Shown one piece after another: positions 1 through 64,000 of a stretch of 64,000 nt of DNA. The stretch covers positions 1,612,001 to 1,676,000 of the forward strand of contig NZ_FOIU01000001.1 of assembly GCF_900111495.1 (NCBI RefSeq), written 5' to 3'. Under the pieces are notes generated by a model. The model had not been told where the DNA came from, made no database searches, and saw only the letters and a program-made list of their open reading frames with translations. Made by a program: the position numbers and the translations under genes. Source of the stretch: Chryseobacterium wanjuense. Lineage in GTDB: Bacteria; Bacteroidota; Bacteroidia; Flavobacteriales; Weeksellaceae. The stretch's first letter is position 1, and each line of letters begins with the position of its first letter.

Positions 1-133
1 TCAGTTTCCTGTTGGAATCAGGTTTGTTTGAAGCACAGTTTGAAACAGAAAAAAGTAATGTTCCTCCGATTAAAATGGTGATGATGGCTTGAAGTTTCAT
101 TTATTAGGGTTTTGAGTTTGATGATGCTGTTTT

Positions 134-300
134 TTAACGCAAAGTTTTTGTTTAAATATTTATAATGTTGAGTGAGCAAAGAGCTGCGACAAGTCGCTGA
201 ATAAGCATAACTATAAAACATACACTTCAACTAATCAACTTTGTTGATTTTCTTTGCCTCCTTACAATCAATAATCCTTTTAAATAAATCTTTGCGTTAA
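134..300. repeat. MITE-like inverted-repeat element, copy 1
   Basis: The ends are perfect 11-bp inverted repeats, TTAACGCAAAG and CTTTGCGTTAA. The interior contains AATCAAC-TTT-GTTGATT and TTTGCCTCC. A similar arrangement of about the same length is found near 40.08-40.23 kb, with the same termini and a related interior. There is no coding capacity. It looks like a non-autonomous mobile or repetitive intergenic element. Confidence 0.65.
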
Positions 301-334
301 AGATTCTTCAATTAAGTTTAATTTATTTTCAAAG

Positions 335-391
335 TTTGTCATACTGGAAGCATCTCTACAAAGATTATTTAGATTCTTTCAGAATGACAAA
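335..391. repeat. Short TGTCAT...ATGACA inverted-repeat element
   Basis: This 57-nt element has complementary ends, TTTGTCAT and ATGACAAA, with the inner phrase GATTCTTTCAGAATGACAAA. The same phrase recurs at about 33841-33860, and the same type of ends bounds two 69-nt copies at 33.69 and 33.92 kb. It is probably a REP-like intergenic repeat family. Confidence 0.55.
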
Positions 392-479
392 AACACTGTT
401 TATAATATTTTATTAAAAACCTTTAGTCTTTTACTACCAAAAGCGGGTTTCATCCCGCTTCTAGTAAGTAAACTAATAT

Positions 480-2702
480 TTATTTTGACCAGTTAATTCT
501 TTTTGTCTGAACATTTTGAGAATCGGTTCCGATCATAATGTCGAAGTCGCCGCTTTCCCAATCGTAATTCAGTTGATCATCATAGAATTTCAGATTTTCC
601 GGAGTTAATGTAAAGTTTACCGTTTTACTTTCTCCTTTTTTGATGAACACTTTTTGGAAGCCTTTCAGCTCTTTTACAGGTCTTACCACTTTTCCGAACA
701 AATCTCTGATGTACAATTGTACTACTTCTTCCCCGTCATAATTTCCGGTGTTGGAAACATTGACACTGATATTTAAGGTCTGATTTCCTTTAAGATTGGT
801 TGAGCTTAAAATCATATCAGAATATTTAAATTGAGTATAACTTAAACCAAAACCAAACGGAAATTTCGGGTCATTATCCAGGTCGATGTACGCTGAAACA
901 TAGTTTCTGTCGGTGTTGTTTTTCGCGGGTCTTCCTGTATTGTAATGATTATAATAAATTGGAACCTGCCCTTCCGTTCTTGGGAAAGTCATGGGAAGTT
1001 TTCCACCTGGATTTACCGTTCCGAAAAGTACATCTGCGATAGAATTTCCGGCTTCCGTTCCCAGCCACCAAGTATACATGATCGCCGGAATATTGTCTGC
1101 TGCCCAATCAAAAACCAAAGGTCTTCCTGCATTGATCATCAATACAATCGGCTTTCCGGTTTTTGCAATTTCTTTTAATAAATCTTCCTGAACGCCCGTG
1201 AAATGCAGATTGCTTCTGCTTTTCGCTTCACCACTCATGGCGTGACCTTCACCCAAAGTCATGATCACAACGTCTGCTTTTTTCGCTGTTTCCACCGCTT
1301 CTGCAAACATCGATTTGTCCTGATCATCAACATTGGCACCTTTTGCGTAGAGTAAAGTTGAGTTTTTGTCTAACTGATTTTTAATTCCGTCAAACTGCGT
1401 TACGATTCTTTGATTATCATCTTTAAAAGCAATCGACCAAAATCCGTGATTGGCAGAAGTTTCTTTCGCGAAAGGACCGATCAGAGCAACTGTTTTCGTT
1501 GATCTTGAAAGAGGTAAAATATTCTTCTGATTTTTAAGCAAAACAATACTTTTCGAACCAAATTCTCTTCCGAATTTTCTGTGTTCCTGATTGTTTAACT
1601 GTTCTTTCTGCCTTTTCTCGCTGCTGAATCTGTAAGGATCATCGAATAATCCCATTTCAAATTTTTTAACCAAAATTCTTCTCGCTGCATCATCAATCAA
1701 CTTCGGGTCAACCTTTCCTTCCTGAACCAATTTTGGAAGTTCAGCCATGTAAGCGCGGCTTTCCATATCCATATCACTTCCTGCATTGATCGCTTTTTCC
1801 GCTGCATCTTTATTGTCTTTGGCATAACCGTGAGGAACCATTTCGCCGATGCTTCCCCAGTCGGAAACAACAAAACCTTTGTAGTTCCATTTTCCTTTTA
1901 ATAAATCTCTTAAAATGTATTTGTTAGCCGTTGCCGGAACTCCATTAATATCATTAAAAGAATTCATAAAAGTAGCAACTCCTGCTTCTGCAGCCGCTTT
2001 GAAAGGTGGCAAATAGGTTTCGTTCAATTGTCTTAAACTCATATCAACGGAATTGTAATCTCTTCCGCCAACTGCCGCTCCATACGCTGCAAAATGCTTT
2101 GCACAAGCCATAATTGCATCAAGATTTCCCAAACCTTTTCCCTGAAAGCCTCTGATTCTTGCCAAACCGATCTGTGTTCCCAGATAAGTGTCCTCGCCCG
2201 AACCTTCCATCACTCTTCCCCATCTCGGATCTCTCGCGATGTCGACCATCGGTGCAAACGTCCAGTGAATTCCGTAAGCCGATGCTTCTGTTGCTGCAAT
2301 TCTTTCGGATTTTTCGATTAATCCTAAATCCCAGCTCGCCGCCTGACCTAAGTTTACCGGAAATGTTGTTCTGTACCCGTGAATCACGTCCTGGCCGAAC
2401 AATAATGGAATTCTTAACCTTGATTTTAAAGCTAATTCCTGAAACTTTCTGGTTTCCTCTGCTCCCGCTACATTGAGCATGGAACCGACTTTGCCTTGTT
2501 TTATTTCATTTAAAACAGTTGCAGAATTGGAATTTTGAGGCCCCGTTGCATATTCAAAACCGCTGTATTGAACCAACTGCCCTACTTTTTCTTCTAACGT
2601 CATTTTCGACAACAACTCAGAAACTTTCTGGTCGATTGTCTTTTGCCCAAACGCATTCATCCCAAATGCTGTAATTGCCAATAAGAAATAAACTCTCTTC
2701 AT
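480..2702 (-). CDS. bglX: GH3 beta-glucosidase (BglX-like), periplasmic
   Basis: This is a 740-residue glycoside hydrolase family 3 enzyme expected to release glucose from the non-reducing end of beta-glucan oligosaccharides in the periplasm. The N-terminus is a Sec signal peptide ending near AFGQ (residue 20). The (beta/alpha)8 domain carries RWGR at 160-163, the AKHF motif at 201-204 and the nucleophile in VSDWGS (Asp281). A (alpha/beta)6 sandwich domain and a C-terminal fibronectin III-like domain follow, giving the usual BglX length. It is the last gene of the SusC/SusD locus, 161 nt below the GH30 gene, and that gap holds a degenerate repeat. The family is certain; the exact linkage specificity is not. 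Confidence 0.95.
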   Translation of the reverse strand: MKRVYFLLAITAFGMNAFGQKTIDQKVSELLSKMTLEEKVGQLVQYSGFEYATGPQNSNSATVLNEIKQGKVGSMLNVAGAEETRKFQELALKSRLRIPLLFGQDVIHGYRTTFPVNLGQAASWDLGLIEKSERIAATEASAYGIHWTFAPMVDIARDPRWGRVMEGSGEDTYLGTQIGLARIRGFQGKGLGNLDAIMACAKHFAAYGAAVGGRDYNSVDMSLRQLNETYLPPFKAAAEAGVATFMNSFNDINGVPATANKYILRDLLKGKWNYKGFVVSDWGSIGEMVPHGYAKDNKDAAEKAINAGSDMDMESRAYMAELPKLVQEGKVDPKLIDDAARRILVKKFEMGLFDDPYRFSSEKRQKEQLNNQEHRKFGREFGSKSIVLLKNQKNILPLSRSTKTVALIGPFAKETSANHGFWSIAFKDDNQRIVTQFDGIKNQLDKNSTLLYAKGANVDDQDKSMFAEAVETAKKADVVIMTLGEGHAMSGEAKSRSNLHFTGVQEDLLKEIAKTGKPIVLMINAGRPLVFDWAADNIPAIMYTWWLGTEAGNSIADVLFGTVNPGGKLPMTFPRTEGQVPIYYNHYNTGRPAKNNTDRNYVSAYIDLDNDPKFPFGFGLSYTQFKYSDMILSSTNLKGNQTLNISVNVSNTGNYDGEEVVQLYIRDLFGKVVRPVKELKGFQKVFIKKGESKTVNFTLTPENLKFYDDQLNYDWESGDFDIMIGTDSQNVQTKRINWSK

Positions 2703-2740
2703 TTTACTTTAATTTTCTATTTTCTGTCGTTTATCAAATT

Positions 2741-2813
2741 ATTTTTAACGCAAAGTCCGCAAAGTTTTTTTGAAATTAATACTGTCTATTTTTAAGTTCG
2801 CAAAGGCGTTTTA
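2741..2813. repeat. Degenerate AACGCAAAG-type repeat between GH30 and GH3
   Basis: TTTTTAACGCAAAG is followed by CGCAAAG, and later by CGCAAAGGCG. The terminus matches the MITE-like element at 134-300, but the copy is short and decayed. It separates the GH3 gene from the rest of the glycan locus, so GH3 may be transcribed less, or separately. Confidence 0.4.
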
Positions 2814-2863
2814 CTTAACTAAGAACACTAAGACTTTTCAAACCATACAATTGATTCTTTACT

Positions 2864-4327
2864 TTAAAAAATATATGTCGCTGTTGAGCTTCCTGAAATT
2901 GTTACAGGAGCCGTTTTTTGATTATATTTAATCGAAAACGCTTTATCGGTAGAGTTGCCGTTCTGAACGATCAAAACTGTTTTCCCAGCCGGAGTTTTAA
3001 ACGCTACCGTTGAAAGGTTATCGCTCTGCGTAGAAGCGATTCTCTGAGAATTTACAGGAACGAATTTTGAAGCATGGGCAATAATATAATACGCCACATT
3101 TTTTTCATAACCTGAACCGCCGGTAATCGTCACCGCACCCTTACATTGGGTACAACCGCCCGGTGTATGAGGTCCGAAAGATGCGTCATTTGCTACATTC
3201 CACTCCAATGCTGTCTTGCTCCAGTTTCTCATGGATCCAATAATAACATTTTTAACGTGCCAATCCAAATCTCCCCCGAAATTTCCTGTAGAACTCGTCC
3301 ATTGTTCTGTAAAATAGACGTTTTTATTCGGGAATAAATTATGAACCGTACTTAAAGCCGAAATATCTCCCGCGTACAAATGGAAAGCCGATCCGTCAAC
3401 ATAGGGATTTGCCGCTGAATCATTTAAAACCGTCAAAGGATAAGCCGGATTGTCGCAGTTGTGATCGTAAGCAATGATTTTAGTAGTAATATTAGCCGCC
3501 TGGAAAGCAGGACCTAAATGAGTTTTAATAAAAGTAGCCTGATCTGTCGCAGTCATATACATACTCGGATTATTTCCGGGATGTAAAGGTTCGTTTTGAG
3601 GAGTGATGGCATCGATTTTAATTCCCTGCGCCTGCATTGCCTGAATATATTTTACAAAATATTGAGCATAGACTCCATAAAATTCAGGTTTTAAGCTTCC
3701 TCCGATGCTGCTTCCGTTGTCTTTCATCCAAACCGGTGGTGACCAGGGTGTTGCCAAGATTTTAATATTAGGATTAATAATTAAAATATCTTTTAACATC
3801 TGGATAACGGCCTGATCTTTAGTTAAGCTAAATTGAGCAAGCGTAGGATCCGTCTGTCCGGCCGGCATATCGTCATAAGAAAATACTTCGCTGTTCAAAT
3901 CTGAAGCTCCGATGCTGATTCTTAAATAATTAACTCCAATTCCTGAACTTCCGAATAAGTCATTCAGTAATTCCTGTTTCTTGGCTGCATTCAGCTGGTT
4001 GATCACCTGAACACTTCCTCCGGTAAGCGTATATCCGAAACCATCAATATTCTGGAAAACCTGTGAAGCATCTACCTCGATCGTCGTTCCTGTACTCGAT
4101 GTTCCTGAAAAATAGACTGTACTCTGCTGTTGTAGTTTCACTGACTGATCTCCTTTCGTTAACCATACCTGTACCGGATCTCCGGAAGTATTTCCGCCTC
4201 CGTTGTTCCCCGAATCGCCATTGGCTAAATCCGAAGATGTACTGCTACAGTTAAAAAAAGAAAGAAGTGCTACACCGCAAAGTGCAGCACCTCTAAGTAC
4301 GAAACTATATGAATATTGTGATATCAT
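2864..4327 (-). CDS. GH30 family glycosidase lipoprotein (glucosylceramidase-like)
   Basis: This 487-residue GH30 enzyme has a hydrophobic N-terminus ending in SFFNC (Cys27), followed by a Ser/Asp/Gly-rich linker, consistent with a surface lipoprotein. The TIM barrel shows DGFGYTLTG at about 95-103, TPWSPP at 193-198, the acid/base in TPQNEP (Glu246) and the nucleophile in FTEQW (Glu341), with a C-terminal beta-sandwich after about residue 425. In Bacteroidota, GH30 enzymes next to SusC/SusD and GH3 commonly cleave beta-1,6-glucan (GH30_3) or beta-1,6 branches of laminarin. The subfamily cannot be settled by eye. It lies 19 nt below the lipoprotein gene and is probably co-transcribed with it. 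Confidence 0.9.
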   Translation of the reverse strand: MISQYSYSFVLRGAALCGVALLSFFNCSSTSSDLANGDSGNNGGGNTSGDPVQVWLTKGDQSVKLQQQSTVYFSGTSSTGTTIEVDASQVFQNIDGFGYTLTGGSVQVINQLNAAKKQELLNDLFGSSGIGVNYLRISIGASDLNSEVFSYDDMPAGQTDPTLAQFSLTKDQAVIQMLKDILIINPNIKILATPWSPPVWMKDNGSSIGGSLKPEFYGVYAQYFVKYIQAMQAQGIKIDAITPQNEPLHPGNNPSMYMTATDQATFIKTHLGPAFQAANITTKIIAYDHNCDNPAYPLTVLNDSAANPYVDGSAFHLYAGDISALSTVHNLFPNKNVYFTEQWTSSTGNFGGDLDWHVKNVIIGSMRNWSKTALEWNVANDASFGPHTPGGCTQCKGAVTITGGSGYEKNVAYYIIAHASKFVPVNSQRIASTQSDNLSTVAFKTPAGKTVLIVQNGNSTDKAFSIKYNQKTAPVTISGSSTATYIF

Positions 4328-4346
4328 ATTAAATTTTATAAGAAAA

Positions 4347-5201
4347 TTATTGTGTTCTTCTCAGCTCAACTTTATCAATACTTAAGCTGTTAACTGTCTT
4401 TCCTCCGCATTTTATTACTAGATAAACAGTTCCTGTGGTAGTTGCCGTGTAGATACCTCCATTTTTATCTCCGTTACATCCAATTGTAGAAACTCTTCCT
4501 TTAAAAGCAGATTTTCCACATCCGTCCCACGTGTTGATGTTTCTGTAAACAGCTCCACTTACGTCCTGTCCTGAAACCGGAATACTGTTTAGCATGTAAA
4601 CTTCAAACCATGTATCTTCCAAAGCTGTATCTGACGATGCTACCATATCGATAGCATATTTTTGTCCCGCAACAACGTTTACTGCCTGATAAATAGCCTG
4701 TTGATTGCTGCCAGATGCAACAATCGTAGCTTTGCCATTAGCAAAAACCCATTGTGCACCAGAAGGACTGATGGTATGGATAGTCCACTTAGCAATATCA
4801 TCCGCAGAATCAAATCTTCCTCCCTGAATAATATTTCCCGCCACAGGATCATCTGTAGGAACAGTAATTGTTTCCGTTCCTGTACCCGCTACAACACCAC
4901 CTTTACCGATAGCTTGATGTTCAATGATATAAGTTCCTTTGTCCGGAAGGAAAATATCCTGGATGTTTTTTCCGATATTAAAGCCTTCGTCATCGATATT
5001 CCATTTTGTGGTAATATAATTGTTGGCATTTGTCGTTAATCTATATCTGTTTTCTGCTGTTTTAGCTACTTTAAAAGAACCGTCTACAGCGTCTTGAGAA
5101 AGACCGTTTCCATCTCCGTCAACGGTATCAGGAGTACAGCTTGCCAAAAAGAAAACTGAAGCACCTAGTAGAAGCGTTTTATTAATATATTTAGTTATCA
5201 T
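4347..5201 (-). CDS. Surface glycan-binding lipoprotein candidate (SusE/F position)
   Basis: This 284-residue lipoprotein has lipobox FLASC (Cys22) followed by an acidic stretch, as in surface-exported Bacteroidota lipoproteins. Residues about 35-115 look like an Ig/PKD-like domain. Residues about 125-284 resemble a carbohydrate-binding beta-sandwich (CBM4/9-like: GGRFDSADDIAKW, then a C-terminal SLSIDKVELRR). There are no catalytic motifs. It sits directly after susD (10 nt) and before the GH30 gene, the usual place of a surface glycan-binding protein. The role is inferred from position and architecture. Confidence 0.7.
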   Translation of the reverse strand: MITKYINKTLLLGASVFFLASCTPDTVDGDGNGLSQDAVDGSFKVAKTAENRYRLTTNANNYITTKWNIDDEGFNIGKNIQDIFLPDKGTYIIEHQAIGKGGVVAGTGTETITVPTDDPVAGNIIQGGRFDSADDIAKWTIHTISPSGAQWVFANGKATIVASGSNQQAIYQAVNVVAGQKYAIDMVASSDTALEDTWFEVYMLNSIPVSGQDVSGAVYRNINTWDGCGKSAFKGRVSTIGCNGDKNGGIYTATTTGTVYLVIKCGGKTVNSLSIDKVELRRTQ

Positions 5202-5211
5202 TTTTATTTAA

Positions 5212-6732
5212 TTAATAGTTAGGATTTTGTTTAAGAATTGTTCCTGTAAGCTCTGTGTAAGGAATTGGTAAAATCTCGTTCTTCCCTGCAATGAAGCCTC
5301 TTGATCCTAATTTTGCAGGAGCTTCTCCCCATCTTACAAGGTCAAACCATCTGTGTCCTTCTCCTGCCAGTTCTCTTCTTCTTTCATCTTTGATGGCCTG
5401 CATAGAAACCGGTATAGACGCTAATCCCACTCTGGTTCTTACTGCATCCAGCAACGCCTGAGCTCTTGATCCTGTACCGTTCAATGCTTCTGCTTCCATT
5501 AAATAGGTGTCTGCCAGTCTTATGTAGATATAATTTTGACGGTAATTTAATTCTGAGGCTCCCGGTAACGTTGTTACTTCATCTTTTGTTGGCATGTATT
5601 TATTCAGGAAATATCCTGAATCCATATAAGCAGGTGAATAGTCTGCTTTATTTTGCTGTTTAAGGACTTTTACATTTAAAATTGTAGCATCCATCCTTGG
5701 ATCTCCCTGCATAAAATTATAAAGATCTGTTGTCACAGGATTAAATGCCCAACCTGCAACAACATCCGGTGCATCATCTGTTTTTTTGCTATATCCTCTT
5801 GGAGCAACCATGATATTAATAGAATTTCCTTCATCATTACCCTGTCCCCAGAAACTCCAGTCAGAATTTCCTTTATTGGTATGCATTACTTCAATAATTG
5901 ATTCTGTAGTGAATTTGTTATCAGTAACCCAAAGACTTGCAAAATCACTTACAAGCTTATATCCGTATTGGCTGGTTCCTCCAGGAGTTCCGTTTACATC
6001 AGCAAATTGTGCCGCAGCTTCAGCTTTTTTATTTTCATATAAATAAACTTTACCAAGCAATGCTTTAGCAGCCCCCTGAGTTAATCTCCCTTTTTGGTCT
6101 CCTGAAACTGTCATTGGAAGTTTCGGAATTGCATCCAATAAGTCGGCTTCTATCTGAGTATATACTTCAGTTTTTGTAGCCTGTGGAATGTTGTAGTAAT
6201 CATCTGTTGCTTTGATTTCTTTGAGAATTAAAGGAATATTTCCAAACATTCTCAATAACTCAAAATAATATAAAGCTCTTAAAGTTTTAGCTTCTCCCGT
6301 GAACCTGTTTTTTATAGCATCACTCATACTTGCCTGAGGGATTTTTTCTATCAAAATATTAGCTCTGGAAATTCCTTGGTAATAATCTCTCCAATAGCTC
6401 GCAGGCATTGTGTTGGGGTTTAGCTGATAATTTGACAACCCCTGAATTCCGGCACCATCTGTTGCGCTTCCTCCTCCTGCATAGAAATCATCCGATCCTG
6501 CATTGAAAAAAGTAACCATATTTTCAAAACCTCCTGCATATTTTCTCAACGGGTCGTAAGTTCCAACAAGGGCAAAGAAACATTCCTGCTCATTTCTGAA
6601 GAAATTGTTTGTATCGAATGCTCCAAGATTTTTTACGTCTTCAAGATTATCAGTATTACAGGCAATACTAATTAATCCTGTACCTAATAATAATGATGCG
6701 GCTATACTTATTTTAATTATTTTATTTTTCAT
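5212..6732 (-). CDS. SusD/RagB family outer-membrane lipoprotein
   Basis: This 506-residue SusD homologue is the surface lid that delivers glycans to its SusC channel. A signal peptide ends in the lipobox ISIAC (Cys25). TPR-like helices include the family hallmark YYFELLRMFGNIPLI (about 155-169) and AKALLGKVYLY. The C-terminal part has the conserved DERRRELAGEGHRWFDLVRWG and ends in ILPIPYTEL...NPNY. It is 11 nt below susC and 10 nt above the next gene, so it is one operon. Confidence 0.95.
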   Translation of the reverse strand: MKNKIIKISIAASLLLGTGLISIACNTDNLEDVKNLGAFDTNNFFRNEQECFFALVGTYDPLRKYAGGFENMVTFFNAGSDDFYAGGGSATDGAGIQGLSNYQLNPNTMPASYWRDYYQGISRANILIEKIPQASMSDAIKNRFTGEAKTLRALYYFELLRMFGNIPLILKEIKATDDYYNIPQATKTEVYTQIEADLLDAIPKLPMTVSGDQKGRLTQGAAKALLGKVYLYENKKAEAAAQFADVNGTPGGTSQYGYKLVSDFASLWVTDNKFTTESIIEVMHTNKGNSDWSFWGQGNDEGNSINIMVAPRGYSKKTDDAPDVVAGWAFNPVTTDLYNFMQGDPRMDATILNVKVLKQQNKADYSPAYMDSGYFLNKYMPTKDEVTTLPGASELNYRQNYIYIRLADTYLMEAEALNGTGSRAQALLDAVRTRVGLASIPVSMQAIKDERRRELAGEGHRWFDLVRWGEAPAKLGSRGFIAGKNEILPIPYTELTGTILKQNPNY

Positions 6733-6743
6733 TTTTAATCTTA

Positions 6744-9644
6744 TTAGAATGTAACGTTAGCTCCAAAAAGGAAAGTTTTAGCTTGTGGATAATAGGCTCT
6801 GTCGATACCGAAGCTGTCTCCTGCAGCAATTTCAGGATCGTAACCTGTATATTTTGTAAATGTGAAAAGATTTTCACCTGTTACATAAAAACGTACTTTA
6901 CTTACTCCAAAATTTTGTGTCATTGTTTGTGGAAGTGTGTAGCCTAACTGAACTAATTTAACTCTCACATAATCCCCTTTTTGTAAATAATAATCTGACA
7001 TCCATGTGTAATTGTGGTTGGTATCATTAGTAGTTACTCTTGGAGTTGTATTGGAAGTACCTTCGCCTGTCCAACGATCAAGAATAGCTGTCTGATAGTT
7101 GGCATTCAGAATATCAAGACGTCTAAGACCTTGGAAAATTTTGTTTCCTGCCTGCCCTTGAGCAAAAACCATCAAATCCCAGTTTTTGTAATTTAAATTC
7201 ACTGTCAATCCAAAAGTATATTTTGGTACAGAGTTTCCAAGATTCACCTTATCTGCATCACTGATTTTTCCGTCTCCGTTTGTATCCTGCCAAATAAAAT
7301 CTCCCGGTTTTGCATCTGGAAGGATCATTTGTCCGTTTGCATTTCTATATGCATTTACCTGCTCTTGATTTTGGAAAATACCTAACGTTTTATATCCATA
7401 GAAAGATCCGTAAGATTCTCCCACCTGAATTCTTGAAACCGGTCCCATAGACTGGAAGCCTGGTCCGTCCAAATAATCACGTCCACGCTCAAGACTTGTA
7501 ACGGTATTTTTAAGATAAGCAAAATTTCCATTTACAGAAACTCCAAAATCCGTCCAGCTTTTCTTGTAACCTAATTCTACTTCTACCCCTTCATTTTCCA
7601 TATCTCCTATATTTGCCGTTGGAGCTACCGTTACCCCGACATATCCTGGAATCTGTATTTGTCTTAAGATATCTGAAGTTTTCTTTTTGTAATAATCAAC
7701 AGTTAAGTTAAAATTATTCAGGAATCTGATGTCTGCTGCAACGTTTAGCTGGGAAGTTGATTCCCATTTCAAATCCGGATTCGCTAATGTGTTAGGAATA
7801 TATCCAGGCATAATCACGTTACTTCCGTTTGTATAATTGGCACCCGGTACATAGAAACTTGCAAATAGGAAATCTCCGATACCATCATTTCCTAATACTC
7901 CGTATCCTCCGCGAAGTTTTAAAGTATTAATGATTTTATTTTCCGGCCAGAAATTTTCCTTATCCACATTCCATCCCACAGAAAATGCTGGGAAAGTACC
8001 CCAATGGTTTGCATTAGGAAACTTTGATGATCCGTCACGTCTGATTGTTCCTGTAAATAAATATTTGTTGGCATAGTCGTAAACAACTCTTCCGAAATAA
8101 GATGCTTTATGAGTATTTACATAATCCCAGGCATTTAAATTCTTTTGATCCTGTGGAATAAAATAGTTGAAAGAAGCGTCCTGATAGTTGCTGATTGGCA
8201 GATTGGTATGTGTTACCGTTTGTCCGAAGCCGATGTTATATTCATAATAACCCGTACCAGCTAAGATGTTTAAACTATGTTCTCCAAATTTCTTCTGCCA
8301 GTTGATTGTATTTTCTAAACTCCACTCCAGTTTTTGTTGTGTCGTTCTGCTTAAGCTGTTAAAATTTAAGTTACTGTAGTTTGGATTCAGATAAAAAAGT
8401 GGTGTAAAACTCTGATTTCCCCAATATGATTTTTTACCGTTGATTGAAGATTTAAATGTAAAATCTTTTAAAAATTTTACTTCTGCAAAAATATTAGCGA
8501 TAAAATCATCAGACCATCCAGAATTTCCTAGTTGTGTATATCTAAAAGCCATTGGGTTTGACATTTCCTGACCAACCAATGTAGAAATACCATATGGATT
8601 TCCATAAGGATCTCTTACGATATTAGGATTTGAGTATGTGCTAGAATTAGCTAAGGCCGGATCTGTAACCACTATAGGCGTTGTAGGATCAAGATTCACC
8701 GCAGAACTTAACGGTCCTCCGAATTCCCCATTGGAGTTGATTCCCTGAGATTTTGTATGAGTATAAGCAAAAGTCTGGCCTACTGTTAACCAATCCGTTA
8801 GTTTGTGTGTTGAGTTTAAACGTCCTGTTAATCTTTTGTAATAAGAAATATCACTCATTACAATCCCCGTCTGGTCAAAATATCCAAAAGATCCGTAGAA
8901 AGTAGATTTTTCATTTCCTCCACTGATACTGATTTCATGATTGGATCTTTCTCCCGTTCCGAAGATTACATCCTGCCAATCAGTTCCCTTTCCTAAAGAT
9001 TGCGGGTTTTGGAAAACAGGATTTTGCCCCCCGTTTACATAAGCCTCGTTTAGGATTGTTGCATATTGAGTTGCGTCCAAAAGGTCTAATTTTCTTGAAG
9101 CTCTTGCCGTACCGTAAGATCCATTGTAAGACAAATTAAGTCTTCCCTTTTTTCCTTTTTTAGTGGTTACCAAGATTACCCCTCTTGCTGCGGAAACACC
9201 GTAGATTGCAGAAGAAGCACCATCTTTCAATACTTCTATACTTTCTATATCCGACTGGTTTAGCCATCCGATACCATCCACTACAATTCCGTCCACTACC
9301 CATAAAGGGTCGTTATTGGAATAATAACTGGTGATACCTCTTACCCGAATTGTAGCCGAAGAACCAGGCTGTCCGGAATTGGTGATCACATTTACTCCTG
9401 CTGCTCTACCTTGCAATACCTGTTCCGGTTTACCCGCCGGAATGTTTTCTATATCGCTGGCTTTAATACTTGAGATCGCTCCCGTTACATTACTCTTCTT
9501 TTGAGTACCATAACCGATCATTACTACTTCCTCGATTTTCGTCTCTTTGGAAACAGTATCCTTCGTTGTGTTTTGGGCATTGAAATTCGCAGTAAAATAA
9601 AGCACTGCAACCATTCCCAAACTTCTAGATATTTTTACATTCAT
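6744..9644 (-). CDS. SusC/RagA family TonB-linked outer-membrane transporter
   Basis: This 966-residue TonB-dependent glycan importer has a signal peptide (to about 23), then a TonB-box region (EEVVMIGYGTQKK), then a plug domain with LQGRAAGVNV, IRVRGI and the SusC signature NDPLWVVDGI. About 22 beta-strands follow and the chain ends in the aromatic FLFGANVTF. The carboxypeptidase-like regulatory domain that most SusC proteins carry before the plug is absent, so the protein is on the short side. It is the first gene of the operon. The 177-bp intergenic region shared with the divergent MFS gene contains a small palindrome, TCTCAA-A-TTGAGA, at 9664-9676, in the susC leader. Confidence 0.96.
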   Translation of the reverse strand: MNVKISRSLGMVAVLYFTANFNAQNTTKDTVSKETKIEEVVMIGYGTQKKSNVTGAISSIKASDIENIPAGKPEQVLQGRAAGVNVITNSGQPGSSATIRVRGITSYYSNNDPLWVVDGIVVDGIGWLNQSDIESIEVLKDGASSAIYGVSAARGVILVTTKKGKKGRLNLSYNGSYGTARASRKLDLLDATQYATILNEAYVNGGQNPVFQNPQSLGKGTDWQDVIFGTGERSNHEISISGGNEKSTFYGSFGYFDQTGIVMSDISYYKRLTGRLNSTHKLTDWLTVGQTFAYTHTKSQGINSNGEFGGPLSSAVNLDPTTPIVVTDPALANSSTYSNPNIVRDPYGNPYGISTLVGQEMSNPMAFRYTQLGNSGWSDDFIANIFAEVKFLKDFTFKSSINGKKSYWGNQSFTPLFYLNPNYSNLNFNSLSRTTQQKLEWSLENTINWQKKFGEHSLNILAGTGYYEYNIGFGQTVTHTNLPISNYQDASFNYFIPQDQKNLNAWDYVNTHKASYFGRVVYDYANKYLFTGTIRRDGSSKFPNANHWGTFPAFSVGWNVDKENFWPENKIINTLKLRGGYGVLGNDGIGDFLFASFYVPGANYTNGSNVIMPGYIPNTLANPDLKWESTSQLNVAADIRFLNNFNLTVDYYKKKTSDILRQIQIPGYVGVTVAPTANIGDMENEGVEVELGYKKSWTDFGVSVNGNFAYLKNTVTSLERGRDYLDGPGFQSMGPVSRIQVGESYGSFYGYKTLGIFQNQEQVNAYRNANGQMILPDAKPGDFIWQDTNGDGKISDADKVNLGNSVPKYTFGLTVNLNYKNWDLMVFAQGQAGNKIFQGLRRLDILNANYQTAILDRWTGEGTSNTTPRVTTNDTNHNYTWMSDYYLQKGDYVRVKLVQLGYTLPQTMTQNFGVSKVRFYVTGENLFTFTKYTGYDPEIAAGDSFGIDRAYYPQAKTFLFGANVTF

Positions 9645-9740
9645 ATACAGTTAGTTTTTTAATTCTCAAATTGAGACAATAAAAATATATTTTTTTTTAA
9701 ATAATTAACATTTTATTAATAAATATTTTAATATTTCGTT

Positions 9741-9748
9741 TATTTTTG
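9741..9748 (+). promoter_or_regulatory. Possible -7 element (TATTTTTG) before the MFS gene
   Basis: TATTTTTG matches the Bacteroidota -7 consensus TAnnTTTG and lies about 74 nt upstream of the MFS start. No clear TTG is found at the expected -33 distance, so the match is weak. Confidence 0.3.
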
Positions 9749-9821
9749 GGACTTCAAAGGCATAAATTTTATCTCTTAAACCGTAAATTTTTCTTAAAAT
9801 TCATTAAAAACAATCCCCAAA

Positions 9822-11015
9822 ATGACGACCAAGCATTACAATATTTCGCTTCCTTTAAAGCTCACTTTTCTTATTTTCTCTATGGTCTTAAACTGCATGG
9901 GTATTGTAATTCTGCAACTTTCGGAGGCAAAAATCACCTATGAAAAATTAGGATTTTTAGAATCTTTTAAGGATATTCCAATTGCTTTTATTTCACTTTT
10001 TGTCGTTAATTTTATCAGTAAGATCGGGGCAAAAAAAGCACTGATTCTGGCGTTAACAATTGTTGGCATTTGTTCACTTATTTTACCATTTGTTGAGGTA
10101 TTTTGGTTTTACAAACTTTGGTTTGCGATTATCGGAACTTGTTTTGCCATCGGAAAAATCTGCGTTTTCGGAATTATACGGAATAATATTTCGGATGAAA
10201 AATCCCTTGCAAAGACCATGAATAATGTAGAAGCTTCATTCATGATCGGTATTTTTGTTGTGAATACAGGTTTTGGATGGCTTATTTCCAGCCAGTATTC
10301 TCAATTCTGGAAATTCGGATTTTTATCAATTTCTGTTCTTTCAGCAATAACCATATTTTTATTTTCCAGGTTAAATATTTCAGAACCGATAAAGGAAGAA
10401 AAAGTAAACATCATTGAAGATCTTTCAGGCTTTATCAACCCATTGGTTATCATATTCTTAGCCGTTATTTTTTCAATTGTTTTTGTAGAGCAGAGTTTTA
10501 ATTCCTGGCTGCCTTCTTTTTATAAAAATCATTTAAAGGTCAATTCTTTTTTTGCTCTTCAGGCATCGTCATTTCTAGCGCTTTTCTCATACATAGGAAG
10601 AACGGTGACTGCCAATATCATTCAGCGGTTTTCTTTGTCGAAATATTATATTTTATGTCTGTCACTTATCATTTTCGTATTGATCATTATTGCCGGAATA
10701 CAGTTTTTAGACATGGATAACTCAAAAATCCTACTCTATTTATTTCCTGTGATCGGATTGTTTTTATCTCCACTTTATCCTGTTATTAATTCAAAAATGA
10801 TTGCTCAGATTGATAAAACGAAAGCCAATCTTTTCACGTCGTTAATCGTCATATTTTCGTCGTTGGGAAGCTCTGTCAGTTCGATTATCATGTCGATTTT
10901 GTTCGGAAACCAATTGCTAAGCTATTATTCTGTTTATATTTTACTCGCTGTAATTGTGTTATTTACGATAAGTTTAATTTATTTTAAACTTGCTGATAAA
11001 ACATTTAGAAAATAA
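9822..11015 (+). CDS. MFS transporter, probably sugar
   Basis: This 397-residue inner-membrane protein has about 12 hydrophobic segments and the loop between halves near EPIKEEKVNIIEDL. It shows MFS features such as the short basic loop SKIGAKKALIL after TM2. It diverges from the susC operon and is followed 17 nt later by a Nudix-type regulator. The context suggests import of a sugar released by the locus, but the substrate is not visible in the sequence. Confidence 0.75.
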   Translation: MTTKHYNISLPLKLTFLIFSMVLNCMGIVILQLSEAKITYEKLGFLESFKDIPIAFISLFVVNFISKIGAKKALILALTIVGICSLILPFVEVFWFYKLWFAIIGTCFAIGKICVFGIIRNNISDEKSLAKTMNNVEASFMIGIFVVNTGFGWLISSQYSQFWKFGFLSISVLSAITIFLFSRLNISEPIKEEKVNIIEDLSGFINPLVIIFLAVIFSIVFVEQSFNSWLPSFYKNHLKVNSFFALQASSFLALFSYIGRTVTANIIQRFSLSKYYILCLSLIIFVLIIIAGIQFLDMDNSKILLYLFPVIGLFLSPLYPVINSKMIAQIDKTKANLFTSLIVIFSSLGSSVSSIIMSILFGNQLLSYYSVYILLAVIVLFTISLIYFKLADKTFRK

Positions 11016-11031
11016 TTTTATTTTTACTCCC

Positions 11032-11820
11032 ATGAAAATCAAGAACGAAAAAAATAAAGAAACCCTTCAGGAACTCATTGATACAAAAGACTTTGTAGCA
11101 CATGTCTCTGTCGATTGTACCATATTTGGTTTTCATAATAATATCCTGAAAGTACTGCTTTTAAAGTACCATGACCTGGATTTGTGGTCACTTCCCGGCG
11201 GTTTTGTCTTCAATGATGAAGATCTTAGGGAAGCCGCTGCACGTGTTTTGCATGAAAGAACACATCTTAAAGATATTTTTTTAAAACAATTCCATACATT
11301 CGGCAGAATTGACAGAACGGAGAATAATGTTCATCAAATTTTGTTAAATAATAAAGGAATTGAAGTTCCAAAAGATCACTGGATTTTCCAACGATTCATC
11401 ACGGTCGGATATTGCAGTTTGATCGATTTTTCGATTGCAAATACTTTTCCGGACGCTTTCAACGAAACTTGCGAATGGTTTGAGGTCAATAAACTTCCGA
11501 AAATGGCCTTCGACCACGACAGAATTATAGAAACCGGACTGGAATATCTGAGAATGAACATCAATACGGAAGTGGCCGCGAGTAATCTCCTTCCTGAAAA
11601 ATTTACTATGAAAGACCTTCAGTCGCTTTATGAAACTATTTTGGGGCAACAGTTCAGGAGAAATAATTTTCAACGTAAAATATTGAGTTTAAATATTTTG
11701 GAAAGACTTGAAAAGTTGTACGACGGCTCTGCCAACAAAGCTCCGTATTTGTATAAGTTCAAAAACAGAATTTACAATCCTACCAACCAGTACCCTATTT
11801 CAAACGAAGAAGAAAATTAA
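11032..11820 (+). CDS. Nudix-related transcriptional regulator (NrtR-like)
   Basis: This is a 262-residue protein. Residues about 22-155 form a Nudix fold, and about 185-250 a winged helix-turn-helix, the NrtR architecture. The Nudix box region GGFVFNDEDLREAAARVLHE lacks the REx2EE catalytic glutamates (RVLHERTHL instead), which fits a ligand sensor rather than a hydrolase. The ATG 17 nt after the MFS stop was chosen over an earlier in-frame ATG that overlaps the MFS gene. Such regulators control sugar or NAD genes in Bacteroidota. This one may control the MFS gene and perhaps the divergent susC operon. Confidence 0.82.
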   Translation: MKIKNEKNKETLQELIDTKDFVAHVSVDCTIFGFHNNILKVLLLKYHDLDLWSLPGGFVFNDEDLREAAARVLHERTHLKDIFLKQFHTFGRIDRTENNVHQILLNNKGIEVPKDHWIFQRFITVGYCSLIDFSIANTFPDAFNETCEWFEVNKLPKMAFDHDRIIETGLEYLRMNINTEVAASNLLPEKFTMKDLQSLYETILGQQFRRNNFQRKILSLNILERLEKLYDGSANKAPYLYKFKNRIYNPTNQYPISNEEEN

Positions 11821-11941
11821 TTTTTCTCTTATTTTGTTTAAAATTTTAATTTAAACTATTAAAAATCAATTAAAAAAAGACATTCAAAAAAAATTTCTCT
11901 GAAATACTGAAAAGTGTTACTTTTAGGAAAATTAAATTACA

Positions 11942-13120
11942 ATGTCATATTATTCCCTTACTAGCATTCCCGATTACTACGGGATTGATGCTTTACTTAC
12001 CGAAGAACACAAGCTTATCCGTCAGTCCATAAGAGAATGGGTGGAGAGTTTTGTCATGCCAAAGATCGATCAGGCAGCACAGAATCATACAGATTTGCCT
12101 GGTTTAATGAGAGAATTGGGAAAAATCGGAGCTTTAGGTCCGTATATCCCGGTTGAGTACGGCGGTTCAGGATTAGACCAGATTTCTTACGGTCTGATTA
12201 TGCAGGAGCTGGAAAGAGGTGACTCTGCGGTACGTTCTGCGGCTTCTGTACAGAGTTCTTTGGTGATGTTCCCTATTAATGAATTTGGTTCTGAAGAGCA
12301 AAAAAGAAAATATTTACCAAAATTGGCGTCCGGCGAAATGATCGGTTCGTTCGGTCTTACGGAGCCTAATCACGGTTCAGATCCGGGTTCTATGGAGTCT
12401 AATTTTAAAGATATGGGAGATCATTATCTTCTAAATGGTGCCAAAATGTGGATCACCAATTCCCCACTTTGCGATATTGCCGTAGTTTGGGCGAAAAATG
12501 AAGAAGGAAAAGTGCAGGGACTGATCGTGGAAAGAGGTATGGAAGGTTTCACAACACCGGAAACGCACAATAAATGGAGCTTAAGAGCTTCAAAAACAGG
12601 AGAATTGGTGTTCAACAATGTAAAAGTTCCGAAAGAAAATTTACTTCCGGGAGTTTCAGGATTGAAAGGACCTTTATCTTGTTTAAATTCAGCGAGATAT
12701 GGGATTTCTTGGGGTGTAATCGGTGCAGCGATCGATTGCTACTGTACTGCCGTTCAGTATTCTAAAGAAAGAAAACAGTTTGGAAAACCTATCGGATCTT
12801 ACCAGCTTCAACAGAAAAAATTAGCAGAATTCTTAACTGAAATTACTAAGGCTCAGTTACTTTGCCTGCAGCTAGGAAATCTTAAAAACGACCATAAAGC
12901 AACTCCTGCCCAAATTTCAATGGCGAAAAGAAACAATGTAAAAATGGCTATTGATATTGCAAGAGAATCCCGTCAGATCCTTGGAGGAATGGGTATTATG
13001 GGCGAATTCCCGATGATGAGGCATGCTGCCAATCTGGAATCTGTGATCACTTACGAAGGAACTCATGATGTTCACTTATTGATTACAGGGATGGATATTA
13101 CCGGAATTAATGCTTTTTAA
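11942..13120 (+). CDS. Acyl-CoA dehydrogenase, glutaryl-CoA dehydrogenase type
   Basis: This 392-residue flavoprotein oxidises an acyl-CoA. It shows FGLTEPNHGSDPGSM (FAD/substrate binding), WITNSPLCDIAVVWAK, the motif ARYGISWGVIGAA, YSKERKQFGKPI, and the catalytic base in TYEGTHDVH (Glu372). The ARYGI and TYEGTHDVHLLI motifs resemble glutaryl-CoA dehydrogenases of lysine/tryptophan breakdown rather than short-chain enzymes. It stands alone between two terminators. The substrate is inferred. Confidence 0.88.
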   Translation: MSYYSLTSIPDYYGIDALLTEEHKLIRQSIREWVESFVMPKIDQAAQNHTDLPGLMRELGKIGALGPYIPVEYGGSGLDQISYGLIMQELERGDSAVRSAASVQSSLVMFPINEFGSEEQKRKYLPKLASGEMIGSFGLTEPNHGSDPGSMESNFKDMGDHYLLNGAKMWITNSPLCDIAVVWAKNEEGKVQGLIVERGMEGFTTPETHNKWSLRASKTGELVFNNVKVPKENLLPGVSGLKGPLSCLNSARYGISWGVIGAAIDCYCTAVQYSKERKQFGKPIGSYQLQQKKLAEFLTEITKAQLLCLQLGNLKNDHKATPAQISMAKRNNVKMAIDIARESRQILGGMGIMGEFPMMRHAANLESVITYEGTHDVHLLITGMDITGINAF

Positions 13121-13140
13121 GCTTAAAAAATAACAATAAA

Positions 13141-13172
13141 AAAGAGCTTGGCGTGATTGCTAAGCTCTTTTA
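13141..13172 (+). terminator. Rho-independent terminator after the acyl-CoA dehydrogenase
   Basis: The stem AGAGCTT/AAGCTCT is followed by TTTTATTTTA, just after the stop codon. On the other strand it is preceded by an A-rich run, so it may also end the convergent nuclease operon. Confidence 0.8.
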
Positions 13173-13197
13173 TTTTATTCATATTCAAATAATTAAC

Positions 13198-15891
13198 TCA
13201 ATTTGAATAACTTTTAATTTCTTCAATAAAATTAACATCTGGATTTAAAATTTCCTGGATCAGACTTTTTATAGATTTCATCGCATCATCGATATTTCCC
13301 TTTTCAAACTGTAGAGAAACCACCCCTTTTTTTGCTTCTGCAAAACTCCAGATTCCTGTTTCGATGGGAAGCCCCCAAAATTCCGGTAAGTTTTGAACAA
13401 CGTATTGATAGATACATAATTGCAACGCCTGTTTCCTGTCACTGTTATGAAAATATTCATCAACGTTATTTTCGTCAATTTTTACGACAAGGTTTTTAAT
13501 TTTTGCGGTTTTATAATCGATAATTCTCAGTGTTCCGTTCAATCTGTCAATCCTGTCGATGAATCCGAAGAAAGAAATTTTATCATTTTCATCGAGGTAA
13601 AAATCTACATTTTCGAAACGTTTTTCGATGTCGAGAATTTCTAATTTATTGCCTTTTTTTACCAATTCCAGATCATGATAAAGAATACTTTCAATCACTT
13701 TTTTGGCAATGGCTTTATGGATGAAGTTCATCCCTTTTTCATAAAATTCCGGCTGATGTTTTAGCTTCTCAATAGCAATTTCAATATATTGATCTATTGC
13801 TTTAATTGATTCTTTTAAATCATTTTCTTTTAATACTTTACCTTTTAATACTTCATAAATTTCTTGAAGTGTGTAATGCACTAAATTTCCGTAATTTTTA
13901 ACGGATAATTCTTCTTCAATTTCATCACTTTCCGAAGTATTTAAAATCTTGGAAAGATAAAAATCTATCGGATTGTAAAGGTAACTCGTAAGGTGCGAAG
14001 CGGAAACTTTTTCTTTCCATTTCTGCAGTCTTTCCAAAACGATATCGGTCTTGGAAATTTCGATCGGCTGGATAATGATCGGCTCGGATGAGTTTTCAAT
14101 AATAAGATGCTCGATCTGGTGAGAACTTTCCATCTCGATCTGGGTGATAAATCTACTCTTTTCCCCCGTATTCACCCCGGAACTCAATGCATTGAAGAGC
14201 AAATGAACGTTCTTAGCATCCTGTATCAAACGGTAAAAATGATAGGCATAAATACTGTCATTTTCCAGAAAAGTATGTAGATCAAAAAACTTCCTGATAT
14301 CAAAAGGAATGTAGGTATTTTGCGAATTTCCGAGCGGCAGTTTTCCTTCATTTACCGACAGCATGATTACATTTTCAAAATTAAGCAAACGTGTTTCCAA
14401 AAGCCCCATAATCTGCAGTCCTTTCAACGGTTCTCCTTGGAAATCAATACTTTCAGAGTTGATATGTTGATTGATTAAAATTTCCAATGTTTCCATCTTA
14501 ATTTCAAACTGATAAGGAGACAACTGGTTTTTAATCATCCTAAAGGCATTCTCGAAGTGAGAGACATTTTCATATTGAATATCATCGATTTCCAGCCATT
14601 TAATTTGTCTGCAAAATGCAATTAATGAATCCAGATATACATTCGTAGAATCTGCTTTCTGAAGCAAATGATAATAAGAAAGATTGTGTAAAAGCTCGTG
14701 AAGTAATTTTTTTGAGATATAAACAATATTTCTTTCTTCAATTTTAGATTTAAACTGATTGATAATCAATTCATCCTCAGCTGATTTCGGAAGCTCTTCA
14801 AGAATTGGAAAAATATCACGGTAATAGTAAGATGATTTATTTTTTTCTAATTGTTTCTGCAGATAAAAAAGCTGTTTAACAGCATTGGAAAACGAAAGAT
14901 TCTTCAACGGAAACCCCATTGTAATATTCAGATTCTGAACACTGTACATGACATCCAGACTGGCAGGAAGCAGATTCTCATCGAGCAAAACCACTGCAGT
15001 ATTCGAATAGGTTTTATTTTCAATTTCTTTGAAGATTTCCGGTAAAATTTTAGTCTGCGTAATATTTCCTGAAACCTCGTAAACTTTAATATTTTTTGGC
15101 TGATTGAAGTCGTCTTCTATCCATTCAAAAAAACGATGGTCATTAAATTCTTTCCATGTTTTATGATTCCTTAAAAATTTTCCGGCTTCCTGTCTTTCAT
15201 CATCAAAATAATAACGGTCTGCCTGAAAAAAACATTGCCCTTTATCCCATTGCAAAAGGTTTCGTACGAGTTTTTCCTCAACCGGAGTAAAGGCATTGAA
15301 GCCACAAAAAACGAATAGTTCTTGGGTATTTTTAGCGAAATTTACAATTTCAGCTTTCGCTGTTTCGTGGATCATTCCTGACGTAGCCCAGTTTTTTTCC
15401 TTTAATTTTTGCTTTAAAACAGGAAGAAAAACATTCATGTTTTTCCAGAAATTAAGGAATTTTTTTCTTGGCACATCATCATCTTCGCCCAAATTCTGCG
15501 CCCAGTCTTTGATCCTTTCTTCGTCAAACATATACTGTAAAACGACCTGATCATTTTCAGAGAACTTTAAAATATCATCCCAATCCTTTTGTAAAGTGGG
15601 AAACCATTTCAGGAAATCGGCAAAATCATCATTGGGAATGAGATTGAGACTTTTATAAACATCGAAAGCAAAAAGCCATAAGGAAATCCCCTGAATAGGC
15701 TGTTTATCGGCAATATCGACAATCAGTTCCTCGATTGTAAAAAAGTTGGGAAGAAATCCTGAATAATTGTTTTCCTCTAAAATCTGCCTGATAAAAACAA
15801 TGGGACGTTTTCCCGGCAAAACGATGTTAAACGCAGATAAATCCGTGTTTTGTGCTAATAATTCATGGATGATTTTATTGAGGAATTTCAA
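13198..15891 (-). CDS. PD-(D/E)XK nuclease family protein (AddB/RecB-like C-terminus)
   Basis: This 897-residue protein has a RecB-type nuclease domain at the C-terminus: GFIDRID (Asp779), RIIDYKT (Asp792, Lys794) and a QALQLCIYQY motif near 821-830. The rest is laid out like an AddB-type inactivated helicase. The place of a Walker A motif is held by VLPGKRPIVF (about 24-33) without the GKT/S signature. It probably acts in double-strand break processing with an AddA-like helicase that is not in this window. Its start overlaps the stop of the DUF922 gene by 4 nt (ATGA), so the two are coupled. Confidence 0.85.
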   Translation of the reverse strand: MKFLNKIIHELLAQNTDLSAFNIVLPGKRPIVFIRQILEENNYSGFLPNFFTIEELIVDIADKQPIQGISLWLFAFDVYKSLNLIPNDDFADFLKWFPTLQKDWDDILKFSENDQVVLQYMFDEERIKDWAQNLGEDDDVPRKKFLNFWKNMNVFLPVLKQKLKEKNWATSGMIHETAKAEIVNFAKNTQELFVFCGFNAFTPVEEKLVRNLLQWDKGQCFFQADRYYFDDERQEAGKFLRNHKTWKEFNDHRFFEWIEDDFNQPKNIKVYEVSGNITQTKILPEIFKEIENKTYSNTAVVLLDENLLPASLDVMYSVQNLNITMGFPLKNLSFSNAVKQLFYLQKQLEKNKSSYYYRDIFPILEELPKSAEDELIINQFKSKIEERNIVYISKKLLHELLHNLSYYHLLQKADSTNVYLDSLIAFCRQIKWLEIDDIQYENVSHFENAFRMIKNQLSPYQFEIKMETLEILINQHINSESIDFQGEPLKGLQIMGLLETRLLNFENVIMLSVNEGKLPLGNSQNTYIPFDIRKFFDLHTFLENDSIYAYHFYRLIQDAKNVHLLFNALSSGVNTGEKSRFITQIEMESSHQIEHLIIENSSEPIIIQPIEISKTDIVLERLQKWKEKVSASHLTSYLYNPIDFYLSKILNTSESDEIEEELSVKNYGNLVHYTLQEIYEVLKGKVLKENDLKESIKAIDQYIEIAIEKLKHQPEFYEKGMNFIHKAIAKKVIESILYHDLELVKKGNKLEILDIEKRFENVDFYLDENDKISFFGFIDRIDRLNGTLRIIDYKTAKIKNLVVKIDENNVDEYFHNSDRKQALQLCIYQYVVQNLPEFWGLPIETGIWSFAEAKKGVVSLQFEKGNIDDAMKSIKSLIQEILNPDVNFIEEIKSYSN

Positions 15892-16424
15892 GACGTTTTA
15901 TAGCTTTTATAATTTTCTAATTCTTCAGCAATAATACGATTATATTCTGATTGTTTTTCCTCCACCATTCCATTCTTTGTTTCGCCGTCATAAGCTCGTT
16001 GGAAATCCTGGTATTGTCTAAGGATTTTGCTATAAATACCTTTAAAATATTTGTCAAAATCGGAAGATGTCTTTATTTTTTCCGAAATTTCTTTTCTTAA
16101 TTTTCTTGCAAAAATTTCAGCCGCATCAAAATGCTTCTGTTCATGCAACAAGACATAATCATTGATGCGCTTTGTATCTTTCCATGATTTGTCTTCATTG
16201 AAAACGGTTTGAACTTCAATTTTTATGGGAGCTTTCGGATTTGAAGATTTTTCATACGAATAGATCCACCCGCAATTGGTGTAAGCAACGACGTTATCCC
16301 CTCCTTTACGGTTTATTTTACTTTTAAAATTGTTCCAGTTTAATTTATTTCCCTCTTCCCAAAATATTTTCTGACCCAATAAAACATTGGAAACCAGAAA
16401 ACAAGCTACAAAAATCCATTTCAT
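15888..16424 (-). CDS. DUF922 family secreted protein with HExxH motif
   Basis: This 178-residue protein has a signal peptide (to about GQ18). It carries LHEQKHFDAAE, an HExxH zinc-protease-like motif of the DUF922 family, at about residues 93-103. The N-terminal part WEEGNKLNWNNFK is also typical of the family. Its stop overlaps the start of the nuclease gene downstream, and a lipoprotein gene lies 4 nt upstream. No substrate is known. Confidence 0.8.
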   Translation of the reverse strand: MKWIFVACFLVSNVLLGQKIFWEEGNKLNWNNFKSKINRKGGDNVVAYTNCGWIYSYEKSSNPKAPIKIEVQTVFNEDKSWKDTKRINDYVLLHEQKHFDAAEIFARKLRKEISEKIKTSSDFDKYFKGIYSKILRQYQDFQRAYDGETKNGMVEEKQSEYNRIIAEELENYKSYKTS

Positions 16425-16428
16425 TTAT

Positions 16429-16836
16429 CTACTCAACTACAATTGTTTTGGTGATCCAGTTGCTGCCACCATTCCAGAATTTAAATGTATATGTACCAAC
16501 CTGTTGCGGACTAAAGTTTATCTGGCCCGGCGCCGTATAACTTCCCTGTGCACACGGCCCGTTTGTGATGTATTTATAAGCCGTAACCGTTCTTGTGGAA
16601 CTGTCGGTGTGAATGTAATCATATCCGTAAAAACCCTCACAATGAGACGGATACGTAGAATACGTCTTAATACTCTGAACGGTAAAAACATCCATGGTAT
16701 CGTTCACTATCCTCACACTGTCGATCTTTACCTTATCTATAGATTCGATGGTCTGATAATCGTCATCGTCATTACATGAAGTAATAGATAATCCTAAAAC
16801 CAGCGTCGAAAATCCAAAATATAAAAGCTTTTTCAT
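16429..16836 (-). CDS. Hypothetical lipoprotein
   Basis: This 135-residue protein has the lipobox SITSC (Cys21), followed by the acidic NDDDDY of surface-exported lipoproteins. Four further cysteines lie in the mature part (HCEGFYGYD, NGPCAQG). The C-terminal segment is beta-rich. It lies 4 nt upstream of the DUF922 gene and is probably in its operon. I do not recognise a family. Confidence 0.7.
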   Translation of the reverse strand: MKKLLYFGFSTLVLGLSITSCNDDDDYQTIESIDKVKIDSVRIVNDTMDVFTVQSIKTYSTYPSHCEGFYGYDYIHTDSSTRTVTAYKYITNGPCAQGSYTAPGQINFSPQQVGTYTFKFWNGGSNWITKTIVVE

Positions 16837-16898
16837 AACAACAAAATTTTGATTATCAATAAATTTTTATGCAAAAATTATTCCTTAATTATGTTAAA

Positions 16899-17534
16899 TT
16901 AAGAATTAAAATTACCTTTTGATACATAGACAACTTTCTTCGTATCAAAAAACTCTTCATCAAAATAGTTTTTAAGATTAAAAATTTCACATTTTATTCC
17001 GGCAAGCTCTTCTGCAAGGTCTCCCCCTTTTAAATATAAAATTCCGTTATGTTTGGGATTAAATTGTTCTTTTTCAAATTTGCCTTTCAACCATCTTAAG
17101 AATTCCGGCATCTGCGTCACTGCACGACTTACTACAAAATGGAATTTTTCCTTTAATTTTTCCGCTCTTCCATGAATGGCGGTTACGTTTTTCAAACCAA
17201 CACCTTCTGCTACAGCATTTACCACACTTATTTTTTTACCAATGGAATCTATTAAAGTAAATGTCGATTCCGGAAACAAAATAGCCAGCGGAATTCCCGG
17301 AAAACCACCACCGGTTCCGATGTCCAGGACTCTTGTTCCGGGTTCAAATTCCATTACTTTTGCAATTCCCAAAGAGTGTAGAATATGTTTTTCATACAAA
17401 GATTCCATATCTTTTCTTGAAATCACATTGATTTTTTCGTTCCATTCTTGGTATAAATCCTCCAATTTATTGAACTGTTCAATCTGATTTTCTGTAAGAT
17501 CCGGAAAGTATTTTAGTAGTAACGTTGTAGACAT
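16899..17534 (-). CDS. rsmG: 16S rRNA (guanine527-N7)-methyltransferase RsmG
   Basis: This SAM-dependent methyltransferase modifies G527 of 16S rRNA. It shows motif I RVLDIGTGGGFPGIPLAI, then FTLIDSIGKKISVV (motif II), VTAIHGRAEKL and VVSRAV, all typical of RsmG. The start is placed at MSTTLLLKYF, seven codons inside the longest frame, giving 211 residues, which is normal for the family. Confidence 0.95.
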   Translation of the reverse strand: MSTTLLLKYFPDLTENQIEQFNKLEDLYQEWNEKINVISRKDMESLYEKHILHSLGIAKVMEFEPGTRVLDIGTGGGFPGIPLAILFPESTFTLIDSIGKKISVVNAVAEGVGLKNVTAIHGRAEKLKEKFHFVVSRAVTQMPEFLRWLKGKFEKEQFNPKHNGILYLKGGDLAEELAGIKCEIFNLKNYFDEEFFDTKKVVYVSKGNFNS

Positions 17535-17588
17535 GCAAATTATTATAAAAAGCAAAAATAAGTTTTTATTTCAACTTTTTGAAGTAAA

Positions 17589-17637
17589 AAGCCGGAAGTT
17601 ATTAATCTGCAAAAAGGCACTTCCAGCTTCCGGCTTC
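17589..17637. repeat. Short inverted-repeat element between rsmG and the aminotransferase
   Basis: AGCCGGAAG (17590-17598) is complementary to CTTCCGGCT (17627-17635). An inner CACTTCC and further CTTCC repeats follow. It sits in the divergent intergenic region and looks like a degenerate REP-like element rather than a terminator, since neither flanking gene ends here. Confidence 0.45.
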
Positions 17638-17698
17638 CGACTTCTATCAAAAAAAGCTTAACGTATGCACAAAAATTTCTCGGAGCATGGTTTTTTTA

Positions 17699-17706
17699 TA
17701 TATTTG
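17699..17706 (+). promoter_or_regulatory. Possible -7 element (TATATTTG) before the aminotransferase gene
   Basis: TATATTTG matches the Bacteroidota TAnnTTTG consensus and lies 19 nt upstream of the chosen ATG. There is no TTG at the right -33 distance, so this is suggestive only. Confidence 0.35.
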
Positions 17707-17725
17707 TTCAAATGCAAAAAACTAT

Positions 17726-18919
17726 ATGAGCAAACTTTCAGATAGAGTAAAAAGACTTGGTTACTCACAAACTTTCGTGATGTCAAATAAGGCTAGAGAA
17801 ATGAAAGCCAACGGAATAGACGTTATCAGTTTAACTTTGGGCGAGCCCGATTTCGATGTTCCTGATAATATTAAACAGGCGGCTTTCGATGCCATTAATC
17901 AAAACTACAGTCACTACTCTCCTGTTCCAGGGTTTTTAGAACTTCGTGAAGCCATCTCTTACAAGCTAAAAAGAGATAATAATTTAGAATACAAACCAAC
18001 ACAAATCTGTGTTTCAAACGGTGCAAAACAAGCTATTTTAAACGTTTTGGCGGCACTTCTCAACGATGGTGATGAAGTGATCCTTCCCAATCCGTATTGG
18101 GTAAGCTATGATGAAATGGTGAAAATGATGGGTGGAACTTCAGTGATGCTTCCAACTTCATATGTAACTGATTTTAAAGTAACTGCCGAACAATTAGAGG
18201 AAGCTATTACAGATAAAACCAAAGCAGTTCTGTTCAGCTCGCCATGTAACCCTTCCGGTGGATATTATACGTATGATGAATTAAAATCTTTGGCAAGAGT
18301 TATTGCTAAATATCCCCATGTAACGGTAATTTCAGACGAAATCTACGAATATATCAACTACGAAACGACAACTACTTCGATAGCCCAGTTTCCTGAAGTT
18401 TATGAGCAGACAGCCGTCATCAACGGAATGTCAAAGGCTTTTGCAATGACAGGATGGAGAATCGGATATTCTGCGTGCCCGGAATGGCTGGCAAAAGCGT
18501 GTGAAAAAATCCAGGGGCAAATGACCAGCGGAGCCAACACGATGGCCCAGAGAGCGTCAATTGTAGCGTTAAAAACCGATCCTTCGGAGTATAAATACAT
18601 GATCGATGCCTTCAAAAAAAGAAGAGATCTTGTTTATGATTTGATTAAAGAAATTCCTGGATTTAAAGTGGTATTGCCAAAGGCAGCATTTTATTTCTTC
18701 CCGGATATTTCTCATTATATCGGTAAAACATTGGACGGAACAGAAATCAAAGATTCTGATGATTTCGCCATGTTTTTACTAGAAAAAGCTCACGTAGGCT
18801 GCGTTGGCGGAGTTTCTTTCGGAAGCCCCGAATGCATCAGATTTTCGTATGCGGCTTCTGAAGAAGATTTAATTGAAGCGATGAAAAGAATTAAAAATTT
18901 GTTGGATAAATTTAATTAG
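17726..18919 (+). CDS. Pyridoxal-phosphate aminotransferase, aspartate aminotransferase type
   Basis: This 397-residue class I aminotransferase transfers an amino group between aspartate (or a related amino acid) and 2-oxoglutarate. It shows SNGAKQAI (PLP phosphate binding), FSSPCNPSGGYY, VISDEIYE and the PLP lysine in GMSKAFAMTGWRIGY (Lys237), typical of AspB-type enzymes. The start is MSKLSDRVKR; an upstream in-frame start would lie in the promoter region. Substrate specificity is inferred. Confidence 0.9.
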   Translation: MSKLSDRVKRLGYSQTFVMSNKAREMKANGIDVISLTLGEPDFDVPDNIKQAAFDAINQNYSHYSPVPGFLELREAISYKLKRDNNLEYKPTQICVSNGAKQAILNVLAALLNDGDEVILPNPYWVSYDEMVKMMGGTSVMLPTSYVTDFKVTAEQLEEAITDKTKAVLFSSPCNPSGGYYTYDELKSLARVIAKYPHVTVISDEIYEYINYETTTTSIAQFPEVYEQTAVINGMSKAFAMTGWRIGYSACPEWLAKACEKIQGQMTSGANTMAQRASIVALKTDPSEYKYMIDAFKKRRDLVYDLIKEIPGFKVVLPKAAFYFFPDISHYIGKTLDGTEIKDSDDFAMFLLEKAHVGCVGGVSFGSPECIRFSYAASEEDLIEAMKRIKNLLDKFN

Positions 18920-18930
18920 ACAAAATTATT

Positions 18931-18980
18931 TTAACCACAAAAGCTTCAAAGATTTTTATTCAACTATCTTTTGAGGTTAA
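18931..18980. repeat. Small inverted-repeat element (TTAACCACAAAAG)
   Basis: TTAACCACAAAAG pairs with CTTTTGAGGTTAA with one mismatch over 13 bp, enclosing about 24 nt. It lies between the aminotransferase and the M16 peptidase gene. There is no U-run, so it is not a typical terminator. Confidence 0.45.
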
Positions 18981-19030
18981 CTTTTAAATTAGAATTAATA
19001 ATTAAAAACACTGAATAAACATCAATTAAA

Positions 19031-21970
19031 ATGAATTTTTTAAAAAAAATCACAATTGCTACAAGCATAGCGGCGGCGAGCTACTGCGGATATGCTTACG
19101 GACAGGATTTCCAATGGAAAGAAGCGACATCTAACGGCTATTCGTATAAATATGTAACGAACGACCCTACTTCAGCAAGATATTATACTTTAAAAAACGG
19201 CCTAACGGTTATTTTAAGTCCGACAAAAAAAGATCCTAGAATCCAGACTTTTATTGCTACAAAGGCAGGAAGTAAAACCGATCCGTCGGATCATACAGGT
19301 CTTGCGCACTACCTTGAACATATGCTTTTCAAAGGTACGGATCAGTTCGGATCGAAGGATTGGGCAAAAGAAAAACCGCTTTTGGATCAGATCGATGCCC
19401 TTTACGAAAAATATAATCAGACGAAAGATGAAGCCAAAAGAAAAGAAATTTACAAGGAAATCGATAAAATTTCCGGTGAAGCTTCAAAATACGCCATCGC
19501 TAACGAATACGACAAAATGATGTCGGGAATGGGCGCAGATGGAACCAATGCTTTCACTTCTTTCGAACAGACAGTTTATACGGAAGATATTCCTGCCAAT
19601 GTAGCGGATAAATTTTTGACGGTTCAGGCAGAAAGATTCAGACAGCCGATCCTGAGACTTTTCCATACGGAACTGGAAGCGGTTTATGAAGAAAAAAACA
19701 GAGGTCTTGATAATGATCCTAGAAAAGTATACGAAGCCATGTTTGCGGCAATTTTCCCCAATAACAATTATGGAAAACAGACCACAATCGGGACAGTTGA
19801 ACATTTGAAAAACCCTTCATTAAAGGCGATCAGAGAATATTTCAACAATTATTATGTGCCTAACAATATGGGTATCATTATGTCCGGAGATTTCAATCCT
19901 GATGAGATGATTGCTAAAATTGATAAGGCATTTTCTTATATGAAATCTAAGCCGGTGCCTGAATATAAAGTAGGAACCGAAGCACCGATCACGGCTCCTA
20001 TTATCAGGGAAGTTTATGGCCCAAATCCGGAAAATATCACCATCGGATTCAGGTTTCCGGGTGCAACGACGAAGGATGCAAGAATGCTGAACTTCATTGG
20101 AAGTATGCTCACCAACGGACAGGCCGGATTGATCGATTTAGATTTAATTAAAAAACAAAAATTACTGAGTGCTTATGCTTTTCCGTATGTTTTAAAAGAT
20201 TATTCGGTGCTTTTGCTGCAGGGGAATCCAACGGAAGGGCAGTCTTTGGATGATGTGAAAACATTATTGCTTCAGGAAATTGATAAATTGAGAAAAGGAG
20301 AATTTTCTGATGACCTTTTGCAGTCGATTGTAAATAACGAGAAGAAAAACGTTATCCAGAAATACGAAAAATATAATTCCAGAGCAGAATCGCTGATGGA
20401 TGAATTTACTTCTGATGTTGATCATAAAACGCAACTGGCCTACATCGATGAAATCTCGAAGATAACGAAGAAAGACATCATGGATTTTGCTTCCAAATAC
20501 CTTCTGGATAATAATTACGTAGCAGTTTACAAGAGAAAAGGTGAAGATAAAAACATTGTAAAAGTTGATAAACCCGCCATTACTCCGGTTTCCGTAAACA
20601 GAGAAGACCAATCACCGTTCCTGAAAAAAGTAAATGAAATGCCTGAATCTCCGATTGCTCCCGTTTGGCTGGACTATAATAAAGATATTGCTAAAAATAA
20701 ATTAGGAAGCGTAGATGTGCTTTCTGTAAAAAATACAGACAATTCTTTATTCAGACTATATTATTACTTCGATTCAGGAAAATGGAATAATAAAATTCTT
20801 CCTTTGGCTGCAGAATATCTGCAATATTTAGGAACAAAAAATAAATCTTCGGAAGACATCAGCAAAGAATTTTACAAACTTGCTTCCAGCTTCAATGTAA
20901 GCGCAGGAAACGAAGAAACATATGTTACTTTGGAAGGTTTAAATGAAAATTTTGATAAAACAGTAGCTTTATTTGAAGATTTAATTAAAAACTGTCAGCC
21001 CGATCAAAAAGCTTTGGATGCTTATAAAACAAGAGTGAAAAAATCTAGAGCCAATGCAAAGCAGAATAAAGGCACCATTATGACCGGATTAAGAAGCTAT
21101 GCACAGTATGGCCCTCAAAATCCTTTCAATAACACCTTCAGTGATGCTGAGCTGGACGCTTTGAAAGCTGAGGATCTGGTGAATGTACTGCATGATTTGT
21201 TTAATTTTAAACATAAAGTCCTTTATTACGGTCCGAAATCAGGAAACGAGGTAACAGCTTCTTTGACACCGATTCATAAAGTTTCGAATTCATTGAAAGA
21301 TATGCCGAAATCTAAAACTTTCACGCAGATCCCGACTGATAAGAACAAAGTTTTGTTTGCTCATTACGACATGGTGCAGGCGGAGATTTTCTGGGTGAGA
21401 AACGGTGATCCTTACAACGTAAATACAACGCCGACGGTAAGTTTATTTAACAATTATTTCGGTGGCGGAATGGGTTCTGTGGTATTCCAGACGATCAGAG
21501 AGTCTAAGGCTTTGGCGTATTCTACGTATTCTTATTTCTCTCTTCCGAGCAAGAAAGAGGATAAAGATATGATCATGGCTTACGTCGGAACTCAAGCGGA
21601 TAAGTTCAATGAATCTACTGTTGCGATGAACGAGCTTTTAACTACGCTTCCGAAATCTGATCAATTGTTTGAAACGGCAAAAAGCGGATTGAAGAAATCT
21701 ATCGCTTCCGAGAGAATTACCCAGGACGGAATTATTTTCTCTTATCTAAGAGCACAAAAGCTTGGAAATAATACAGATATCAGGAAAAATGTTTACGAAC
21801 AGGCGCCTAAATTATCTTTCACAGACATTAATAACTTCCATGATAAGGAAATGAAAGGTAAAAATTATACATACTGCCTTGTCGCTTCGCAAGATAAAGT
21901 AAGCGAAGCCGATATGAAGAAACTCGGCGAGGTGAAAAAACTTAATCTGACTGAGATATTCGGTTACTAA
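19031..21970 (+). CDS. M16 family zinc metallopeptidase, periplasmic
   Basis: This 979-residue insulinase-type peptidase has a signal peptide (to about GQ25). The catalytic inverted zinc motif HYLEH (His93, Glu96, His97) lies in GLAHYLEHMLFKGT, and the distal glutamate region is ELEAVYEEKNRG. Four M16-type domains follow, the second half being non-catalytic, as in the long single-chain form. It probably degrades peptides in the periplasm. It is a single-gene unit ended by a clear terminator. Confidence 0.92.
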   Translation: MNFLKKITIATSIAAASYCGYAYGQDFQWKEATSNGYSYKYVTNDPTSARYYTLKNGLTVILSPTKKDPRIQTFIATKAGSKTDPSDHTGLAHYLEHMLFKGTDQFGSKDWAKEKPLLDQIDALYEKYNQTKDEAKRKEIYKEIDKISGEASKYAIANEYDKMMSGMGADGTNAFTSFEQTVYTEDIPANVADKFLTVQAERFRQPILRLFHTELEAVYEEKNRGLDNDPRKVYEAMFAAIFPNNNYGKQTTIGTVEHLKNPSLKAIREYFNNYYVPNNMGIIMSGDFNPDEMIAKIDKAFSYMKSKPVPEYKVGTEAPITAPIIREVYGPNPENITIGFRFPGATTKDARMLNFIGSMLTNGQAGLIDLDLIKKQKLLSAYAFPYVLKDYSVLLLQGNPTEGQSLDDVKTLLLQEIDKLRKGEFSDDLLQSIVNNEKKNVIQKYEKYNSRAESLMDEFTSDVDHKTQLAYIDEISKITKKDIMDFASKYLLDNNYVAVYKRKGEDKNIVKVDKPAITPVSVNREDQSPFLKKVNEMPESPIAPVWLDYNKDIAKNKLGSVDVLSVKNTDNSLFRLYYYFDSGKWNNKILPLAAEYLQYLGTKNKSSEDISKEFYKLASSFNVSAGNEETYVTLEGLNENFDKTVALFEDLIKNCQPDQKALDAYKTRVKKSRANAKQNKGTIMTGLRSYAQYGPQNPFNNTFSDAELDALKAEDLVNVLHDLFNFKHKVLYYGPKSGNEVTASLTPIHKVSNSLKDMPKSKTFTQIPTDKNKVLFAHYDMVQAEIFWVRNGDPYNVNTTPTVSLFNNYFGGGMGSVVFQTIRESKALAYSTYSYFSLPSKKEDKDMIMAYVGTQADKFNESTVAMNELLTTLPKSDQLFETAKSGLKKSIASERITQDGIIFSYLRAQKLGNNTDIRKNVYEQAPKLSFTDINNFHDKEMKGKNYTYCLVASQDKVSEADMKKLGEVKKLNLTEIFGY

Positions 21971-21980
21971 AATAAACTAA

Positions 21981-22004
21981 AAGCCCTGAATTCAGGGCTT
22001 TTTT
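21981..22004 (+). terminator. Rho-independent terminator after the M16 gene
   Basis: The stem AAGCCCTGAA/TTCAGGGCTT is followed by TTTTT, 10 nt after the stop codon. Confidence 0.9.
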
Positions 22005-22054
22005 ATGTCTATCAAGATCAAAAACAATTATAGATTTTATTTATCAATATCAAC

Positions 22055-22085
22055 TTGTTCGATAGACGAAATAGTTTTATATTTG
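22055..22085 (+). promoter_or_regulatory. Bacteroidota-type promoter of the peroxiredoxin unit
   Basis: TTG at 22055-22057 and TATATTTG at 22078-22085 are separated by 20 nt, matching the TTG-N(17-23)-TAnnTTTG consensus of the primary sigma factor in this phylum. Transcription would begin near 22092, about 30 nt before the peroxiredoxin ATG. Confidence 0.75.
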
Positions 22086-22120
22086 CATCAGAAAAATTTA
22101 AATATAAAAACGAGAAAATT

Positions 22121-22753
22121 ATGTCTTTAGTAGGAAAAAAATTCCCGAATGTAACAGTAGATGCAATGTCTGAAATGGGTGATGATCTTAGAATCAACAT
22201 CTTTGAAGAAGCTACAACAAACCAACAAAAAGTTCTTTTGTTCTGGTATCCAAAAGATTTCACTTTCGTATGTCCGACTGAGCTTCACGCTTTTCAGGAG
22301 GCTTTAGGTGAATTTGAAAAAAGAAACACGAAAGTAATCGGTGCTTCTTGCGATACAAACGAAGTACATTTCGCTTGGTTGAACGTATCAAAGGACAATG
22401 GAGGTATCGAAGGTGTTACTTACCCGCTTTTGGCTGATACCCACAGACAATTGGCAAACATATTGGGAATTGTTGATCAGGATTTCGAATACAATGAAGA
22501 AGGTGAAGAGGTTTTCACAGGTTCAAACGTTACGTACAGAGCAACCTATTTGGTTGACGAAACAGGAAAAATTTTCCACGAGTCTGTAAACGATATGCCT
22601 TTGGGAAGAAACGTAAAAGAATATTTAAGATTAATCGACGCTTATACTCATGTTCAGAAGCACGGTGAAGTTTGCCCTGCAAACTGGGAAGAAGGAAAAG
22701 AAGCTATGAAAGCTGACAGAAATTCTACTGCTGAATATTTAGCGAAAAACTAA
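22121..22753 (+). CDS. ahpC: 2-Cys peroxiredoxin (AhpC/Prx1 type)
   Basis: This 210-residue thiol peroxidase reduces H2O2 and organic peroxides. It carries the peroxidatic cysteine in FTFVCPTEL (Cys51) and the resolving cysteine in GEVCPANW (Cys185). The start is MSLVGKKFP; the longer frame would begin inside the promoter. A thioredoxin gene and a DUF6952 gene follow, which suggests the thioredoxin is its electron donor. The enzyme family is certain; the AhpC symbol is the nearest fit. Confidence 0.92.
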   Translation: MSLVGKKFPNVTVDAMSEMGDDLRINIFEEATTNQQKVLLFWYPKDFTFVCPTELHAFQEALGEFEKRNTKVIGASCDTNEVHFAWLNVSKDNGGIEGVTYPLLADTHRQLANILGIVDQDFEYNEEGEEVFTGSNVTYRATYLVDETGKIFHESVNDMPLGRNVKEYLRLIDAYTHVQKHGEVCPANWEEGKEAMKADRNSTAEYLAKN

Positions 22754-22764
22754 TTTTTTAATCT

Positions 22765-22850
22765 AACAATGTAACAATCTAACAGTATAACAATTTTAAA
22801 AGCATTTTTTGAATTGTTAAATTGATAAATTTTTAGATTGTTACATTGTT
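22765..22850. repeat. Long inverted repeat between ahpC and the thioredoxin gene
   Basis: The 18-nt arm AACAATGTAACAATCTAA at 22765-22782 is perfectly repeated in inverse at 22833-22850. Nested inside, AACAATT (22789-22795) pairs with AATTGTT (22812-22818). The RNA would form a long AU-rich hairpin. It has no GC-rich stem or clean U-run, so it could attenuate or process the transcript rather than end it. Confidence 0.65.
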
Positions 22851-22876
22851 TATTTTTTATTCTAAAAAATAAATTT

Positions 22877-23182
22877 ATGTATACAGAATTAACAGAAGAT
22901 ACGCTGCAAAATATTGTAAACGATAATGAAAAAGTTGTAGTTCAGTATGGTGCAACATGGTGTGGGAATTGCAGAATTATGAAGCCGAAATTCAAGAAAT
23001 TGGCATCTGAAAACGATGGTATTCCTTTCCTGTACGTAGATGCAGAAAAGTTACCGGAAAGCAGAAAATTAGCTAAAGTAGACAACTTACCAACTTTCGC
23101 GATTTTCAAAAACGGTGAATTGGTGAATCAGGTTCAGACGAATCAGGCTGAAAGTTTAATTAATTTATTTAATGAATTATAA
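22877..23182 (+). CDS. Thioredoxin family protein with WCGNC active site
   Basis: This 101-residue thioredoxin-fold protein has the active site TWCGNCRIMKP (Cys29, Cys32) where most thioredoxins have CGPC. The cis-proline region is DNLPTFAIFKNG. It probably reduces the peroxiredoxin encoded upstream. The start is MYTELTEDTL; the earlier in-frame start falls in the inverted repeat. The stop codon overlaps the start of the next gene (TAATG). Confidence 0.9.
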   Translation: MYTELTEDTLQNIVNDNEKVVVQYGATWCGNCRIMKPKFKKLASENDGIPFLYVDAEKLPESRKLAKVDNLPTFAIFKNGELVNQVQTNQAESLINLFNEL

Positions 23183-23430
23183 TGAAGTTACCCGTAATCA
23201 GACAGTTTTATCAAAATCAGACTCCTGAAAACCTTGAAAAAACGCTTGAAGTTTTAGAAAGCTTCTGCGAGTTCAGAGGAACAAGCGAAGAGGATTTAAA
23301 TGTTGCAGGAGAATTAATTACCAATATCTGCGGAGCGCTTGAAGTGCACGCCAACGTACAAAACGGAATGAGTGAAAAGGATGCCTTAAACTCATTTGCT
23401 CAAAAGGTTTTAGGATCGATTGACAAATAA
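23182..23430 (+). CDS. Small conserved protein, DUF6952-like
   Basis: This 82-residue soluble protein has no recognised motif apart from one CGALEVH stretch and two cysteines (ESFCEF, NICGAL). Its ATG overlaps the thioredoxin stop, so translation is coupled. The constant company of peroxiredoxin and thioredoxin in Flavobacteriia suggests a role in peroxide defence, but the function is unknown. Confidence 0.75.
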   Translation: MKLPVIRQFYQNQTPENLEKTLEVLESFCEFRGTSEEDLNVAGELITNICGALEVHANVQNGMSEKDALNSFAQKVLGSIDK

Positions 23431-23512
23431 TGTTTAAACACTAATTTCCACGAATACTTTCACGAATTGCACAAATCTTATTATTTAAAATTGTGTTATT
23501 TGTGTTTAAACA
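23431..23512. repeat. Inverted-repeat element with perfect 11-bp ends
   Basis: TGTTTAAACAC at 23431-23441 and GTGTTTAAACA at 23502-23512 are perfect inverted repeats enclosing about 60 nt that include TTTCCACGAATACTTTCACG, a phrase type common between Flavobacteriia genes. It starts on the base directly after the DUF6952 stop codon. Confidence 0.6.
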
Positions 23513-23522
23513 ACCAAAAATA

Positions 23523-23552
23523 AAATCCCGATGAAAAGACATCAGGATTTTT
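23523..23552 (+). terminator. Rho-independent terminator of the peroxiredoxin unit
   Basis: AAATCCCGATG pairs with CATCAGGATTT with one mismatch and is followed by a T-run. It lies below the inverted-repeat element. Confidence 0.75.
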
Positions 23553-23621
23553 TGGGTTTATAAAATGAATTATAAAATTTCGATTCACTCATCATTTATA
23601 ATTCATGACTTATTACTAAAT

Positions 23622-24308
23622 TTAGTTTCTTCTGCTCATCAAAATACTCAAGATATACCAGAACAAAAGCATAATCGAAGCAAACAGCTGTAAAGAAGCA
23701 CCTACATACTGATTCGTACTGTAAGAATCTTTCAGCTTACTTGTTTGATATAAAATAGTTGCAGAAGCCAGGATCACCATTCCTACCGAGAACCAAAGCC
23801 CAAGGTTGAAACCGAAAATCATTCCGGCAACGATTAATCCCAAAGAAATAAATCCTCCGATAATAATAATATTTCTAAGGAAAGAAAAATCTCTTTTTGA
23901 AGTGAAAGCTACCGCAGAGATCCCTGCAAACATCGCAATAGTAAGCATTGCAGCCTGATAAATCACCTGCGCTCCGGAATATACCACCGCAATGTAGATT
24001 AACGGAAGGAAAATCACCGCCTCAAGCAAAACGTAAAACGCCAAGCCGAAATATTGTATTTGTTTGCTCTGTGAAAGCGACCATTTCGTGGCTAAAATCG
24101 AAGCCAGCCAAAATACCCCGATAATCAATAACCATGCGAATCTCTGGGCAAACATGGCGATAATCAATCTTTCAGGAACAATTTTTAACAAAATTGTCTC
24201 AACACCGATAAATGCTAAGATCGATAAAGCAACGTGTAAATACGTCTTCTTGTAAAAGCTCGCCTTTTCTACATCCGAAGAATGAGCGACTAAAACATCT
24301 GTCATCAT
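23622..24308 (-). CDS. Bax inhibitor-1/YccA family membrane protein
   Basis: This 228-residue protein has about seven transmembrane segments and the family pattern (SILAFIGVETILL, ...FAGISAVAFTSKRDFSFL, ...GASLQLFASIMLLFWYIL). Members are inner-membrane proteins proposed to leak calcium ions or to work with FtsH. It is followed by the two paralogous secreted-protein genes' region on the same strand, but the 33-nt gap does not prove an operon. Confidence 0.88.
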   Translation of the reverse strand: MMTDVLVAHSSDVEKASFYKKTYLHVALSILAFIGVETILLKIVPERLIIAMFAQRFAWLLIIGVFWLASILATKWSLSQSKQIQYFGLAFYVLLEAVIFLPLIYIAVVYSGAQVIYQAAMLTIAMFAGISAVAFTSKRDFSFLRNIIIIGGFISLGLIVAGMIFGFNLGLWFSVGMVILASATILYQTSKLKDSYSTNQYVGASLQLFASIMLLFWYILSILMSRRN

Positions 24309-24341
24309 AATTGTTTAATTTTACTTTAAATATATTAATAA

Positions 24342-25286
24342 TTATTCAATTTTTTTAACTGGCTTAATCCCTAAAATTTTTCCGTTCTCTTCAAAAAGAA
24401 CAGTGATAATTTCGTTTGGCGGGAAATCGTCTTCTACATATTTGTATTGAAGCATCGGATATTGATTACCATCGTTTATTATTTGATAGCCAGTCATAAA
24501 GATTTCTACTTTTTTCTCAAAATGAGTATTTTTAATTAAATTTTTAAGGACTTCATCTGTTGTAGAACTTCTAATCTTTTCGGAAAGAAAGTTTCGAACT
24601 TCATTAAAATCAGATGTTTTGAGTTTATCAATAAATTTTAAAAATTCATCATTAAATAATTTTATTTTTTCTTCACTTAAAATATCTTTTTCATTTTCAT
24701 CTCCATTGGTGACATACAATCGTATTTTGTGAGTAGGCGTTGTTGTTACCATTCCATTCTTTTCATAATATTCTGATAATATTATATAAGAATTTATTTT
24801 TAAATTTTTATTGATTTCCCAATTGTCACTTCTTTCAAGCCCATCTTCTGCATTAAGTAATTCTAATTTTTCTAAATTTCCTTTCTGAATACTTTTACCA
24901 TATTTCTTAGAAACTTCATCTACAAGTTGATAATATTTTTTGATCATTGCTTTATTAAAGCTTAATGTTTTTTTTACATTATCTCCTTTATCAAAATTAT
25001 AAACATCCCATTCATAAAGGATTTCTGAAATTGTAGAATCTTTTTTATTAGGTGTATAAAAAACCAGCAGATTGGGAATGTCTTTTTCTTTTCGTTCAAA
25101 AATTACAGGTTGAAGAACTTCTCCTGAAGAAATATGTTCTTCATCAGTTTTATAGATTTTACTTCCAAGTTTATTTTCTAATTGAACAAAATAGTCTAAT
25201 TTTTTCCCTTGAATATCTGCTTGAATAATATTTTGTGATAAATAAAATTGACTTATTAGAAGAAAACCTAAAATTTTCACTTTCAT
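24342..25286 (-). CDS. Secreted protein with a C-terminal domain shared with its neighbour
   Basis: This 314-residue protein has a signal peptide (to about residue 18). The last ~105 residues (KLFNDEFLKFIDKL ... GYQIINDGNQYPMLQYKYVED ... EIITVLFEENGKILGIKP) align clearly with the 149-residue protein encoded just upstream. The fold resembles DUF3887-type NTF2-like domains. The first ~200 residues are unique, with no recognised motif. The function is unknown. Confidence 0.7.
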   Translation of the reverse strand: MKVKILGFLLISQFYLSQNIIQADIQGKKLDYFVQLENKLGSKIYKTDEEHISSGEVLQPVIFERKEKDIPNLLVFYTPNKKDSTISEILYEWDVYNFDKGDNVKKTLSFNKAMIKKYYQLVDEVSKKYGKSIQKGNLEKLELLNAEDGLERSDNWEINKNLKINSYIILSEYYEKNGMVTTTPTHKIRLYVTNGDENEKDILSEEKIKLFNDEFLKFIDKLKTSDFNEVRNFLSEKIRSSTTDEVLKNLIKNTHFEKKVEIFMTGYQIINDGNQYPMLQYKYVEDDFPPNEIITVLFEENGKILGIKPVKKIE

Positions 25287-25347
25287 TTGTGTTTTAATAT
25301 TCTTAATAATAAATAATAAAAATTACTCATTACCTATTACTCATAAT

Positions 25348-25797
25348 TTATTTACTATACTCCGGCTTCACCCCAAGAATCTTCCCGTCATTTTCAAAAA
25401 TCACCGTAATAATATCTCTCGGCGGATTGGATGAGTCATCAACATATTTATACTGAATTCCGGGATACGTCTCGTTATCTAGTAATTTCTGATAACCGGA
25501 TTTGTACACTTCCGTTTTTCTTTCAAAACTGATGCCACCGGACAATTGTTGAATAACATTTTCTGTCACCACATCTTTCACTTTGTCCGACAGCAAGTTA
25601 CTGATTGCCTGTCGGTCTGAAGCCTTCAGTGCAGCAACAAATTTTGAAAATGATTGATTATACAGATCGATTTTATCCTTACTCAGCTCGGAAGTGAATT
25701 CTATTTTCTTGCTTTCAACAATTCTCACATTTCCTTTTTGTTGAGAAAACCCCAATTGAAAGGCTGCGACAGCAAATATCAGAAGTAATTTTTTCAT
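25348..25797 (-). CDS. Small secreted protein, paralogue of the next gene's C-terminus
   Basis: This 149-residue protein has a signal peptide (to about FSQ19), then a single domain ending GYQKLLDNETYPGIQYKYVDD and DIITVIFENDGKILGVKP, matching the end of the protein encoded 61 nt downstream. It may be a DUF3887-like domain. The function is unknown. The pair looks like a tandem duplication in which one copy gained or lost an N-terminal extension. Confidence 0.7.
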   Translation of the reverse strand: MKKLLLIFAVAAFQLGFSQQKGNVRIVESKKIEFTSELSKDKIDLYNQSFSKFVAALKASDRQAISNLLSDKVKDVVTENVIQQLSGGISFERKTEVYKSGYQKLLDNETYPGIQYKYVDDSSNPPRDIITVIFENDGKILGVKPEYSK

Positions 25798-25834
25798 GCT
25801 AAATTTTATGATTGTTGAAGCAAGATACGAAGAA

Positions 25835-26869
25835 TTATATTACCGATAAAAATTTCATCGTATCCACATTATCAGCATAAACATCTAAACCGGGGTTTTG
25901 AGCTTCTCCCAATTTCACAGAGTTTAATCCCAGTTCTTCCTTCGCCACAACACATTGAATATTTTCTTCATTTTCGGCAATAAAGTTTTTCACTTCATCC
26001 AAAGACGAATATCTGCTAAAATTAATTACAGAAAGCGGACTGAAAAGTTTTTCATCTTCTTTCATCATAACAAAATTATTATCCCAGAATTTTTCCTGAT
26101 TTAAAAGATAAACTGCCCTGTTGTACTCATAATTGTTGGCATATTTATTATGATTGATAATATCCTGGTAATTTAAAAAGTTTTCAAATAACTTGTCAAT
26201 TACAAAATCCTGCGGAATAAACAATCTGGTTACATTTCTACAGCCTAAACCAAAATACTGGAAAATATCTTTCGCCAAAAGCTGCAATTCTTCTGTCGTT
26301 TCATCACCTTTCAATACAGCGATCGATGTTCTGTTTTTTCTGATGATGTTTAAATGATTTTTAAAGTAATATTCCAGATATCTCGCCGTATTATTACTTC
26401 CCGTTGCAATCACAGCATCGAAGTTTTCCAATCTTTCAACAAACTCAAACTCAACCTGATTGTCAGAAAATTCCTTCCATTTTTTTAATAAAAACGGGAT
26501 CATATACCGGTCTTTTGAAGATAATTTGATCACCGGAATATGATTGCTCAATACCACAGACATCACATCATGAAATCCCACCAATGGAATATTTCCGGCC
26601 AGGATCAGCCCTACTCTTTTTGAGATTTTCGAGATGGAATATTCTTTAATCCAGTTATTTATGTTTTCCTCTGTCAACAGATCTGCCCACTGTTGCAAAG
26701 CAAATTTCTGATTTTCAAGAGTAAACCACGGATTTTCAATTTCCGATTTCTTCAACAAAAGCTCAAAATCAGAATCATTTTCACTATAATTTTCCGGATT
26801 CTTTGCTAAAAACTCTTTTATATAATCACTAAGTCTTGTAAGTCCTAAAACTTGATTTTCGATATTCAT
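25835..26869 (-). CDS. Acyl-CoA reductase (LuxC family)
   Basis: This 344-residue protein of the LuxC acyl-CoA/acyl-protein reductase family turns a fatty acyl thioester into an aldehyde with NADPH. It has the nucleotide-binding LILAGNIPLVGFHDV, ATGSNNTARYLEYYF, and the catalytic cysteine in FGLGCRNVTRLFIP (Cys210). No luciferase genes are near, so the role is not light. It is divergent from a ferredoxin gene, a common pairing in Flavobacteriia. The substrate is unknown. Confidence 0.85.
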   Translation of the reverse strand: MNIENQVLGLTRLSDYIKEFLAKNPENYSENDSDFELLLKKSEIENPWFTLENQKFALQQWADLLTEENINNWIKEYSISKISKRVGLILAGNIPLVGFHDVMSVVLSNHIPVIKLSSKDRYMIPFLLKKWKEFSDNQVEFEFVERLENFDAVIATGSNNTARYLEYYFKNHLNIIRKNRTSIAVLKGDETTEELQLLAKDIFQYFGLGCRNVTRLFIPQDFVIDKLFENFLNYQDIINHNKYANNYEYNRAVYLLNQEKFWDNNFVMMKEDEKLFSPLSVINFSRYSSLDEVKNFIAENEENIQCVVAKEELGLNSVKLGEAQNPGLDVYADNVDTMKFLSVI

Positions 26870-26928
26870 AATTACTGTAAAATTGGGGAATATTTTGTAA
26901 TTTTGTGCAAATTTAAAAAAAATTAGCG

Positions 26929-27279
26929 ATGGCTATTAAAATAACTGATGAATGCATTAATTGTGGAGCCTGCGAACCGGAATGTCCAAATAATGCAATT
27001 TATGAAGGAGCAGTAGATTGGAAAGCTTCAGAAGGAACTGAACTTAAAGGTACGGTGACACTCACGTCAGGCCTGACAGTAGATGCAGATGCACCACAGG
27101 AACCTGTAAGTGATGATGTTTATTTTATCGTTACCGACAAATGTACCGAGTGCAAAGGTTTCCATGAGGAGCCACAGTGTGCGGCAGTTTGCCCTGTCGA
27201 TTGCTGTGTGCCAGATGAAGATCATGTAGAATCGGAAGAAGCACTGCTTAATAAAAAAGCATTCTTACACGGAGAATAA
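26929..27279 (+). CDS. 2x[4Fe-4S] ferredoxin
   Basis: This 116-residue ferredoxin has a first cluster motif CINCGACEPECP (Cys9, 12, 15, 19) and a second motif CTECKGFHEEPQCAAVCP with an eight-residue insertion, followed by VDCC. The long segment between the clusters and the insertion are typical of Allochromatium-type 2[4Fe-4S] ferredoxins. It carries electrons to an unknown partner. It lies divergent from luxC. Confidence 0.92.
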   Translation: MAIKITDECINCGACEPECPNNAIYEGAVDWKASEGTELKGTVTLTSGLTVDADAPQEPVSDDVYFIVTDKCTECKGFHEEPQCAAVCPVDCCVPDEDHVESEEALLNKKAFLHGE

Positions 27280-27286
27280 AAAACTG

Positions 27287-27316
27287 CCGTCTCATTCACC
27301 ATGAGACGGTTTTTTA
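27287..27316 (+). terminator. Rho-independent terminator after the ferredoxin gene
   Basis: CCGTCTCA (27287-27294) pairs perfectly with TGAGACGG (27302-27309) and is followed by TTTTTT. Confidence 0.92.
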
Positions 27317-27405
27317 TATACAAAAACACAAAAAATCTTAATAAGAAACTAAAAATAAAGCTGTAAAGTGAAAAACTTTCACAGCAAACCAAAAAAAATA
27401 AAAAT

Positions 27406-28470
27406 ATGAGCAAAAAGCACAACTTTAGCGCAGGACCATGCATTTTACCTCAGGAAGTATTCGAAAAATCGGCACAGGCGATTTTGGATTTCAACGGAAT
27501 CGGACTTTCGCTTCTTGAAATTTCACACAGAAGTAAGGATTTTGTTGCCGTAATGGACGAAGCACGTGCAATTGTAAAAAGATTAATGAATCTTGGTGAC
27601 GACTATGAAGTCTTATATTTAGGAGGTGGTGCCAGCTTGCAGTTTGCGATGGTTCCTTACAATTTGCTTAAAGTGGGCGGAAAAGCTGCTTATCTTGACA
27701 CAGGAACCTGGGCAGCCGGAGCTATTAAAGAAGCAAAAAAATTAGGAACAGTAGACGTTGTAGGCTCATCAAAAGAAGAAAACTACTCTTTTATCCCGAA
27801 AGGTTATACAGTGGGTTCAGAATACGATTATTTTCACTGTACGTCCAATAATACCATCTACGGAACTCAAATGAAGTCTTTCCCGGAAGTGGATACTTTA
27901 ATGGTTTGTGACATGAGTTCTGATATCTTCTCAAGACAGCTTGATTTTTCAAAATTTGATTTGATCTACGCCGGAGCTCAGAAAAATATGGGGCCTGCAG
28001 GAGTCACTTTAGTAGTTGTAAAAAAAGAAATTCTTGGAAAAACAGGAAGAGAAAATATGCTTTCAATGCTTGACTATTCTCAACATATTGCTAAAGAATC
28101 GATGTACAACACGCCGCCGGTTTTCCCTGTTTATGCGTCTTTACTGACGTTACAACATTTGGAAAACAATGGTGGAATTGCCGCTGCTGAAGGAAGAAAT
28201 GAAGCAAAAGCAAAACTTTTATACGACGAAATCGACAGCAATCCATTGTTTGAAACATTCTGTGTGAAAGAAGATCGTTCGTTAATGAATGTTTCTTTCA
28301 AATTAATAGACGAAAGCAAAAAAGAAGAATTCGACAACGCATGGAAAGCTGCAGGAATCAGCGGGCTGAACGGACACAGAAGTTTGGGCGGTTACAGAGC
28401 AAGTTTATACAATGCTCTACCGATTGAAAGTGTACAGGTCTTGGTGGATGTCATGAAGTCAATTAAGTAA
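27406..28470 (+). CDS. serC: Phosphoserine aminotransferase SerC
   Basis: This 354-residue class V aminotransferase makes 3-phosphoserine from 3-phosphohydroxypyruvate. It has KHNFSAGPCILP at the N-terminus, LGGGASLQFAMVPYN, CDMSSDIFSR, and the PLP lysine in YAGAQKNMGPAG. The C-terminus HRSLGGYRASLYNA binds the substrate phosphate. It is followed by serA and a DUF1015 gene, forming a serine biosynthesis cluster. Confidence 0.96.
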   Translation: MSKKHNFSAGPCILPQEVFEKSAQAILDFNGIGLSLLEISHRSKDFVAVMDEARAIVKRLMNLGDDYEVLYLGGGASLQFAMVPYNLLKVGGKAAYLDTGTWAAGAIKEAKKLGTVDVVGSSKEENYSFIPKGYTVGSEYDYFHCTSNNTIYGTQMKSFPEVDTLMVCDMSSDIFSRQLDFSKFDLIYAGAQKNMGPAGVTLVVVKKEILGKTGRENMLSMLDYSQHIAKESMYNTPPVFPVYASLLTLQHLENNGGIAAAEGRNEAKAKLLYDEIDSNPLFETFCVKEDRSLMNVSFKLIDESKKEEFDNAWKAAGISGLNGHRSLGGYRASLYNALPIESVQVLVDVMKSIK

Positions 28471-28594
28471 TTTAAAGATTTAAAAATCAAACATTTAAAG
28501 ATTATTGAGTATTATTTTAAATTTTCTTAATTTGCGCAACTATTTAAATTTTTAAATAACGCAGTCTTTAAATTTTTAAATTAAATAAAAAACC

Positions 28595-29560
28595 ATGAAA
28601 GTTTTAGCTAACGACGGAATTTCGAAAGCGGGAGAACAGGCATTGAAAGATGCAGGAATTGAAGTGCTGGACAACAGAGTTGCACAGGATCATGTGATTA
28701 ATTTCATAAACGAAAACAATGTAGACGTTCTTCTGGTAAGAAGTGCTACAAAGGTAAAACAGGATGTGATTGATGCTTGCCCAAGCTTGAAAATTATCGG
28801 AAGAGGAGGCATCGGAATGGATAATATCGATGTAGAATATGCAAAAAGTAAAGGGATTAAAGTCATCAATACCCCGACTGCATCTTCAAAATCGGTGGCC
28901 GAATTGGTTTTCGGACATTTCTTTTCTCTGGCAAGATTCCTTCACGAATCCAACAGATTGATGCCATTGGAAGGAGAAACCCATTTCAATGCCATGAAAA
29001 AATCGTTCAGCAAAGCGTACGAACTTTCAGGGAAAACGTTAGGAGTTATCGGGTTTGGAAGTATCGGTCAGGAAGTGGTGAAGATGGGAATTGCTTTAGG
29101 AATGAAGGTTAAAGTGTTAACAAGAAAACCTAAAACGGAAGTTCTTACGTTAAGTTTTTTCGACGGACAGTCGGTGAACTTTGAGATTACTTCCACCAAT
29201 GATATGGATGCTTTCCTGAAGGATGCAGATTTTATCAGTATTAATACTCCGAAAACGAACGAATATATCATAGACACGCCTCAGTTTGAGAAAATGAAAG
29301 ATGGAGTCTATATTGTAAATACTGCAAGAGGTGGAGTCATCAATGAAGTTGCTCTGATTGATTTTATAGAATCGGAAAAAGTAGCGGGAGCCGCACTGGA
29401 TGTTTTTGAAAAAGAACCTAATCCGGAAGTACTTATACTTATGAATCCTGCCCTGTCACTTTCTCCGCACGTCGGAGGAAATACGGTGGATGCGCAGGAG
29501 AAAATAGGAGTCGAACTTGCAGAACAAATTATTAAGCTTAAAAAAGAAACTATACAATAA
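28595..29560 (+). CDS. serA: D-3-phosphoglycerate dehydrogenase (short form)
   Basis: This 321-residue NAD-dependent 2-hydroxyacid dehydrogenase oxidises 3-phosphoglycerate in serine synthesis. It shows VRSATKV (substrate), the Rossmann motif GVIGFGSIGQEV, NTARGGVINEVAL with the catalytic arginine, and LSPHVGGNTVDAQEK with the catalytic histidine. It has no C-terminal ACT domain, so the usual serine feedback site is missing, as in other short SerA forms. It sits between serC and DUF1015; the 124-nt gap to serC is AT-rich with small internal repeats. Confidence 0.92.
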   Translation: MKVLANDGISKAGEQALKDAGIEVLDNRVAQDHVINFINENNVDVLLVRSATKVKQDVIDACPSLKIIGRGGIGMDNIDVEYAKSKGIKVINTPTASSKSVAELVFGHFFSLARFLHESNRLMPLEGETHFNAMKKSFSKAYELSGKTLGVIGFGSIGQEVVKMGIALGMKVKVLTRKPKTEVLTLSFFDGQSVNFEITSTNDMDAFLKDADFISINTPKTNEYIIDTPQFEKMKDGVYIVNTARGGVINEVALIDFIESEKVAGAALDVFEKEPNPEVLILMNPALSLSPHVGGNTVDAQEKIGVELAEQIIKLKKETIQ

Positions 29561-29563
29561 AAT

Positions 29564-30808
29564 ATGCCTGTTTTTAAACCTTTCCGTGGAATAAGACCTC
29601 ATAAAGACTATGAAAGCACCTTCCCTACTCATCCTTTGGACAATTTTACACAGGAAGAAATAGCGGAGAAAGCCCAAGTTGAAAACACTTACATCAACAT
29701 GATAAAACCGTATGTTGTAAGTAAATCCAAAGATATTGACCGGAATCTAAGGAAAATCCGGTCGACATTCGAAGAGCTTCTGGACGAAAACAAACTCGTA
29801 CAGGATAATTCGGCGTACTATCTTTATGAGCAGATCTATCCCAGCAAACAGGTTTTCAGAGGACTTCTCGGGCTGGCAAGTATCGAAGATTTCTGGAGTG
29901 GTAAAATCAAAAGACATGAAAGTACAATTCCCCAAAAGAAGGAAAAGCTGGCTCATTACCTTGAAAAAGTAAACCTTCAGGCGGAACCTGTACTGCTTAC
30001 CTACCCTGCCAATTCTAAGATCGAATTGCTGATGAACCATGAAGAAAAGAATGTTCCGATCTTCAACCATGTAGATTCTAAAGGAATCAGACATAAAATC
30101 TGGAGAATCGACAACCGTTTGAAACTTCAGCAGTTTAAGGAAGTTATCGACCAGATCGACTCTTTCTACATCGCAGACGGACACCACAGAATCGGATCTA
30201 CCGCGCTGAATGCCAAATATCATAAAGATAAAAATAAAAGACATAACGGTACCGAGCTTTACAATTTCGTGTACAGTTTCATAGTTTCCAACCAGTCTAT
30301 TAAAATCCACGACTACAACAGAGTTGTGACCGATCTTAATGGCCTGTCGAGTGAAGTGTTTCTGAAAGAATTGGAAAAATATTTTTTAATTCACGAAAAA
30401 GGAGAAACGGCATATTACCCTTCTCAGAAATTCCACCTTTCGATGTATCTGGACGGGAAATTTTATTCTCTTCACGTAAAGCACGATCTGCGTTCAAAGG
30501 AAATGTCTCTGGATAATCTGGATCATCATCTTCTGGACAAATATATTTTTAAGGATATTTTAAAAATTGAAGATCCGGACAGTTCAGAAAAAATTTCTTA
30601 TATAAAAGGAACTTCAACCATTGAAGGAATCAACCAGATCAAAGAAAAAATCGACAGCGGAGAAGGAAAAGTAGGATTCGGAATTTTTCCTGTAAGTTTT
30701 AATGATATGATTAAAATTTCAGATTTAAAACTGAGTATGCCTCCAAAATGTACATTTATCGAGCCAAAACTCGTTACTGCATTGTTAATGTATGATATGA
30801 AACCTTAA
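29564..30808 (+). CDS. DUF1015 family protein
   Basis: This 414-residue protein of unknown function begins PVFKPFRGIRP and has the family hallmark FYIADGHHRIGSTALN (about 203-218) and a conserved SYIKGTSTIEGINQI. It starts 3 nt after serA. The same serC-serA-DUF1015 order occurs in many bacteria, so a role in serine metabolism or phosphoester repair is likely, but none is proven. Confidence 0.9.
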   Translation: MPVFKPFRGIRPHKDYESTFPTHPLDNFTQEEIAEKAQVENTYINMIKPYVVSKSKDIDRNLRKIRSTFEELLDENKLVQDNSAYYLYEQIYPSKQVFRGLLGLASIEDFWSGKIKRHESTIPQKKEKLAHYLEKVNLQAEPVLLTYPANSKIELLMNHEEKNVPIFNHVDSKGIRHKIWRIDNRLKLQQFKEVIDQIDSFYIADGHHRIGSTALNAKYHKDKNKRHNGTELYNFVYSFIVSNQSIKIHDYNRVVTDLNGLSSEVFLKELEKYFLIHEKGETAYYPSQKFHLSMYLDGKFYSLHVKHDLRSKEMSLDNLDHHLLDKYIFKDILKIEDPDSSEKISYIKGTSTIEGINQIKEKIDSGEGKVGFGIFPVSFNDMIKISDLKLSMPPKCTFIEPKLVTALLMYDMKP

Positions 30809-30863
30809 AAAATTACTATTTTTTCCCTACTTTTATCACGGAAAAAGAAAAGGTAAATAAAAA

Positions 30864-32270
30864 ATGAAAAAAATCTTCATTATAATTCCACTCTTTTTGG
30901 GTGGATTTTTATTTTCTCAAAAAAAACCTCAGAAAAAACCGGCAAAAAAGACAACGGTCGCTGCAAAATTCAACTATCATGATGAATTTAAAAAGATTTC
31001 AGACGAAATCATGACCAACGGAACCGCATATAATAACCTTGGAGAACTCACGAAAGGGATCGGATCCCGTTTCAGCGCTACTCCCGGCTATACAAAAGCC
31101 GTAGAATGGGCAGAAAAAAAGTTTAAGGAGATCGGCATTGAAATGATTTGGAGACAGGAAGCAAAAGCTCCGGTCTGGATCAGGGGAAAAGAATCTTTGC
31201 AGATAAAAGCAGGAAACGGAGACTGGAAAAACATCAGAATGTTATCTTTCGGAAACTCGGAAGGAACTGGTGGAAAAGATCTTACCGGAGAAATTGTTTT
31301 AATTAACAGCACTTCTGAGCTTAATGCCTTATCCGTAGGACAATTAAAAGACAAAATCGTCTTCGTGAATCTTCCGATGGATCCGAAAATCATCAACACC
31401 AGCGATTCATATTTAATTACTGCAAAATCAAAATTAATTTCCGCTTCTGTGATTGCTAAAACAGGAGCAAAAGCTTTAATTATAAGATCTTTAACGACCG
31501 CTAATGACGATATACCCCATGCTAAAATGATCTACTATGAGCCAGATGATAAGGTGAAAATTCCTGCTTTATCGATCGGGGTAAGATCTGCGGACGAACT
31601 TGAAAAGCTATTAAAAAAGCAAAAAGTCATCGCAAAGCTCAACATGACCGCCGAATCAAAAGGCGACACTACCAATCCGAATATCATTGCTGAAATTCCG
31701 GGTAAAAAAGATTCTAAAGTGATTCTTTTGGGAGCCCAGCTCGATTCCTGGGATTTTGGAGAAGGCGCAATTGACGACGGAACCGGGGTTGTACAATGTA
31801 TCGAAGTTTTAAGAACATTAAAAGCACTTGGCTTTGAAAATAATCATACAATCAGGGTTGTACTGTTTGCCAACAGTGAAAACGGCGGACAGGGACGCGA
31901 AATGTATGCTGCCTATGTAAAGAAAAAAGAGGAAAAGCATATTTTTGCTTTGGGAACGGATGCAGGAGGCTACTCACCAAGAGGATTTTCACTGGATATG
32001 TCGCCACAAAGAAGAAGATTGATTTTTCCATGGAAAGAATATTTCCTTCCTTACGGGGTTTATGATTTTGACCAGACAGATGCCATTCAGGATGTTTCTC
32101 CTCTGAAAAAGCTGGATATTCCTTTGGCTGAGCTCGTTGTAGACACCCAAAGATATTTCGATTACCACCACTCTGTAGAAGATACTTTCGACAAAGTAAA
32201 CAAGAGAGAGCTTCTTCTAGGTGCAGTTGCCATGACACAAATGATCTTTATGATTGATAAAAATTGGTAG
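30864..32270 (+). CDS. M28-family peptidase homologue, predicted inactive
   Basis: This 468-residue protein has a signal peptide (to about FSQ19), a Lys/Pro-rich stretch, a PA-domain-like insert (about 140-250) and an M28 aminopeptidase fold. Compared with its neighbour it has GAQLDS where the zinc-binding GGHLDS stands (Gln292 for His), and ANSENG in place of ANEENG (Ser338 for the catalytic Glu). The bridging Asp (DDGTG), the later Asp (GTDAGG) and the C-terminal HH (435-436) remain. The open frame is intact, so this looks like a pseudoenzyme, not a broken gene. It lies one base upstream of the intact copy. Confidence 0.85.
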   Translation: MKKIFIIIPLFLGGFLFSQKKPQKKPAKKTTVAAKFNYHDEFKKISDEIMTNGTAYNNLGELTKGIGSRFSATPGYTKAVEWAEKKFKEIGIEMIWRQEAKAPVWIRGKESLQIKAGNGDWKNIRMLSFGNSEGTGGKDLTGEIVLINSTSELNALSVGQLKDKIVFVNLPMDPKIINTSDSYLITAKSKLISASVIAKTGAKALIIRSLTTANDDIPHAKMIYYEPDDKVKIPALSIGVRSADELEKLLKKQKVIAKLNMTAESKGDTTNPNIIAEIPGKKDSKVILLGAQLDSWDFGEGAIDDGTGVVQCIEVLRTLKALGFENNHTIRVVLFANSENGGQGREMYAAYVKKKEEKHIFALGTDAGGYSPRGFSLDMSPQRRRLIFPWKEYFLPYGVYDFDQTDAIQDVSPLKKLDIPLAELVVDTQRYFDYHHSVEDTFDKVNKRELLLGAVAMTQMIFMIDKNW

Positions 32271-32271
32271 A

Positions 32272-33627
32272 ATGAAAAAGATATTAGGAACGTCATTACT
32301 TCTTCTGAGCATTACAATTTTTGGCCAGACAAAGCAGGACTCCATACAATTTGCAGAAATTTCTAAAGAAATTCTGAATAACGGTAAAAGTTACACCGAA
32401 TTAAAAGATTTAACTAAAAATATCGGTCACCGTTTGAGCGGTTCCGAAGCGTATGAAAAGTCCGTAAAATGGGCAGAACAAAAGCTCCGTGAAGCCGGTG
32501 CTGACAAAGTATGGCTTCAGGAAGTCATGATTCCGGTTTGGGTAAGAGGAAAAGAATCTTTACAGATAAAAACCCAGGACGGAAAATGGAGAAACCTGAA
32601 AATGCTCTCTCTGGGAAATTCAGAAGGAACAGGCGGAAAAGATATTTCCGGAGAAATTATCATGGTAAAATCTCTTGAAGAATACGAAAAACTTCCTAAT
32701 GAAAAGGTAAAAGATAAGATTGTTTTCTTCAACTACCCTTTTAGTCAGACTTTCATCGAAACTTTTAAAGGATATGGTGATGCGGCAAAATATAGGGTGA
32801 ATGCAGCTTCTCTGGCTGCGAAAAAAGGAGGAAAATTTGCAATCATACGTTCACTTTCTTCGGCTTTTGACGATGTGCCACACACAGGAGCGATGCGTTA
32901 TGAAAACGACAATAAAATCCCGGCTGTTGCGATTGGAAACACCACTGCGGATGAATTGGAAGTACTTTTAAAATCTCAAAAAATAACCGCAAAACTGAAC
33001 TCCAACTGCGGAATGAAAGGGGAAAAACTTTCCCATTCCGTGATTGGTGAAATTACTGGTAAAAAGGATAAAAATGTCATCGTTGTTGGCGGTCACCTTG
33101 ATTCCTGGGATGTTGGCGAAGGCGCACATGATGACGGAGCCGGAATTGTTCAGAGTATTGAAGTGTTGAGGACTTTCAAAAAAATGGGAATTCCGAATAA
33201 CCATACCATTCGTGTTGTTTGTTTTGCCAATGAAGAAAATGGCTTAAAAGGAGGCATCCAATATGGGAAAACAGCGAAAGATAATAATGAAAAACACCTT
33301 TTCGCGATAGAATCTGATGCAGGAGGTTTCGCTCCGAGAGGAGTTTCCCTGGAAATGGACGATGAAAAAAGAAAGCAGATCAAATCATGGTCTAATTTGT
33401 TTTTTCCTTATGGGGTTTATCACTTTGAAGGTACCTATTCCGGTGCGGATATCAGTCCTCTTCATGCCATGGGTGTTCCTACGGCAGAGCTGGTTCCGGA
33501 TTCTCAACGGTATTTCGACATCCATCACACAGTGGAAGATACTTTCGACAAGGTCAACCGAAGAGAATTGCTGCTGGGCGCCGTTGCCATGACGCAGCTT
33601 ATTTATATGATTGATAAGAATTGGTAA
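32272..33627 (+). CDS. M28-family zinc aminopeptidase/carboxypeptidase, periplasmic
   Basis: This 451-residue peptidase has a signal peptide (to about FGQ19) and a PA-like insert. The full M28 zinc set is present: GGHLDSWD (His275), AHDDGAG (Asp287/288), FANEENG (catalytic Glu321, ligand Glu322), ESDAGG (Asp349) and IHHTVED (His418/419). The start is MKKILGTSLL, one base after the stop of the preceding paralogue; an in-frame ATG six codons earlier overlaps that gene. About half the residues are shared with the upstream copy, so a tandem duplication is clear. Confidence 0.92.
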   Translation: MKKILGTSLLLLSITIFGQTKQDSIQFAEISKEILNNGKSYTELKDLTKNIGHRLSGSEAYEKSVKWAEQKLREAGADKVWLQEVMIPVWVRGKESLQIKTQDGKWRNLKMLSLGNSEGTGGKDISGEIIMVKSLEEYEKLPNEKVKDKIVFFNYPFSQTFIETFKGYGDAAKYRVNAASLAAKKGGKFAIIRSLSSAFDDVPHTGAMRYENDNKIPAVAIGNTTADELEVLLKSQKITAKLNSNCGMKGEKLSHSVIGEITGKKDKNVIVVGGHLDSWDVGEGAHDDGAGIVQSIEVLRTFKKMGIPNNHTIRVVCFANEENGLKGGIQYGKTAKDNNEKHLFAIESDAGGFAPRGVSLEMDDEKRKQIKSWSNLFFPYGVYHFEGTYSGADISPLHAMGVPTAELVPDSQRYFDIHHTVEDTFDKVNRRELLLGAVAMTQLIYMIDKNW

Positions 33628-33632
33628 TATGT

Positions 33633-33658
33633 AACCGCCTTTTAGGGGCGGTTTTTTT
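33633..33658 (+). terminator. Rho-independent terminator after the M28 pair
   Basis: AACCGCC pairs with GGCGGTT and is followed by a T-run of seven. Confidence 0.88.
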
Positions 33659-33686
33659 GTACTTTTTAATCCTATTTGTTACTCTC

Positions 33687-33755
33687 CTGTCATTCCAACA
33701 AAGGAGGAATCTATTTGTAGTAGATACTTCGACTGATCCACGCTCAGCATGACAG
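33687..33755. repeat. 69-nt inverted-end repeat, copy A
   Basis: It is bounded by CTGTCAT and ATGACAG and contains AACAAAGGAGGAAT and TTTGTAGTAGAT. Copy B at 33920-33988 has the same length and differs at only about eight positions. Confidence 0.75.
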
Positions 33756-33919
33756 CGTTATGTCTTTCTGGAAGGATCTGTATGGTTGAAAGGATATTGA
33801 TTGATAATTTAATTGTTTTGTTTTTCTAACTGTATCATTGAGATTCTTTCAGAATGACAAAAAAAGTGTGGCTATTAGTTTTGTTTTAATTGTTTGTTGG
33901 AATTCTTTCATATCTTCCG

Positions 33920-33988
33920 CTGTCATTCCAACAAAGGAGGAATTTATTTGTAGTAGATGCTTCGACTGCTTCGCGCTCGGCATGACAG
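33920..33988. repeat. 69-nt inverted-end repeat, copy B
   Basis: It has the same ends, length and orientation as copy A. Most differences lie in the region after TACTTCGACTG/TGCTTCGACTG. The complementary ends can form a hairpin in DNA or RNA. Confidence 0.75.
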
Positions 33989-34118
33989 TGTGGATGTTTT
34001 TTCTTGTAAAAATTTGGTTATTACTGTGTTACAGACTAAAAATGACAGTTAAAAACGCCTGATAAAAAATGGGAAATATATCTTAACGATTTCATAATTC
34101 ATATAGAAAAAAGGTATT

Positions 34119-34134
34119 TGGCATGATAATGGCT
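34119..34134 (+). promoter_or_regulatory. Sigma54-type promoter before the DUF6261 gene
   Basis: TGGCATG-ATAA-TGGCT matches the -24/-12 consensus TGGCAYG-N4-TTGCW with one mismatch. GG (34120-34121) and GC (34132-34133) are exactly 10 nt apart. The predicted start near 34145 leaves a leader of about 32 nt before the ATG. Confidence 0.6.
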
Positions 34135-34176
34135 AATTAAAATCACGAAAAAAAATTAAAAAAACACACTTTAACG

Positions 34177-34902
34177 ATGAAAAAATTGACATCGGTGGAT
34201 CTTTCACGGTTACACCATGCAGAGTTTGGACAATTCATTGTCCGTCTCTTCGAAGATTTCAGCAACTCAGGTTTAAACGCCAATACTGATGAGGATTTTA
34301 AAAGAATGTTTACGAATATTCAGGCTCAGATCCCGGTTTACACTGCTGCTCTCGATCAGATAAAAGCTAATGATGAATCGGCGAGAATGGCTGATGCAGA
34401 TAAGATACGCGATGCGGATCTACGGGCGTTGCGCGATGCTTTAAAACCATACAGGAATGCAAAAACCCAAACAGAGAAAGATGCCTATAACACAGTAAAA
34501 CTATTGCTGAACGAGTACAAAAATGTACAGCACGCATCTTACGAAGAAGAAACCAGCAAGCTGAATATACTTGTTGAAAAACTTCTCTCTTCAGAATACA
34601 GCTTCCATGTGTCTGCATTGGGGATTGTGAAATTTGCGAATCACCTGTCTGATTCTAATGCCGCATTCAACACAATTTTTGCAAGGCGCACTTATCAGAC
34701 ATCACAACAGCCGACATTCGACGTGAAGGCATTGAGGAAAATCCTCACCCACGACTATAAACAGATGACGAACTACATCGTAACCTTAGCCAACGTAAAA
34801 GACCAGGTTTTTTACAAAGATGTATTAACCGTCATCAACAATGTGAGAAACTATTTTTCGAATATTATCCTTTCGAGAAATGGTATTAAAAAAAAAGTTT
34901 AA
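34177..34902 (+). CDS. DUF6261 family protein
   Basis: This 241-residue protein is largely helical and soluble with no signal peptide. It begins LTSVDLSRLHHAEFGQFI, a start that recurs in the DUF6261 family of Bacteroidota. There are no catalytic motifs. The middle (about 60-125) is rich in charged residues and may be a coiled coil. It seems to be expressed from a sigma54-type promoter and is followed 16 nt later by a small membrane protein. The function is unknown. Confidence 0.8.
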   Translation: MKKLTSVDLSRLHHAEFGQFIVRLFEDFSNSGLNANTDEDFKRMFTNIQAQIPVYTAALDQIKANDESARMADADKIRDADLRALRDALKPYRNAKTQTEKDAYNTVKLLLNEYKNVQHASYEEETSKLNILVEKLLSSEYSFHVSALGIVKFANHLSDSNAAFNTIFARRTYQTSQQPTFDVKALRKILTHDYKQMTNYIVTLANVKDQVFYKDVLTVINNVRNYFSNIILSRNGIKKKV

Positions 34903-34918
34903 CAATTTAAAGTAATTT

Positions 34919-35176
34919 ATGATGAAGAATTTAATGGAAACAATGTTTAGGAATCAGGAAGATTCTATGAAAATGAAAGTTTGGAGTATTATTTTATTAA
35001 TTGGATTTGCACTGCTTTCAGTGCTTGTATTTGTCTCAAAGATCAGTTTTAACAATATTATGATTTACCTGATCGCTTTTGCAGCTTATATCGGTTTCAG
35101 TTTTATGTTTATTAATTCTTTAATGGAAAAGCACAGCGTAATGCAGAGCAAAAAAAGAATGAACAGACACTCATAA
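34919..35176 (+). CDS. Small two-TM membrane protein
   Basis: This 85-residue protein has two hydrophobic segments (about 21-39 and 47-67), a charged N-terminus and a basic C-terminus (SKKRMNRHS). Two ATGs lie in a row at the start; either may be used. It is probably co-transcribed with the DUF6261 gene. I do not recognise a family. Confidence 0.6.
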   Translation: MMKNLMETMFRNQEDSMKMKVWSIILLIGFALLSVLVFVSKISFNNIMIYLIAFAAYIGFSFMFINSLMEKHSVMQSKKRMNRHS

Positions 35177-35200
35177 CTTTTCAATTATAATTTTTACTAA

Positions 35201-35229
35201 AAAACCACTCTCTTTCGGGAGTGGTTTTT
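35201..35229. terminator. Bidirectional terminator between convergent genes
   Basis: AAAACCACTC pairs with GAGTGGTTTTT around TCTTTCGG. It has A- and T-runs on both sides and could serve both the DUF6261 unit and the convergent protease gene. Confidence 0.88.
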
Positions 35230-35244
35230 GTATGCCGTTAGGTT

Positions 35245-36408
35245 TTACTGTAAATATTCTTTCTTTTTCATTGTAACATCTAAAATCTTTCCGTCTCTTT
35301 TTATTTTGATATCAATGGTTTCCTGATCGCGTTCTATCCTGTTGAGGGTGTAATGACAGGCACCGTCCTGATCCAGATTCTCCAGATTGATATTGTTGAT
35401 ACTGATGATGGAATCCCCGATTTTCAAAGGGAAATTGTCTTCTTTAAATACAAATGTCACCACCGGTTTCAGGTCAATAAAACGATAGCTAAACCCGAAA
35501 GTTTCCAGTTTGGCGGGCGTTTCCTTGATTCTTTTCATATAAATCTTGCTGTTTTTCCAGTCGAAAATAAAAGCAAAATCTTTGAAAAATTCGTTTCCGA
35601 TAAGATCCGAACCTCCGGTTGCGATGAGCTGGTTGGGAAAGTTTTTATTGCCCAACGTCATGTCTTCTGCCCTGAAAATATATCCTGCAACAGGTTTTCC
35701 CGCCCCGAAAGCTCCGACAGCACTTGTCCCGAAGGTTTCAACAGCTCGTGTAGCTTTTTTGGAATCAAAATTCTGATCTGCAATTCTCAACCTTCCCGAA
35801 GCGCCTGTATCGAAAGTCAGTTTTATGTTTTTATCTAAAATTTTAGTTTCAATCATCGGAGTTTTTTGGGTCTGCGTCAGAAAAGGAATGGTAATGTCGT
35901 ACCCCGAAAGATCAAAAAGCGACAAATCTTTCGTTGCTTCCAGTGAGTTCTCGGAATAATTGATTCTCCAAAACAACTTGGCCATCTGGTTTGCCCCAAT
36001 CAGTCCGTCAACTTTCAGACAGCCGAGTTCTGCGGAACTGAGATCCAGGACAATGGCTCCGATTTTCTTGAAAACCACATGATCGATGGTCATTTCCGGA
36101 AGTTCCGTAAAGATCTGTTCATGTTTGTTTTTCTGTGAGTCTTTTACTTTGCTTCTGTGTTTTTTCTCAAGGTTCAGTTCTTTGTAGATGGTTTGTGAAA
36201 TGACCGTCGGCGCACCGGAATCAAACAGAAAATTATACATTTTCCCATTGATTGTCACCTTCACAAAAGGAAGTTCATTCGCATAGTTCAGATTAATTTT
36301 CTCAACAGGATTCCGAAGCTGCACTTCCCCATTTTCAAAAAATCTTTTTCCCTGCGCGGAAATCAGAATACTGCAAAAAGCAAAAAACGAACAGAAAATA
36401 TTTTTCAT
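35245..36408 (-). CDS. Retropepsin-like aspartyl protease with PDZ domain, secreted
   Basis: This 387-residue protein has a signal peptide (to about AQG20). Two aspartyl protease lobes carry FLFDSGAPTVIS (Asp63) and LTFDTGASGRL (Asp200). A PDZ-like domain follows (about 300-387; PLKIGDSIISINNINLENLD). The layout matches the aspartyl protease/PDZ family of Bacteroidota, which probably acts in the periplasm or at the cell surface. It stands alone on its strand. Confidence 0.88.
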   Translation of the reverse strand: MKNIFCSFFAFCSILISAQGKRFFENGEVQLRNPVEKINLNYANELPFVKVTINGKMYNFLFDSGAPTVISQTIYKELNLEKKHRSKVKDSQKNKHEQIFTELPEMTIDHVVFKKIGAIVLDLSSAELGCLKVDGLIGANQMAKLFWRINYSENSLEATKDLSLFDLSGYDITIPFLTQTQKTPMIETKILDKNIKLTFDTGASGRLRIADQNFDSKKATRAVETFGTSAVGAFGAGKPVAGYIFRAEDMTLGNKNFPNQLIATGGSDLIGNEFFKDFAFIFDWKNSKIYMKRIKETPAKLETFGFSYRFIDLKPVVTFVFKEDNFPLKIGDSIISINNINLENLDQDGACHYTLNRIERDQETIDIKIKRDGKILDVTMKKKEYLQ

Positions 36409-36461
36409 AAATTATTTTTCATGCGAAAATATCACTATTCATTTTAAGATCATTTAGCTTT

Positions 36462-37238
36462 TTAATTAACAGGGGTTGAAAAGAAATAATTTTCGATTAA
36501 GTTTACACCATTAAAAGTTGCTGCATTATTGAATGTATAAACACTTCTTGAAATGCTGGTACTGTCCGACTGAAAAACATAATATAACGTGATATTCGAG
36601 TTGGTACCATTAGTATATACAAACGCCTGTGTAATTTCAAAATCACGTCCCATCAGTGGCTGAAAATTAGTACTTCCCAAAATAGGGGTATCTTGTGGAT
36701 TGCTATTATTTGTTCCGATATTCTTAGTTCCCACATAAGTTCTTACAAACCCGGAATTAGCGTTGTTTAAAATATGTATTTTCAAATAAATCATATGTGT
36801 GCCGGGAGGAATGGTAAGGCTTGCAATCCTGTTCCAATTGGTATTTCCTATCGCAGTGTTGTTTAGCCAGCTGAATGTACCTACAATATTTTGTCCGGTA
36901 AAAAGTGATAATTCCTTCCATGTTCCTACTCCATTTGCATCGCTGTACAAAACCTTATTATCAGCTTGATTTCCATCCCAAAGCTTAAAACCAAATATAG
37001 GAGAAGCTTGTGTCCCAGCTGTTTTTATATCTAGCTTCACAGTTGGATTTGTATGCCCAAGCGCCAGATTACCATCGGGTTGGGAAATAACAACATCGTT
37101 ATCTGGATTAATATCCAAACTACTGTTTGCTCCATTTACATGAAATATTCCTGTAGGTTGACTTGTATTAATCCCTATCTGTGCATGTATTAAAAAAACA
37201 TTGCAAAAAATGCCTAATAAAATAATTTTCTCTTTCAT
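36462..37238 (-). CDS. Secreted protein with tail-fibre-like N-terminal repeats
   Basis: This 258-residue protein has a signal peptide (MKEKIILLGIFCNVFLIHAQ), then the phrase IGINTSQPTGIFHVNG, common at the start of Chryseobacterium surface proteins and similar to tail-fibre/adhesin neck repeats. The rest is a beta-rich Thr/Asn/Ser-rich domain, possibly jelly-roll or TNF-like. The start is the Met 27 codons into the longest frame, since it gives a proper signal peptide. Adhesion is a guess. Confidence 0.65.
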   Translation of the reverse strand: MKEKIILLGIFCNVFLIHAQIGINTSQPTGIFHVNGANSSLDINPDNDVVISQPDGNLALGHTNPTVKLDIKTAGTQASPIFGFKLWDGNQADNKVLYSDANGVGTWKELSLFTGQNIVGTFSWLNNTAIGNTNWNRIASLTIPPGTHMIYLKIHILNNANSGFVRTYVGTKNIGTNNSNPQDTPILGSTNFQPLMGRDFEITQAFVYTNGTNSNITLYYVFQSDSTSISRSVYTFNNAATFNGVNLIENYFFSTPVN

Positions 37239-37505
37239 AGTTTTTTCACAAAGGTAAGATATTTTAGATAATATGCAAATAATTAAAAACTTTAACAAAT
37301 TAAACATAAAATAACTCAAAATAAATACGAATATGACAATTCATATAAATGTAAAATTATTATTAATAAAAATAATTTTAAAAATTAATTCACATTTAAA
37401 ATAAATATTATTAAAAAAATAAAAAGCATATTTTTAACTTTCAATTCTACACCCTTAACAAAAAAGCCATCCTCCCGGACAGCTTCATATTAAAAAAAAA
37501 ATCTC
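37239..37505. other. AT-rich intergenic stretch with no recognised gene
   Basis: The sequence is very AT-rich, mainly A-runs and TTATTAAT strings. On the minus strand the part near 37460-37490 (AGCCATCCTCCCGGACAGCTT on the given strand) is a weak, imperfect relative of the terminator found at 38.29 kb. No open frame is supported. Confidence 0.5.
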
Positions 37506-38081
37506 TTAAATTTTATCAAGAATTTTCTGTGGCAAGACTTTCACCAGATCACGTTTGAACTCTTTTTCAAGAATGACAAATTTCCAGTACTTTCTGTCTT
37601 TGGAAATGGCACAGGCCTTCATGGTGGCATTGATGAGATAAGCGCCTTCGTTGGCAAGGTATTTCACGTTATTTTTACCGTATTTATTCGTCAAGGCACC
37701 GTTGATTTTCTTTTTCATGTCCGCATCTAAGGAGCTGACGTTGCATTTCATTGTAAAGGAATAATTGGTGATAGAAAAATATTCGCCTTTTATCAGTTCC
37801 GGCTTTTCAATATTTCCGAATTTAAAATCCTGCATGTCGATTTTCATGAAAGGATTGTTGTAGGTCATGTTCAGAAGCTGGGTCATCTTATCTTTTGGAA
37901 TCACCGTAAAGAACTTCGGATAGATACAGCTTACCGCCTGATCTATGTTTTTGGTTTTAATGCTGTTGGTGAAATAAGTAAGCGATTTTTTTATATTCGC
38001 ATTATCGGGACTGACTTTGGTCTGTGCAAAAGTCACCAACGACAACAGGACGAATAGAAATAGAAGTGATTTGATTTTCAT
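37506..38081 (-). CDS. Hypothetical secreted protein
   Basis: This 191-residue protein has a signal peptide (MKIKSLLFLFVLLSLVTFAQ). The mature part is a compact alpha/beta domain (NIKKSLTYFTNSIKTKNIDQAVSCI ... KFVILEKEFKRDLVKVLP), which could be an NTF2-like fold with two cysteines in the mature chain. The start is the Met ten codons inside the longest frame. It has weak similarity in layout to the DUF3887-like pair at 24-26 kb. The function is unknown. Confidence 0.65.
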   Translation of the reverse strand: MKIKSLLFLFVLLSLVTFAQTKVSPDNANIKKSLTYFTNSIKTKNIDQAVSCIYPKFFTVIPKDKMTQLLNMTYNNPFMKIDMQDFKFGNIEKPELIKGEYFSITNYSFTMKCNVSSLDADMKKKINGALTNKYGKNNVKYLANEGAYLINATMKACAISKDRKYWKFVILEKEFKRDLVKVLPQKILDKI

Positions 38082-38285
38082 TATAATTTTAATATTAATT
38101 TTCTGCGTCAATTCGAGTGTTTTTCATAATAAAATAAAGAAAAAATGTATCGTGAACTTTTAATTTTAATAAACTTCTCGGTACGATTTTTTCAAAATCT
38201 ACTCGAAGTGACGTTGTATTAGTTGAATGTTTGATTAATCTGTCGCAGGTTGTAGTAAGTCGTTACAGAGAATATTTAATTCAAT

Positions 38286-38313
38286 AAAAAAGCCATCCTT
38301 TCGGACGGCTTTC
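38286..38313 (-). terminator. Rho-independent terminator of the cyclophilin-FKBP gene
   Basis: On the minus strand AGCCGTCC-GAAA-GGATGGCT is followed by TTTTTT, a strong GAAA-loop hairpin just after the stop codon. Confidence 0.88.
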
Positions 38314-38332
38314 AGAATATTGTAAGATTCAA

Positions 38333-39448
38333 TTATTTTACTTTTACAAGCTCCACATCGAAAATCAACCATGCATTTGGCGGGATTACCCCTCCTGCTC
38401 CTCTTTCTCCGTAGCCCATTGCCGGCGGAATCAATAATGTAGCAGTTTCTCCTTCTTTTAACAAAAGAATACCTTCGTCCCAACCTTTGATCACTCTTCC
38501 CATTCCGATAGGAATTTCGATCGGCTCGTTTCTCTTGAATGAAGAATCGAACTCTGTTCCGTCTACTAATTTTCCTGCATAATGTACAGAAACATTGTCA
38601 CCTGCTTTCGGAGCTTTTCCGTCAGTAGTTTTCGTGATTTTATAGTAAAGACCAGATTCAGTTTTTTGCATTCCGGCTTTCAGGTTTTCAACCATTTTTT
38701 CCTGATTTGCTTTGAATTCTTCTTCTTTTTTCTTCTTTTCAGCTTCTTCTTTCGCTAAGTAAGCCTTGTTATTTTCAGCGATTTTAGCTTTTCCTTCCGT
38801 GAAAGTCTTTGCTGCATCGTAGTTTTTGTACTCGTCGCCTTTGCTGAAAATAGAAACTTTTTCTAAAACGATATCTGTTTTAGGCTTATCCTGAGCTCCT
38901 TTTTCTACGTTGGCAATCGCATCGATCACATCTTCACCTTTTACCACTTTTCCGAAGATCGTGTGTCTTCCGTCTAGCCAAGGGGTAGCAACTTCCGTGA
39001 TGAAGAACTGAGAACCGTTTGTATTTGGTCCGGAATTCGCCATAGAAAGCACTCCTTTTCCTGTGTGGTGAAGATCGTTTTTCTCGTCTTCAAATTTATA
39101 TCCGGGATCTCCCATTCCCGTTCCCTGAGGATCTCCCCCTTGGATCATGAAATCTTTGATCACTCTGTGGAAAATCGTTCCGTCATAATAAGGAACTCCT
39201 TTAGCCTTAGCTTTGTTGTCGATTTTTCCTTCTGCAAGACCAATAAAATTAGCTACAGTTACAGGTGCTTTTTTATCCTCAAACTTTACGATCATGTTAC
39301 CTTTTGTCGTCTGAAGATTTGCATAAAGTCCGTCATTAAGACCTTCGTAAGTTTCTTTGTCTACGTTCATTTTTTTATAAATTGGTGTACAACTCATCAG
39401 CGAAATACTAGCCGCTGCCAGAATTATATTCTTGTTAAACAATTTCAT
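38333..39448 (-). CDS. Cyclophilin-FKBP fusion peptidyl-prolyl isomerase, lipoprotein
   Basis: This 371-residue protein has the lipobox SLMSC (Cys20). A cyclophilin domain (about 40-205) carries FHRVIKDFMIQGGDP, MANSGPNTNGSQFFI and LDGRHTIFGKV. A Lys/Glu-rich helical linker follows (about 215-260), then an FKBP domain (about 268-371) with VHYAGKLVDGTEFDSS, GWDEGILLLKEGE and PPAMGYGERGAGGVIPPNAWLIFDVEL. Both domains have intact active-site residues. It probably folds periplasmic or outer-membrane proteins. It starts 3 nt after gldI, so the two are one operon. Confidence 0.93.
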   Translation of the reverse strand: MKLFNKNIILAAASISLMSCTPIYKKMNVDKETYEGLNDGLYANLQTTKGNMIVKFEDKKAPVTVANFIGLAEGKIDNKAKAKGVPYYDGTIFHRVIKDFMIQGGDPQGTGMGDPGYKFEDEKNDLHHTGKGVLSMANSGPNTNGSQFFITEVATPWLDGRHTIFGKVVKGEDVIDAIANVEKGAQDKPKTDIVLEKVSIFSKGDEYKNYDAAKTFTEGKAKIAENNKAYLAKEEAEKKKKEEEFKANQEKMVENLKAGMQKTESGLYYKITKTTDGKAPKAGDNVSVHYAGKLVDGTEFDSSFKRNEPIEIPIGMGRVIKGWDEGILLLKEGETATLLIPPAMGYGERGAGGVIPPNAWLIFDVELVKVK

Positions 39449-39451
39449 TGA

Positions 39452-39961
39452 TTATAATGCTTTTAATTTTATGATTAATGGAATATCGTTGTCGATTTTC
39501 TTCTCGTCTCCGTAAGTTCCGTATGCGAGAGAAGATGGAACTAAAAGTGTAACTTCCTCACCATCATGTATAAAACGCAAAGCATCTTCTACAGCTTTTA
39601 ATTCATCAAAGTGTCCGAATCGGGCGTCTCTTCTTTCAAACGGTTTGTCATAGATCTTGGTCTGATCAAAATCGTACAGATCATAAGAATAGGAAATGAA
39701 GGAATTGTCCTGTCTTCTCTGTCTCTGGTCGAAACCTTCTGCATTTACCCAATAATTAAGCTGCGTCGGGTAAAATTTCACAGGCTGATCATTGATCCAT
39801 TCCTGGATCTGCATTCTTTCCTGTGTATTAAGGTTTTTCATCCTGTTTCTGGAAACCTCAAGGTCATTCTTGCTGAGAACTCCGCCAACAGGGGGATGAG
39901 TCTGCGCATTCTTGCTGCAGCTCAGTAGACCCAGTACCGATATGAAGAGTATTTTTTTCAT
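39452..39961 (-). CDS. gldI: GldI, FKBP-type isomerase lipoprotein
   Basis: This 169-residue lipoprotein has the lipobox GLLSC (Cys15). The FKBP domain is reduced at its N-terminal part but ends in LKAVEDALRFIHDGEEVTLL, VPSSLAYGTYG and DIPLIIKLKAL. The length and the NYWVNAEGF/QRQRRQDNSFISYSYDLYD segment fit GldI, a gliding-associated isomerase of Flavobacteriia that probably helps fold gliding or type IX secretion proteins. It is the first gene of a two-gene isomerase operon. Confidence 0.85.
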   Translation of the reverse strand: MKKILFISVLGLLSCSKNAQTHPPVGGVLSKNDLEVSRNRMKNLNTQERMQIQEWINDQPVKFYPTQLNYWVNAEGFDQRQRRQDNSFISYSYDLYDFDQTKIYDKPFERRDARFGHFDELKAVEDALRFIHDGEEVTLLVPSSLAYGTYGDEKKIDNDIPLIIKLKAL

Positions 39962-40073
39962 AAACTTTTGCGAAAATACACATTTCGGGAATCAATTACA
40001 AAACTTGGAGAACTTATTGAATTAAAAGTTTCCATAATTTTTGAAAATAATTTGATCTTGAAATTGCTTTTCT

Positions 40074-40234
40074 TTTAAACGCAAAGGTTTTATATTAATG
40101 ATTAATAATTTTAAGGGGGCTAAGTTTTAATCAACAAGTTGATTGGATGAAGCTAAGAGTCAAGCTTCATGAAGTAATGTATTGCTTTTGCCTCCTAACA
40201 AAAGAAGTTTGTTTAATAAATCTTTGCGTTTAAA
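40074..40234. repeat. MITE-like inverted-repeat element, copy 2
   Basis: It is bounded by TTTAAACGCAAAG and CTTTGCGTTTAAA, with interior AATCAACAAGTTGATT and TTGCCTCC, as in the copy at 134-300. It is about 160 bp with no coding capacity. Confidence 0.65.
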
Positions 40235-40296
40235 TTGAACCATTACAATTCTAAAATTTCTTAAAAAAGCTGTTCAAACTTCCCCGTTTCTATGCA

Positions 40297-40378
40297 TTGT
40301 CAGGCTGAGGCTCTCGAAGCCCTTATGTATTATTATTTTAAAATTTTTAATAAGGCTTCGAGAGCCTCAGCCTGACAA
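40297..40378. repeat. Perfect 25-bp inverted repeat (TTGTCAGGCTGAGG...)
   Basis: The arms at 40297-40321 and 40354-40378 are perfectly complementary, begin TTGTCAGGCTGAGGCTC, and enclose a 32-nt AT-rich loop. The ends TTGTCA/TGACAA resemble the TGTCAT-type repeats at 0.33 and 33.7 kb, suggesting one superfamily of hairpin elements. Confidence 0.75.
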
Positions 40379-40421
40379 CGCGGATACTACTACCTGTATC
40401 AAAATAAAATAGTTTTAAAAC

Positions 40422-40447
40422 AAAAAAAGCCGGGAAAAACCCGACTT
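40422..40447 (-). terminator. Terminator of ilvE
   Basis: On the minus strand AGTCGGG-TTTTT-CCCGGCT is followed by TTTTTTG, directly after the gene. Confidence 0.85.
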
Positions 40448-40469
40448 TATATCATTTTTAAGTTTACAA

Positions 40470-41540
40470 TTAAACCGTTTCCAAAACATGATCAACCAAT
40501 ACTCTCCATCCGAAAGGATCTTCTGCATGGTTGGTCTGTATATCAACTAAATCGTTTTTCAAAATAACTGCATAGCTTTCTTCATCCGAAAGTCTTGGTA
40601 AAGCCAATTTTTCACCGTTGTATCCTAACGCCTGGAAAACGGTAGTCACAACAGCTGTTCCTACGCCCCAAACTTCTTTCAGAGTTCCGTTTCTCTGAGC
40701 TTCTACAACGTCTTTTACTTTAATTGGTTCTATTTTTACTTCGATTCCTCTTCTTCTTGCCAGTTGGATAAAGCTGTCTCTTGTAACACCGTCTAAGATT
40801 TTTTCAGAAGTTGGTGGCGTGTAAATGGTATCGTTAATTCTTACGAAAACATTCATTGTTCCACTTTCTTCGAAATATTCGTGAGTAGAATCATCTGTCC
40901 AGATAATCTGCTCGTATCCTTCTTCGATCGCCAATTGCGTAGGATAGAAAGATGCAGCATAATTTCCGGCAGCTTTAGCAGAACCAACTCCACCGCTTGC
41001 CGCTCTTGAATAGTGATCTGAAATTTTCACAGAAACAGGTTCTGTATAATAGCTTTTTGCCGGTGTTGCAACGATCGCGAACATATATTTATTAGCTACT
41101 CTCGCTTTCAAAGCTTCTTCAGTAGCAAAAATCAATGGTCTGATGTACAAAGACATACCTTCTCCCGAAGGAATCCAGTCTCTGTCGATATCCACTAATG
41201 CTTTTAGCCCGTCCAAAAACATTTCTTCAGTTACTTCTGGCATTGCAAGACGCTTTGCCGACTTGTTGATACGTTCAAAATTCTTTTCAGGCCTGAAAAG
41301 GAAAACCTGTCCGTCTTTGTCTTTGTAGGCTTTCATGCCTTCAAAACAAGCTTGTCCGTAGTTGACACCCATCATGGCAGGAGTAAACATCAAAGGACCG
41401 TAAGGAACTAATTTCACATCACCCCATTTTCCATTTTCATACTCGCATATTATCATGTGATCAATAAAAGTATTTCCAAATGAAAAATTGTTTGGGTCGA
41501 ATGTAGAAATTCGGGAGTTTTCAGTTTTTTGAATTATCAT
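40470..41540 (-). CDS. ilvE: Branched-chain amino acid aminotransferase
   Basis: This 356-residue class IV aminotransferase makes or degrades leucine, isoleucine and valine using 2-oxoglutarate/glutamate. It has NYGQACFEGMKAY, LFRPEKNFERINKSAKRL, the PLP lysine in GSAKAAGNYAAS (Lys189), and FEESGTMNVFVRI. The length and motifs match the eukaryote-like BCAT group. It is a single gene with its own terminator. Confidence 0.93.
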   Translation of the reverse strand: MIIQKTENSRISTFDPNNFSFGNTFIDHMIICEYENGKWGDVKLVPYGPLMFTPAMMGVNYGQACFEGMKAYKDKDGQVFLFRPEKNFERINKSAKRLAMPEVTEEMFLDGLKALVDIDRDWIPSGEGMSLYIRPLIFATEEALKARVANKYMFAIVATPAKSYYTEPVSVKISDHYSRAASGGVGSAKAAGNYAASFYPTQLAIEEGYEQIIWTDDSTHEYFEESGTMNVFVRINDTIYTPPTSEKILDGVTRDSFIQLARRRGIEVKIEPIKVKDVVEAQRNGTLKEVWGVGTAVVTTVFQALGYNGEKLALPRLSDEESYAVILKNDLVDIQTNHAEDPFGWRVLVDHVLETV

Positions 41541-41600
41541 TTCTAAAATTTTTTATGATGTTCTACAAATTTAACATAATTTTCTAAATATAAAAATTTT

Positions 41601-41612
41601 GGAGTAAATTTG
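41601..41612 (+). promoter_or_regulatory. Ribosome binding site with TTG start of mnmD
   Basis: GGAG, five spacer bases, then TTG. Shine-Dalgarno sites are uncommon in this phylum, so this one supports the rare start codon. Confidence 0.6.
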
Positions 41613-42299
41613 TCAAAAAATAGCTTGAAAAGAGAAATTAAGACCACAAACGACGGCAGTAAAACATTGTTTATCAATGATTTAAATGAAAACTATCATT
41701 CTCACCACGGAGCCCTTCAGGAAGCAGAACACGTGTTTATCAAAAATGGATTAAATTTAATAAATGATTACGAAATTAATATTTTAGAACTCGGTTTTGG
41801 AACAGGTTTGAATGTTTTGGTGACAATTAATGAATATTTAAAAACTGACAAAAATCATATCATCAATTATTTTACACTGGAAAAATATCCCATAAATGAA
41901 TCGGAAATTAACGATTTGGCATATTTTGAGCTTTTCGATAACGAGGAATTTAAAAATATTTATCAAAAAATTCATCAAGCAGATTGGGAGAAACCGGTTG
42001 AAATTATTAATGGATTTAACCTAAAAAAGATACAATGTGATTTTTTCGATCTGAAAGACATTGATTTACCGAAGATTAACCTCGTGTACTACGATTGTTT
42101 CGGAGCCAGAGTACAACCCGATCTGTGGGAAAAACCTTTATTTGAAATGGTTTCCGACAAAATGGCTGTTAACGGACTTTTAACAACTTACTCATCAAAA
42201 GGCAGTGTAAGAAGAATCCTGCAGGAGCTGAACTTCCAGGTTGAGAAGAAACAGGGGCCTCCGGGAAAAAGAGAGATGATTAATGCGGTGAAACTGTAG
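41610..42299 (+). CDS. mnmD: tRNA mnm5s2U34 methyltransferase MnmD (MnmC N-domain-like)
   Basis: This 229-residue SAM-dependent enzyme is predicted to finish the mnm5s2U34 modification of tRNA. It shows ILELGFGTGLNVLV (SAM motif I), the N-terminal SKTLFINDLNENYHSHHGALQEAEHVF, and YYDCFGARVQPDLWEKP, all typical of MnmD. The oxidase half of E. coli MnmC is absent. The best start is TTG at 41610, with GGAG five nt upstream; the first in-frame ATG lies deep in the protein. Confidence 0.88.
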   Translation: MSKNSLKREIKTTNDGSKTLFINDLNENYHSHHGALQEAEHVFIKNGLNLINDYEINILELGFGTGLNVLVTINEYLKTDKNHIINYFTLEKYPINESEINDLAYFELFDNEEFKNIYQKIHQADWEKPVEIINGFNLKKIQCDFFDLKDIDLPKINLVYYDCFGARVQPDLWEKPLFEMVSDKMAVNGLLTTYSSKGSVRRILQELNFQVEKKQGPPGKREMINAVKL

Positions 42300-42477
42300 G
42301 ATGAAGTTTGAGGATGGGTGCAGGAAGTTTATTACTAACTATTGATGAGTTACAGTTTTTAATATTGAAAATTTTAATGATTTTAAAGACTTAATAGTAA
42401 ACCTTTAGCTTCAAGCTTCCCTCACCCCGCCATTTTTTCAACAAAAATTCCTACATTAGCTTTACAAATTATTATAT

Positions 42478-42894
42478 ATGATAGACAAGATAAACATTAG
42501 AGTTTATGCCTGTGCTGTAAAGGATAAAAAAGTCCTTACATTATTTGAAGAATATGCCGGTGAACCTTTAATGAAATTTCCGGGTGGCGGACTGGAATAT
42601 GGGGAAGGATTAATAGAATGCTTACATCGCGAATTCGATGAAGAACTGAATGTGAAAATAGAAGTAGTAGAACATCTTTATACGCAGGAAAATTTTCTGG
42701 TATCGCGTTTCAGAGAAAACGAACAACTTCTTACCATATATTATATAGTAAATATTGTAAACGAAGAAGATTTCCTGATCCTCGACCCTTGCATCGAAAA
42801 AACCGAATGGATGGACATCGATACCCCCCACAATCCGTTTCCTCTCCCGATAGACAAAATTGTTTTTGATAAATTAAAAGAAAAATTCCTGTAA
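42478..42894 (+). CDS. Nudix hydrolase
   Basis: This 138-residue protein has a full Nudix box in GGGLEYGEGLIECLHREFDEELNV (about 38-61), with the REFDEE catalytic glutamates present. It should hydrolyse a nucleoside diphosphate derivative; the substrate cannot be told. A terminator hairpin overlaps the stop codon. Confidence 0.88.
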   Translation: MIDKINIRVYACAVKDKKVLTLFEEYAGEPLMKFPGGGLEYGEGLIECLHREFDEELNVKIEVVEHLYTQENFLVSRFRENEQLLTIYYIVNIVNEEDFLILDPCIEKTEWMDIDTPHNPFPLPIDKIVFDKLKEKFL

Positions 42895-42916
42895 AATACT
42901 TACAGGAATTTTTTAT
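42886..42916 (+). terminator. Terminator overlapping the Nudix stop codon
   Basis: TTCCTGTAA and TTACAGGAA form a perfect 9-bp stem around AATAC; the TAA in the left arm is the stop codon. TTTTTTAT follows. It may serve the convergent gene too. Confidence 0.85.
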
Positions 42917-42926
42917 ATATAATTAA

Positions 42927-43634
42927 TTATTTTCTTGTTACTTTGAACTCGCTTGCTCCGGGATATGGCTGCAGATAGCCGGAATTCCAGTTGGATTGCA
43001 GTAAAGATTCCAAATACTCGTCGGTTCTGTTCTGATAAGGATCATATTTGTCTTTCAGGTCGATATCTGCCATTTTTCCTTTTACATTCCACCAGAAAGC
43101 GCTCCATCCACCTCTCAGTTCTTTGATGATTTCGTAGACATTCTTTCCAGTTGCCCTGTTCATCAGCTTTGCGAATACCTGTCCTTCTGTTGTTGTAAGA
43201 TCTCTCAGTTGCTTTTCATACTGATCGGCCAACATATTCTGCCTGTCTTTGATGTATCTTCTTTTTGCTTTGCTGTCGAGATCAGTCATTTCTTTCTGGA
43301 TATCTCTGTACTGCTGAAGTGCCGTAAGGAATAAAGGATACACTCTGTATAGCTTTTTATTAAGGAAAAAATAATAATTTCTGTCTAGTTGATTATTGAA
43401 TTTCGGCTTGTTGATTAAAACCAGTTCATCCATGACAATTACAGTTTCTCCGTTGATTTCATACACCTTCATCTTCTGCCTTTCGTCATAGTAGTACTTT
43501 TTTCCAAATTCATCTGTTTTCAGTAATTCAGGAGGATATTGGCTTAAAGGTTTTGCGTACACAGAATCCTTCTGACCAAAAGCACTGACCCCAAAAAAGA
43601 AAAGAAAAAGACAAATAATCTTACTAAAATTCAT
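42927..43634 (-). CDS. DUF4294 family secreted protein
   Basis: This 235-residue protein has a signal peptide (MNFSKIICLFLFFFGVSAFGQ). The body has the DUF4294 patterns VMDELVLINKPKF, YPLFLTALQQYRDI and ELRGGWSAFWWNVKGKMADIDLKDKYDP. The start is the Met twelve codons into the longest frame, giving the signal peptide and leaving a 51-nt divergent gap to the M42 gene. The function is unknown. Confidence 0.82.
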   Translation of the reverse strand: MNFSKIICLFLFFFGVSAFGQKDSVYAKPLSQYPPELLKTDEFGKKYYYDERQKMKVYEINGETVIVMDELVLINKPKFNNQLDRNYYFFLNKKLYRVYPLFLTALQQYRDIQKEMTDLDSKAKRRYIKDRQNMLADQYEKQLRDLTTTEGQVFAKLMNRATGKNVYEIIKELRGGWSAFWWNVKGKMADIDLKDKYDPYQNRTDEYLESLLQSNWNSGYLQPYPGASEFKVTRK

Positions 43635-43685
43635 TATTTTTACGCGTATTAGAACAAAAATTAAACGCAAAAATCATTCCTTTTT

Positions 43686-44759
43686 ATGAAATTTGAGAAG
43701 AAATCTTTAAAATTTTTAGAAAAATATTTAAATACTTCATCGCCAACAGGTTACGAACAAGAAGGCCAAAAAATCTGGATGGACTACATCAGACCTTATG
43801 TAGATAAAATTGAAGTAGATCATTACGGAACTTGCTATGGCATAATCAATCCCGATGCCGAATTTAAAGTAGTGATTGAAGCTCATGCAGATGAAATTTC
43901 ATGGTACGTAAATTACATTACCGACGACGGATTGATCTACGTAATCCGAAACGGAGGCTCTGATCAGCTCATTGCTCCGTCAAAAGTTGTTCACATTCAC
44001 GGAGAAAACGGAATTGTAAAAGGTGTTTTCGGATGGCCTGCCATTCATACCAGAGCCAACCAGAACGAACCAATTCCAAAAATCGAAAATATCTTTATCG
44101 ACTGTGGTGCTACTACCAAAAAAGAAGTTGAAGAAATGGGAATTTATGTCGGCTGCATGATCACCTATCCCGATGAATTCTTTGAAATGAACGACCGTTA
44201 TTTTGTGTGCAGGGCTTTAGACAACAGAATCGGCGGATTCATGATTGCAGAAGTGGCAAGACTTTTAAAGGAAAATAAAAAAACAATCCCGTTCGGATTA
44301 TATATTACCAATTCCGTTCAGGAAGAAGTCGGTTTGTATGGAGCTGATATGATCGCAGATACGATTAAACCGAACATTGCGATCGTTACAGACGTTACCC
44401 ACGACACAACAACACCCATGATCGAAAAGAAAAAAGAAGGTGACCAAAAATGCGGAGCCGGACCGGTAGTTTTCTTTGCACCAAGCGTTCATCACACCAT
44501 CAGAGAGTTGATTATTGATACGGCAAAAGCTAAAAAAATACCTTACCAGAGAGCAGCTGCAAGCAGAGCAACAGGAACAGATACAGATGCCTTCGCCCAC
44601 TCAAACGGAGGTGTACCAAGTGCATTAATTTCCTTACCTTTGCGCTACATGCATACAACGGTGGAAATGGTATCTAAAGAAGACGTAGGAAATGTGATCA
44701 AACTGATCTATGAAACTGTTCTGAAGATCAAGCCTGAAATGAAATTGAAGTATCATTAA
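43686..44759 (+). CDS. M42 family aminopeptidase/cellulase-like metallopeptidase
   Basis: This 357-residue cytosolic di-zinc peptidase of the M42 family (tetrahedral aminopeptidase group) has VIEAHADEISWYV, CRALDNRIGG, SVQEEVGLYGA (catalytic Glu pair), VTDVTHDT and LRYMHTTVEMV, giving a complete metal set. It probably trims peptides. It diverges from the DUF4294 gene and lies upstream of rpe, with a 49-nt gap made of A-rich AAAAAGTA repeats. Confidence 0.92.
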   Translation: MKFEKKSLKFLEKYLNTSSPTGYEQEGQKIWMDYIRPYVDKIEVDHYGTCYGIINPDAEFKVVIEAHADEISWYVNYITDDGLIYVIRNGGSDQLIAPSKVVHIHGENGIVKGVFGWPAIHTRANQNEPIPKIENIFIDCGATTKKEVEEMGIYVGCMITYPDEFFEMNDRYFVCRALDNRIGGFMIAEVARLLKENKKTIPFGLYITNSVQEEVGLYGADMIADTIKPNIAIVTDVTHDTTTPMIEKKKEGDQKCGAGPVVFFAPSVHHTIRELIIDTAKAKKIPYQRAAASRATGTDTDAFAHSNGGVPSALISLPLRYMHTTVEMVSKEDVGNVIKLIYETVLKIKPEMKLKYH

Positions 44760-44808
44760 CAAAAAGTAAAAAGATACAAGTAAAAAGTATAAAGTATAAA
44801 AAGTAAAA

Positions 44809-45459
44809 ATGAAAACGAAGCTTATTGCTCCTTCCCTTTTATCTGCAGACTTTGGGAATCTGCAAAGAGACATTGAAATGCTGAACAATTCGCAGGCAGA
44901 CTGGTTCCACGTAGACGTGATGGATGGCAGATTTGTTCCCAACATTTCATTCGGTTTTCCGGTGATGAAAACGGTTCAGCAGCATGCTAAAAAATTTGTA
45001 GATGTACATTTGATGATCGTAGAACCTGAAAAGTATGTAGAAGAATTCATCAACCACGGTGCAGACCTTGTTTCCGTTCATTATGAAGCATGTACTCACC
45101 TTCACAGAACCATTCACCACATTCAGAGCTTAGGGGCAAAAGCAGGGGTTGTTTTAAACCCTTCCACTCCGGTTTTAATGCTTGAAGATATTATCGCTGA
45201 TGTAGATTTGGTATTATTAATGAGTGTAAATCCGGGATTTGGCGGACAGAAATTCATTGAAAACACCTACAAAAAAATCGCCGAAACAAAAGATCTGATT
45301 TTAAGCAACAACTCTACTGCTCTAATCGAAATTGACGGCGGAGTAAATCTTGACAACGCAGCAAAACTTTTCGAAGCAGGAGCTGATGTACTGGTTGCCG
45401 GAAATGCAGTTTTCTCGGCAGAAAGTCCTGAAAAAACAATTGAATTATTAAAGATTTAA
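44809..45459 (+). CDS. rpe: Ribulose-phosphate 3-epimerase
   Basis: This 216-residue TIM-barrel enzyme of the pentose phosphate pathway interconverts ribulose 5-phosphate and xylulose 5-phosphate. It has LLSADFGNL, HVDVMDGRFVPNISFG, VDVHLMIVEPE, SVNPGFGGQKFI and IEIDGGVN, with all metal-binding residues. A terminator follows. Confidence 0.96.
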   Translation: MKTKLIAPSLLSADFGNLQRDIEMLNNSQADWFHVDVMDGRFVPNISFGFPVMKTVQQHAKKFVDVHLMIVEPEKYVEEFINHGADLVSVHYEACTHLHRTIHHIQSLGAKAGVVLNPSTPVLMLEDIIADVDLVLLMSVNPGFGGQKFIENTYKKIAETKDLILSNNSTALIEIDGGVNLDNAAKLFEAGADVLVAGNAVFSAESPEKTIELLKI

Positions 45460-45485
45460 TCTTAATTCTTTACAACAATAAAAAC

Positions 45486-45512
45486 AAAGGCAGCTCAATG
45501 AGCTGCCTTTCT
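45486..45512 (+). terminator. Rho-independent terminator after rpe
   Basis: AAAGGCAGCTCA pairs with TGAGCTGCCTTT around one base, followed by CTTCTT. Confidence 0.85.
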
Positions 45513-45687
45513 TCTTGAAAATCTGAGCCTTTAATGGTTATTAGTTTGAAGACTTTAATGCTTGAATTTCCTTATTCTAATGCTGACGTAAAGATCACAA
45601 TAAAAATAAATACAAAACATCCGTAAAAACACTGAATTTTAATGTAAGTATTTTTACTGAATTTAAAAATGATAAAAAAATTTTCAT

Positions 45688-46179
45688 TTAGTCGGCCTTA
45701 TTCCAGATGCAGGCGCAAACGGTCAGAACAATGGTTATTACGGAAAAAACAGTTCTGATATTATTTAAAAAATTCCATTTTCTTTCAAAGTTGTTGCGCA
45801 TTTCTTTAATCGCTTCTGCAGATGAATTGACGATATCAAATTTATCCAGCTGATCATTCAATGGGACATTCCCGAACATCGTTACTCCGAAAACACCGAT
45901 CAGATAAGCCAAAGTCGCCATTAACAAGAGGATGAAAACCAGATTTTGTCCGCGATACAAAAATGTTGAAATCGGAAGCAAAAATGCAGTTCCCATGAAA
46001 CTTAGAAAAAATACAGGATTAAGAATTTCCCTGTTGATCGACTGCATAGATTTCAGATATTCACTGTCCGATAATTTTCCCAACCCAAGAACCACGGAAC
46101 AGGAATAAGCGTAAAAAAGCCCTGCAATTAAGGCTGTGACAGTCGCTGTAATGATCAAAAGTATTGTCGTCATTTTCAT
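45688..46179 (-). CDS. DUF1772 family membrane protein
   Basis: This 163-residue protein has four transmembrane segments and the family start ALIAGLFYAYSCSVVLGLGKLSDSEYLKSMQSIN. It also shows FGNVPLNDQLDKFD, typical of anthrone oxygenase-like DUF1772 proteins. The function in bacteria is not known. It stands alone, divergent from the fucosidase gene. Confidence 0.85.
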   Translation of the reverse strand: MKMTTILLIITATVTALIAGLFYAYSCSVVLGLGKLSDSEYLKSMQSINREILNPVFFLSFMGTAFLLPISTFLYRGQNLVFILLLMATLAYLIGVFGVTMFGNVPLNDQLDKFDIVNSSAEAIKEMRNNFERKWNFLNNIRTVFSVITIVLTVCACIWNKAD

Positions 46180-46355
46180 ATAATTTATTTTGGGATTGAC
46201 ATTTTAGCCTTAATAAAAATAATACATTAAAATGATTTTTATGTTGAATATTATTAAATAATAAATAGGAATTTTTAAGAATTTTCGGCACTTACTATAT
46301 TAATTGAACTTTAAATATGCTTTTCTTCTCAGCTTTCCTTATTTTAGTCCGCAAA

Positions 46356-46367
46356 AGAAGGAAAGTG
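46356..46367 (+). promoter_or_regulatory. RBS-like sequence before the GTG start of the fucosidase
   Basis: AGAAGGAA lies directly upstream of GTG (46365). The GTG start gives MKGKFICILSLGLVLAAGKIHAQ-type signal peptide, whereas the earlier ATG adds 16 residues rich in Phe and Arg/Lys in front of it. Confidence 0.5.
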
Positions 46368-48209
46368 AAAGGAAAATTTATTTGTATTTTATCTTTGGGA
46401 CTGGTTTTAGCAGCAGGAAAAATACATGCTCAAAAAGAAAATTCAGACAGCAAAAAAATGGAATGGTTTCAGGATGCCAAGCTGGGAGTCTTTATTCATT
46501 GGGGAATTTATGCTGTTGACGGTATCCCGGAATCCTGGTCATTTTTCAACAATTATACCAATCAGGAAAATTATATGAAACAGCTTAATGGTTTTTCAGC
46601 TGCTCAATACAAACCTGATGAATGGGTAAAATTAATCAAAGATTCGGGTGCAAAGTATGCCGTAATCACAACAAAACACCACGACGGAATCGCCCTTTGG
46701 AATTCAAAAGCAGAAAAAGCCACGACAATTCCAAAAAATTCTCTGGCGCAAAAAGACGTGTTGACTCCTTTCGTTTCCGAACTTAAAAAGCAAGGTCTGA
46801 AGACAGGACTTTACTTCTCCCTTCCCGATTGGATTCATCCTTATTATGATATTAACACAAAAATAAAAAAGCGCTATCAAATAAAAAACGATCCCCAACG
46901 CTGGCAAAATTTTGTCACTTATTATCAAGGACAATTAAATGAACTTTCGTCACAGTACAGCCCCGATCTTATCTGGTTTGATGGCGATTGGGAACATTCT
47001 TCAGAAGAATGGAAAGCTGAACAAACCTTAAAAAATTTAAGAAAATATAATCCGAATATTATCATTAATTCCAGGTTAAATAATCACGGAGATTATGAAA
47101 CACCGGAACAGGGAATTCCTGTAATAAAACCACACTACGAGTACTGGGAGCTTTGTTACACAATGAATGACGCATGGGGATATCAACCTTTTGACACCAA
47201 TTATAAAACTCCGAATATGATGGTAAGAGCTTTGGCAGATGTTATCAACATGGGTGGAAATTTACTACTTGATGTCGGGCCAAAAGCAGATGGCACCATT
47301 CCCGAGAAGCAGGTGGAAATCTTAAAAGCCCTCGGAAGATGGACTTCAAAACACCCTGATGCGATCTACGGAACACGGTCAGGACTACCTTTTGAAAATT
47401 TTAAAGGTAAATCTGCTTTTTCAAAAGACGGTAAAAAATTATTTCTTTTCCTGGAAGAAGCTAAAGATTTTACAAAAATTTACGGCTTACATTCAACTCC
47501 GGTATCAGGAAGAATTTTGGGTGACAGAAATGGTAAAGTTGATTTTAAAAAAGATAATCAGGGAAATCTTATGATTAATTTTTCTCAGGTTAACTTTGAT
47601 CAGGACGTTACTGTTGTAGAATTGAGTTTTAATGAAAAAATAAAATTTAACGAAAATAGTAAAGAAGAAAATCAATCTTTATCTCAAATTTTAGAAAATC
47701 CAAATGTGAAACTGGCTGCTTTTGAAATTGCAGAACGGCTTCACGCAGGAAATAATATTTTTAATAATTCAGGCTTAACTGAAGATGGATTGGATATGAA
47801 AATTCAAAAAACATCAAAAACAAATCCTGAAGTTATGAATTGGATCAGCAAGCACGCCGAAGCTCTTTTTGAAACAGAAAAAGGTCTGCCAGACGGTCAT
47901 TTTTCAGGAAATACGGTTTTATCTAAAGACAAACAAACCCTTTATATTTTCGTAGAAGGAACACCAACCGGACCGATCGCTTTGAAGGGAATCAAAAATG
48001 GGATTGCCAGAATCCGGATTGTGGGAGAAGGCACTCTTTTAACGCATCAAATTTTTAATAAACTGTATTGGAGCACTACTCCAGGAATCATTTATATCGA
48101 TGTTCCCAAAGAAAAACTGGATAAGAATATGACTGTCGTTGCAGTTCTACTGGACAAACCTATTGAACTACACCGCGAAAAAGTGGGTGCAATCGAAAAT
48201 AACCTATAG
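46365..48209 (+). CDS. GH29 alpha-L-fucosidase, secreted
   Basis: This protein (614 residues from GTG) removes alpha-L-fucose. It has a signal peptide to about AQ23, then KLGVFIHWGIYAVDGIPESW, TTKHHDGIALW and LIWFDGDWEHSSEEW, in which the first Asp of WFDGD (about residue 206) is the likely nucleophile. MGGNLLLDVGPKADG ends the barrel. The C-terminal part contains two similar beta-sandwich segments, the second beginning EALFETEKGLPDGHF and resembling the first (DAIYGTRSGLPFENF). An alternative ATG at 46317 would lengthen the N-terminus by 16 residues. No SusC/D genes are near. Confidence 0.92.
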   Translation: MKGKFICILSLGLVLAAGKIHAQKENSDSKKMEWFQDAKLGVFIHWGIYAVDGIPESWSFFNNYTNQENYMKQLNGFSAAQYKPDEWVKLIKDSGAKYAVITTKHHDGIALWNSKAEKATTIPKNSLAQKDVLTPFVSELKKQGLKTGLYFSLPDWIHPYYDINTKIKKRYQIKNDPQRWQNFVTYYQGQLNELSSQYSPDLIWFDGDWEHSSEEWKAEQTLKNLRKYNPNIIINSRLNNHGDYETPEQGIPVIKPHYEYWELCYTMNDAWGYQPFDTNYKTPNMMVRALADVINMGGNLLLDVGPKADGTIPEKQVEILKALGRWTSKHPDAIYGTRSGLPFENFKGKSAFSKDGKKLFLFLEEAKDFTKIYGLHSTPVSGRILGDRNGKVDFKKDNQGNLMINFSQVNFDQDVTVVELSFNEKIKFNENSKEENQSLSQILENPNVKLAAFEIAERLHAGNNIFNNSGLTEDGLDMKIQKTSKTNPEVMNWISKHAEALFETEKGLPDGHFSGNTVLSKDKQTLYIFVEGTPTGPIALKGIKNGIARIRIVGEGTLLTHQIFNKLYWSTTPGIIYIDVPKEKLDKNMTVVAVLLDKPIELHREKVGAIENNL

Positions 48210-48248
48210 AATAAACATTGAACTTGTTTAAACTTCTCATAAAAAACA

Positions 48249-48280
48249 AAATCCGAAGAAAATTTTCTCCGGATTTTTTA
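48249..48280. terminator. Terminator between the fucosidase and ndk
   Basis: AAATCCG pairs with CGGATTT around a 14-nt loop and is followed by a T-run; an A-run precedes it, so it could also work for ndk on the other strand. Confidence 0.75.
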
Positions 48281-48297
48281 TGGTAAAGTAATTTTTC

Positions 48298-48714
48298 TTA
48301 GAAAATTTCTCTTCCTGAAAAATGGAATTTTGCTTCAATAAGAGCGTTTTCATCAGAGTCTGAACCGTGAACAGCGTTTTCCCCGATGCTTCTTGCAAAC
48401 ATTTTTCTGATCGTACCTTCAGCAGCTTCAGCAGGATTTGTAGCCCCGATCAAAGTTCTGAAATCTTCAACAGCATTATCTTTTTCAAGAACTGCGGCAA
48501 CGATTGGCCCAGAGCTCATGAAATCAACCAATTCTCCGTAGAATGGTCTTTCAGCGTGTACTTCATAGAATTTTTTTGCATCTGCAACAGTAAGTTGAGT
48601 CAATTTCAAAGCTTTGATTTTGAAACCACCTTCTGCAATTTTACCTAATATAGCACCGATATGTCCATCTGCAACTGCATCAGGCTTAATCATAGTGAAT
48701 GTAATGTTAGACAT
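48298..48714 (-). CDS. ndk: Nucleoside diphosphate kinase
   Basis: This 138-residue enzyme transfers the gamma phosphate of ATP to nucleoside diphosphates through a phosphohistidine. It has [30 protein letters not shown] and the active-site NAVHGSDS (His116). It is a normal length and a single gene. Confidence 0.96.
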
Positions 48715-48824
48715 AAATGTATATTTTTTTAATGGCGCAAAAATACAAAAAATATCTTTTACTTTAATTTTAAAATAATTTTAACATAAAAATAACTTTT
48801 ATTAAGAAATCATGAACCAAACTT

Positions 48825-48840
48825 TGGCACAGTAATTGTT
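48825..48840 (+). promoter_or_regulatory. Sigma54-type promoter in an intergenic region
   Basis: TGGCACA-GTAA-TTGTT fits TGGCAYG-N4-TTGCW apart from G to A at position 7 and C to T in the -12 box. The GG and GT doublets are exactly 10 nt apart. No coding gene follows on the same strand. Confidence 0.5.
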
Positions 48841-48848
48841 TATTCTAT

Positions 48849-48916
48849 TGCGATTCTCATGTTTAATTTGAGTTTTCATGGTTATTAGTTTTTACCCAGC
48901 TTCGGCTGGGTTTTTT
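48849..48916 (+). ncRNA. Candidate small RNA from a sigma54-like promoter
   Basis: The predicted start is near 48849, about 11 nt after the -12 element. The transcript would be about 68 nt and end in a textbook terminator: CCCAGC-TTCG-GCTGGG, then TTTTTT (48895-48916). The next genes lie on the other strand, so promoter and terminator serve no known coding gene. There is an ATG in it but no long frame. It could also be a decayed gene remnant; no expression evidence is available. Confidence 0.45.
48895..48916 (+). terminator. Strong UUCG-loop terminator with no upstream gene
   Basis: CCCAGC-TTCG-GCTGGG followed by six Ts. The UUCG tetraloop makes it very stable. Confidence 0.88.
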
Positions 48917-49156
48917 ATTGGCCGATGTTTCCCAAATTTTGCTCCTAACTGGAAGAATATTAAATAATTAAACCACCGTTTAATTAATGGAAAATTTCAT
49001 ATTATTTTTCATTAACAAAAGAAAGGTTATTTGTGAAATAAACTTTAACGCAAAAAAACACAAATATATTTTCTGTTTTTAATGAAAATTTTTCACATAT
49101 TAATTCTGCTCAGTAAAACTTTACTAAGAAATTTAAATGAAATATTTTAAAATGTA

Positions 49157-50083
49157 CTATTTCTGAGAATTTTCTTCCGCCTCTTCCATCAGCTTGATGT
49201 AGGTAGAATATCTCGAATGTTGAATTTCTCCGGTTTCAAGGGCATCAATTACGGCGCATTTTGGCTCATTGATGTGAAGGCAATTGTGAAATTTACATTC
49301 TTCCCTCTTTTTGAATATTTCCGGAAAATAATGCTGTACTTCTTCTTTTTCGATGTCGATCATGGCAAATTCGCGGACTCCGGGTGTATCAATTACATTT
49401 CCGCCGAAATCCCAGAAGTGCATCTGTGCGAAAGTGGTCGTGTGCTTTCCTTTTAAATGGGTATCGGAAATTTCTGAAGTTTTTAAGTTCAATCCCGGCT
49501 GCAATGCATTCACCAACGTAGATTTCCCACATCCTGAATGCCCGAAAAACACTGAAGTTTTATCCTTGAGAAGCTCCTGCAACTGATCTAAATTTAACCT
49601 TGAATAGGAAGAAATCTCCAAAGAATCATATCCTATTTCACTATAAAGAAATTCTATGTCTTTTACAATTTCGATTTCTTCTTCATGCAAAACATCAATT
49701 TTGTTGAATAAAATCAATGGAATAATATTATATGCTTCACAACAGGCCAAAAATCTATCCAAGAAGCCGAGAGAAGTTTCAGGATGTTTTAAAGTAAAAA
49801 TGAAACATGCCAAATCGATATTGGAGGCAATGATATGGGCTTCTTTTGAAAGGTTTACGGATTTTCTGATGAGATAATTTCTGCGGGGTTCGATTTTGGT
49901 GATCCATGCAATATCATCCTGTTCCAGCTGAAATTCTACAAAATCTCCTACAGCAAGCGGATTGGTAAGTCGGGTTTTAATTAATTTAAACTTCCCCCGA
50001 ATTCTGGCCTCGAAAATTTTATCGGTTTCCAACTCCAAAACCTGATACCAGCTTCCTGTAGATTTAATGATTTTTCCTTTCAT
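49157..50083 (-). CDS. rsgA: Ribosome small subunit-dependent GTPase RsgA
   Basis: This 308-residue circularly permuted GTPase matures the 30S subunit. It has an N-terminal OB-fold (about 1-70), then G4 NKID (127-130) before G1 GHSGCGKST (181-189) and G3 DTPG (232-235). A C-terminal zinc-binding segment ECKFHNCLHINEPKC (Cys263, Cys268, His270, Cys276) follows. All key residues are present. It is a single gene. Confidence 0.95.
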   Translation of the reverse strand: MKGKIIKSTGSWYQVLELETDKIFEARIRGKFKLIKTRLTNPLAVGDFVEFQLEQDDIAWITKIEPRRNYLIRKSVNLSKEAHIIASNIDLACFIFTLKHPETSLGFLDRFLACCEAYNIIPLILFNKIDVLHEEEIEIVKDIEFLYSEIGYDSLEISSYSRLNLDQLQELLKDKTSVFFGHSGCGKSTLVNALQPGLNLKTSEISDTHLKGKHTTTFAQMHFWDFGGNVIDTPGVREFAMIDIEKEEVQHYFPEIFKKREECKFHNCLHINEPKCAVIDALETGEIQHSRYSTYIKLMEEAEENSQK

Positions 50084-50206
50084 AAATATTATTGATGCAA
50101 ATATAGGAAATTAGGATTAGGTTTGAAGGTTTGAGAATTGGGAGTACATATTTTATAACATATTAATAAACTCTCCAACTCTAAAACCCTCAAACTCCCA
50201 ATGCAA

Positions 50207-51286
50207 TCACCTGTCAATCATAATATTGTTCTGAACTTCAATCGATTCTTCGTGAATAGTCTTGAAAACCTTCTCAATAAATTCCTGTGACATCCCCGTT
50301 TCCTTTGCTTTTTGAGTTGCATATTCCGTGATTACTTTCCAACGTTCCGGCTGGAAGATGGCAATATCATTCTCTTTTTTAAGCTTACCTATTTTTTCGG
50401 AAATTTTCATCCTTTGGGAAAGAAGTTCGATCAACTGGAAATCGATATCGGAAATTAATGTTCTGTGTCTTCCCATATCTCCTTCAAAACCAGCCAAATC
50501 GGTACTTCTCATTTTTAAATTACCAATTAATTCCGCTAATACTTCAGGCGTAATCTGCTGAGAAGCATCACTCCACGCTTCATCGGGATTGCTGTGTGTT
50601 TCAATAATCGCACCTTGGTAACCTACGTTTAAAGCTTCCTGGGTAATATCTGCCAAACCAGTCCGGTTTCCGCAAATGTGGGAAGGATCGATTAACATTG
50701 GAATATTAGGAAACTGACTCTTGAAATCTAAAGCAATCTGCCAATTTGGATTATTTCTGTATTTTGTTTTTTGGTACGTAGAAAAACCTCTGTGGATCAC
50801 TCCCAGATTGGTAATTCCCTGTCCTAAAAGTCTTTCTAAAGCACCGATCCATAAAGCCAAATCAGGATTTACGGGATTTTTTACTATAACCGGCTTATCG
50901 GTACCTCTTAAAGCCATCGCAATTTCCTGAACTGTAAAAGGATTCACCGTTGATCGCGCACCGATCCAAAGGATATCTACATCAGCTTCAAGAGCCGCAA
51001 AAACGTGGTGAGCATTGGCAACTTCAGTCGCGGTTTTGAATCCGTACTCCTCTTTTACTTTTTTCAGCCAGTTTAGACCAATTACTCCTACTCCTTCAAA
51101 TCCGTTGGGTTTTGTACGTGGTTTCCAGATTCCCGCACGGAAAATCGGAACATTCGCATGAGTTTCCTTAATTCTCCTTGCCGTCTCCAACATCTGAGCT
51201 TCACTTTCTGCACTGCATGGTCCCGCAATCATCAATGGCTGTGAAAACTCATTGATCCATTCGTTTTTTAAATCTTTTAAATTCAT
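50207..51286 (-). CDS. Bifunctional DAHP synthase/chorismate mutase
   Basis: This 359-residue fusion has two parts. The first ~260 residues form a type I-beta DAHP synthase (MIAGPCSAESEAQML, FRAGIWKPRTKPNGFEG, WIGARSTVNPFT, MLIDPSHICGNR), the first step of aromatic amino acid synthesis. The C-terminal ~90 residues form an AroQ-type chorismate mutase (RTLISDIDFQLIELLSQRMKISEKIGKLKKEN). The mutase half often confers regulation by chorismate or prephenate in this family. It stands alone; no other aro genes are near. Confidence 0.93.
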   Translation of the reverse strand: MNLKDLKNEWINEFSQPLMIAGPCSAESEAQMLETARRIKETHANVPIFRAGIWKPRTKPNGFEGVGVIGLNWLKKVKEEYGFKTATEVANAHHVFAALEADVDILWIGARSTVNPFTVQEIAMALRGTDKPVIVKNPVNPDLALWIGALERLLGQGITNLGVIHRGFSTYQKTKYRNNPNWQIALDFKSQFPNIPMLIDPSHICGNRTGLADITQEALNVGYQGAIIETHSNPDEAWSDASQQITPEVLAELIGNLKMRSTDLAGFEGDMGRHRTLISDIDFQLIELLSQRMKISEKIGKLKKENDIAIFQPERWKVITEYATQKAKETGMSQEFIEKVFKTIHEESIEVQNNIMIDR

Positions 51287-51763
51287 ATCTTAATTTATTT
51301 TTATTCTTTTTTCTTTACTGCACATCATACCCATTGCATTATAAAATTACTTTATAATTCTTTTCAAAAAATGCCGTTAAAATTTTTTAAAGGAATCAGG
51401 AAATAAGAAGAAATCTATTATTCCTGTATTTTTTTGGAAAGAAATTTATACTAGCAATACCAATAATAAAATCGATAATACGTTCTGAAATTTCTAAAAT
51501 AAGAAAATGAAAAACTAAAATAACCGCTAAAAAAATCAGCGGGTGTAAAAGCAGACATGTATGGTTTTAATAATTTTTCCACTTTTAAATAAGTCTCTTT
51601 CTAGCTTTTCTAAGTTATTTGCTTTTTATCAAAAAATGATTTTTCGAACAAATATTTGACAAATATATAAAATTTATTTAAATACAAGCTTGGAGTGATT
51701 CTAAATTTTAAATGATGTGAGAATTTCACTTTGTCAAAAATTTTATTTTTACAAAGGATAAGT
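51287..51763. other. Intergenic region without a recognised gene
   Basis: The sequence is AT-rich. The only structure noted is ACCGCT-AAAAAAATC-AGCGG at about 51521-51540, which on the minus strand is followed by a weak T-rich tract and might terminate dnaX transcripts. No open frame is supported. Confidence 0.5.
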
Positions 51764-52393
51764 CTATGTCAAATCAAATCTCATTAAGTCGTCAAGATCT
51801 TTTAATAAAGGATTTTTATCGATGAATTTTTCGAAGATTTTTCTTTTGGTCATCACTTCAACCTTCAGGTTTTCAAAGTCTCTTTTATACTCTATTTCAA
51901 TGGCAAAGTTGTGAACTTTTGTTTTAAAATGATTGAAAAAAGCCCTGCTCACCTTATCAAATTCAACCTTTGCGGAATCTGACGGATACAAGACCGTAAT
52001 CTTATTTTCGTCTGATTTCAGCATTTTGAATGTCTTAATGGCGTTGAAAACGAATGTATCTTTGGTTTGAAGTTGTTTCAATAATAGGTTCCATTCCATT
52101 TGCAGATCTGTTTCTGTGAAATGGTTTTGCGGAAGATCTTCGGTTTTCACAACAGTACTTTCTTCTTCCTCAGGCTTCTCTTCTTTGTTCATTAAAGAGC
52201 TGATGCTGATTCCGGAAGAAACAATCTGTTTAGATAAAGGCTTTGTCGTTTTTTTAATCTCAACCTCCTGAACCATGTTCAGACTAATTACCGTTTCTGC
52301 CTTCTCTTCTGTTTTTTTCTCCTGAGGTATTTCAGGAAGCTTTACCTCCTGCTTTTCATGAAGAAACGGGGCTAATATTATAAACTTTTTTTT
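51764..52393 (-). CDS. dnaX: DnaX tau-specific C-terminal part, reached by frameshift
   Basis: This frame opens exactly at the A-run at the end of the gamma frame: the codon just upstream is TAA, and from AAG at 52387 the frame is open for 207 codons. It starts KFIILAPFLHEKQEVKLPE, then a Glu/Lys-rich linker, then a folded domain (TDLQMEWNLLLKQLQTKDTFVFNAIKTF ... LKDLDDLMRFDLT) typical of tau C-termini that bind the polymerase alpha subunit. A -1 shift would join it to the ATPase part for a tau of about 566 residues. An internal ATG at 52276 exists but has no clear role. Confidence 0.8.
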   Translation of the reverse strand, partial: KKKFIILAPFLHEKQEVKLPEIPQEKKTEEKAETVISLNMVQEVEIKKTTKPLSKQIVSSGISISSLMNKEEKPEEEESTVVKTEDLPQNHFTETDLQMEWNLLLKQLQTKDTFVFNAIKTFKMLKSDENKITVLYPSDSAKVEFDKVSRAFFNHFKTKVHNFAIEIEYKRDFENLKVEVMTKRKIFEKFIDKNPLLKDLDDLMRFDLT

Positions 52394-53463
52394 TTAGAAA
52401 CGTCTGAATTAGCCGTCAGAGAAGCCAGTTGCATGAGAGCAATTTCTACTGTCAGTCGAGGATTTTTTGAATTTTTATAATTAATATCCGCATGATTACA
52501 GATCTCTATAGCATCGATTAGCTGTTGAGCATTCCAGTTTTGCGCCTGCTGCACAAATTTGGATTTTGTTTGTTCGCCAACCTCAATAAGATCAATGGTA
52601 GACGCATTTTGAGCCATCATCAAATCTCTGAAATGATTTCCTAGCCCTGCAATGAAAATATGCGGATCGAAACCTTTTTTTACAATTTCATTAAATGCAA
52701 AAAGTACTTCAGGAATTTTGTTTTCTTTGGCTAAATCCACCACTTTCAGATATTGGTCATAATCCAAAATATTTAAAACCTCTGCAGCTTTTGCAAGGGT
52801 AATATTTTTTTGGGAGAATGTAGAAAGCCTGTCAAAAATAGATAAGGCATCTCTTAGTGCGCCATCTGCTTTTTGGGCAATTAAATATAATGCATCATCT
52901 TCATACTGAATATTCTCTTTCTGAGCAATATTCCTAAGATGACCCTGGATATCTTCTATGGTGATTCTCTTGAAATCGTAAATCTGGCAACGTGATAAAA
53001 TCGTAGGAATGATTTTGTGCTTTTCCGTTGTAGCCAAAATAAAGATGGCGTGAGCCGGCGGCTCTTCAAGAGTTTTAAGGAAAGCGTTAAAGGCAGCAGA
53101 AGACAGCATGTGAACCTCGTCTATGATATATACTTTGTATTTACCAACCTGAGGCGCAAAACGAACCTGATCGATCAGTTCCCTGATATCATCTACAGAG
53201 TTGTTCGAAGCTGCATCCAGTTCATAGATATTGTACGCAAAACCGTCTTCTGAAACTGAACCATCCTTTTCATTGATCTTTCTTGCCAAAATTCTGGCAC
53301 ATGTAGTTTTTCCTACTCCTCTTGGTCCGCAGAACAATAAAGCCTGAGCTAGCTGATTTTCTCCAATCGCATGTTCTAAAGTATCCGTAATGTGTGATTG
53401 CCCAACAACAGTGTCAAACTCCTGTGGACGATACTTTCGTGCAGATACGATAAAATTTTCCAT
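52378..53463 (-). CDS. dnaX: DNA polymerase III gamma/tau ATPase, gamma form (DnaX)
   Basis: This 361-residue clamp-loader ATPase is the unshifted product. It has Walker A GPRGVGKTTCARIL (about 45-58), ELDAASNNSVDDIRE, the Walker B-like IIDEVHMLSSAAFNAFLKTLEEPP, and sensor/SRC motif LSRCQIYDFKRI. The usual four-cysteine zinc module before ELDAAS is missing; this stretch is INEKDGSVSEDGFAYNIY. The chain ends SKKKSL two codons past a run of ten As, as gamma does in bacteria that make gamma by frameshift. Confidence 0.92.
   Translation of the reverse strand: MENFIVSARKYRPQEFDTVVGQSHITDTLEHAIGENQLAQALLFCGPRGVGKTTCARILARKINEKDGSVSEDGFAYNIYELDAASNNSVDDIRELIDQVRFAPQVGKYKVYIIDEVHMLSSAAFNAFLKTLEEPPAHAIFILATTEKHKIIPTILSRCQIYDFKRITIEDIQGHLRNIAQKENIQYEDDALYLIAQKADGALRDALSIFDRLSTFSQKNITLAKAAEVLNILDYDQYLKVVDLAKENKIPEVLFAFNEIVKKGFDPHIFIAGLGNHFRDLMMAQNASTIDLIEVGEQTKSKFVQQAQNWNAQQLIDAIEICNHADINYKNSKNPRLTVEIALMQLASLTANSDVSKKKSL
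52386..52395 (-). promoter_or_regulatory. 10-A slippery run in dnaX
   Basis: Ten consecutive As (minus strand) follow the TCT serine codon. The gamma frame stops two codons later; the tau frame is closed by TAA immediately before the run and open after it. A -1 shift therefore must happen inside the run. It is similar in principle to A-AAA-AAG in E. coli dnaX and to the A9 transcriptional slippage site in Thermus dnaX. A homopolymer sequencing error is the main alternative. Confidence 0.7.
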
Positions 53464-53564
53464 TGGCCAAAAGTAAGAAATATAGTTCTAATTTGAAAAT
53501 TAAAAGTTTTCAAATTATCCACAAAAACTTATTTATTGGTCAATAGGAAAACTTTTTTTCATCA

Positions 53565-54194
53565 TTATTTTTCTTCGTATGCGAAATCAATGATCTCGAT
53601 GATTGCTTTTTCGATCTCTTTTCTACCTTCATCTGTTTTCAGATCAATACCGCAGAATTTGCTTGCATTGTACCCTGTGTAAAGGTTCAGATAATACGCT
53701 CCGGAAACAAGGAGTGCAGCAATCGCACGGTATCTCGTAGATTTGTCTTTGAAATGCGGATCGACAATGTTGGTAAAAAGCAATTCTCCGATCTCTTCTC
53801 TCTCATCGGCAATTTTTTTCAAAATAGGCTTGTTTTCAGAAAGTCCCCAAAGGATAATTTTCTGAAGCTCCTTATTTTTCTTAATGTGCTCAAACTGATT
53901 GAGAATCGCTACTTTAGAAAGTTCTTTACCACCATCGGAGAAATCAACGTGGATGTTATCCTGGTTCATCTTACTCCAATAATCCTGAGACTTGATATAC
54001 TCATCTATGAGTTTCTCGGTACTTCCGAAATACTCATAGATAAGTTTTTTATCAAAACCCGCTACAGCAGCTATCTTACTCACCTTCAGACCTGAGTAGC
54101 CTTTTGTTCTTAAAATTTTTCCAACTGCGGCAAGCAGTTTTTGTTTTGTTTTTTCTTTATCCCTTATTGGGCCTTGTACAACTTTTCTAGGCAT
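53565..54194 (-). CDS. TetR/AcrR family regulator
   Basis: This 209-residue regulator has an N-terminal helix-turn-helix domain (TKQKLLAAVGKILRTKGYSGLKVSKIAAVAGFDKKLIYEYFGSTEKLIDEYI, about 16-66) and a helical ligand-binding C-terminus. The start is MPRKVVQGPI, 23 codons into the longest frame, which would otherwise overlap the oxoamine synthase gene. It begins 7 nt after that gene's stop, so both are probably one transcript and it may control lipid genes. Confidence 0.88.
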   Translation of the reverse strand: MPRKVVQGPIRDKEKTKQKLLAAVGKILRTKGYSGLKVSKIAAVAGFDKKLIYEYFGSTEKLIDEYIKSQDYWSKMNQDNIHVDFSDGGKELSKVAILNQFEHIKKNKELQKIILWGLSENKPILKKIADEREEIGELLFTNIVDPHFKDKSTRYRAIAALLVSGAYYLNLYTGYNASKFCGIDLKTDEGRKEIEKAIIEIIDFAYEEK

Positions 54195-54201
54195 GTTGTT
54201 A

Positions 54202-55455
54202 TTATTTTTTTGCAATATGCAATTTTTTATCGATATCCTCAAACGCGTTGAGTGTTTTATCAAGATGTTCCCTCTTGTGAGTGGCCATAATACTCATCCT
54301 GATACGTGCATCTTTTCTCGCTACTGCGGGATATATTATTGGGTTTGTATAGATGCCTCTTTCAATTAGTAGCTTTCCGACGTCACCTGTTACATGCGGA
54401 TCACCAATTTTTACAGGAATTACTGCAGAACAAGTTGTTCCCGTTTCCAATCCGAGGTCATTCAACCCTTTTTTGAAGTAGTTGATGTTCTCCCACAGCT
54501 TTGCACGCCACTGCGGTTCTTCATCTATCAATTCAATGGCTTTTACAATTCCCATTGACGACGGAGGCATTGTTGCAGAAAAAATCTGCTGACGAGACTG
54601 GAATCTTATAAATGTCGCCAGTTTCTCATTCGTAATCACATATCCTCCCAAACTACCGAATGTTTTACTGAACGTTCCGGTAATAATATCTATTTTATCC
54701 AATAGACCCGTATCTTCTATTGTTCCTCTTCCCGTTTTGCCTAAAATCCCTACTCCGTGTACATCATCAATCATCAGGTAGGCATTATATTTTTTAACTA
54801 ATTTATAAATTTCCTCGATAGGTGCAGTATCTCCATCCTGAGAATATACTCCATCGATTACTACCAGCTTGGTACGATACATACTTTCAGAAGTTTTCAG
54901 AATATTTTCCAAAGCTTCCAGGTTGTTGTGAGGGAATGTTTTTCTGTTGGTAAGAATACATCCTTCATATACACTTGCATGCACCGCCATATCAATGATG
55001 GCAATATCTTCTTTCTGAAGCAGGATCTGCAAAGTCGCACTATTAGCAGTATATCCTGTAGTGAAAATCACCGCTTCGTCCTGAGACCTACCAAAAAAAG
55101 AAGCTATTTTTGCTTCTAATTCGTTGTGGTACAGATAATATCCACCAATAAGCGGAGTTGCCGCTGTACCCGTTCCATATTTTTCGATACCTTCTATCGC
55201 TGCCTGCTTTACTTTTGGGTGCTGAGTAAACCCTAAATAATCGCTGGTAACGAAACTAATGTATTCGTGTGTTGCATTTTCCGTGCCAACATTCATTACC
55301 GAGCTGCATCCTGTGTTATTTCTCAGTCTGTATCGGTGTCCGTTAGACTTCATATAATCCAGGAAATCGTAATATATTTCTGCACGTTGCATCATATCAT
55401 ATCCGGGGATATTCTCGAAGTCTTTAAAAGTTGCTGTTGAAAAGTTAATGTCCAT
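54202..55455 (-). CDS. Alpha-oxoamine synthase family (serine palmitoyltransferase-like)
   Basis: This 417-residue PLP enzyme joins an amino acid with an acyl-CoA or acyl-ACP. It has FVTSDYLGFTQHPKV, YGTGTAATPLIGGYYLYHNELE, IDMAVHASVYEG (His159), MIDDVHGVGILG (Asp231, His233) and the PLP lysine in TGTFSKTFGSLGGY (Lys264). Candidates are serine palmitoyltransferase for sphingolipids, KBL/BioF, or the cysteate acyltransferase of sulfonolipid (capnine) synthesis known in Chryseobacterium. Sequence inspection alone does not separate these. No other lipid gene is nearby except the TetR regulator. Confidence 0.82.
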   Translation of the reverse strand: MDINFSTATFKDFENIPGYDMMQRAEIYYDFLDYMKSNGHRYRLRNNTGCSSVMNVGTENATHEYISFVTSDYLGFTQHPKVKQAAIEGIEKYGTGTAATPLIGGYYLYHNELEAKIASFFGRSQDEAVIFTTGYTANSATLQILLQKEDIAIIDMAVHASVYEGCILTNRKTFPHNNLEALENILKTSESMYRTKLVVIDGVYSQDGDTAPIEEIYKLVKKYNAYLMIDDVHGVGILGKTGRGTIEDTGLLDKIDIITGTFSKTFGSLGGYVITNEKLATFIRFQSRQQIFSATMPPSSMGIVKAIELIDEEPQWRAKLWENINYFKKGLNDLGLETGTTCSAVIPVKIGDPHVTGDVGKLLIERGIYTNPIIYPAVARKDARIRMSIMATHKREHLDKTLNAFEDIDKKLHIAKK

Positions 55456-55817
55456 CCTTATATTGTTAGCTGTTAATATAACAAATATAGGACTATTTTA
55501 AAAGAAAATCTACGTATTTACTAGTAAAATTTATTATGTGTGAAATATTTTTATTAAAAAGTCTTAAATGTGGGATATATTCATAATATACTTCGCTAAT
55601 TTTAATTAAAAAAATAAAGGCAATTTTCAATCCAATTCATTATAAATTAAATGGTTAATTAACAAATTAAATCATCTAAATCAATAAAAAGGGAACTATT
55701 TTAAAAAAAATTAACAAAAAAAATGATGTATTTATTCTACCCGAAAAGTCAGTTTTTATGTCAGTTTTTGTTCCGATTTAAAGTAGAGTTATTAAAAAAT
55801 AATTCACAAAACCGACA
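55456..55817. other. AT-rich intergenic region without a gene
   Basis: The sequence is strongly AT-rich. CAAATATA at 55482-55489 is a -7-like TATATTTG element for the oxoamine synthase on the minus strand. GTCAGTTTTTATGTCAGTTT near 55749 is a short direct repeat. No open frame is supported. Confidence 0.5.
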
Positions 55818-56570
55818 TTATTTTACCTGAAGACTTTCACTGAAAGCCATAATTGAGTTTTTTACTTTCAATTTTTCAAGAATATTTTGACGGTGTCGGT
55901 TTACCGTATTGATGCTTATGGAGAGAGAATCAGCGATTTCTTTGCTTGTAAACCCCTCTCCCACGTACTTTAAAACTTCCAGTTCTCTTGGCGAAAGAAT
56001 TTTTTTATAGACCAGCTTATCTTCCACCACCACTTCTCCTTTTGTAGAGTTGATAATCAGGAATTCTGACGGAAGTTGTGGAGACTGATCCAAAGCGAAA
56101 TTGTACAGGCAAAGCGCAAATCTCAATTTCAGATTGTAAGGCGAGTAAAAATAAAACATCCGGTGCTGAATAAACCTGTAAGCCTCATCTTTGTCCTTCA
56201 TCCGTATTCTCGACAAAACACTGAAATCCTGTCTCTCATTGATTTTCATTGATTTTAATAATTTAAAGAAACGCAACTCGTGGATATATTTCTTGAGTTT
56301 GTCGTCTGGATGAATTTTCTTCAGGATTTCTTCCTCCCAAATGGAATCGATTAGGACAGGGTTTTCATGGAAGTTTATTCCCAATTCCGAGCTTGTTTTT
56401 GAGGAATATACCCAGCTTTTATTCAATTGCATATCACTCAGCACTGCGATAGAATTTTCCGTTTGAGAATAGGTGAAAGCAATCGCTTTGTACACTTCAA
56501 TATCCAGCAAACAGTTTTGTCCGGAATTCTTTTGAAGCAGGGTTTTGTTCAGTGTTTCTACGATTTCCAT
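55818..56570 (-). CDS. LuxR-type helix-turn-helix regulator
   Basis: This 250-residue protein has a C-terminal LuxR/GerE HTH (ILSPRELEVLKYVGEGFTSKEIADSLSISINTVNRHRQNILEKLKV, about 190-235). The first ~170 residues look like a PAS-type sensor domain (a signal-binding fold with no phospho-acceptor motif). It is divergent from the DUF1349 gene. The ligand is unknown. Confidence 0.85.
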   Translation of the reverse strand: MEIVETLNKTLLQKNSGQNCLLDIEVYKAIAFTYSQTENSIAVLSDMQLNKSWVYSSKTSSELGINFHENPVLIDSIWEEEILKKIHPDDKLKKYIHELRFFKLLKSMKINERQDFSVLSRIRMKDKDEAYRFIQHRMFYFYSPYNLKLRFALCLYNFALDQSPQLPSEFLIINSTKGEVVVEDKLVYKKILSPRELEVLKYVGEGFTSKEIADSLSISINTVNRHRQNILEKLKVKNSIMAFSESLQVK

Positions 56571-56590
56571 AAAATGGTTATTTATCAGTA

Positions 56591-56621
56591 TTGATGAAAC
56601 TCGCTTTTAATTTTACATTTG
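56591..56621 (+). promoter_or_regulatory. Bacteroidota-type promoter of the DUF1349 gene
   Basis: TTG at 56591-56593 and TACATTTG at 56614-56621 are separated by 20 nt, matching TTG-N(17-23)-TAnnTTTG. Transcription would start near 56628, about 36 nt before the ATG. Confidence 0.7.
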
Positions 56622-56663
56622 CTAAAATAATAATTTACATTCAGTTGTACATCAAAATAAACG

Positions 56664-57311
56664 ATGAGTAGAATATTTTTAAGTCTTTTTGCGTTACTAA
56701 TTTTTAATAAAAACTTTGGACAGACATTAGAAAAAATGTCGTGGTTCAATGAACCGGAAAAATGGGAAATTAAAAATAACAAATTAACCATGCTTGTCAC
56801 GCCGCAAAGTGATTACTGGAGGATATCACATTATGGTTTTACGGTTGATGATGCGCCTTTTTTATATACAACGTATGGAGGAGAATTTGAAGCAAAGGTA
56901 AAAATATCAGGGAATTATAAGGCCAGATTTGACCAAATGGGATTAATGCTGAGAATTGACAAAGAAAATTACATCAAGGCCGGGATAGAATTTGTAGATG
57001 GAAAATACAATCTCAGTACGGTTGTCACTCACAAAACCAGTGACTGGAGCGTGATAACTTTAGACAAAACCCCTTCGGAAGTCTGGATAAAAGCCGTCCG
57101 CAGACTGGATGCTGTTGAAGTATTTTATTCTTTTGATGATAAAAACTATGTTATGATGCGAAATGCTCATCTTCAGGATAACTCTCCTGTGATGGTCGGT
57201 TTAATGGCTGCATGTCCTGATGGAAACGGCTTCAGTGCTGTTTTTGAAAATTTTAAGGTCAAACATCTTCCGGACGAACGTCGCCTGAAATGGCTTAAAA
57301 ATAATCAGTAG
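56664..57311 (+). CDS. DUF1349 family secreted lectin-like protein
   Basis: This 215-residue protein has a signal peptide (to about FGQ20). A concanavalin-A-like beta-sandwich follows: KMSWFNEPEKWEIKNNKL, DYWRISHYGFTVDDAPFL, GLMLRIDKENYIKAGIEF, and VMVGLMAACPDGNGFSAVFENF, typical of DUF1349. Such proteins are common in Bacteroidota; one yeast member was called a regulator of enolase, but a glycan-binding or hydrolase role is as likely. It is divergent from a LuxR regulator. Confidence 0.85.
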   Translation: MSRIFLSLFALLIFNKNFGQTLEKMSWFNEPEKWEIKNNKLTMLVTPQSDYWRISHYGFTVDDAPFLYTTYGGEFEAKVKISGNYKARFDQMGLMLRIDKENYIKAGIEFVDGKYNLSTVVTHKTSDWSVITLDKTPSEVWIKAVRRLDAVEVFYSFDDKNYVMMRNAHLQDNSPVMVGLMAACPDGNGFSAVFENFKVKHLPDERRLKWLKNNQ

Positions 57312-57382
57312 ATTGAATTAAGATTCAATATAAAGTCAATTTTTATTTACCTCTCAGCAATGGGAGGTTTTTTATTATTCAC

Positions 57383-57601
57383 TCAATATTTCCCGAAACT
57401 TTTGAATAGCATAATTTCAGAAACTTTTTCATCTTTAAAAGTAAGGGAGAGGATAATTTTTTTGCCGAGCCAGGTTTTCCCGACTTCATAAGTCCAGGTG
57501 ATACTTCTGAAATAATTGAAACCGTTGAAAGGACATCCTATTTCTTTCACAATTTCACGGCGGGTTTTCCCCACCAGATGGTTGTAATTTTCTTTTCTCA
57601 T
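57383..57601 (-). CDS. Small hypothetical protein
   Basis: This 72-residue protein begins MRKENYNHLVGKTRREIVKEIG and has WTYEVGKTWLGKKIILSLTFKDEKV, a layout like a SmpA/BamE-type domain but without a signal peptide. The start is the Met 24 codons inside the longest frame; the longer frame has no good start context. The function is unknown. Confidence 0.6.
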   Translation of the reverse strand: MRKENYNHLVGKTRREIVKEIGCPFNGFNYFRSITWTYEVGKTWLGKKIILSLTFKDEKVSEIMLFKSFGKY

Positions 57602-57691
57602 ATTGTGCTTTTTATTAATATGACAAAAAAGAGACCAAAAATTTAAAAACTTCTGATCTCTAATACAAGACAAGTATTACTTCTTTATAGT

Positions 57692-57720
57692 AAAAAAGGA
57701 TCTCACAATCAAAAGAGATC
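57692..57720 (-). terminator. Terminator-like hairpin on the minus strand
   Basis: On the minus strand GATCTC pairs with GAGATC around a 10-nt loop and is followed by CTTTTTT. No gene ends here on this strand, so it may end an unseen transcript from the intergenic region. Confidence 0.5.
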
Positions 57721-57830
57721 ATACCTGTTTACTTATTAGAGAGGTATTAATCATTAAGCAAAATTTAACTTGTCATGAAAACTTATGTGCAAAAATAATG
57801 ATGTAATGCTATGAATAATAATATTTTGCG

Positions 57831-57866
57831 TAGTAATAATTCTAATTTTCTGTAGAATTTTTACTA
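57831..57866. promoter_or_regulatory. Motif pair TAGTAATAATTCTA / TAGAATTTTTACTA
   Basis: Copy A at 57831-57844 and copy B at 57853-57866 are inverse to each other (13 of 14 bases match after inversion), separated by 8 nt. This looks like a binding site pair for a dimeric regulator. Confidence 0.45.
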
Positions 57867-57974
57867 CAAAACAGTCTTTTGATGAAATTTTTATTAAAAT
57901 AATCCGTAGCATTCAATTTTTGTCACGGATTACTGTAATAAAAAAATACTTATGTAAAAATTTTACGGATCATT

Positions 57975-58021
57975 AAAAGGCTGAAATCTCTTTTGGGAAC
58001 GGAGGTAGCTCCAGCCTTTTT
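57975..58021 (+). terminator. Terminator-like hairpin with inner stem
   Basis: AAAAGGCTG (57975-57983) pairs with CAGCCTTTT (58012-58020); the loop contains its own small stem GGAG-GTAG-CTCC. A T-run ends it. No gene precedes it on the plus strand for more than 600 bp. Confidence 0.6.
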
Positions 58022-58160
58022 AATTTGTATTTTTAGAATGTATCGTTGTGTTTTTCTTTTCTATTGAAACATTCAATTCAGATAGAGGAAAACAATGACA
58101 AATTTATGTGGACTTTCATCATAAATCAAATAATTTCTGTAGAAATAAATTCACATCTTG

Positions 58161-58174
58161 TAGAATTATAACTA
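58161..58174. promoter_or_regulatory. Third copy of the TAGAATTWTWACTA motif
   Basis: TAGAATTATAACTA, flanked by TTG and CAAAAA as in copy B (TG before, CAAAA after). It lies about 390 nt before the small gene at 58554. Confidence 0.4.
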
Positions 58175-58553
58175 CAAAAAAAGCAAAGAAAAAAATACTA
58201 TTTATTAAACAATAATTAGCACATACCACAAAAATCACAATAATAATGACGATTTTAAAGAAATATTACATTTTTATACCGTTTTATTACATTTATTTAA
58301 TATTTTTAAAACAAATTAAAAATTTTGGTTAGATATTTGAAGTAGAAAAAATTAAATAATCTAGAATTATTTAATTAAAAATTTTACACACCTACCACTT
58401 AAATATAATATTATGTCAACTCAATTTACTACTGCCAAAGACTGCCTTATCAAGGTCTTGAGAAAGTCTTTCTCGATACCCGTCAATTGATTCTGAAATT
58501 ATCATTATTAAGTGTTTCTTACCAATTCCGAACAATTAAAAACCTTTACGATC

Positions 58554-58886
58554 ATGATTTTTGAAGATGAGCATTCAGTAATGCAGGACAAGCACAACTT
58601 ATCATATGTGACCAATGTTATTAATTTTCACGGGGATAAATCTTTCATTCTTAATTCTTTACAAAAAATAAAGAACAATACTTTATGCAAAATAAAGAGA
58701 AAAACCATTAATAAACTCATCAAAGAATACACCCATCATTTGAATCAGTATATTGAGAATGAAGATATTAATTCGAAACCGGAAAATTATGAACTTTCTC
58801 CTGTGTATGCGAGACAATCGTATGACAAAGTATTGAAAGAAGATGAGTACTTACAAAAAGTTTTAACTTTTCTAATGAATCAATAA
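58554..58886 (+). CDS. Small hypothetical protein
   Basis: This 110-residue charged, helical protein (MIFEDEHSVMQDKHNLSY ... KVLKEDEYLQKVLTFLMNQ) has no signal peptide or known motif. ATG 58554 was chosen over an upstream GTG. Its last 15 bp overlap the end of the convergent antiporter gene. Its long upstream region carries regulator-like motifs. Confidence 0.5.
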   Translation: MIFEDEHSVMQDKHNLSYVTNVINFHGDKSFILNSLQKIKNNTLCKIKRKTINKLIKEYTHHLNQYIENEDINSKPENYELSPVYARQSYDKVLKEDEYLQKVLTFLMNQ

Positions 58887-60455
58887 AACCCTTTCTTCCT
58901 CCAGATCAATTTGCATGAGGTGCTTTCTGATAAGGTCTTCATCGAAATGTTGGTTTTTATCGTGATTCTGTTCGATGAGCCATGCTCTTTGTCGGTTCAG
59001 AATATCGAGATAAGCCATTTTGATCTCGGGGGAAATTTTTATATCAGAATCCTCATCTATTTTTCCTTTCCACTTATCATGGATCTGCTGCAGGAAAGGA
59101 CTTTTCTCCAACATTTCCCCATAGTTATCAGAAAGATGCTGAAGGGTAAGCTTTGCCATTTCGCGACGGATAAGATCGTCTGCTTCATCATCGGGAAGAT
59201 GGTCGTTATAGGAAGGCATATGCATTTTTCTGATCAGGTAAGGCAAAGTAAGCCCCTGAACCACCAACGTCGTAAGAATCACAATAAAAGTAATGAACAA
59301 AATGAGATTCCGTTGCGGAAAATCCGGACCGCCTTCATACAATTTTACAGGAATTGATAAGGCTGCAGCTAAGGAAACCACCCCCCTCATCCCCGTCCAG
59401 CCAAGCAAAACCGGGGCTTTGAAGCCCGGACTTCTCTTATCTGCAACGGGAATATAATTTCTGGCAACCAACGTAATGATCACCGCTCCATAGGCCGAGA
59501 TAATCCTTACAATCACCAAAACAGCAGTAACCAGCAATCCGTAGCCGATCGCAGCAGAAATACTCACGCCTTCCAGTCCGGAAGTGATTTCCGGGAGATC
59601 CAGCCCAATGAGGATAAAAACCAGTCCGTTCAAGACAAAAGCAAGGCTTTCCCAGACATTGATACCGCGAAGTCTGGAAGATGTGCTCAAAAAATTATGT
59701 CTGTTGTTTGATAACAGTAAACCACCGCTCACTACCGCCAAAACCCCTGAACTGTGGACTTCTTCTGCGGCAATGTACATCACATACGGTGCAACGATGG
59801 TAAGTATGGTGTCCATATTCGCATCTGTCGGGAGAATTTTCTGTCCTTTCATAAACAGCCAGCCAACCAGAACGCCGACTCCTATTCCACCGACAACCAT
59901 CCAAGAGAAACTGAAAATAGCTTCCTGCCAGATGAATTGTCCCGTAGCGACAGCAATCATCGCAAAGCGGAAAATAATTAATGAAGAAGCATCATTCAAG
60001 AGACTTTCGCCTTCCAGAATCGATTCCATTCTTTTCGGAACTTTTACAAATTTTAAAATGGCACTTGCACTCACCGCATCGGGTGGAGAAACGATTCCTC
60101 CCAATAAAAACCCTAATGCCAGTGAAAATCCGGGAATAAAATGATTGGCCACGAAAGCCACCGTTGTCGCCGTAAGAAATACCACCACAAATGCAAAACT
60201 TCCTATAATTCTGCGCCATTTCCATAATTCTTTCCATGAAATTGCCCAAGCAGCTTCATATAATAAAGGAGGCAGGAAAATAATAAAGATCAGTTCCGGG
60301 TCTATCCTTATCATCGGAATATTGGGAATAAAACTGATCAGTAATCCTGCAATAACCAGTAAAACCGGATAAGCAACCTTTATTTTGTTGGCCAGCATGA
60401 TCAGCAAAACAATGGCTACAATAAGCGATAAGTAAAATGGAAAATCTTGTATCAT
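58872..60455 (-). CDS. Na+/H+ antiporter, NhaP/CPA1 type
   Basis: This 527-residue inner-membrane antiporter has about 12 transmembrane segments (to about 415) and then a charged cytoplasmic tail. It shows FLPPLLYEAAW, GGIVSPPDAVSASAIL (ion-binding Asp in the DxxA-type motif), EGESLLNDASSLIIFRFA and GWTGMRGVVSLAAALSIP, all conserved in CPA1 sodium-proton exchangers. It probably supports pH and sodium homeostasis. The end overlaps the convergent small gene by 15 bp. Confidence 0.93.
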   Translation of the reverse strand: MIQDFPFYLSLIVAIVLLIMLANKIKVAYPVLLVIAGLLISFIPNIPMIRIDPELIFIIFLPPLLYEAAWAISWKELWKWRRIIGSFAFVVVFLTATTVAFVANHFIPGFSLALGFLLGGIVSPPDAVSASAILKFVKVPKRMESILEGESLLNDASSLIIFRFAMIAVATGQFIWQEAIFSFSWMVVGGIGVGVLVGWLFMKGQKILPTDANMDTILTIVAPYVMYIAAEEVHSSGVLAVVSGGLLLSNNRHNFLSTSSRLRGINVWESLAFVLNGLVFILIGLDLPEITSGLEGVSISAAIGYGLLVTAVLVIVRIISAYGAVIITLVARNYIPVADKRSPGFKAPVLLGWTGMRGVVSLAAALSIPVKLYEGGPDFPQRNLILFITFIVILTTLVVQGLTLPYLIRKMHMPSYNDHLPDDEADDLIRREMAKLTLQHLSDNYGEMLEKSPFLQQIHDKWKGKIDEDSDIKISPEIKMAYLDILNRQRAWLIEQNHDKNQHFDEDLIRKHLMQIDLEEERVLLIH

Positions 60456-61015
60456 TTGTGTAAGATTTTAATTACAATTAGGATTAAATTTAAAAATTTT
60501 AATGAATATTCTCTGCATGATATGGTGAATTTAGCTTTCAATTAATTTCAGGGAGGTCTGCTACCGAAAATTTTAGTTGAAGTTATTGGTATGTGATATT
60601 TTATTTTGAAATAAGAAATTAATTCTTCATTATATAAGGAGAATGGTTTTAAGTTTTAAACAAAAATAAATAAAAAACTTAAAGGTTTCCATAATTTCCA
60701 ATGCCAAAACCTGCGCTTTTCTAATGTTAAATTGCCTTAAAACCAAAAATATGTCACATAAACTGGATTAAGAGCATGATCTACCAGCCATTAAAGTACC
60801 ACACAAATACCACATTTTTAACCTATTTGAAAAGTGTTTAAATTACGCCAATCCATGTTTTATCCGCTACATTACGGGTTTTGGCTAAAATTTTATGCTA
60901 AAATTAACATTAGTTTAAAATATTTTTCACCGTGCAAGGCATAGTATTTGCAACAGTTTATAATACCAGGCACACACTTTTCACTTTATTTAATAACCCT
61001 AACACACAGAATATT
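60456..61015. other. Intergenic region with a sigma54-like promoter
   Basis: No gene is supported before 61016. The stretch is AT-rich, with short direct repeats (TACCACACAAATACCACA near 60797; GCTAAAATT twice near 60884). A sigma54-type promoter lies near its end. Confidence 0.5.
60937..60952 (+). promoter_or_regulatory. Sigma54-type promoter before the small gene at 61016
   Basis: AGGCATA-GTAT-TTGCA matches TGGCAYG-N4-TTGCW with two mismatches in the -24 box and a perfect -12 box. GG (60938-60939) and GC (60950-60951) are 10 nt apart. The phrase GGCAnAGTAnTTG is shared with the site at 48.8 kb. Confidence 0.55.
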
Positions 61016-61432
61016 ATGAACGTTGCAGATCTGAAAATTAAAAATTTAGTGGAATACAGAAATCAGATTTTTACAATCACTGAGATATTCCAAAACAATG
61101 AAAAAGATTATTTTGTAAAAATTGAGAATGATGTTCATAGTTTTTCGGTTCCGGCAAGATCAATAAAGCCGATTCAAATCACAGCAGAATGGCTGGAAAA
61201 ATTTGGTTTTTCGAGAACTTACAGCTCCGATCAGCGCATACGATACGAAAGACCTGAGCCGTTCATTAAGTATGACATCGACCTTGATTCCAGAAAACTT
61301 GTTGATGGATTAAAAATTTACGGAAATTCAATAAAATGTAAATATATCCACGAATTTCAAAATATATTTTCATGTTTATTCGGCAAAGAGCCCGCTGCAA
61401 TGAATTATGGATTAATAAGCACCGAATCTTAA
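61016..61432 (+). CDS. Conserved hypothetical protein of a Bacteroidota accessory type
   Basis: This 138-residue soluble protein begins MNVADLKIKNLVEYRNQIFTI and ends with IHEFQNIFSCLFGKEP, a tail like the KYVHELQNLYFALTGEEL pattern common in small Bacteroidota and phage proteins. There is no signal peptide. The start is the ATG 28 codons inside the longest frame because that frame would start inside the sigma54 -24 box. The function is unknown. Confidence 0.65.
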   Translation: MNVADLKIKNLVEYRNQIFTITEIFQNNEKDYFVKIENDVHSFSVPARSIKPIQITAEWLEKFGFSRTYSSDQRIRYERPEPFIKYDIDLDSRKLVDGLKIYGNSIKCKYIHEFQNIFSCLFGKEPAAMNYGLISTES

Positions 61433-61455
61433 TTATAATATATTGTTAGTCAGAA

Positions 61456-61483
61456 AACCACAAGTTAAAGTTGTGGTTTTTCT
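61456..61483 (+). terminator. Terminator after the small gene
   Basis: AAAACCACAA pairs with TTGTGGTTTT around GTTAAAG, followed by TCTTTTT. Confidence 0.88.
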
Positions 61484-61503
61484 TTTTAGATAAAGCTAGT
61501 TAA

Positions 61504-61541
61504 AAAAATTTCGGCTTCAAATCTTCGATTTGAAGCCGAAA
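61504..61541 (-). terminator. Terminator of the toxin-neighbour gene
   Basis: A perfect 14-bp stem (arms 61511-61524 and 61528-61541) surrounds a 3-nt loop; on the minus strand it is followed by ATTTTTTTAA. Confidence 0.9.
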
Positions 61542-61570
61542 CCTATATTAAATTCTTATTAAATTAAATT

Positions 61571-61990
61571 TTAAATCACCTCCTCATAATGCCAAACTCC
61601 TGAAACCGTAAGCACAGTTAATCCGGGCTGTTTTTCTCCATAACTGAATACACCAATATATTTTGCATCACAGGAAATACAATGAGCTCCAAAATAAAGG
61701 GTTGGCAAATTATTGACCGTTAATTCCCCAAAATGCAGTACATTTTTCTGAGTTTCGGTAATCATTTTATGGCTTAATAATTCATTTTTAGATAAAACAA
61801 GATCATTATTGTACAGCTGGAAAACCGGGAAACCGGATTCGTAGGGTGTGATTTTCACAACATTTTCCTGACCGCAATTGCAGCAACTAAATCTAATCTG
61901 AGCAGATCTTCCGATCTCTTCATTGATAAAACTGCTTTTTTCAACAACAGCCTGTTGTAAAATTTTTATTTTTTTTGAAATTGAATGCAT
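61571..61990 (-). CDS. Hypothetical CxxC protein, possible immunity partner of the TNT-like lipoprotein
   Basis: This 139-residue protein has no signal peptide. Cysteine pairs CCNC (Cys36, 37, 39) and CISC (Cys104, Cys107) could bind zinc. It lies 10 nt after the TNT-like lipoprotein gene and shares its terminator, so both are one operon. In polymorphic-toxin loci the gene directly after the toxin is often immunity. No immunity family was recognised, and a cytosolic protein would not obviously neutralise a surface toxin before entry. Confidence 0.55.
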   Translation of the reverse strand: MHSISKKIKILQQAVVEKSSFINEEIGRSAQIRFSCCNCGQENVVKITPYESGFPVFQLYNNDLVLSKNELLSHKMITETQKNVLHFGELTVNNLPTLYFGAHCISCDAKYIGVFSYGEKQPGLTVLTVSGVWHYEEVI

Positions 61991-62000
61991 TTAATTTTAT

Positions 62001-62714
62001 TTATTGGATAACAGTACCCACTGAACCCGGATAATGTCCGCTCGGACTTTTCTTAATCGTTACTTTAATGTATCCTTCCTGCGCCAGCTTATTCCATGTT
62101 TTCTGGTAACCTGTAGCAGGATCGATCGGGATTTTCCACATCGTCTGTTTCCCGCGACCCACCTGATTAAACCAAGGAATCACATCCGCAGTTTGACCTT
62201 TGAAATTTAATAAATTATTCAATACTTCTATTTCATAATAAAAATCGTAAGAATTTTCCGGCTGATTTAAGGCTCTCTGCCCGAAAGTATACACATAACC
62301 ATTGATGATCGGGCTCGTAAAGCTTCCTCCTAAAGTAGGAACTCCGGTCCCACTGTAACTGCCGACAGCATTACTGTATCGGTCGTATTTCTGTCCGGCT
62401 GTAAATGCAACATCATCAATAATATTGAACCCGCCGCTTGCAGGCGGCCATCCTCCATTTAAATTATTATTTTTAAACAAAGTTTCCAGTTCACTCCATT
62501 TTCCCTGCTTGTATAAATCGTAGATCTGATCTCTCATCGTCTGATTTACAGCGCCCGACGGATCATAAGTAGCTGCAAGTTCGTTGGCATTTTTGTAAAA
62601 TACCGTGGTCACTTCACTCGGCGTTTCATCCGGAAATATATCCCGATCCGAGCTGCAGGCCATTGAGAATAAGGTAATGTTTAAAAATAAAAAGTACTTA
62701 AATAGGTTTTTCAT
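62001..62714 (-). CDS. Lipoprotein with TNT-like (DUF4237) domain, possible NAD glycohydrolase
   Basis: This 237-residue protein has the lipobox SMAC (Cys20) followed by the acidic SSDRD. After a short helical region, residues about 85-225 carry the pattern of the tuberculosis necrotising toxin family: GGWPPASGGF (87-96), the DRY motif (Arg112), GGSFTSP (129-135), the RAL segment (147-149), YYEIEVL, and PWFNQVGRGKQ (180-190) with the conserved Gln190. TNT enzymes hydrolyse NAD+. The overall match is by motif order only. It is followed by a possible immunity gene and is the most toxin-like gene in the window. Confidence 0.7.
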   Translation of the reverse strand: MKNLFKYFLFLNITLFSMACSSDRDIFPDETPSEVTTVFYKNANELAATYDPSGAVNQTMRDQIYDLYKQGKWSELETLFKNNNLNGGWPPASGGFNIIDDVAFTAGQKYDRYSNAVGSYSGTGVPTLGGSFTSPIINGYVYTFGQRALNQPENSYDFYYEIEVLNNLLNFKGQTADVIPWFNQVGRGKQTMWKIPIDPATGYQKTWNKLAQEGYIKVTIKKSPSGHYPGSVGTVIQ

Positions 62715-63170
62715 GTATAATTTTTTAAAGTTTATTTTTCTGCTCAGCCCAAATTAAAAGACAGCCTTGAAATCGGTGATTTTAAGGCTGTCAACTAACG
62801 GATCTTAACTAATTAATTCTATTTCATCAAAACTCTTCTTTGTTCAAAAAAACCGAATCATTCAACTTTTTGTTGAAGATGGTTGTATAATGTTGCTATT
62901 TTGTTCTGATTGTTTTTGAAAAGTACTTTCATAACCGTTTACAGATCAAAAAACAGCAGGTCTGCTTTTACAATAAAAGAATGATCAAGTGAAATTTCAC
63001 TTTGGATAAACGGTACAAGTTGAAGTCGAATCTTCTAGTGTTAAATTTAAATTTTTTTTTTCAATTATTAGTGAATTTATTATAAATAAATTAAAAAATA
63101 AATTGCACCCATCATTATAAATGTTTATTTGTTTCTTTTTTTCAATTTCTTTGCTAAATACGGTAATGGT
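62715..63170. other. Intergenic region with a hairpin terminator and a possible tiny frame
   Basis: On the minus strand a 33-nt hairpin (62760-62792, GACAGCCTT/AAGGCTGTC with an inner AAATC/GATTT) is followed by CTTTTAATTT. It would end a transcript from upstream. A 24-codon minus-strand frame at 62858-62932 (MKVLFKNNQNKIATLY...) lies just before it and might be a small peptide. The rest is AT-rich. Confidence 0.45.
62754..62792 (-). terminator. Terminator-like hairpin upstream of the TNT gene
   Basis: GACAGCCTT pairs with AAGGCTGTC and an inner AAATC with GATTT, with a G-U pair between. It is followed on the minus strand by a T-rich tract. It would insulate the toxin gene from upstream transcription. 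Confidence 0.65.
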
Positions 63171-63758
63171 TTATTTAAATTGTCTTCCCAGATCCATCAC
63201 TTTTTGAAGCCATTTTTTTCGTTGCTTTTCTGTAGATTTTCTCATAAAACCGAAGGTGGAAAACTTAATAGGATCAAAACCGACATAGCCGAATACGATT
63301 TTCTTTAAAATCTGATATTGTGAAGCCCTGTAGATCAGGTAAAACCACCATTTTGGGGTATCCATCGTTACCAGAAGGCGCATGCTTTTTCCTTTTAATA
63401 ATTTTTCAGGGAAGATCTTTCCGGAATGATGCTTGAATGCGAAATCAGGAAGAAAAATCCTGTCGATAAAGCCTTTTGTCACAGCAGGCATGAAGCCCCA
63501 CCAGTTCGGAAAAGCCATCACCACATGATTTGCCCATTGGATAAGCTTTTGGGAATTCACAAGGTCTTCCTCAAGAGCCATGGCTTCTGCATTTCTATAG
63601 CCGTCTGAAAGATTGACATTGAATTGTAAATCTGATATATAAATGATTTTACATTCTGCACCTGCCCTTTCCGCTCCTTTTTTATAAGCATCAAGCAAGG
63701 CATTACAAAATGAATTTTTCGATGGATGTCCGAGTATAAGTAAAATCTTCTTTTTCAT
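63171..63758 (-). CDS. NAD(P)H-dependent flavodoxin-like oxidoreductase
   Basis: This 195-residue protein of the NQO1/KefF/MdaB flavoprotein family probably reduces quinones with two electrons. It has KILLILGHPSKNSFCNAL (FMN-binding start), AFPNWWGFMPAVTKGFIDRIFLPDFAF and LVTMDTPKWWF. The start MKKKILLIL was chosen; the longer frame has no flavodoxin features in front. Upstream lies a Crp/Fnr regulator on the same strand and a palindrome. Confidence 0.88.
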   Translation of the reverse strand: MKKKILLILGHPSKNSFCNALLDAYKKGAERAGAECKIIYISDLQFNVNLSDGYRNAEAMALEEDLVNSQKLIQWANHVVMAFPNWWGFMPAVTKGFIDRIFLPDFAFKHHSGKIFPEKLLKGKSMRLLVTMDTPKWWFYLIYRASQYQILKKIVFGYVGFDPIKFSTFGFMRKSTEKQRKKWLQKVMDLGRQFK

Positions 63759-63812
63759 TGCAGTACGTTTTATTTTATACTGCAAAGTTGCACAGGAAAG
63801 AAAAGGAACACC

Positions 63813-63828
63813 TGACACAAATGTGTCA
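63813..63828. promoter_or_regulatory. Palindromic operator TGACACA-AA-TGTGTCA
   Basis: This perfect 7-bp inverted repeat with a 2-bp spacer lies between the end of the Crp/Fnr gene and the start of the oxidoreductase gene. It is in the position of an operator for the oxidoreductase. The bound protein is not known; the adjacent Crp/Fnr-type regulator is a natural candidate. Confidence 0.55.
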
Positions 63829-63832
63829 AAAG

Positions 63833-64000
63833 CTATCTGTGAGCTATTTTCTGACGGATTCTGGTAAGTGTCTGCCTTTCAATTCCTAAAAAGCTGCAGA
63901 GGTGTGAGAGTGAAATACGGTTGAATAAAGTAGGATATCTTTTAATAAAATCAAGATACCGCTCTTCCGCAGTCTGGAATATAAAACTTTCAATACGAGC
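63833..64000 (-). CDS. Crp/Fnr family regulator, C-terminal part (cut by window end)
   Basis: Fifty-five residues are visible. They begin ARIESFIFQTAEERYLDFIKRYP and contain the helix-turn-helix of Crp/Fnr proteins (ISLSHLCSFLGIERQTLTRIRQKIAHR, then stop). The cyclic nucleotide-binding-like domain lies beyond the window edge. It is upstream of the oxidoreductase on the same strand, 74 nt away. Confidence 0.85.
   Translation of the reverse strand, partial: ARIESFIFQTAEERYLDFIKRYPTLFNRISLSHLCSFLGIERQTLTRIRQKIAHR

Follow-up and report, generated by a model that had tools for sequence, protein, structure and literature searches.

A conserved long A-run with a drifting tau frame suggests programmed transcriptional slippage in the dnaX gene of Chryseobacterium and other Bacteroidota

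Known dnaX recoding systems and the gene of Chryseobacterium wanjuense

In Thermus thermophilus, dnaX contains a run of nine A's (A9) and is subject to transcriptional slippage (PMC1088944, PMC5009743). mRNAs of heterogeneous run length are produced, and gamma and tau are made at about 1:1; tau is encoded in frame and gamma arises by slipping. In E. coli, dnaX uses a -1 ribosomal shift at A_AAA_AAG (PMC3711429, PMC5009743). Antonov 2013 (PMC3711429) described 17 two-ORF dnaX genes, nine of them with ten A's, in which tau depends on recoding. Transcriptional realignment was suggested for these genes, and mixed shift directions were taken as a mark of such realignment.

The dnaX gene reported here (locus L315) lies in a 64,000-nucleotide stretch of Chryseobacterium wanjuense DNA (hereafter the window). 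Its features are as follows.

52378..53463, minus strand: dnaX gamma ORF (0 frame), AAA+ clamp-loader part, 361 aa (sequence, ORF translation, Pfam)
52386..52395, minus strand: A10 run (T10 on the plus strand), putative slippage site (direct reading)
52378..52380, minus strand: gamma-frame stop codon TAA, preceded by AGT TTA past the A10 run (direct reading)
52394..52396, minus strand: TAA ending the tau (-1) frame ahead of the run, whose first two A's it shares (direct reading)
51764..52384, minus strand: tau C-terminal region, -1 frame, 206 codons plus stop (BLASTP, profile, codon-position pattern)
52334..52350, minus strand: hairpin AGGAGG-TAAAG-CTTCCT named in the initial annotation, judged non-functional (not conserved)

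The minus strand at the join reads GAC GTT TCT AAA AAA AAA AGT TTA TAA, so that the gamma frame runs through TCT-AAA-AAA-AAA-AGT-TTA-TAA and stops, exactly as the initial annotation had read it. The -1 frame reads TTC TAA AAA at the start of the run and, once past an AAG codon, runs 206 codons before reaching its stop at 51764-51766 (minus strand); the 207 open codons that had been counted earlier are these 206 plus AAG. The product lengths proposed there, 361 residues for gamma without a shift and about 566 for tau with a -1 shift, agree with the 361-aa ORF and with 360+206 = 566 residues. Both non-tau frames close early, about 1-2 and 9 codons past the run. On the gamma ORF, Pfam identified DNA_pol3_delta2, DNAX_ATPase_lid, and DNA_pol3_gamma3; no Pfam family matched the tau C part. 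Tau C of the window is nevertheless recognizable in dnaX genes that are single-frame (BLASTP, 42% identity to L075 and 34% to L104), and a tau C profile of the family matches 64 of 71 single-frame tau C regions. In 40 close pairs drawn from 65 genus loci, the differences downstream of the run number 518, 361, and 1740 at codon positions 1, 2, and 3. Because they pile up on position 3, the frame after the run behaves as coding.

Tau C might also be a separate protein, translated from an internal start by coupled translation and requiring no recoding. An in-frame ATG is available for this (ORF 51764-52276). However, conservation of the tau frame begins at the run itself, ahead of that ATG (the FIILAPFL block), and relatives encode one continuous protein across the same join. 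A separate, internally started protein was dropped as the main reading on these two grounds, and we regard it as extremely improbable.

The window gene resembles Thermus dnaX in having an A-run of at least nine in the gamma/tau linker, in giving gamma and tau from one gene, and in the stops that lie nearby in both non-tau frames. The run is A10 in the window, as opposed to A9 in Thermus, and the layout is inverted: the genomic frame of the window gene is that of gamma, and tau lies in the -1 frame and needs a slip, so that the Thermus arrangement with tau in frame does not hold. The single-frame relatives do have tau in the genomic frame, as in Thermus. With E. coli dnaX the window shares the gene, the two products, and an A-rich site. 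However, the E. coli shift yields gamma, and the window has neither an in-frame A_AAA_AAG nor a conserved hairpin. The closest match is the cluster of Antonov 2013: a gamma ORF joined at a poly-A run to a tau-C ORF in the -1 frame, ten A's, tau obtained via recoding, and slippage as the suggested mechanism. Since two-ORF, ten-A dnaX genes are reported there, the window dnaX is a further member of an already described kind. Compared with the 17 genes of that study, the present analysis covers 297 genomes and 80 named loci (partly overlapping) and includes single-frame and +1 relatives. The new elements are this wider coverage, the single-frame and +1 relatives that share the run, the signature of stops in two frames, and the swap to a ribosomal-type site described below. 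Among the open-licence papers listed for dnaX slippage or frameshifting, none on conservation of the run across Bacteroidota was found.

Conservation of the run and drift of the tau frame

Gamma matched in all 148 genomes of the genus sample. In 146 of them the gamma frame, counted from the preceding stop, is 361-376 codons long; the remaining two (G063 and G128; 350 and 281 codons) have A9 and look disrupted. In the family sample, all 100 genomes gave a match and 98 a full gamma match, of which 96 are broken (361-419 codons) and two are open (G197, 560 codons; G162, 593 codons). The order, class, and phylum samples are mosaics of broken and open dnaX genes. Because the gamma frame is 361-376 codons in 146/148 genus genomes, the break is not a sequencing error in the run; its conservation across the genus and family samples rules this out. 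Phase variation at the DNA level, or an error of assembly, would be a related explanation. A-runs are unstable and error-prone, and the A9 in the disrupted copies of G063 and G128 could be taken in its favor. Nevertheless, the frame relation is identical in 65 of 67 genus loci and in 80 of 82 other family loci, and stops are maintained in two frames, which makes this explanation very improbable.

The survey comprised 301 loci of 297 genomes from the genus, family, order, class, and phylum samples, all scored alike. Four loci (L233, L237, L248, and L259) repeat genomes G338, G343, G313, and G320 and are left out of the final per-genome counts. Note that loci were partly picked by frame state (one set of broken class members; a second of six further broken class members, seven single-frame siblings, and seven genus members; and a third of single-frame loci); survey proportions are therefore not frequencies in nature. 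Comparing run and frames across relatives, as had been proposed for a check, bore out the observation: the break is kept in the genus and the family, and an A-run of at least nine is found at the gamma/tau linker in 278/297 genomes (A10 in 204, A11 in 52, A9 in 17, A12 in 2, and A13 in 3). Taking one locus for each of 130 genera, A10 occurs in 89, A11 in 14, A9 in 11, and a run shorter than nine in 16.

In the window's family, the tau frame is at -1 in 145 genomes and in frame in two, and the two disrupted copies have no assignment. Outside the family, tau is in frame in 83 genomes (68 with an A-run of at least nine), at -1 in 54 (52 with such a run), and at +1 in seven (L064, L067, L133, L156, L157, L174, and L181), all with such a run; four genomes have no frame assigned. 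L147 was assigned to -1 by homology, and the loci without a frame are L166 and L167 (G128 and G063, disrupted), L130 and L195 (reduced genomes), and L143 and L155 (contig ends). The run occurs in all three phases, and the next base is G, T, or C. The initial annotation had held that relatives without a frame break would speak against recoding. Such relatives do occur, as the 83 genomes outside the family and the two inside it show; since most of them, including both family genomes, keep an A-run of at least nine in frame, they fit slippage rather than refute recoding. The single-frame and +1 relatives show that conservation lies in the run rather than in the frame.

How often the frame has changed was estimated on a rough tree (FastTree, about 150 residues, 184 of the 298 usable loci). 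At least 32 frame changes are required, 31 when only the 170 loci with a run of at least nine are considered, and the presence or absence of the run changes nine times. Because 20 shuffles of the frame labels require 57-71 changes versus 32, the frame partly follows descent. Independently of the tree, 11 of the 39 genera with at least two loci have mixed frame states.

The A-run device is not universal in Bacteroidota, since some loci of the class, of other classes, and of the named scan lack a long run: a run of at least nine is missing in 5/20 single-frame class loci and in 7/20 loci of other classes. Among 80 named Bacteroidota loci, which overlap the survey genomes in at least three contigs (L396/G182:C4, L418/G473:C10, and L439/G247:C1), 63 have such a run, exactly A10 in 55. 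It is missing in 17 (7/12 among loci with GC above 50%). Fourteen of these bear the names Bacteroidaceae, Bacteroides, Prevotella(ceae), or Bacteroidales in their titles, although the run is retained by other Bacteroidales. Three named loci have a +1 layout (L406, L417, and L471). In the same scan, DnaX of Chryseobacterium lathyri is 95% identical to the query. L431, from a MAG titled Chryseobacterium gleum, is just 58% identical and is probably misnamed.

Several lineages differ in detail. In L156-L162 (genomes of about 600 kb, family f16), the longest run is 7-11 and the frame varies; two of these loci are +1 with A11 and the rest are single-frame. In the very reduced genomes of L130 (G254, a 345-kb contig) and L195 (G392), gamma is cut short and a tau C frame could not be recognized; L130 has a T11 run directly behind the gamma stop. 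L270, L271, L272, L279, and L281, from other classes of the phylum, have single-frame dnaX with exactly A9, possibly a lineage-specific tuning of run length.

Signals of ribosomal shifting and stops in the other frames

The initial annotation had left open whether tau is made by a ribosomal -1 shift or by slippage. The shift at the A10 run was upheld, and the comparison favors slippage over the ribosomal mechanism. For the latter, programmed -1 frameshifting on A_AAA_AAA inside the run would make tau. All 145 broken family loci with an assigned frame require a -1 shift, as such a mechanism would have it, and tRNA-Lys(ttt) is the sole tRNA-Lys seen in the 18 tRNA loci, out of 30, that were scanned (part of the 63 tRNAs). 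It is also reported that cassettes of another gene with 7-11 A's shift at 10-63% in E. coli (Antonov 2013, PMC3711429). Outside the family, A_AAA_AAG is in frame at 24 of 53 long-run -1 loci (two duplicate genomes counted). In the gamma frame of the family, however, A_AAA_AAG occurs in 0 of 145 loci, the window included, and the E. coli-type heptamer was dismissed as the signal of the window. Furthermore, ten A's are maintained where seven would do, and +1 layouts occur at such runs in the seven genomes and three named loci listed above.

The hairpin AGGAGG...CTTCCT that the initial annotation had placed about 35 nt downstream does exist in the window, 35 nt past the run. It is not conserved: at least five of the six pairs are possible at this position in only 21 of 65 genus loci, and the hairpin was dismissed as a stimulator. 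RNA behind the run in the genus is more folded than shuffled sequences (mean z -1.65) and weakly better folded than synonymous recodings (mean z -0.9); the remaining sets examined, from the family and the order, give z of -0.35 to 0.17 against synonymous recoding. No conserved stem-loop a few nt downstream was found in the window's genus, and visual inspection of the 30 nt preceding the window run revealed no Shine-Dalgarno-like stimulator.

A stem-loop of that kind is present in three genomes of family f7 (G258, G285, and G491; loci L369, L371, and L372; genera g49 and g63), whose dnaX genes have no long A-run. They read CCA-AAA-AAG-TAG/TAA, followed 5-6 nt behind the heptamer by a stem GGTCTG...CAGACC. 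Its outer part is constant, and the inner sequence varies yet still pairs by eye. The three stems have energies of -26.5, -20.3, and -19.9 kcal/mol; relative to synonymous recodings, G258 shows a strong fold (z -3.7) and G285 does not (z -1.4). These sites carry the E. coli kind of signal, but tau is the shifted product. The heptamer and hairpin probably function as a ribosomal shift site, and the mechanism seems to have changed to the ribosomal type within the same order as the window, which also lends the ribosomal explanation some plausibility for the window itself.

The stops around the run bear further on the choice. For a ribosome that shifts only by -1, closing a single frame would suffice, whereas a polymerase that both gains and loses A's calls for two closed frames; closure of both frames therefore counts for slippage. 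Observed stops were compared with those expected under synonymous recoding of the downstream codons with the gene's own codon use; note that related loci are non-independent, so that the observed and expected counts are not p-values. Among single-frame genomes with a run of at least nine, both non-tau frames are stopped within 15 codons in 66/67 versus 26.7 expected, and the +1 frame alone is closed in 66/67 versus 34.2 expected; this test omits L158-L162 (reduced genomes) and loci without a run of at least nine within 200 nt of the anchor. At random places in the same genes, both frames are closed in 47%. Among genes that require a shift, both frames are closed within 15 codons in 141/145 in the window's family (80.9 expected) and in 55/59 elsewhere (23.8 expected). 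All 63 named loci with a run of at least nine have both frames closed within 15 codons, and 59 within 10. With the third frame closed as well, the ribosomal explanation is unlikely for the window gene.

Probable transcriptional slippage and its significance

The most convincing explanation, and in our judgment a highly probable one, is programmed transcriptional slippage at the A10 run, a Thermus-type mechanism in an inverted layout. It is favored because run length is kept but frame is not, because +1 as well as -1 layouts occur, and because both other frames are closed and the family has no A_AAA_AAG in frame. RNA polymerase would slip while copying T10, producing mRNAs with one or more A's extra or missing. 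Unslipped mRNA would give gamma (361 aa). A run changed by +1 (or the equivalent modulo 3) would place tau C in frame and give tau of 566 aa, the length of which may vary by whole lysines depending on the slipped run length. The remaining class of mRNA would end 9 codons past the run, giving a gamma-like protein. We infer that slippage takes place in Chryseobacterium wanjuense, at some rate, and that its clamp loader employs both proteins. As a counterpoint, long A-runs contain A_AAA_AAA, which can be slippery for ribosomes too, so that ribosomal shifting may contribute as well. Broken genes are also biased to -1 over +1 (145/145 in the family; 52 versus 7 among those with a long run elsewhere), which is beyond what slippage alone predicts.

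Other A-runs of the genome were inspected as well. A10 or longer runs number 38 (43 overlapping matches), and the first 30 of the 43 matches, corresponding to 27 runs, were examined. In three of the 27, a long ORF terminates at the run and a different frame stays open behind it: dnaX, L320, and a gene in the R-body (reb) locus. L320 appears to be a gene boundary, where one gene ends and the following one begins. The reb-locus gene is placed as follows.

G000:C1:753682-754221, plus strand: slippage-like candidate gene in the R-body (reb) locus, adjoining RebB (Pfam PF11747) (L305/L376)

Its long ORF stops right after the A10 run and a conserved frame continues; no Pfam match was found for it. 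The gene is present in 19 of 60 genus genomes, where the run is 9 to 11 long and the downstream frame stands in all three relations to the upstream frame. The downstream part is alike in 11 of the 19 loci (those picked by the filter, which missed eight). DNA-level phase variation is a serious rival explanation for this run. Chryseobacterium is among the genera rich in reb genes (PMC13430693), and the available text of that paper makes no mention of frameshifting or slippage. A search of the open-licence literature for RebB and frameshifting gave only unrelated papers among the matches listed. Elsewhere in the genome, the gene of a 577-codon NUMOD4 protein contains an in-frame A11 (L318, G000:C1:1935529-1935539), and the other frames close soon after it. 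In the window, A9 matches on both strands number 8, fewer than in dinucleotide shuffles (mean 30.7).

For the phylum as a whole, we consider the following probable, with less confidence than slippage in the window gene. Bacteroidota dnaX would carry an old A-run slippage device, with selection acting on stops in both other frames and on the length of the run, which is mostly A10, and A9 or A10 in those sister classes that have the device. The tau frame would drift among 0, -1, and +1 since slippage supplies all three. Several Bacteroidales would have lost the device, in one clade a ribosomal shift driven by a hairpin would have taken its place, and the R-body gene would be a second use of it in the window's genus.

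The C-terminal part of tau in E. coli holds the polymerase and the helicase. If slippage is indeed the mechanism, a replication protein, in its tau C part, would depend on transcription "errors". Frame drift over a fixed run, together with closure of two frames, provides a test from evolution that needs no experiment and helps in telling transcriptional recoding apart from the ribosomal kind. Automatic annotation may label such dnaX genes as broken or truncated when they are intact.
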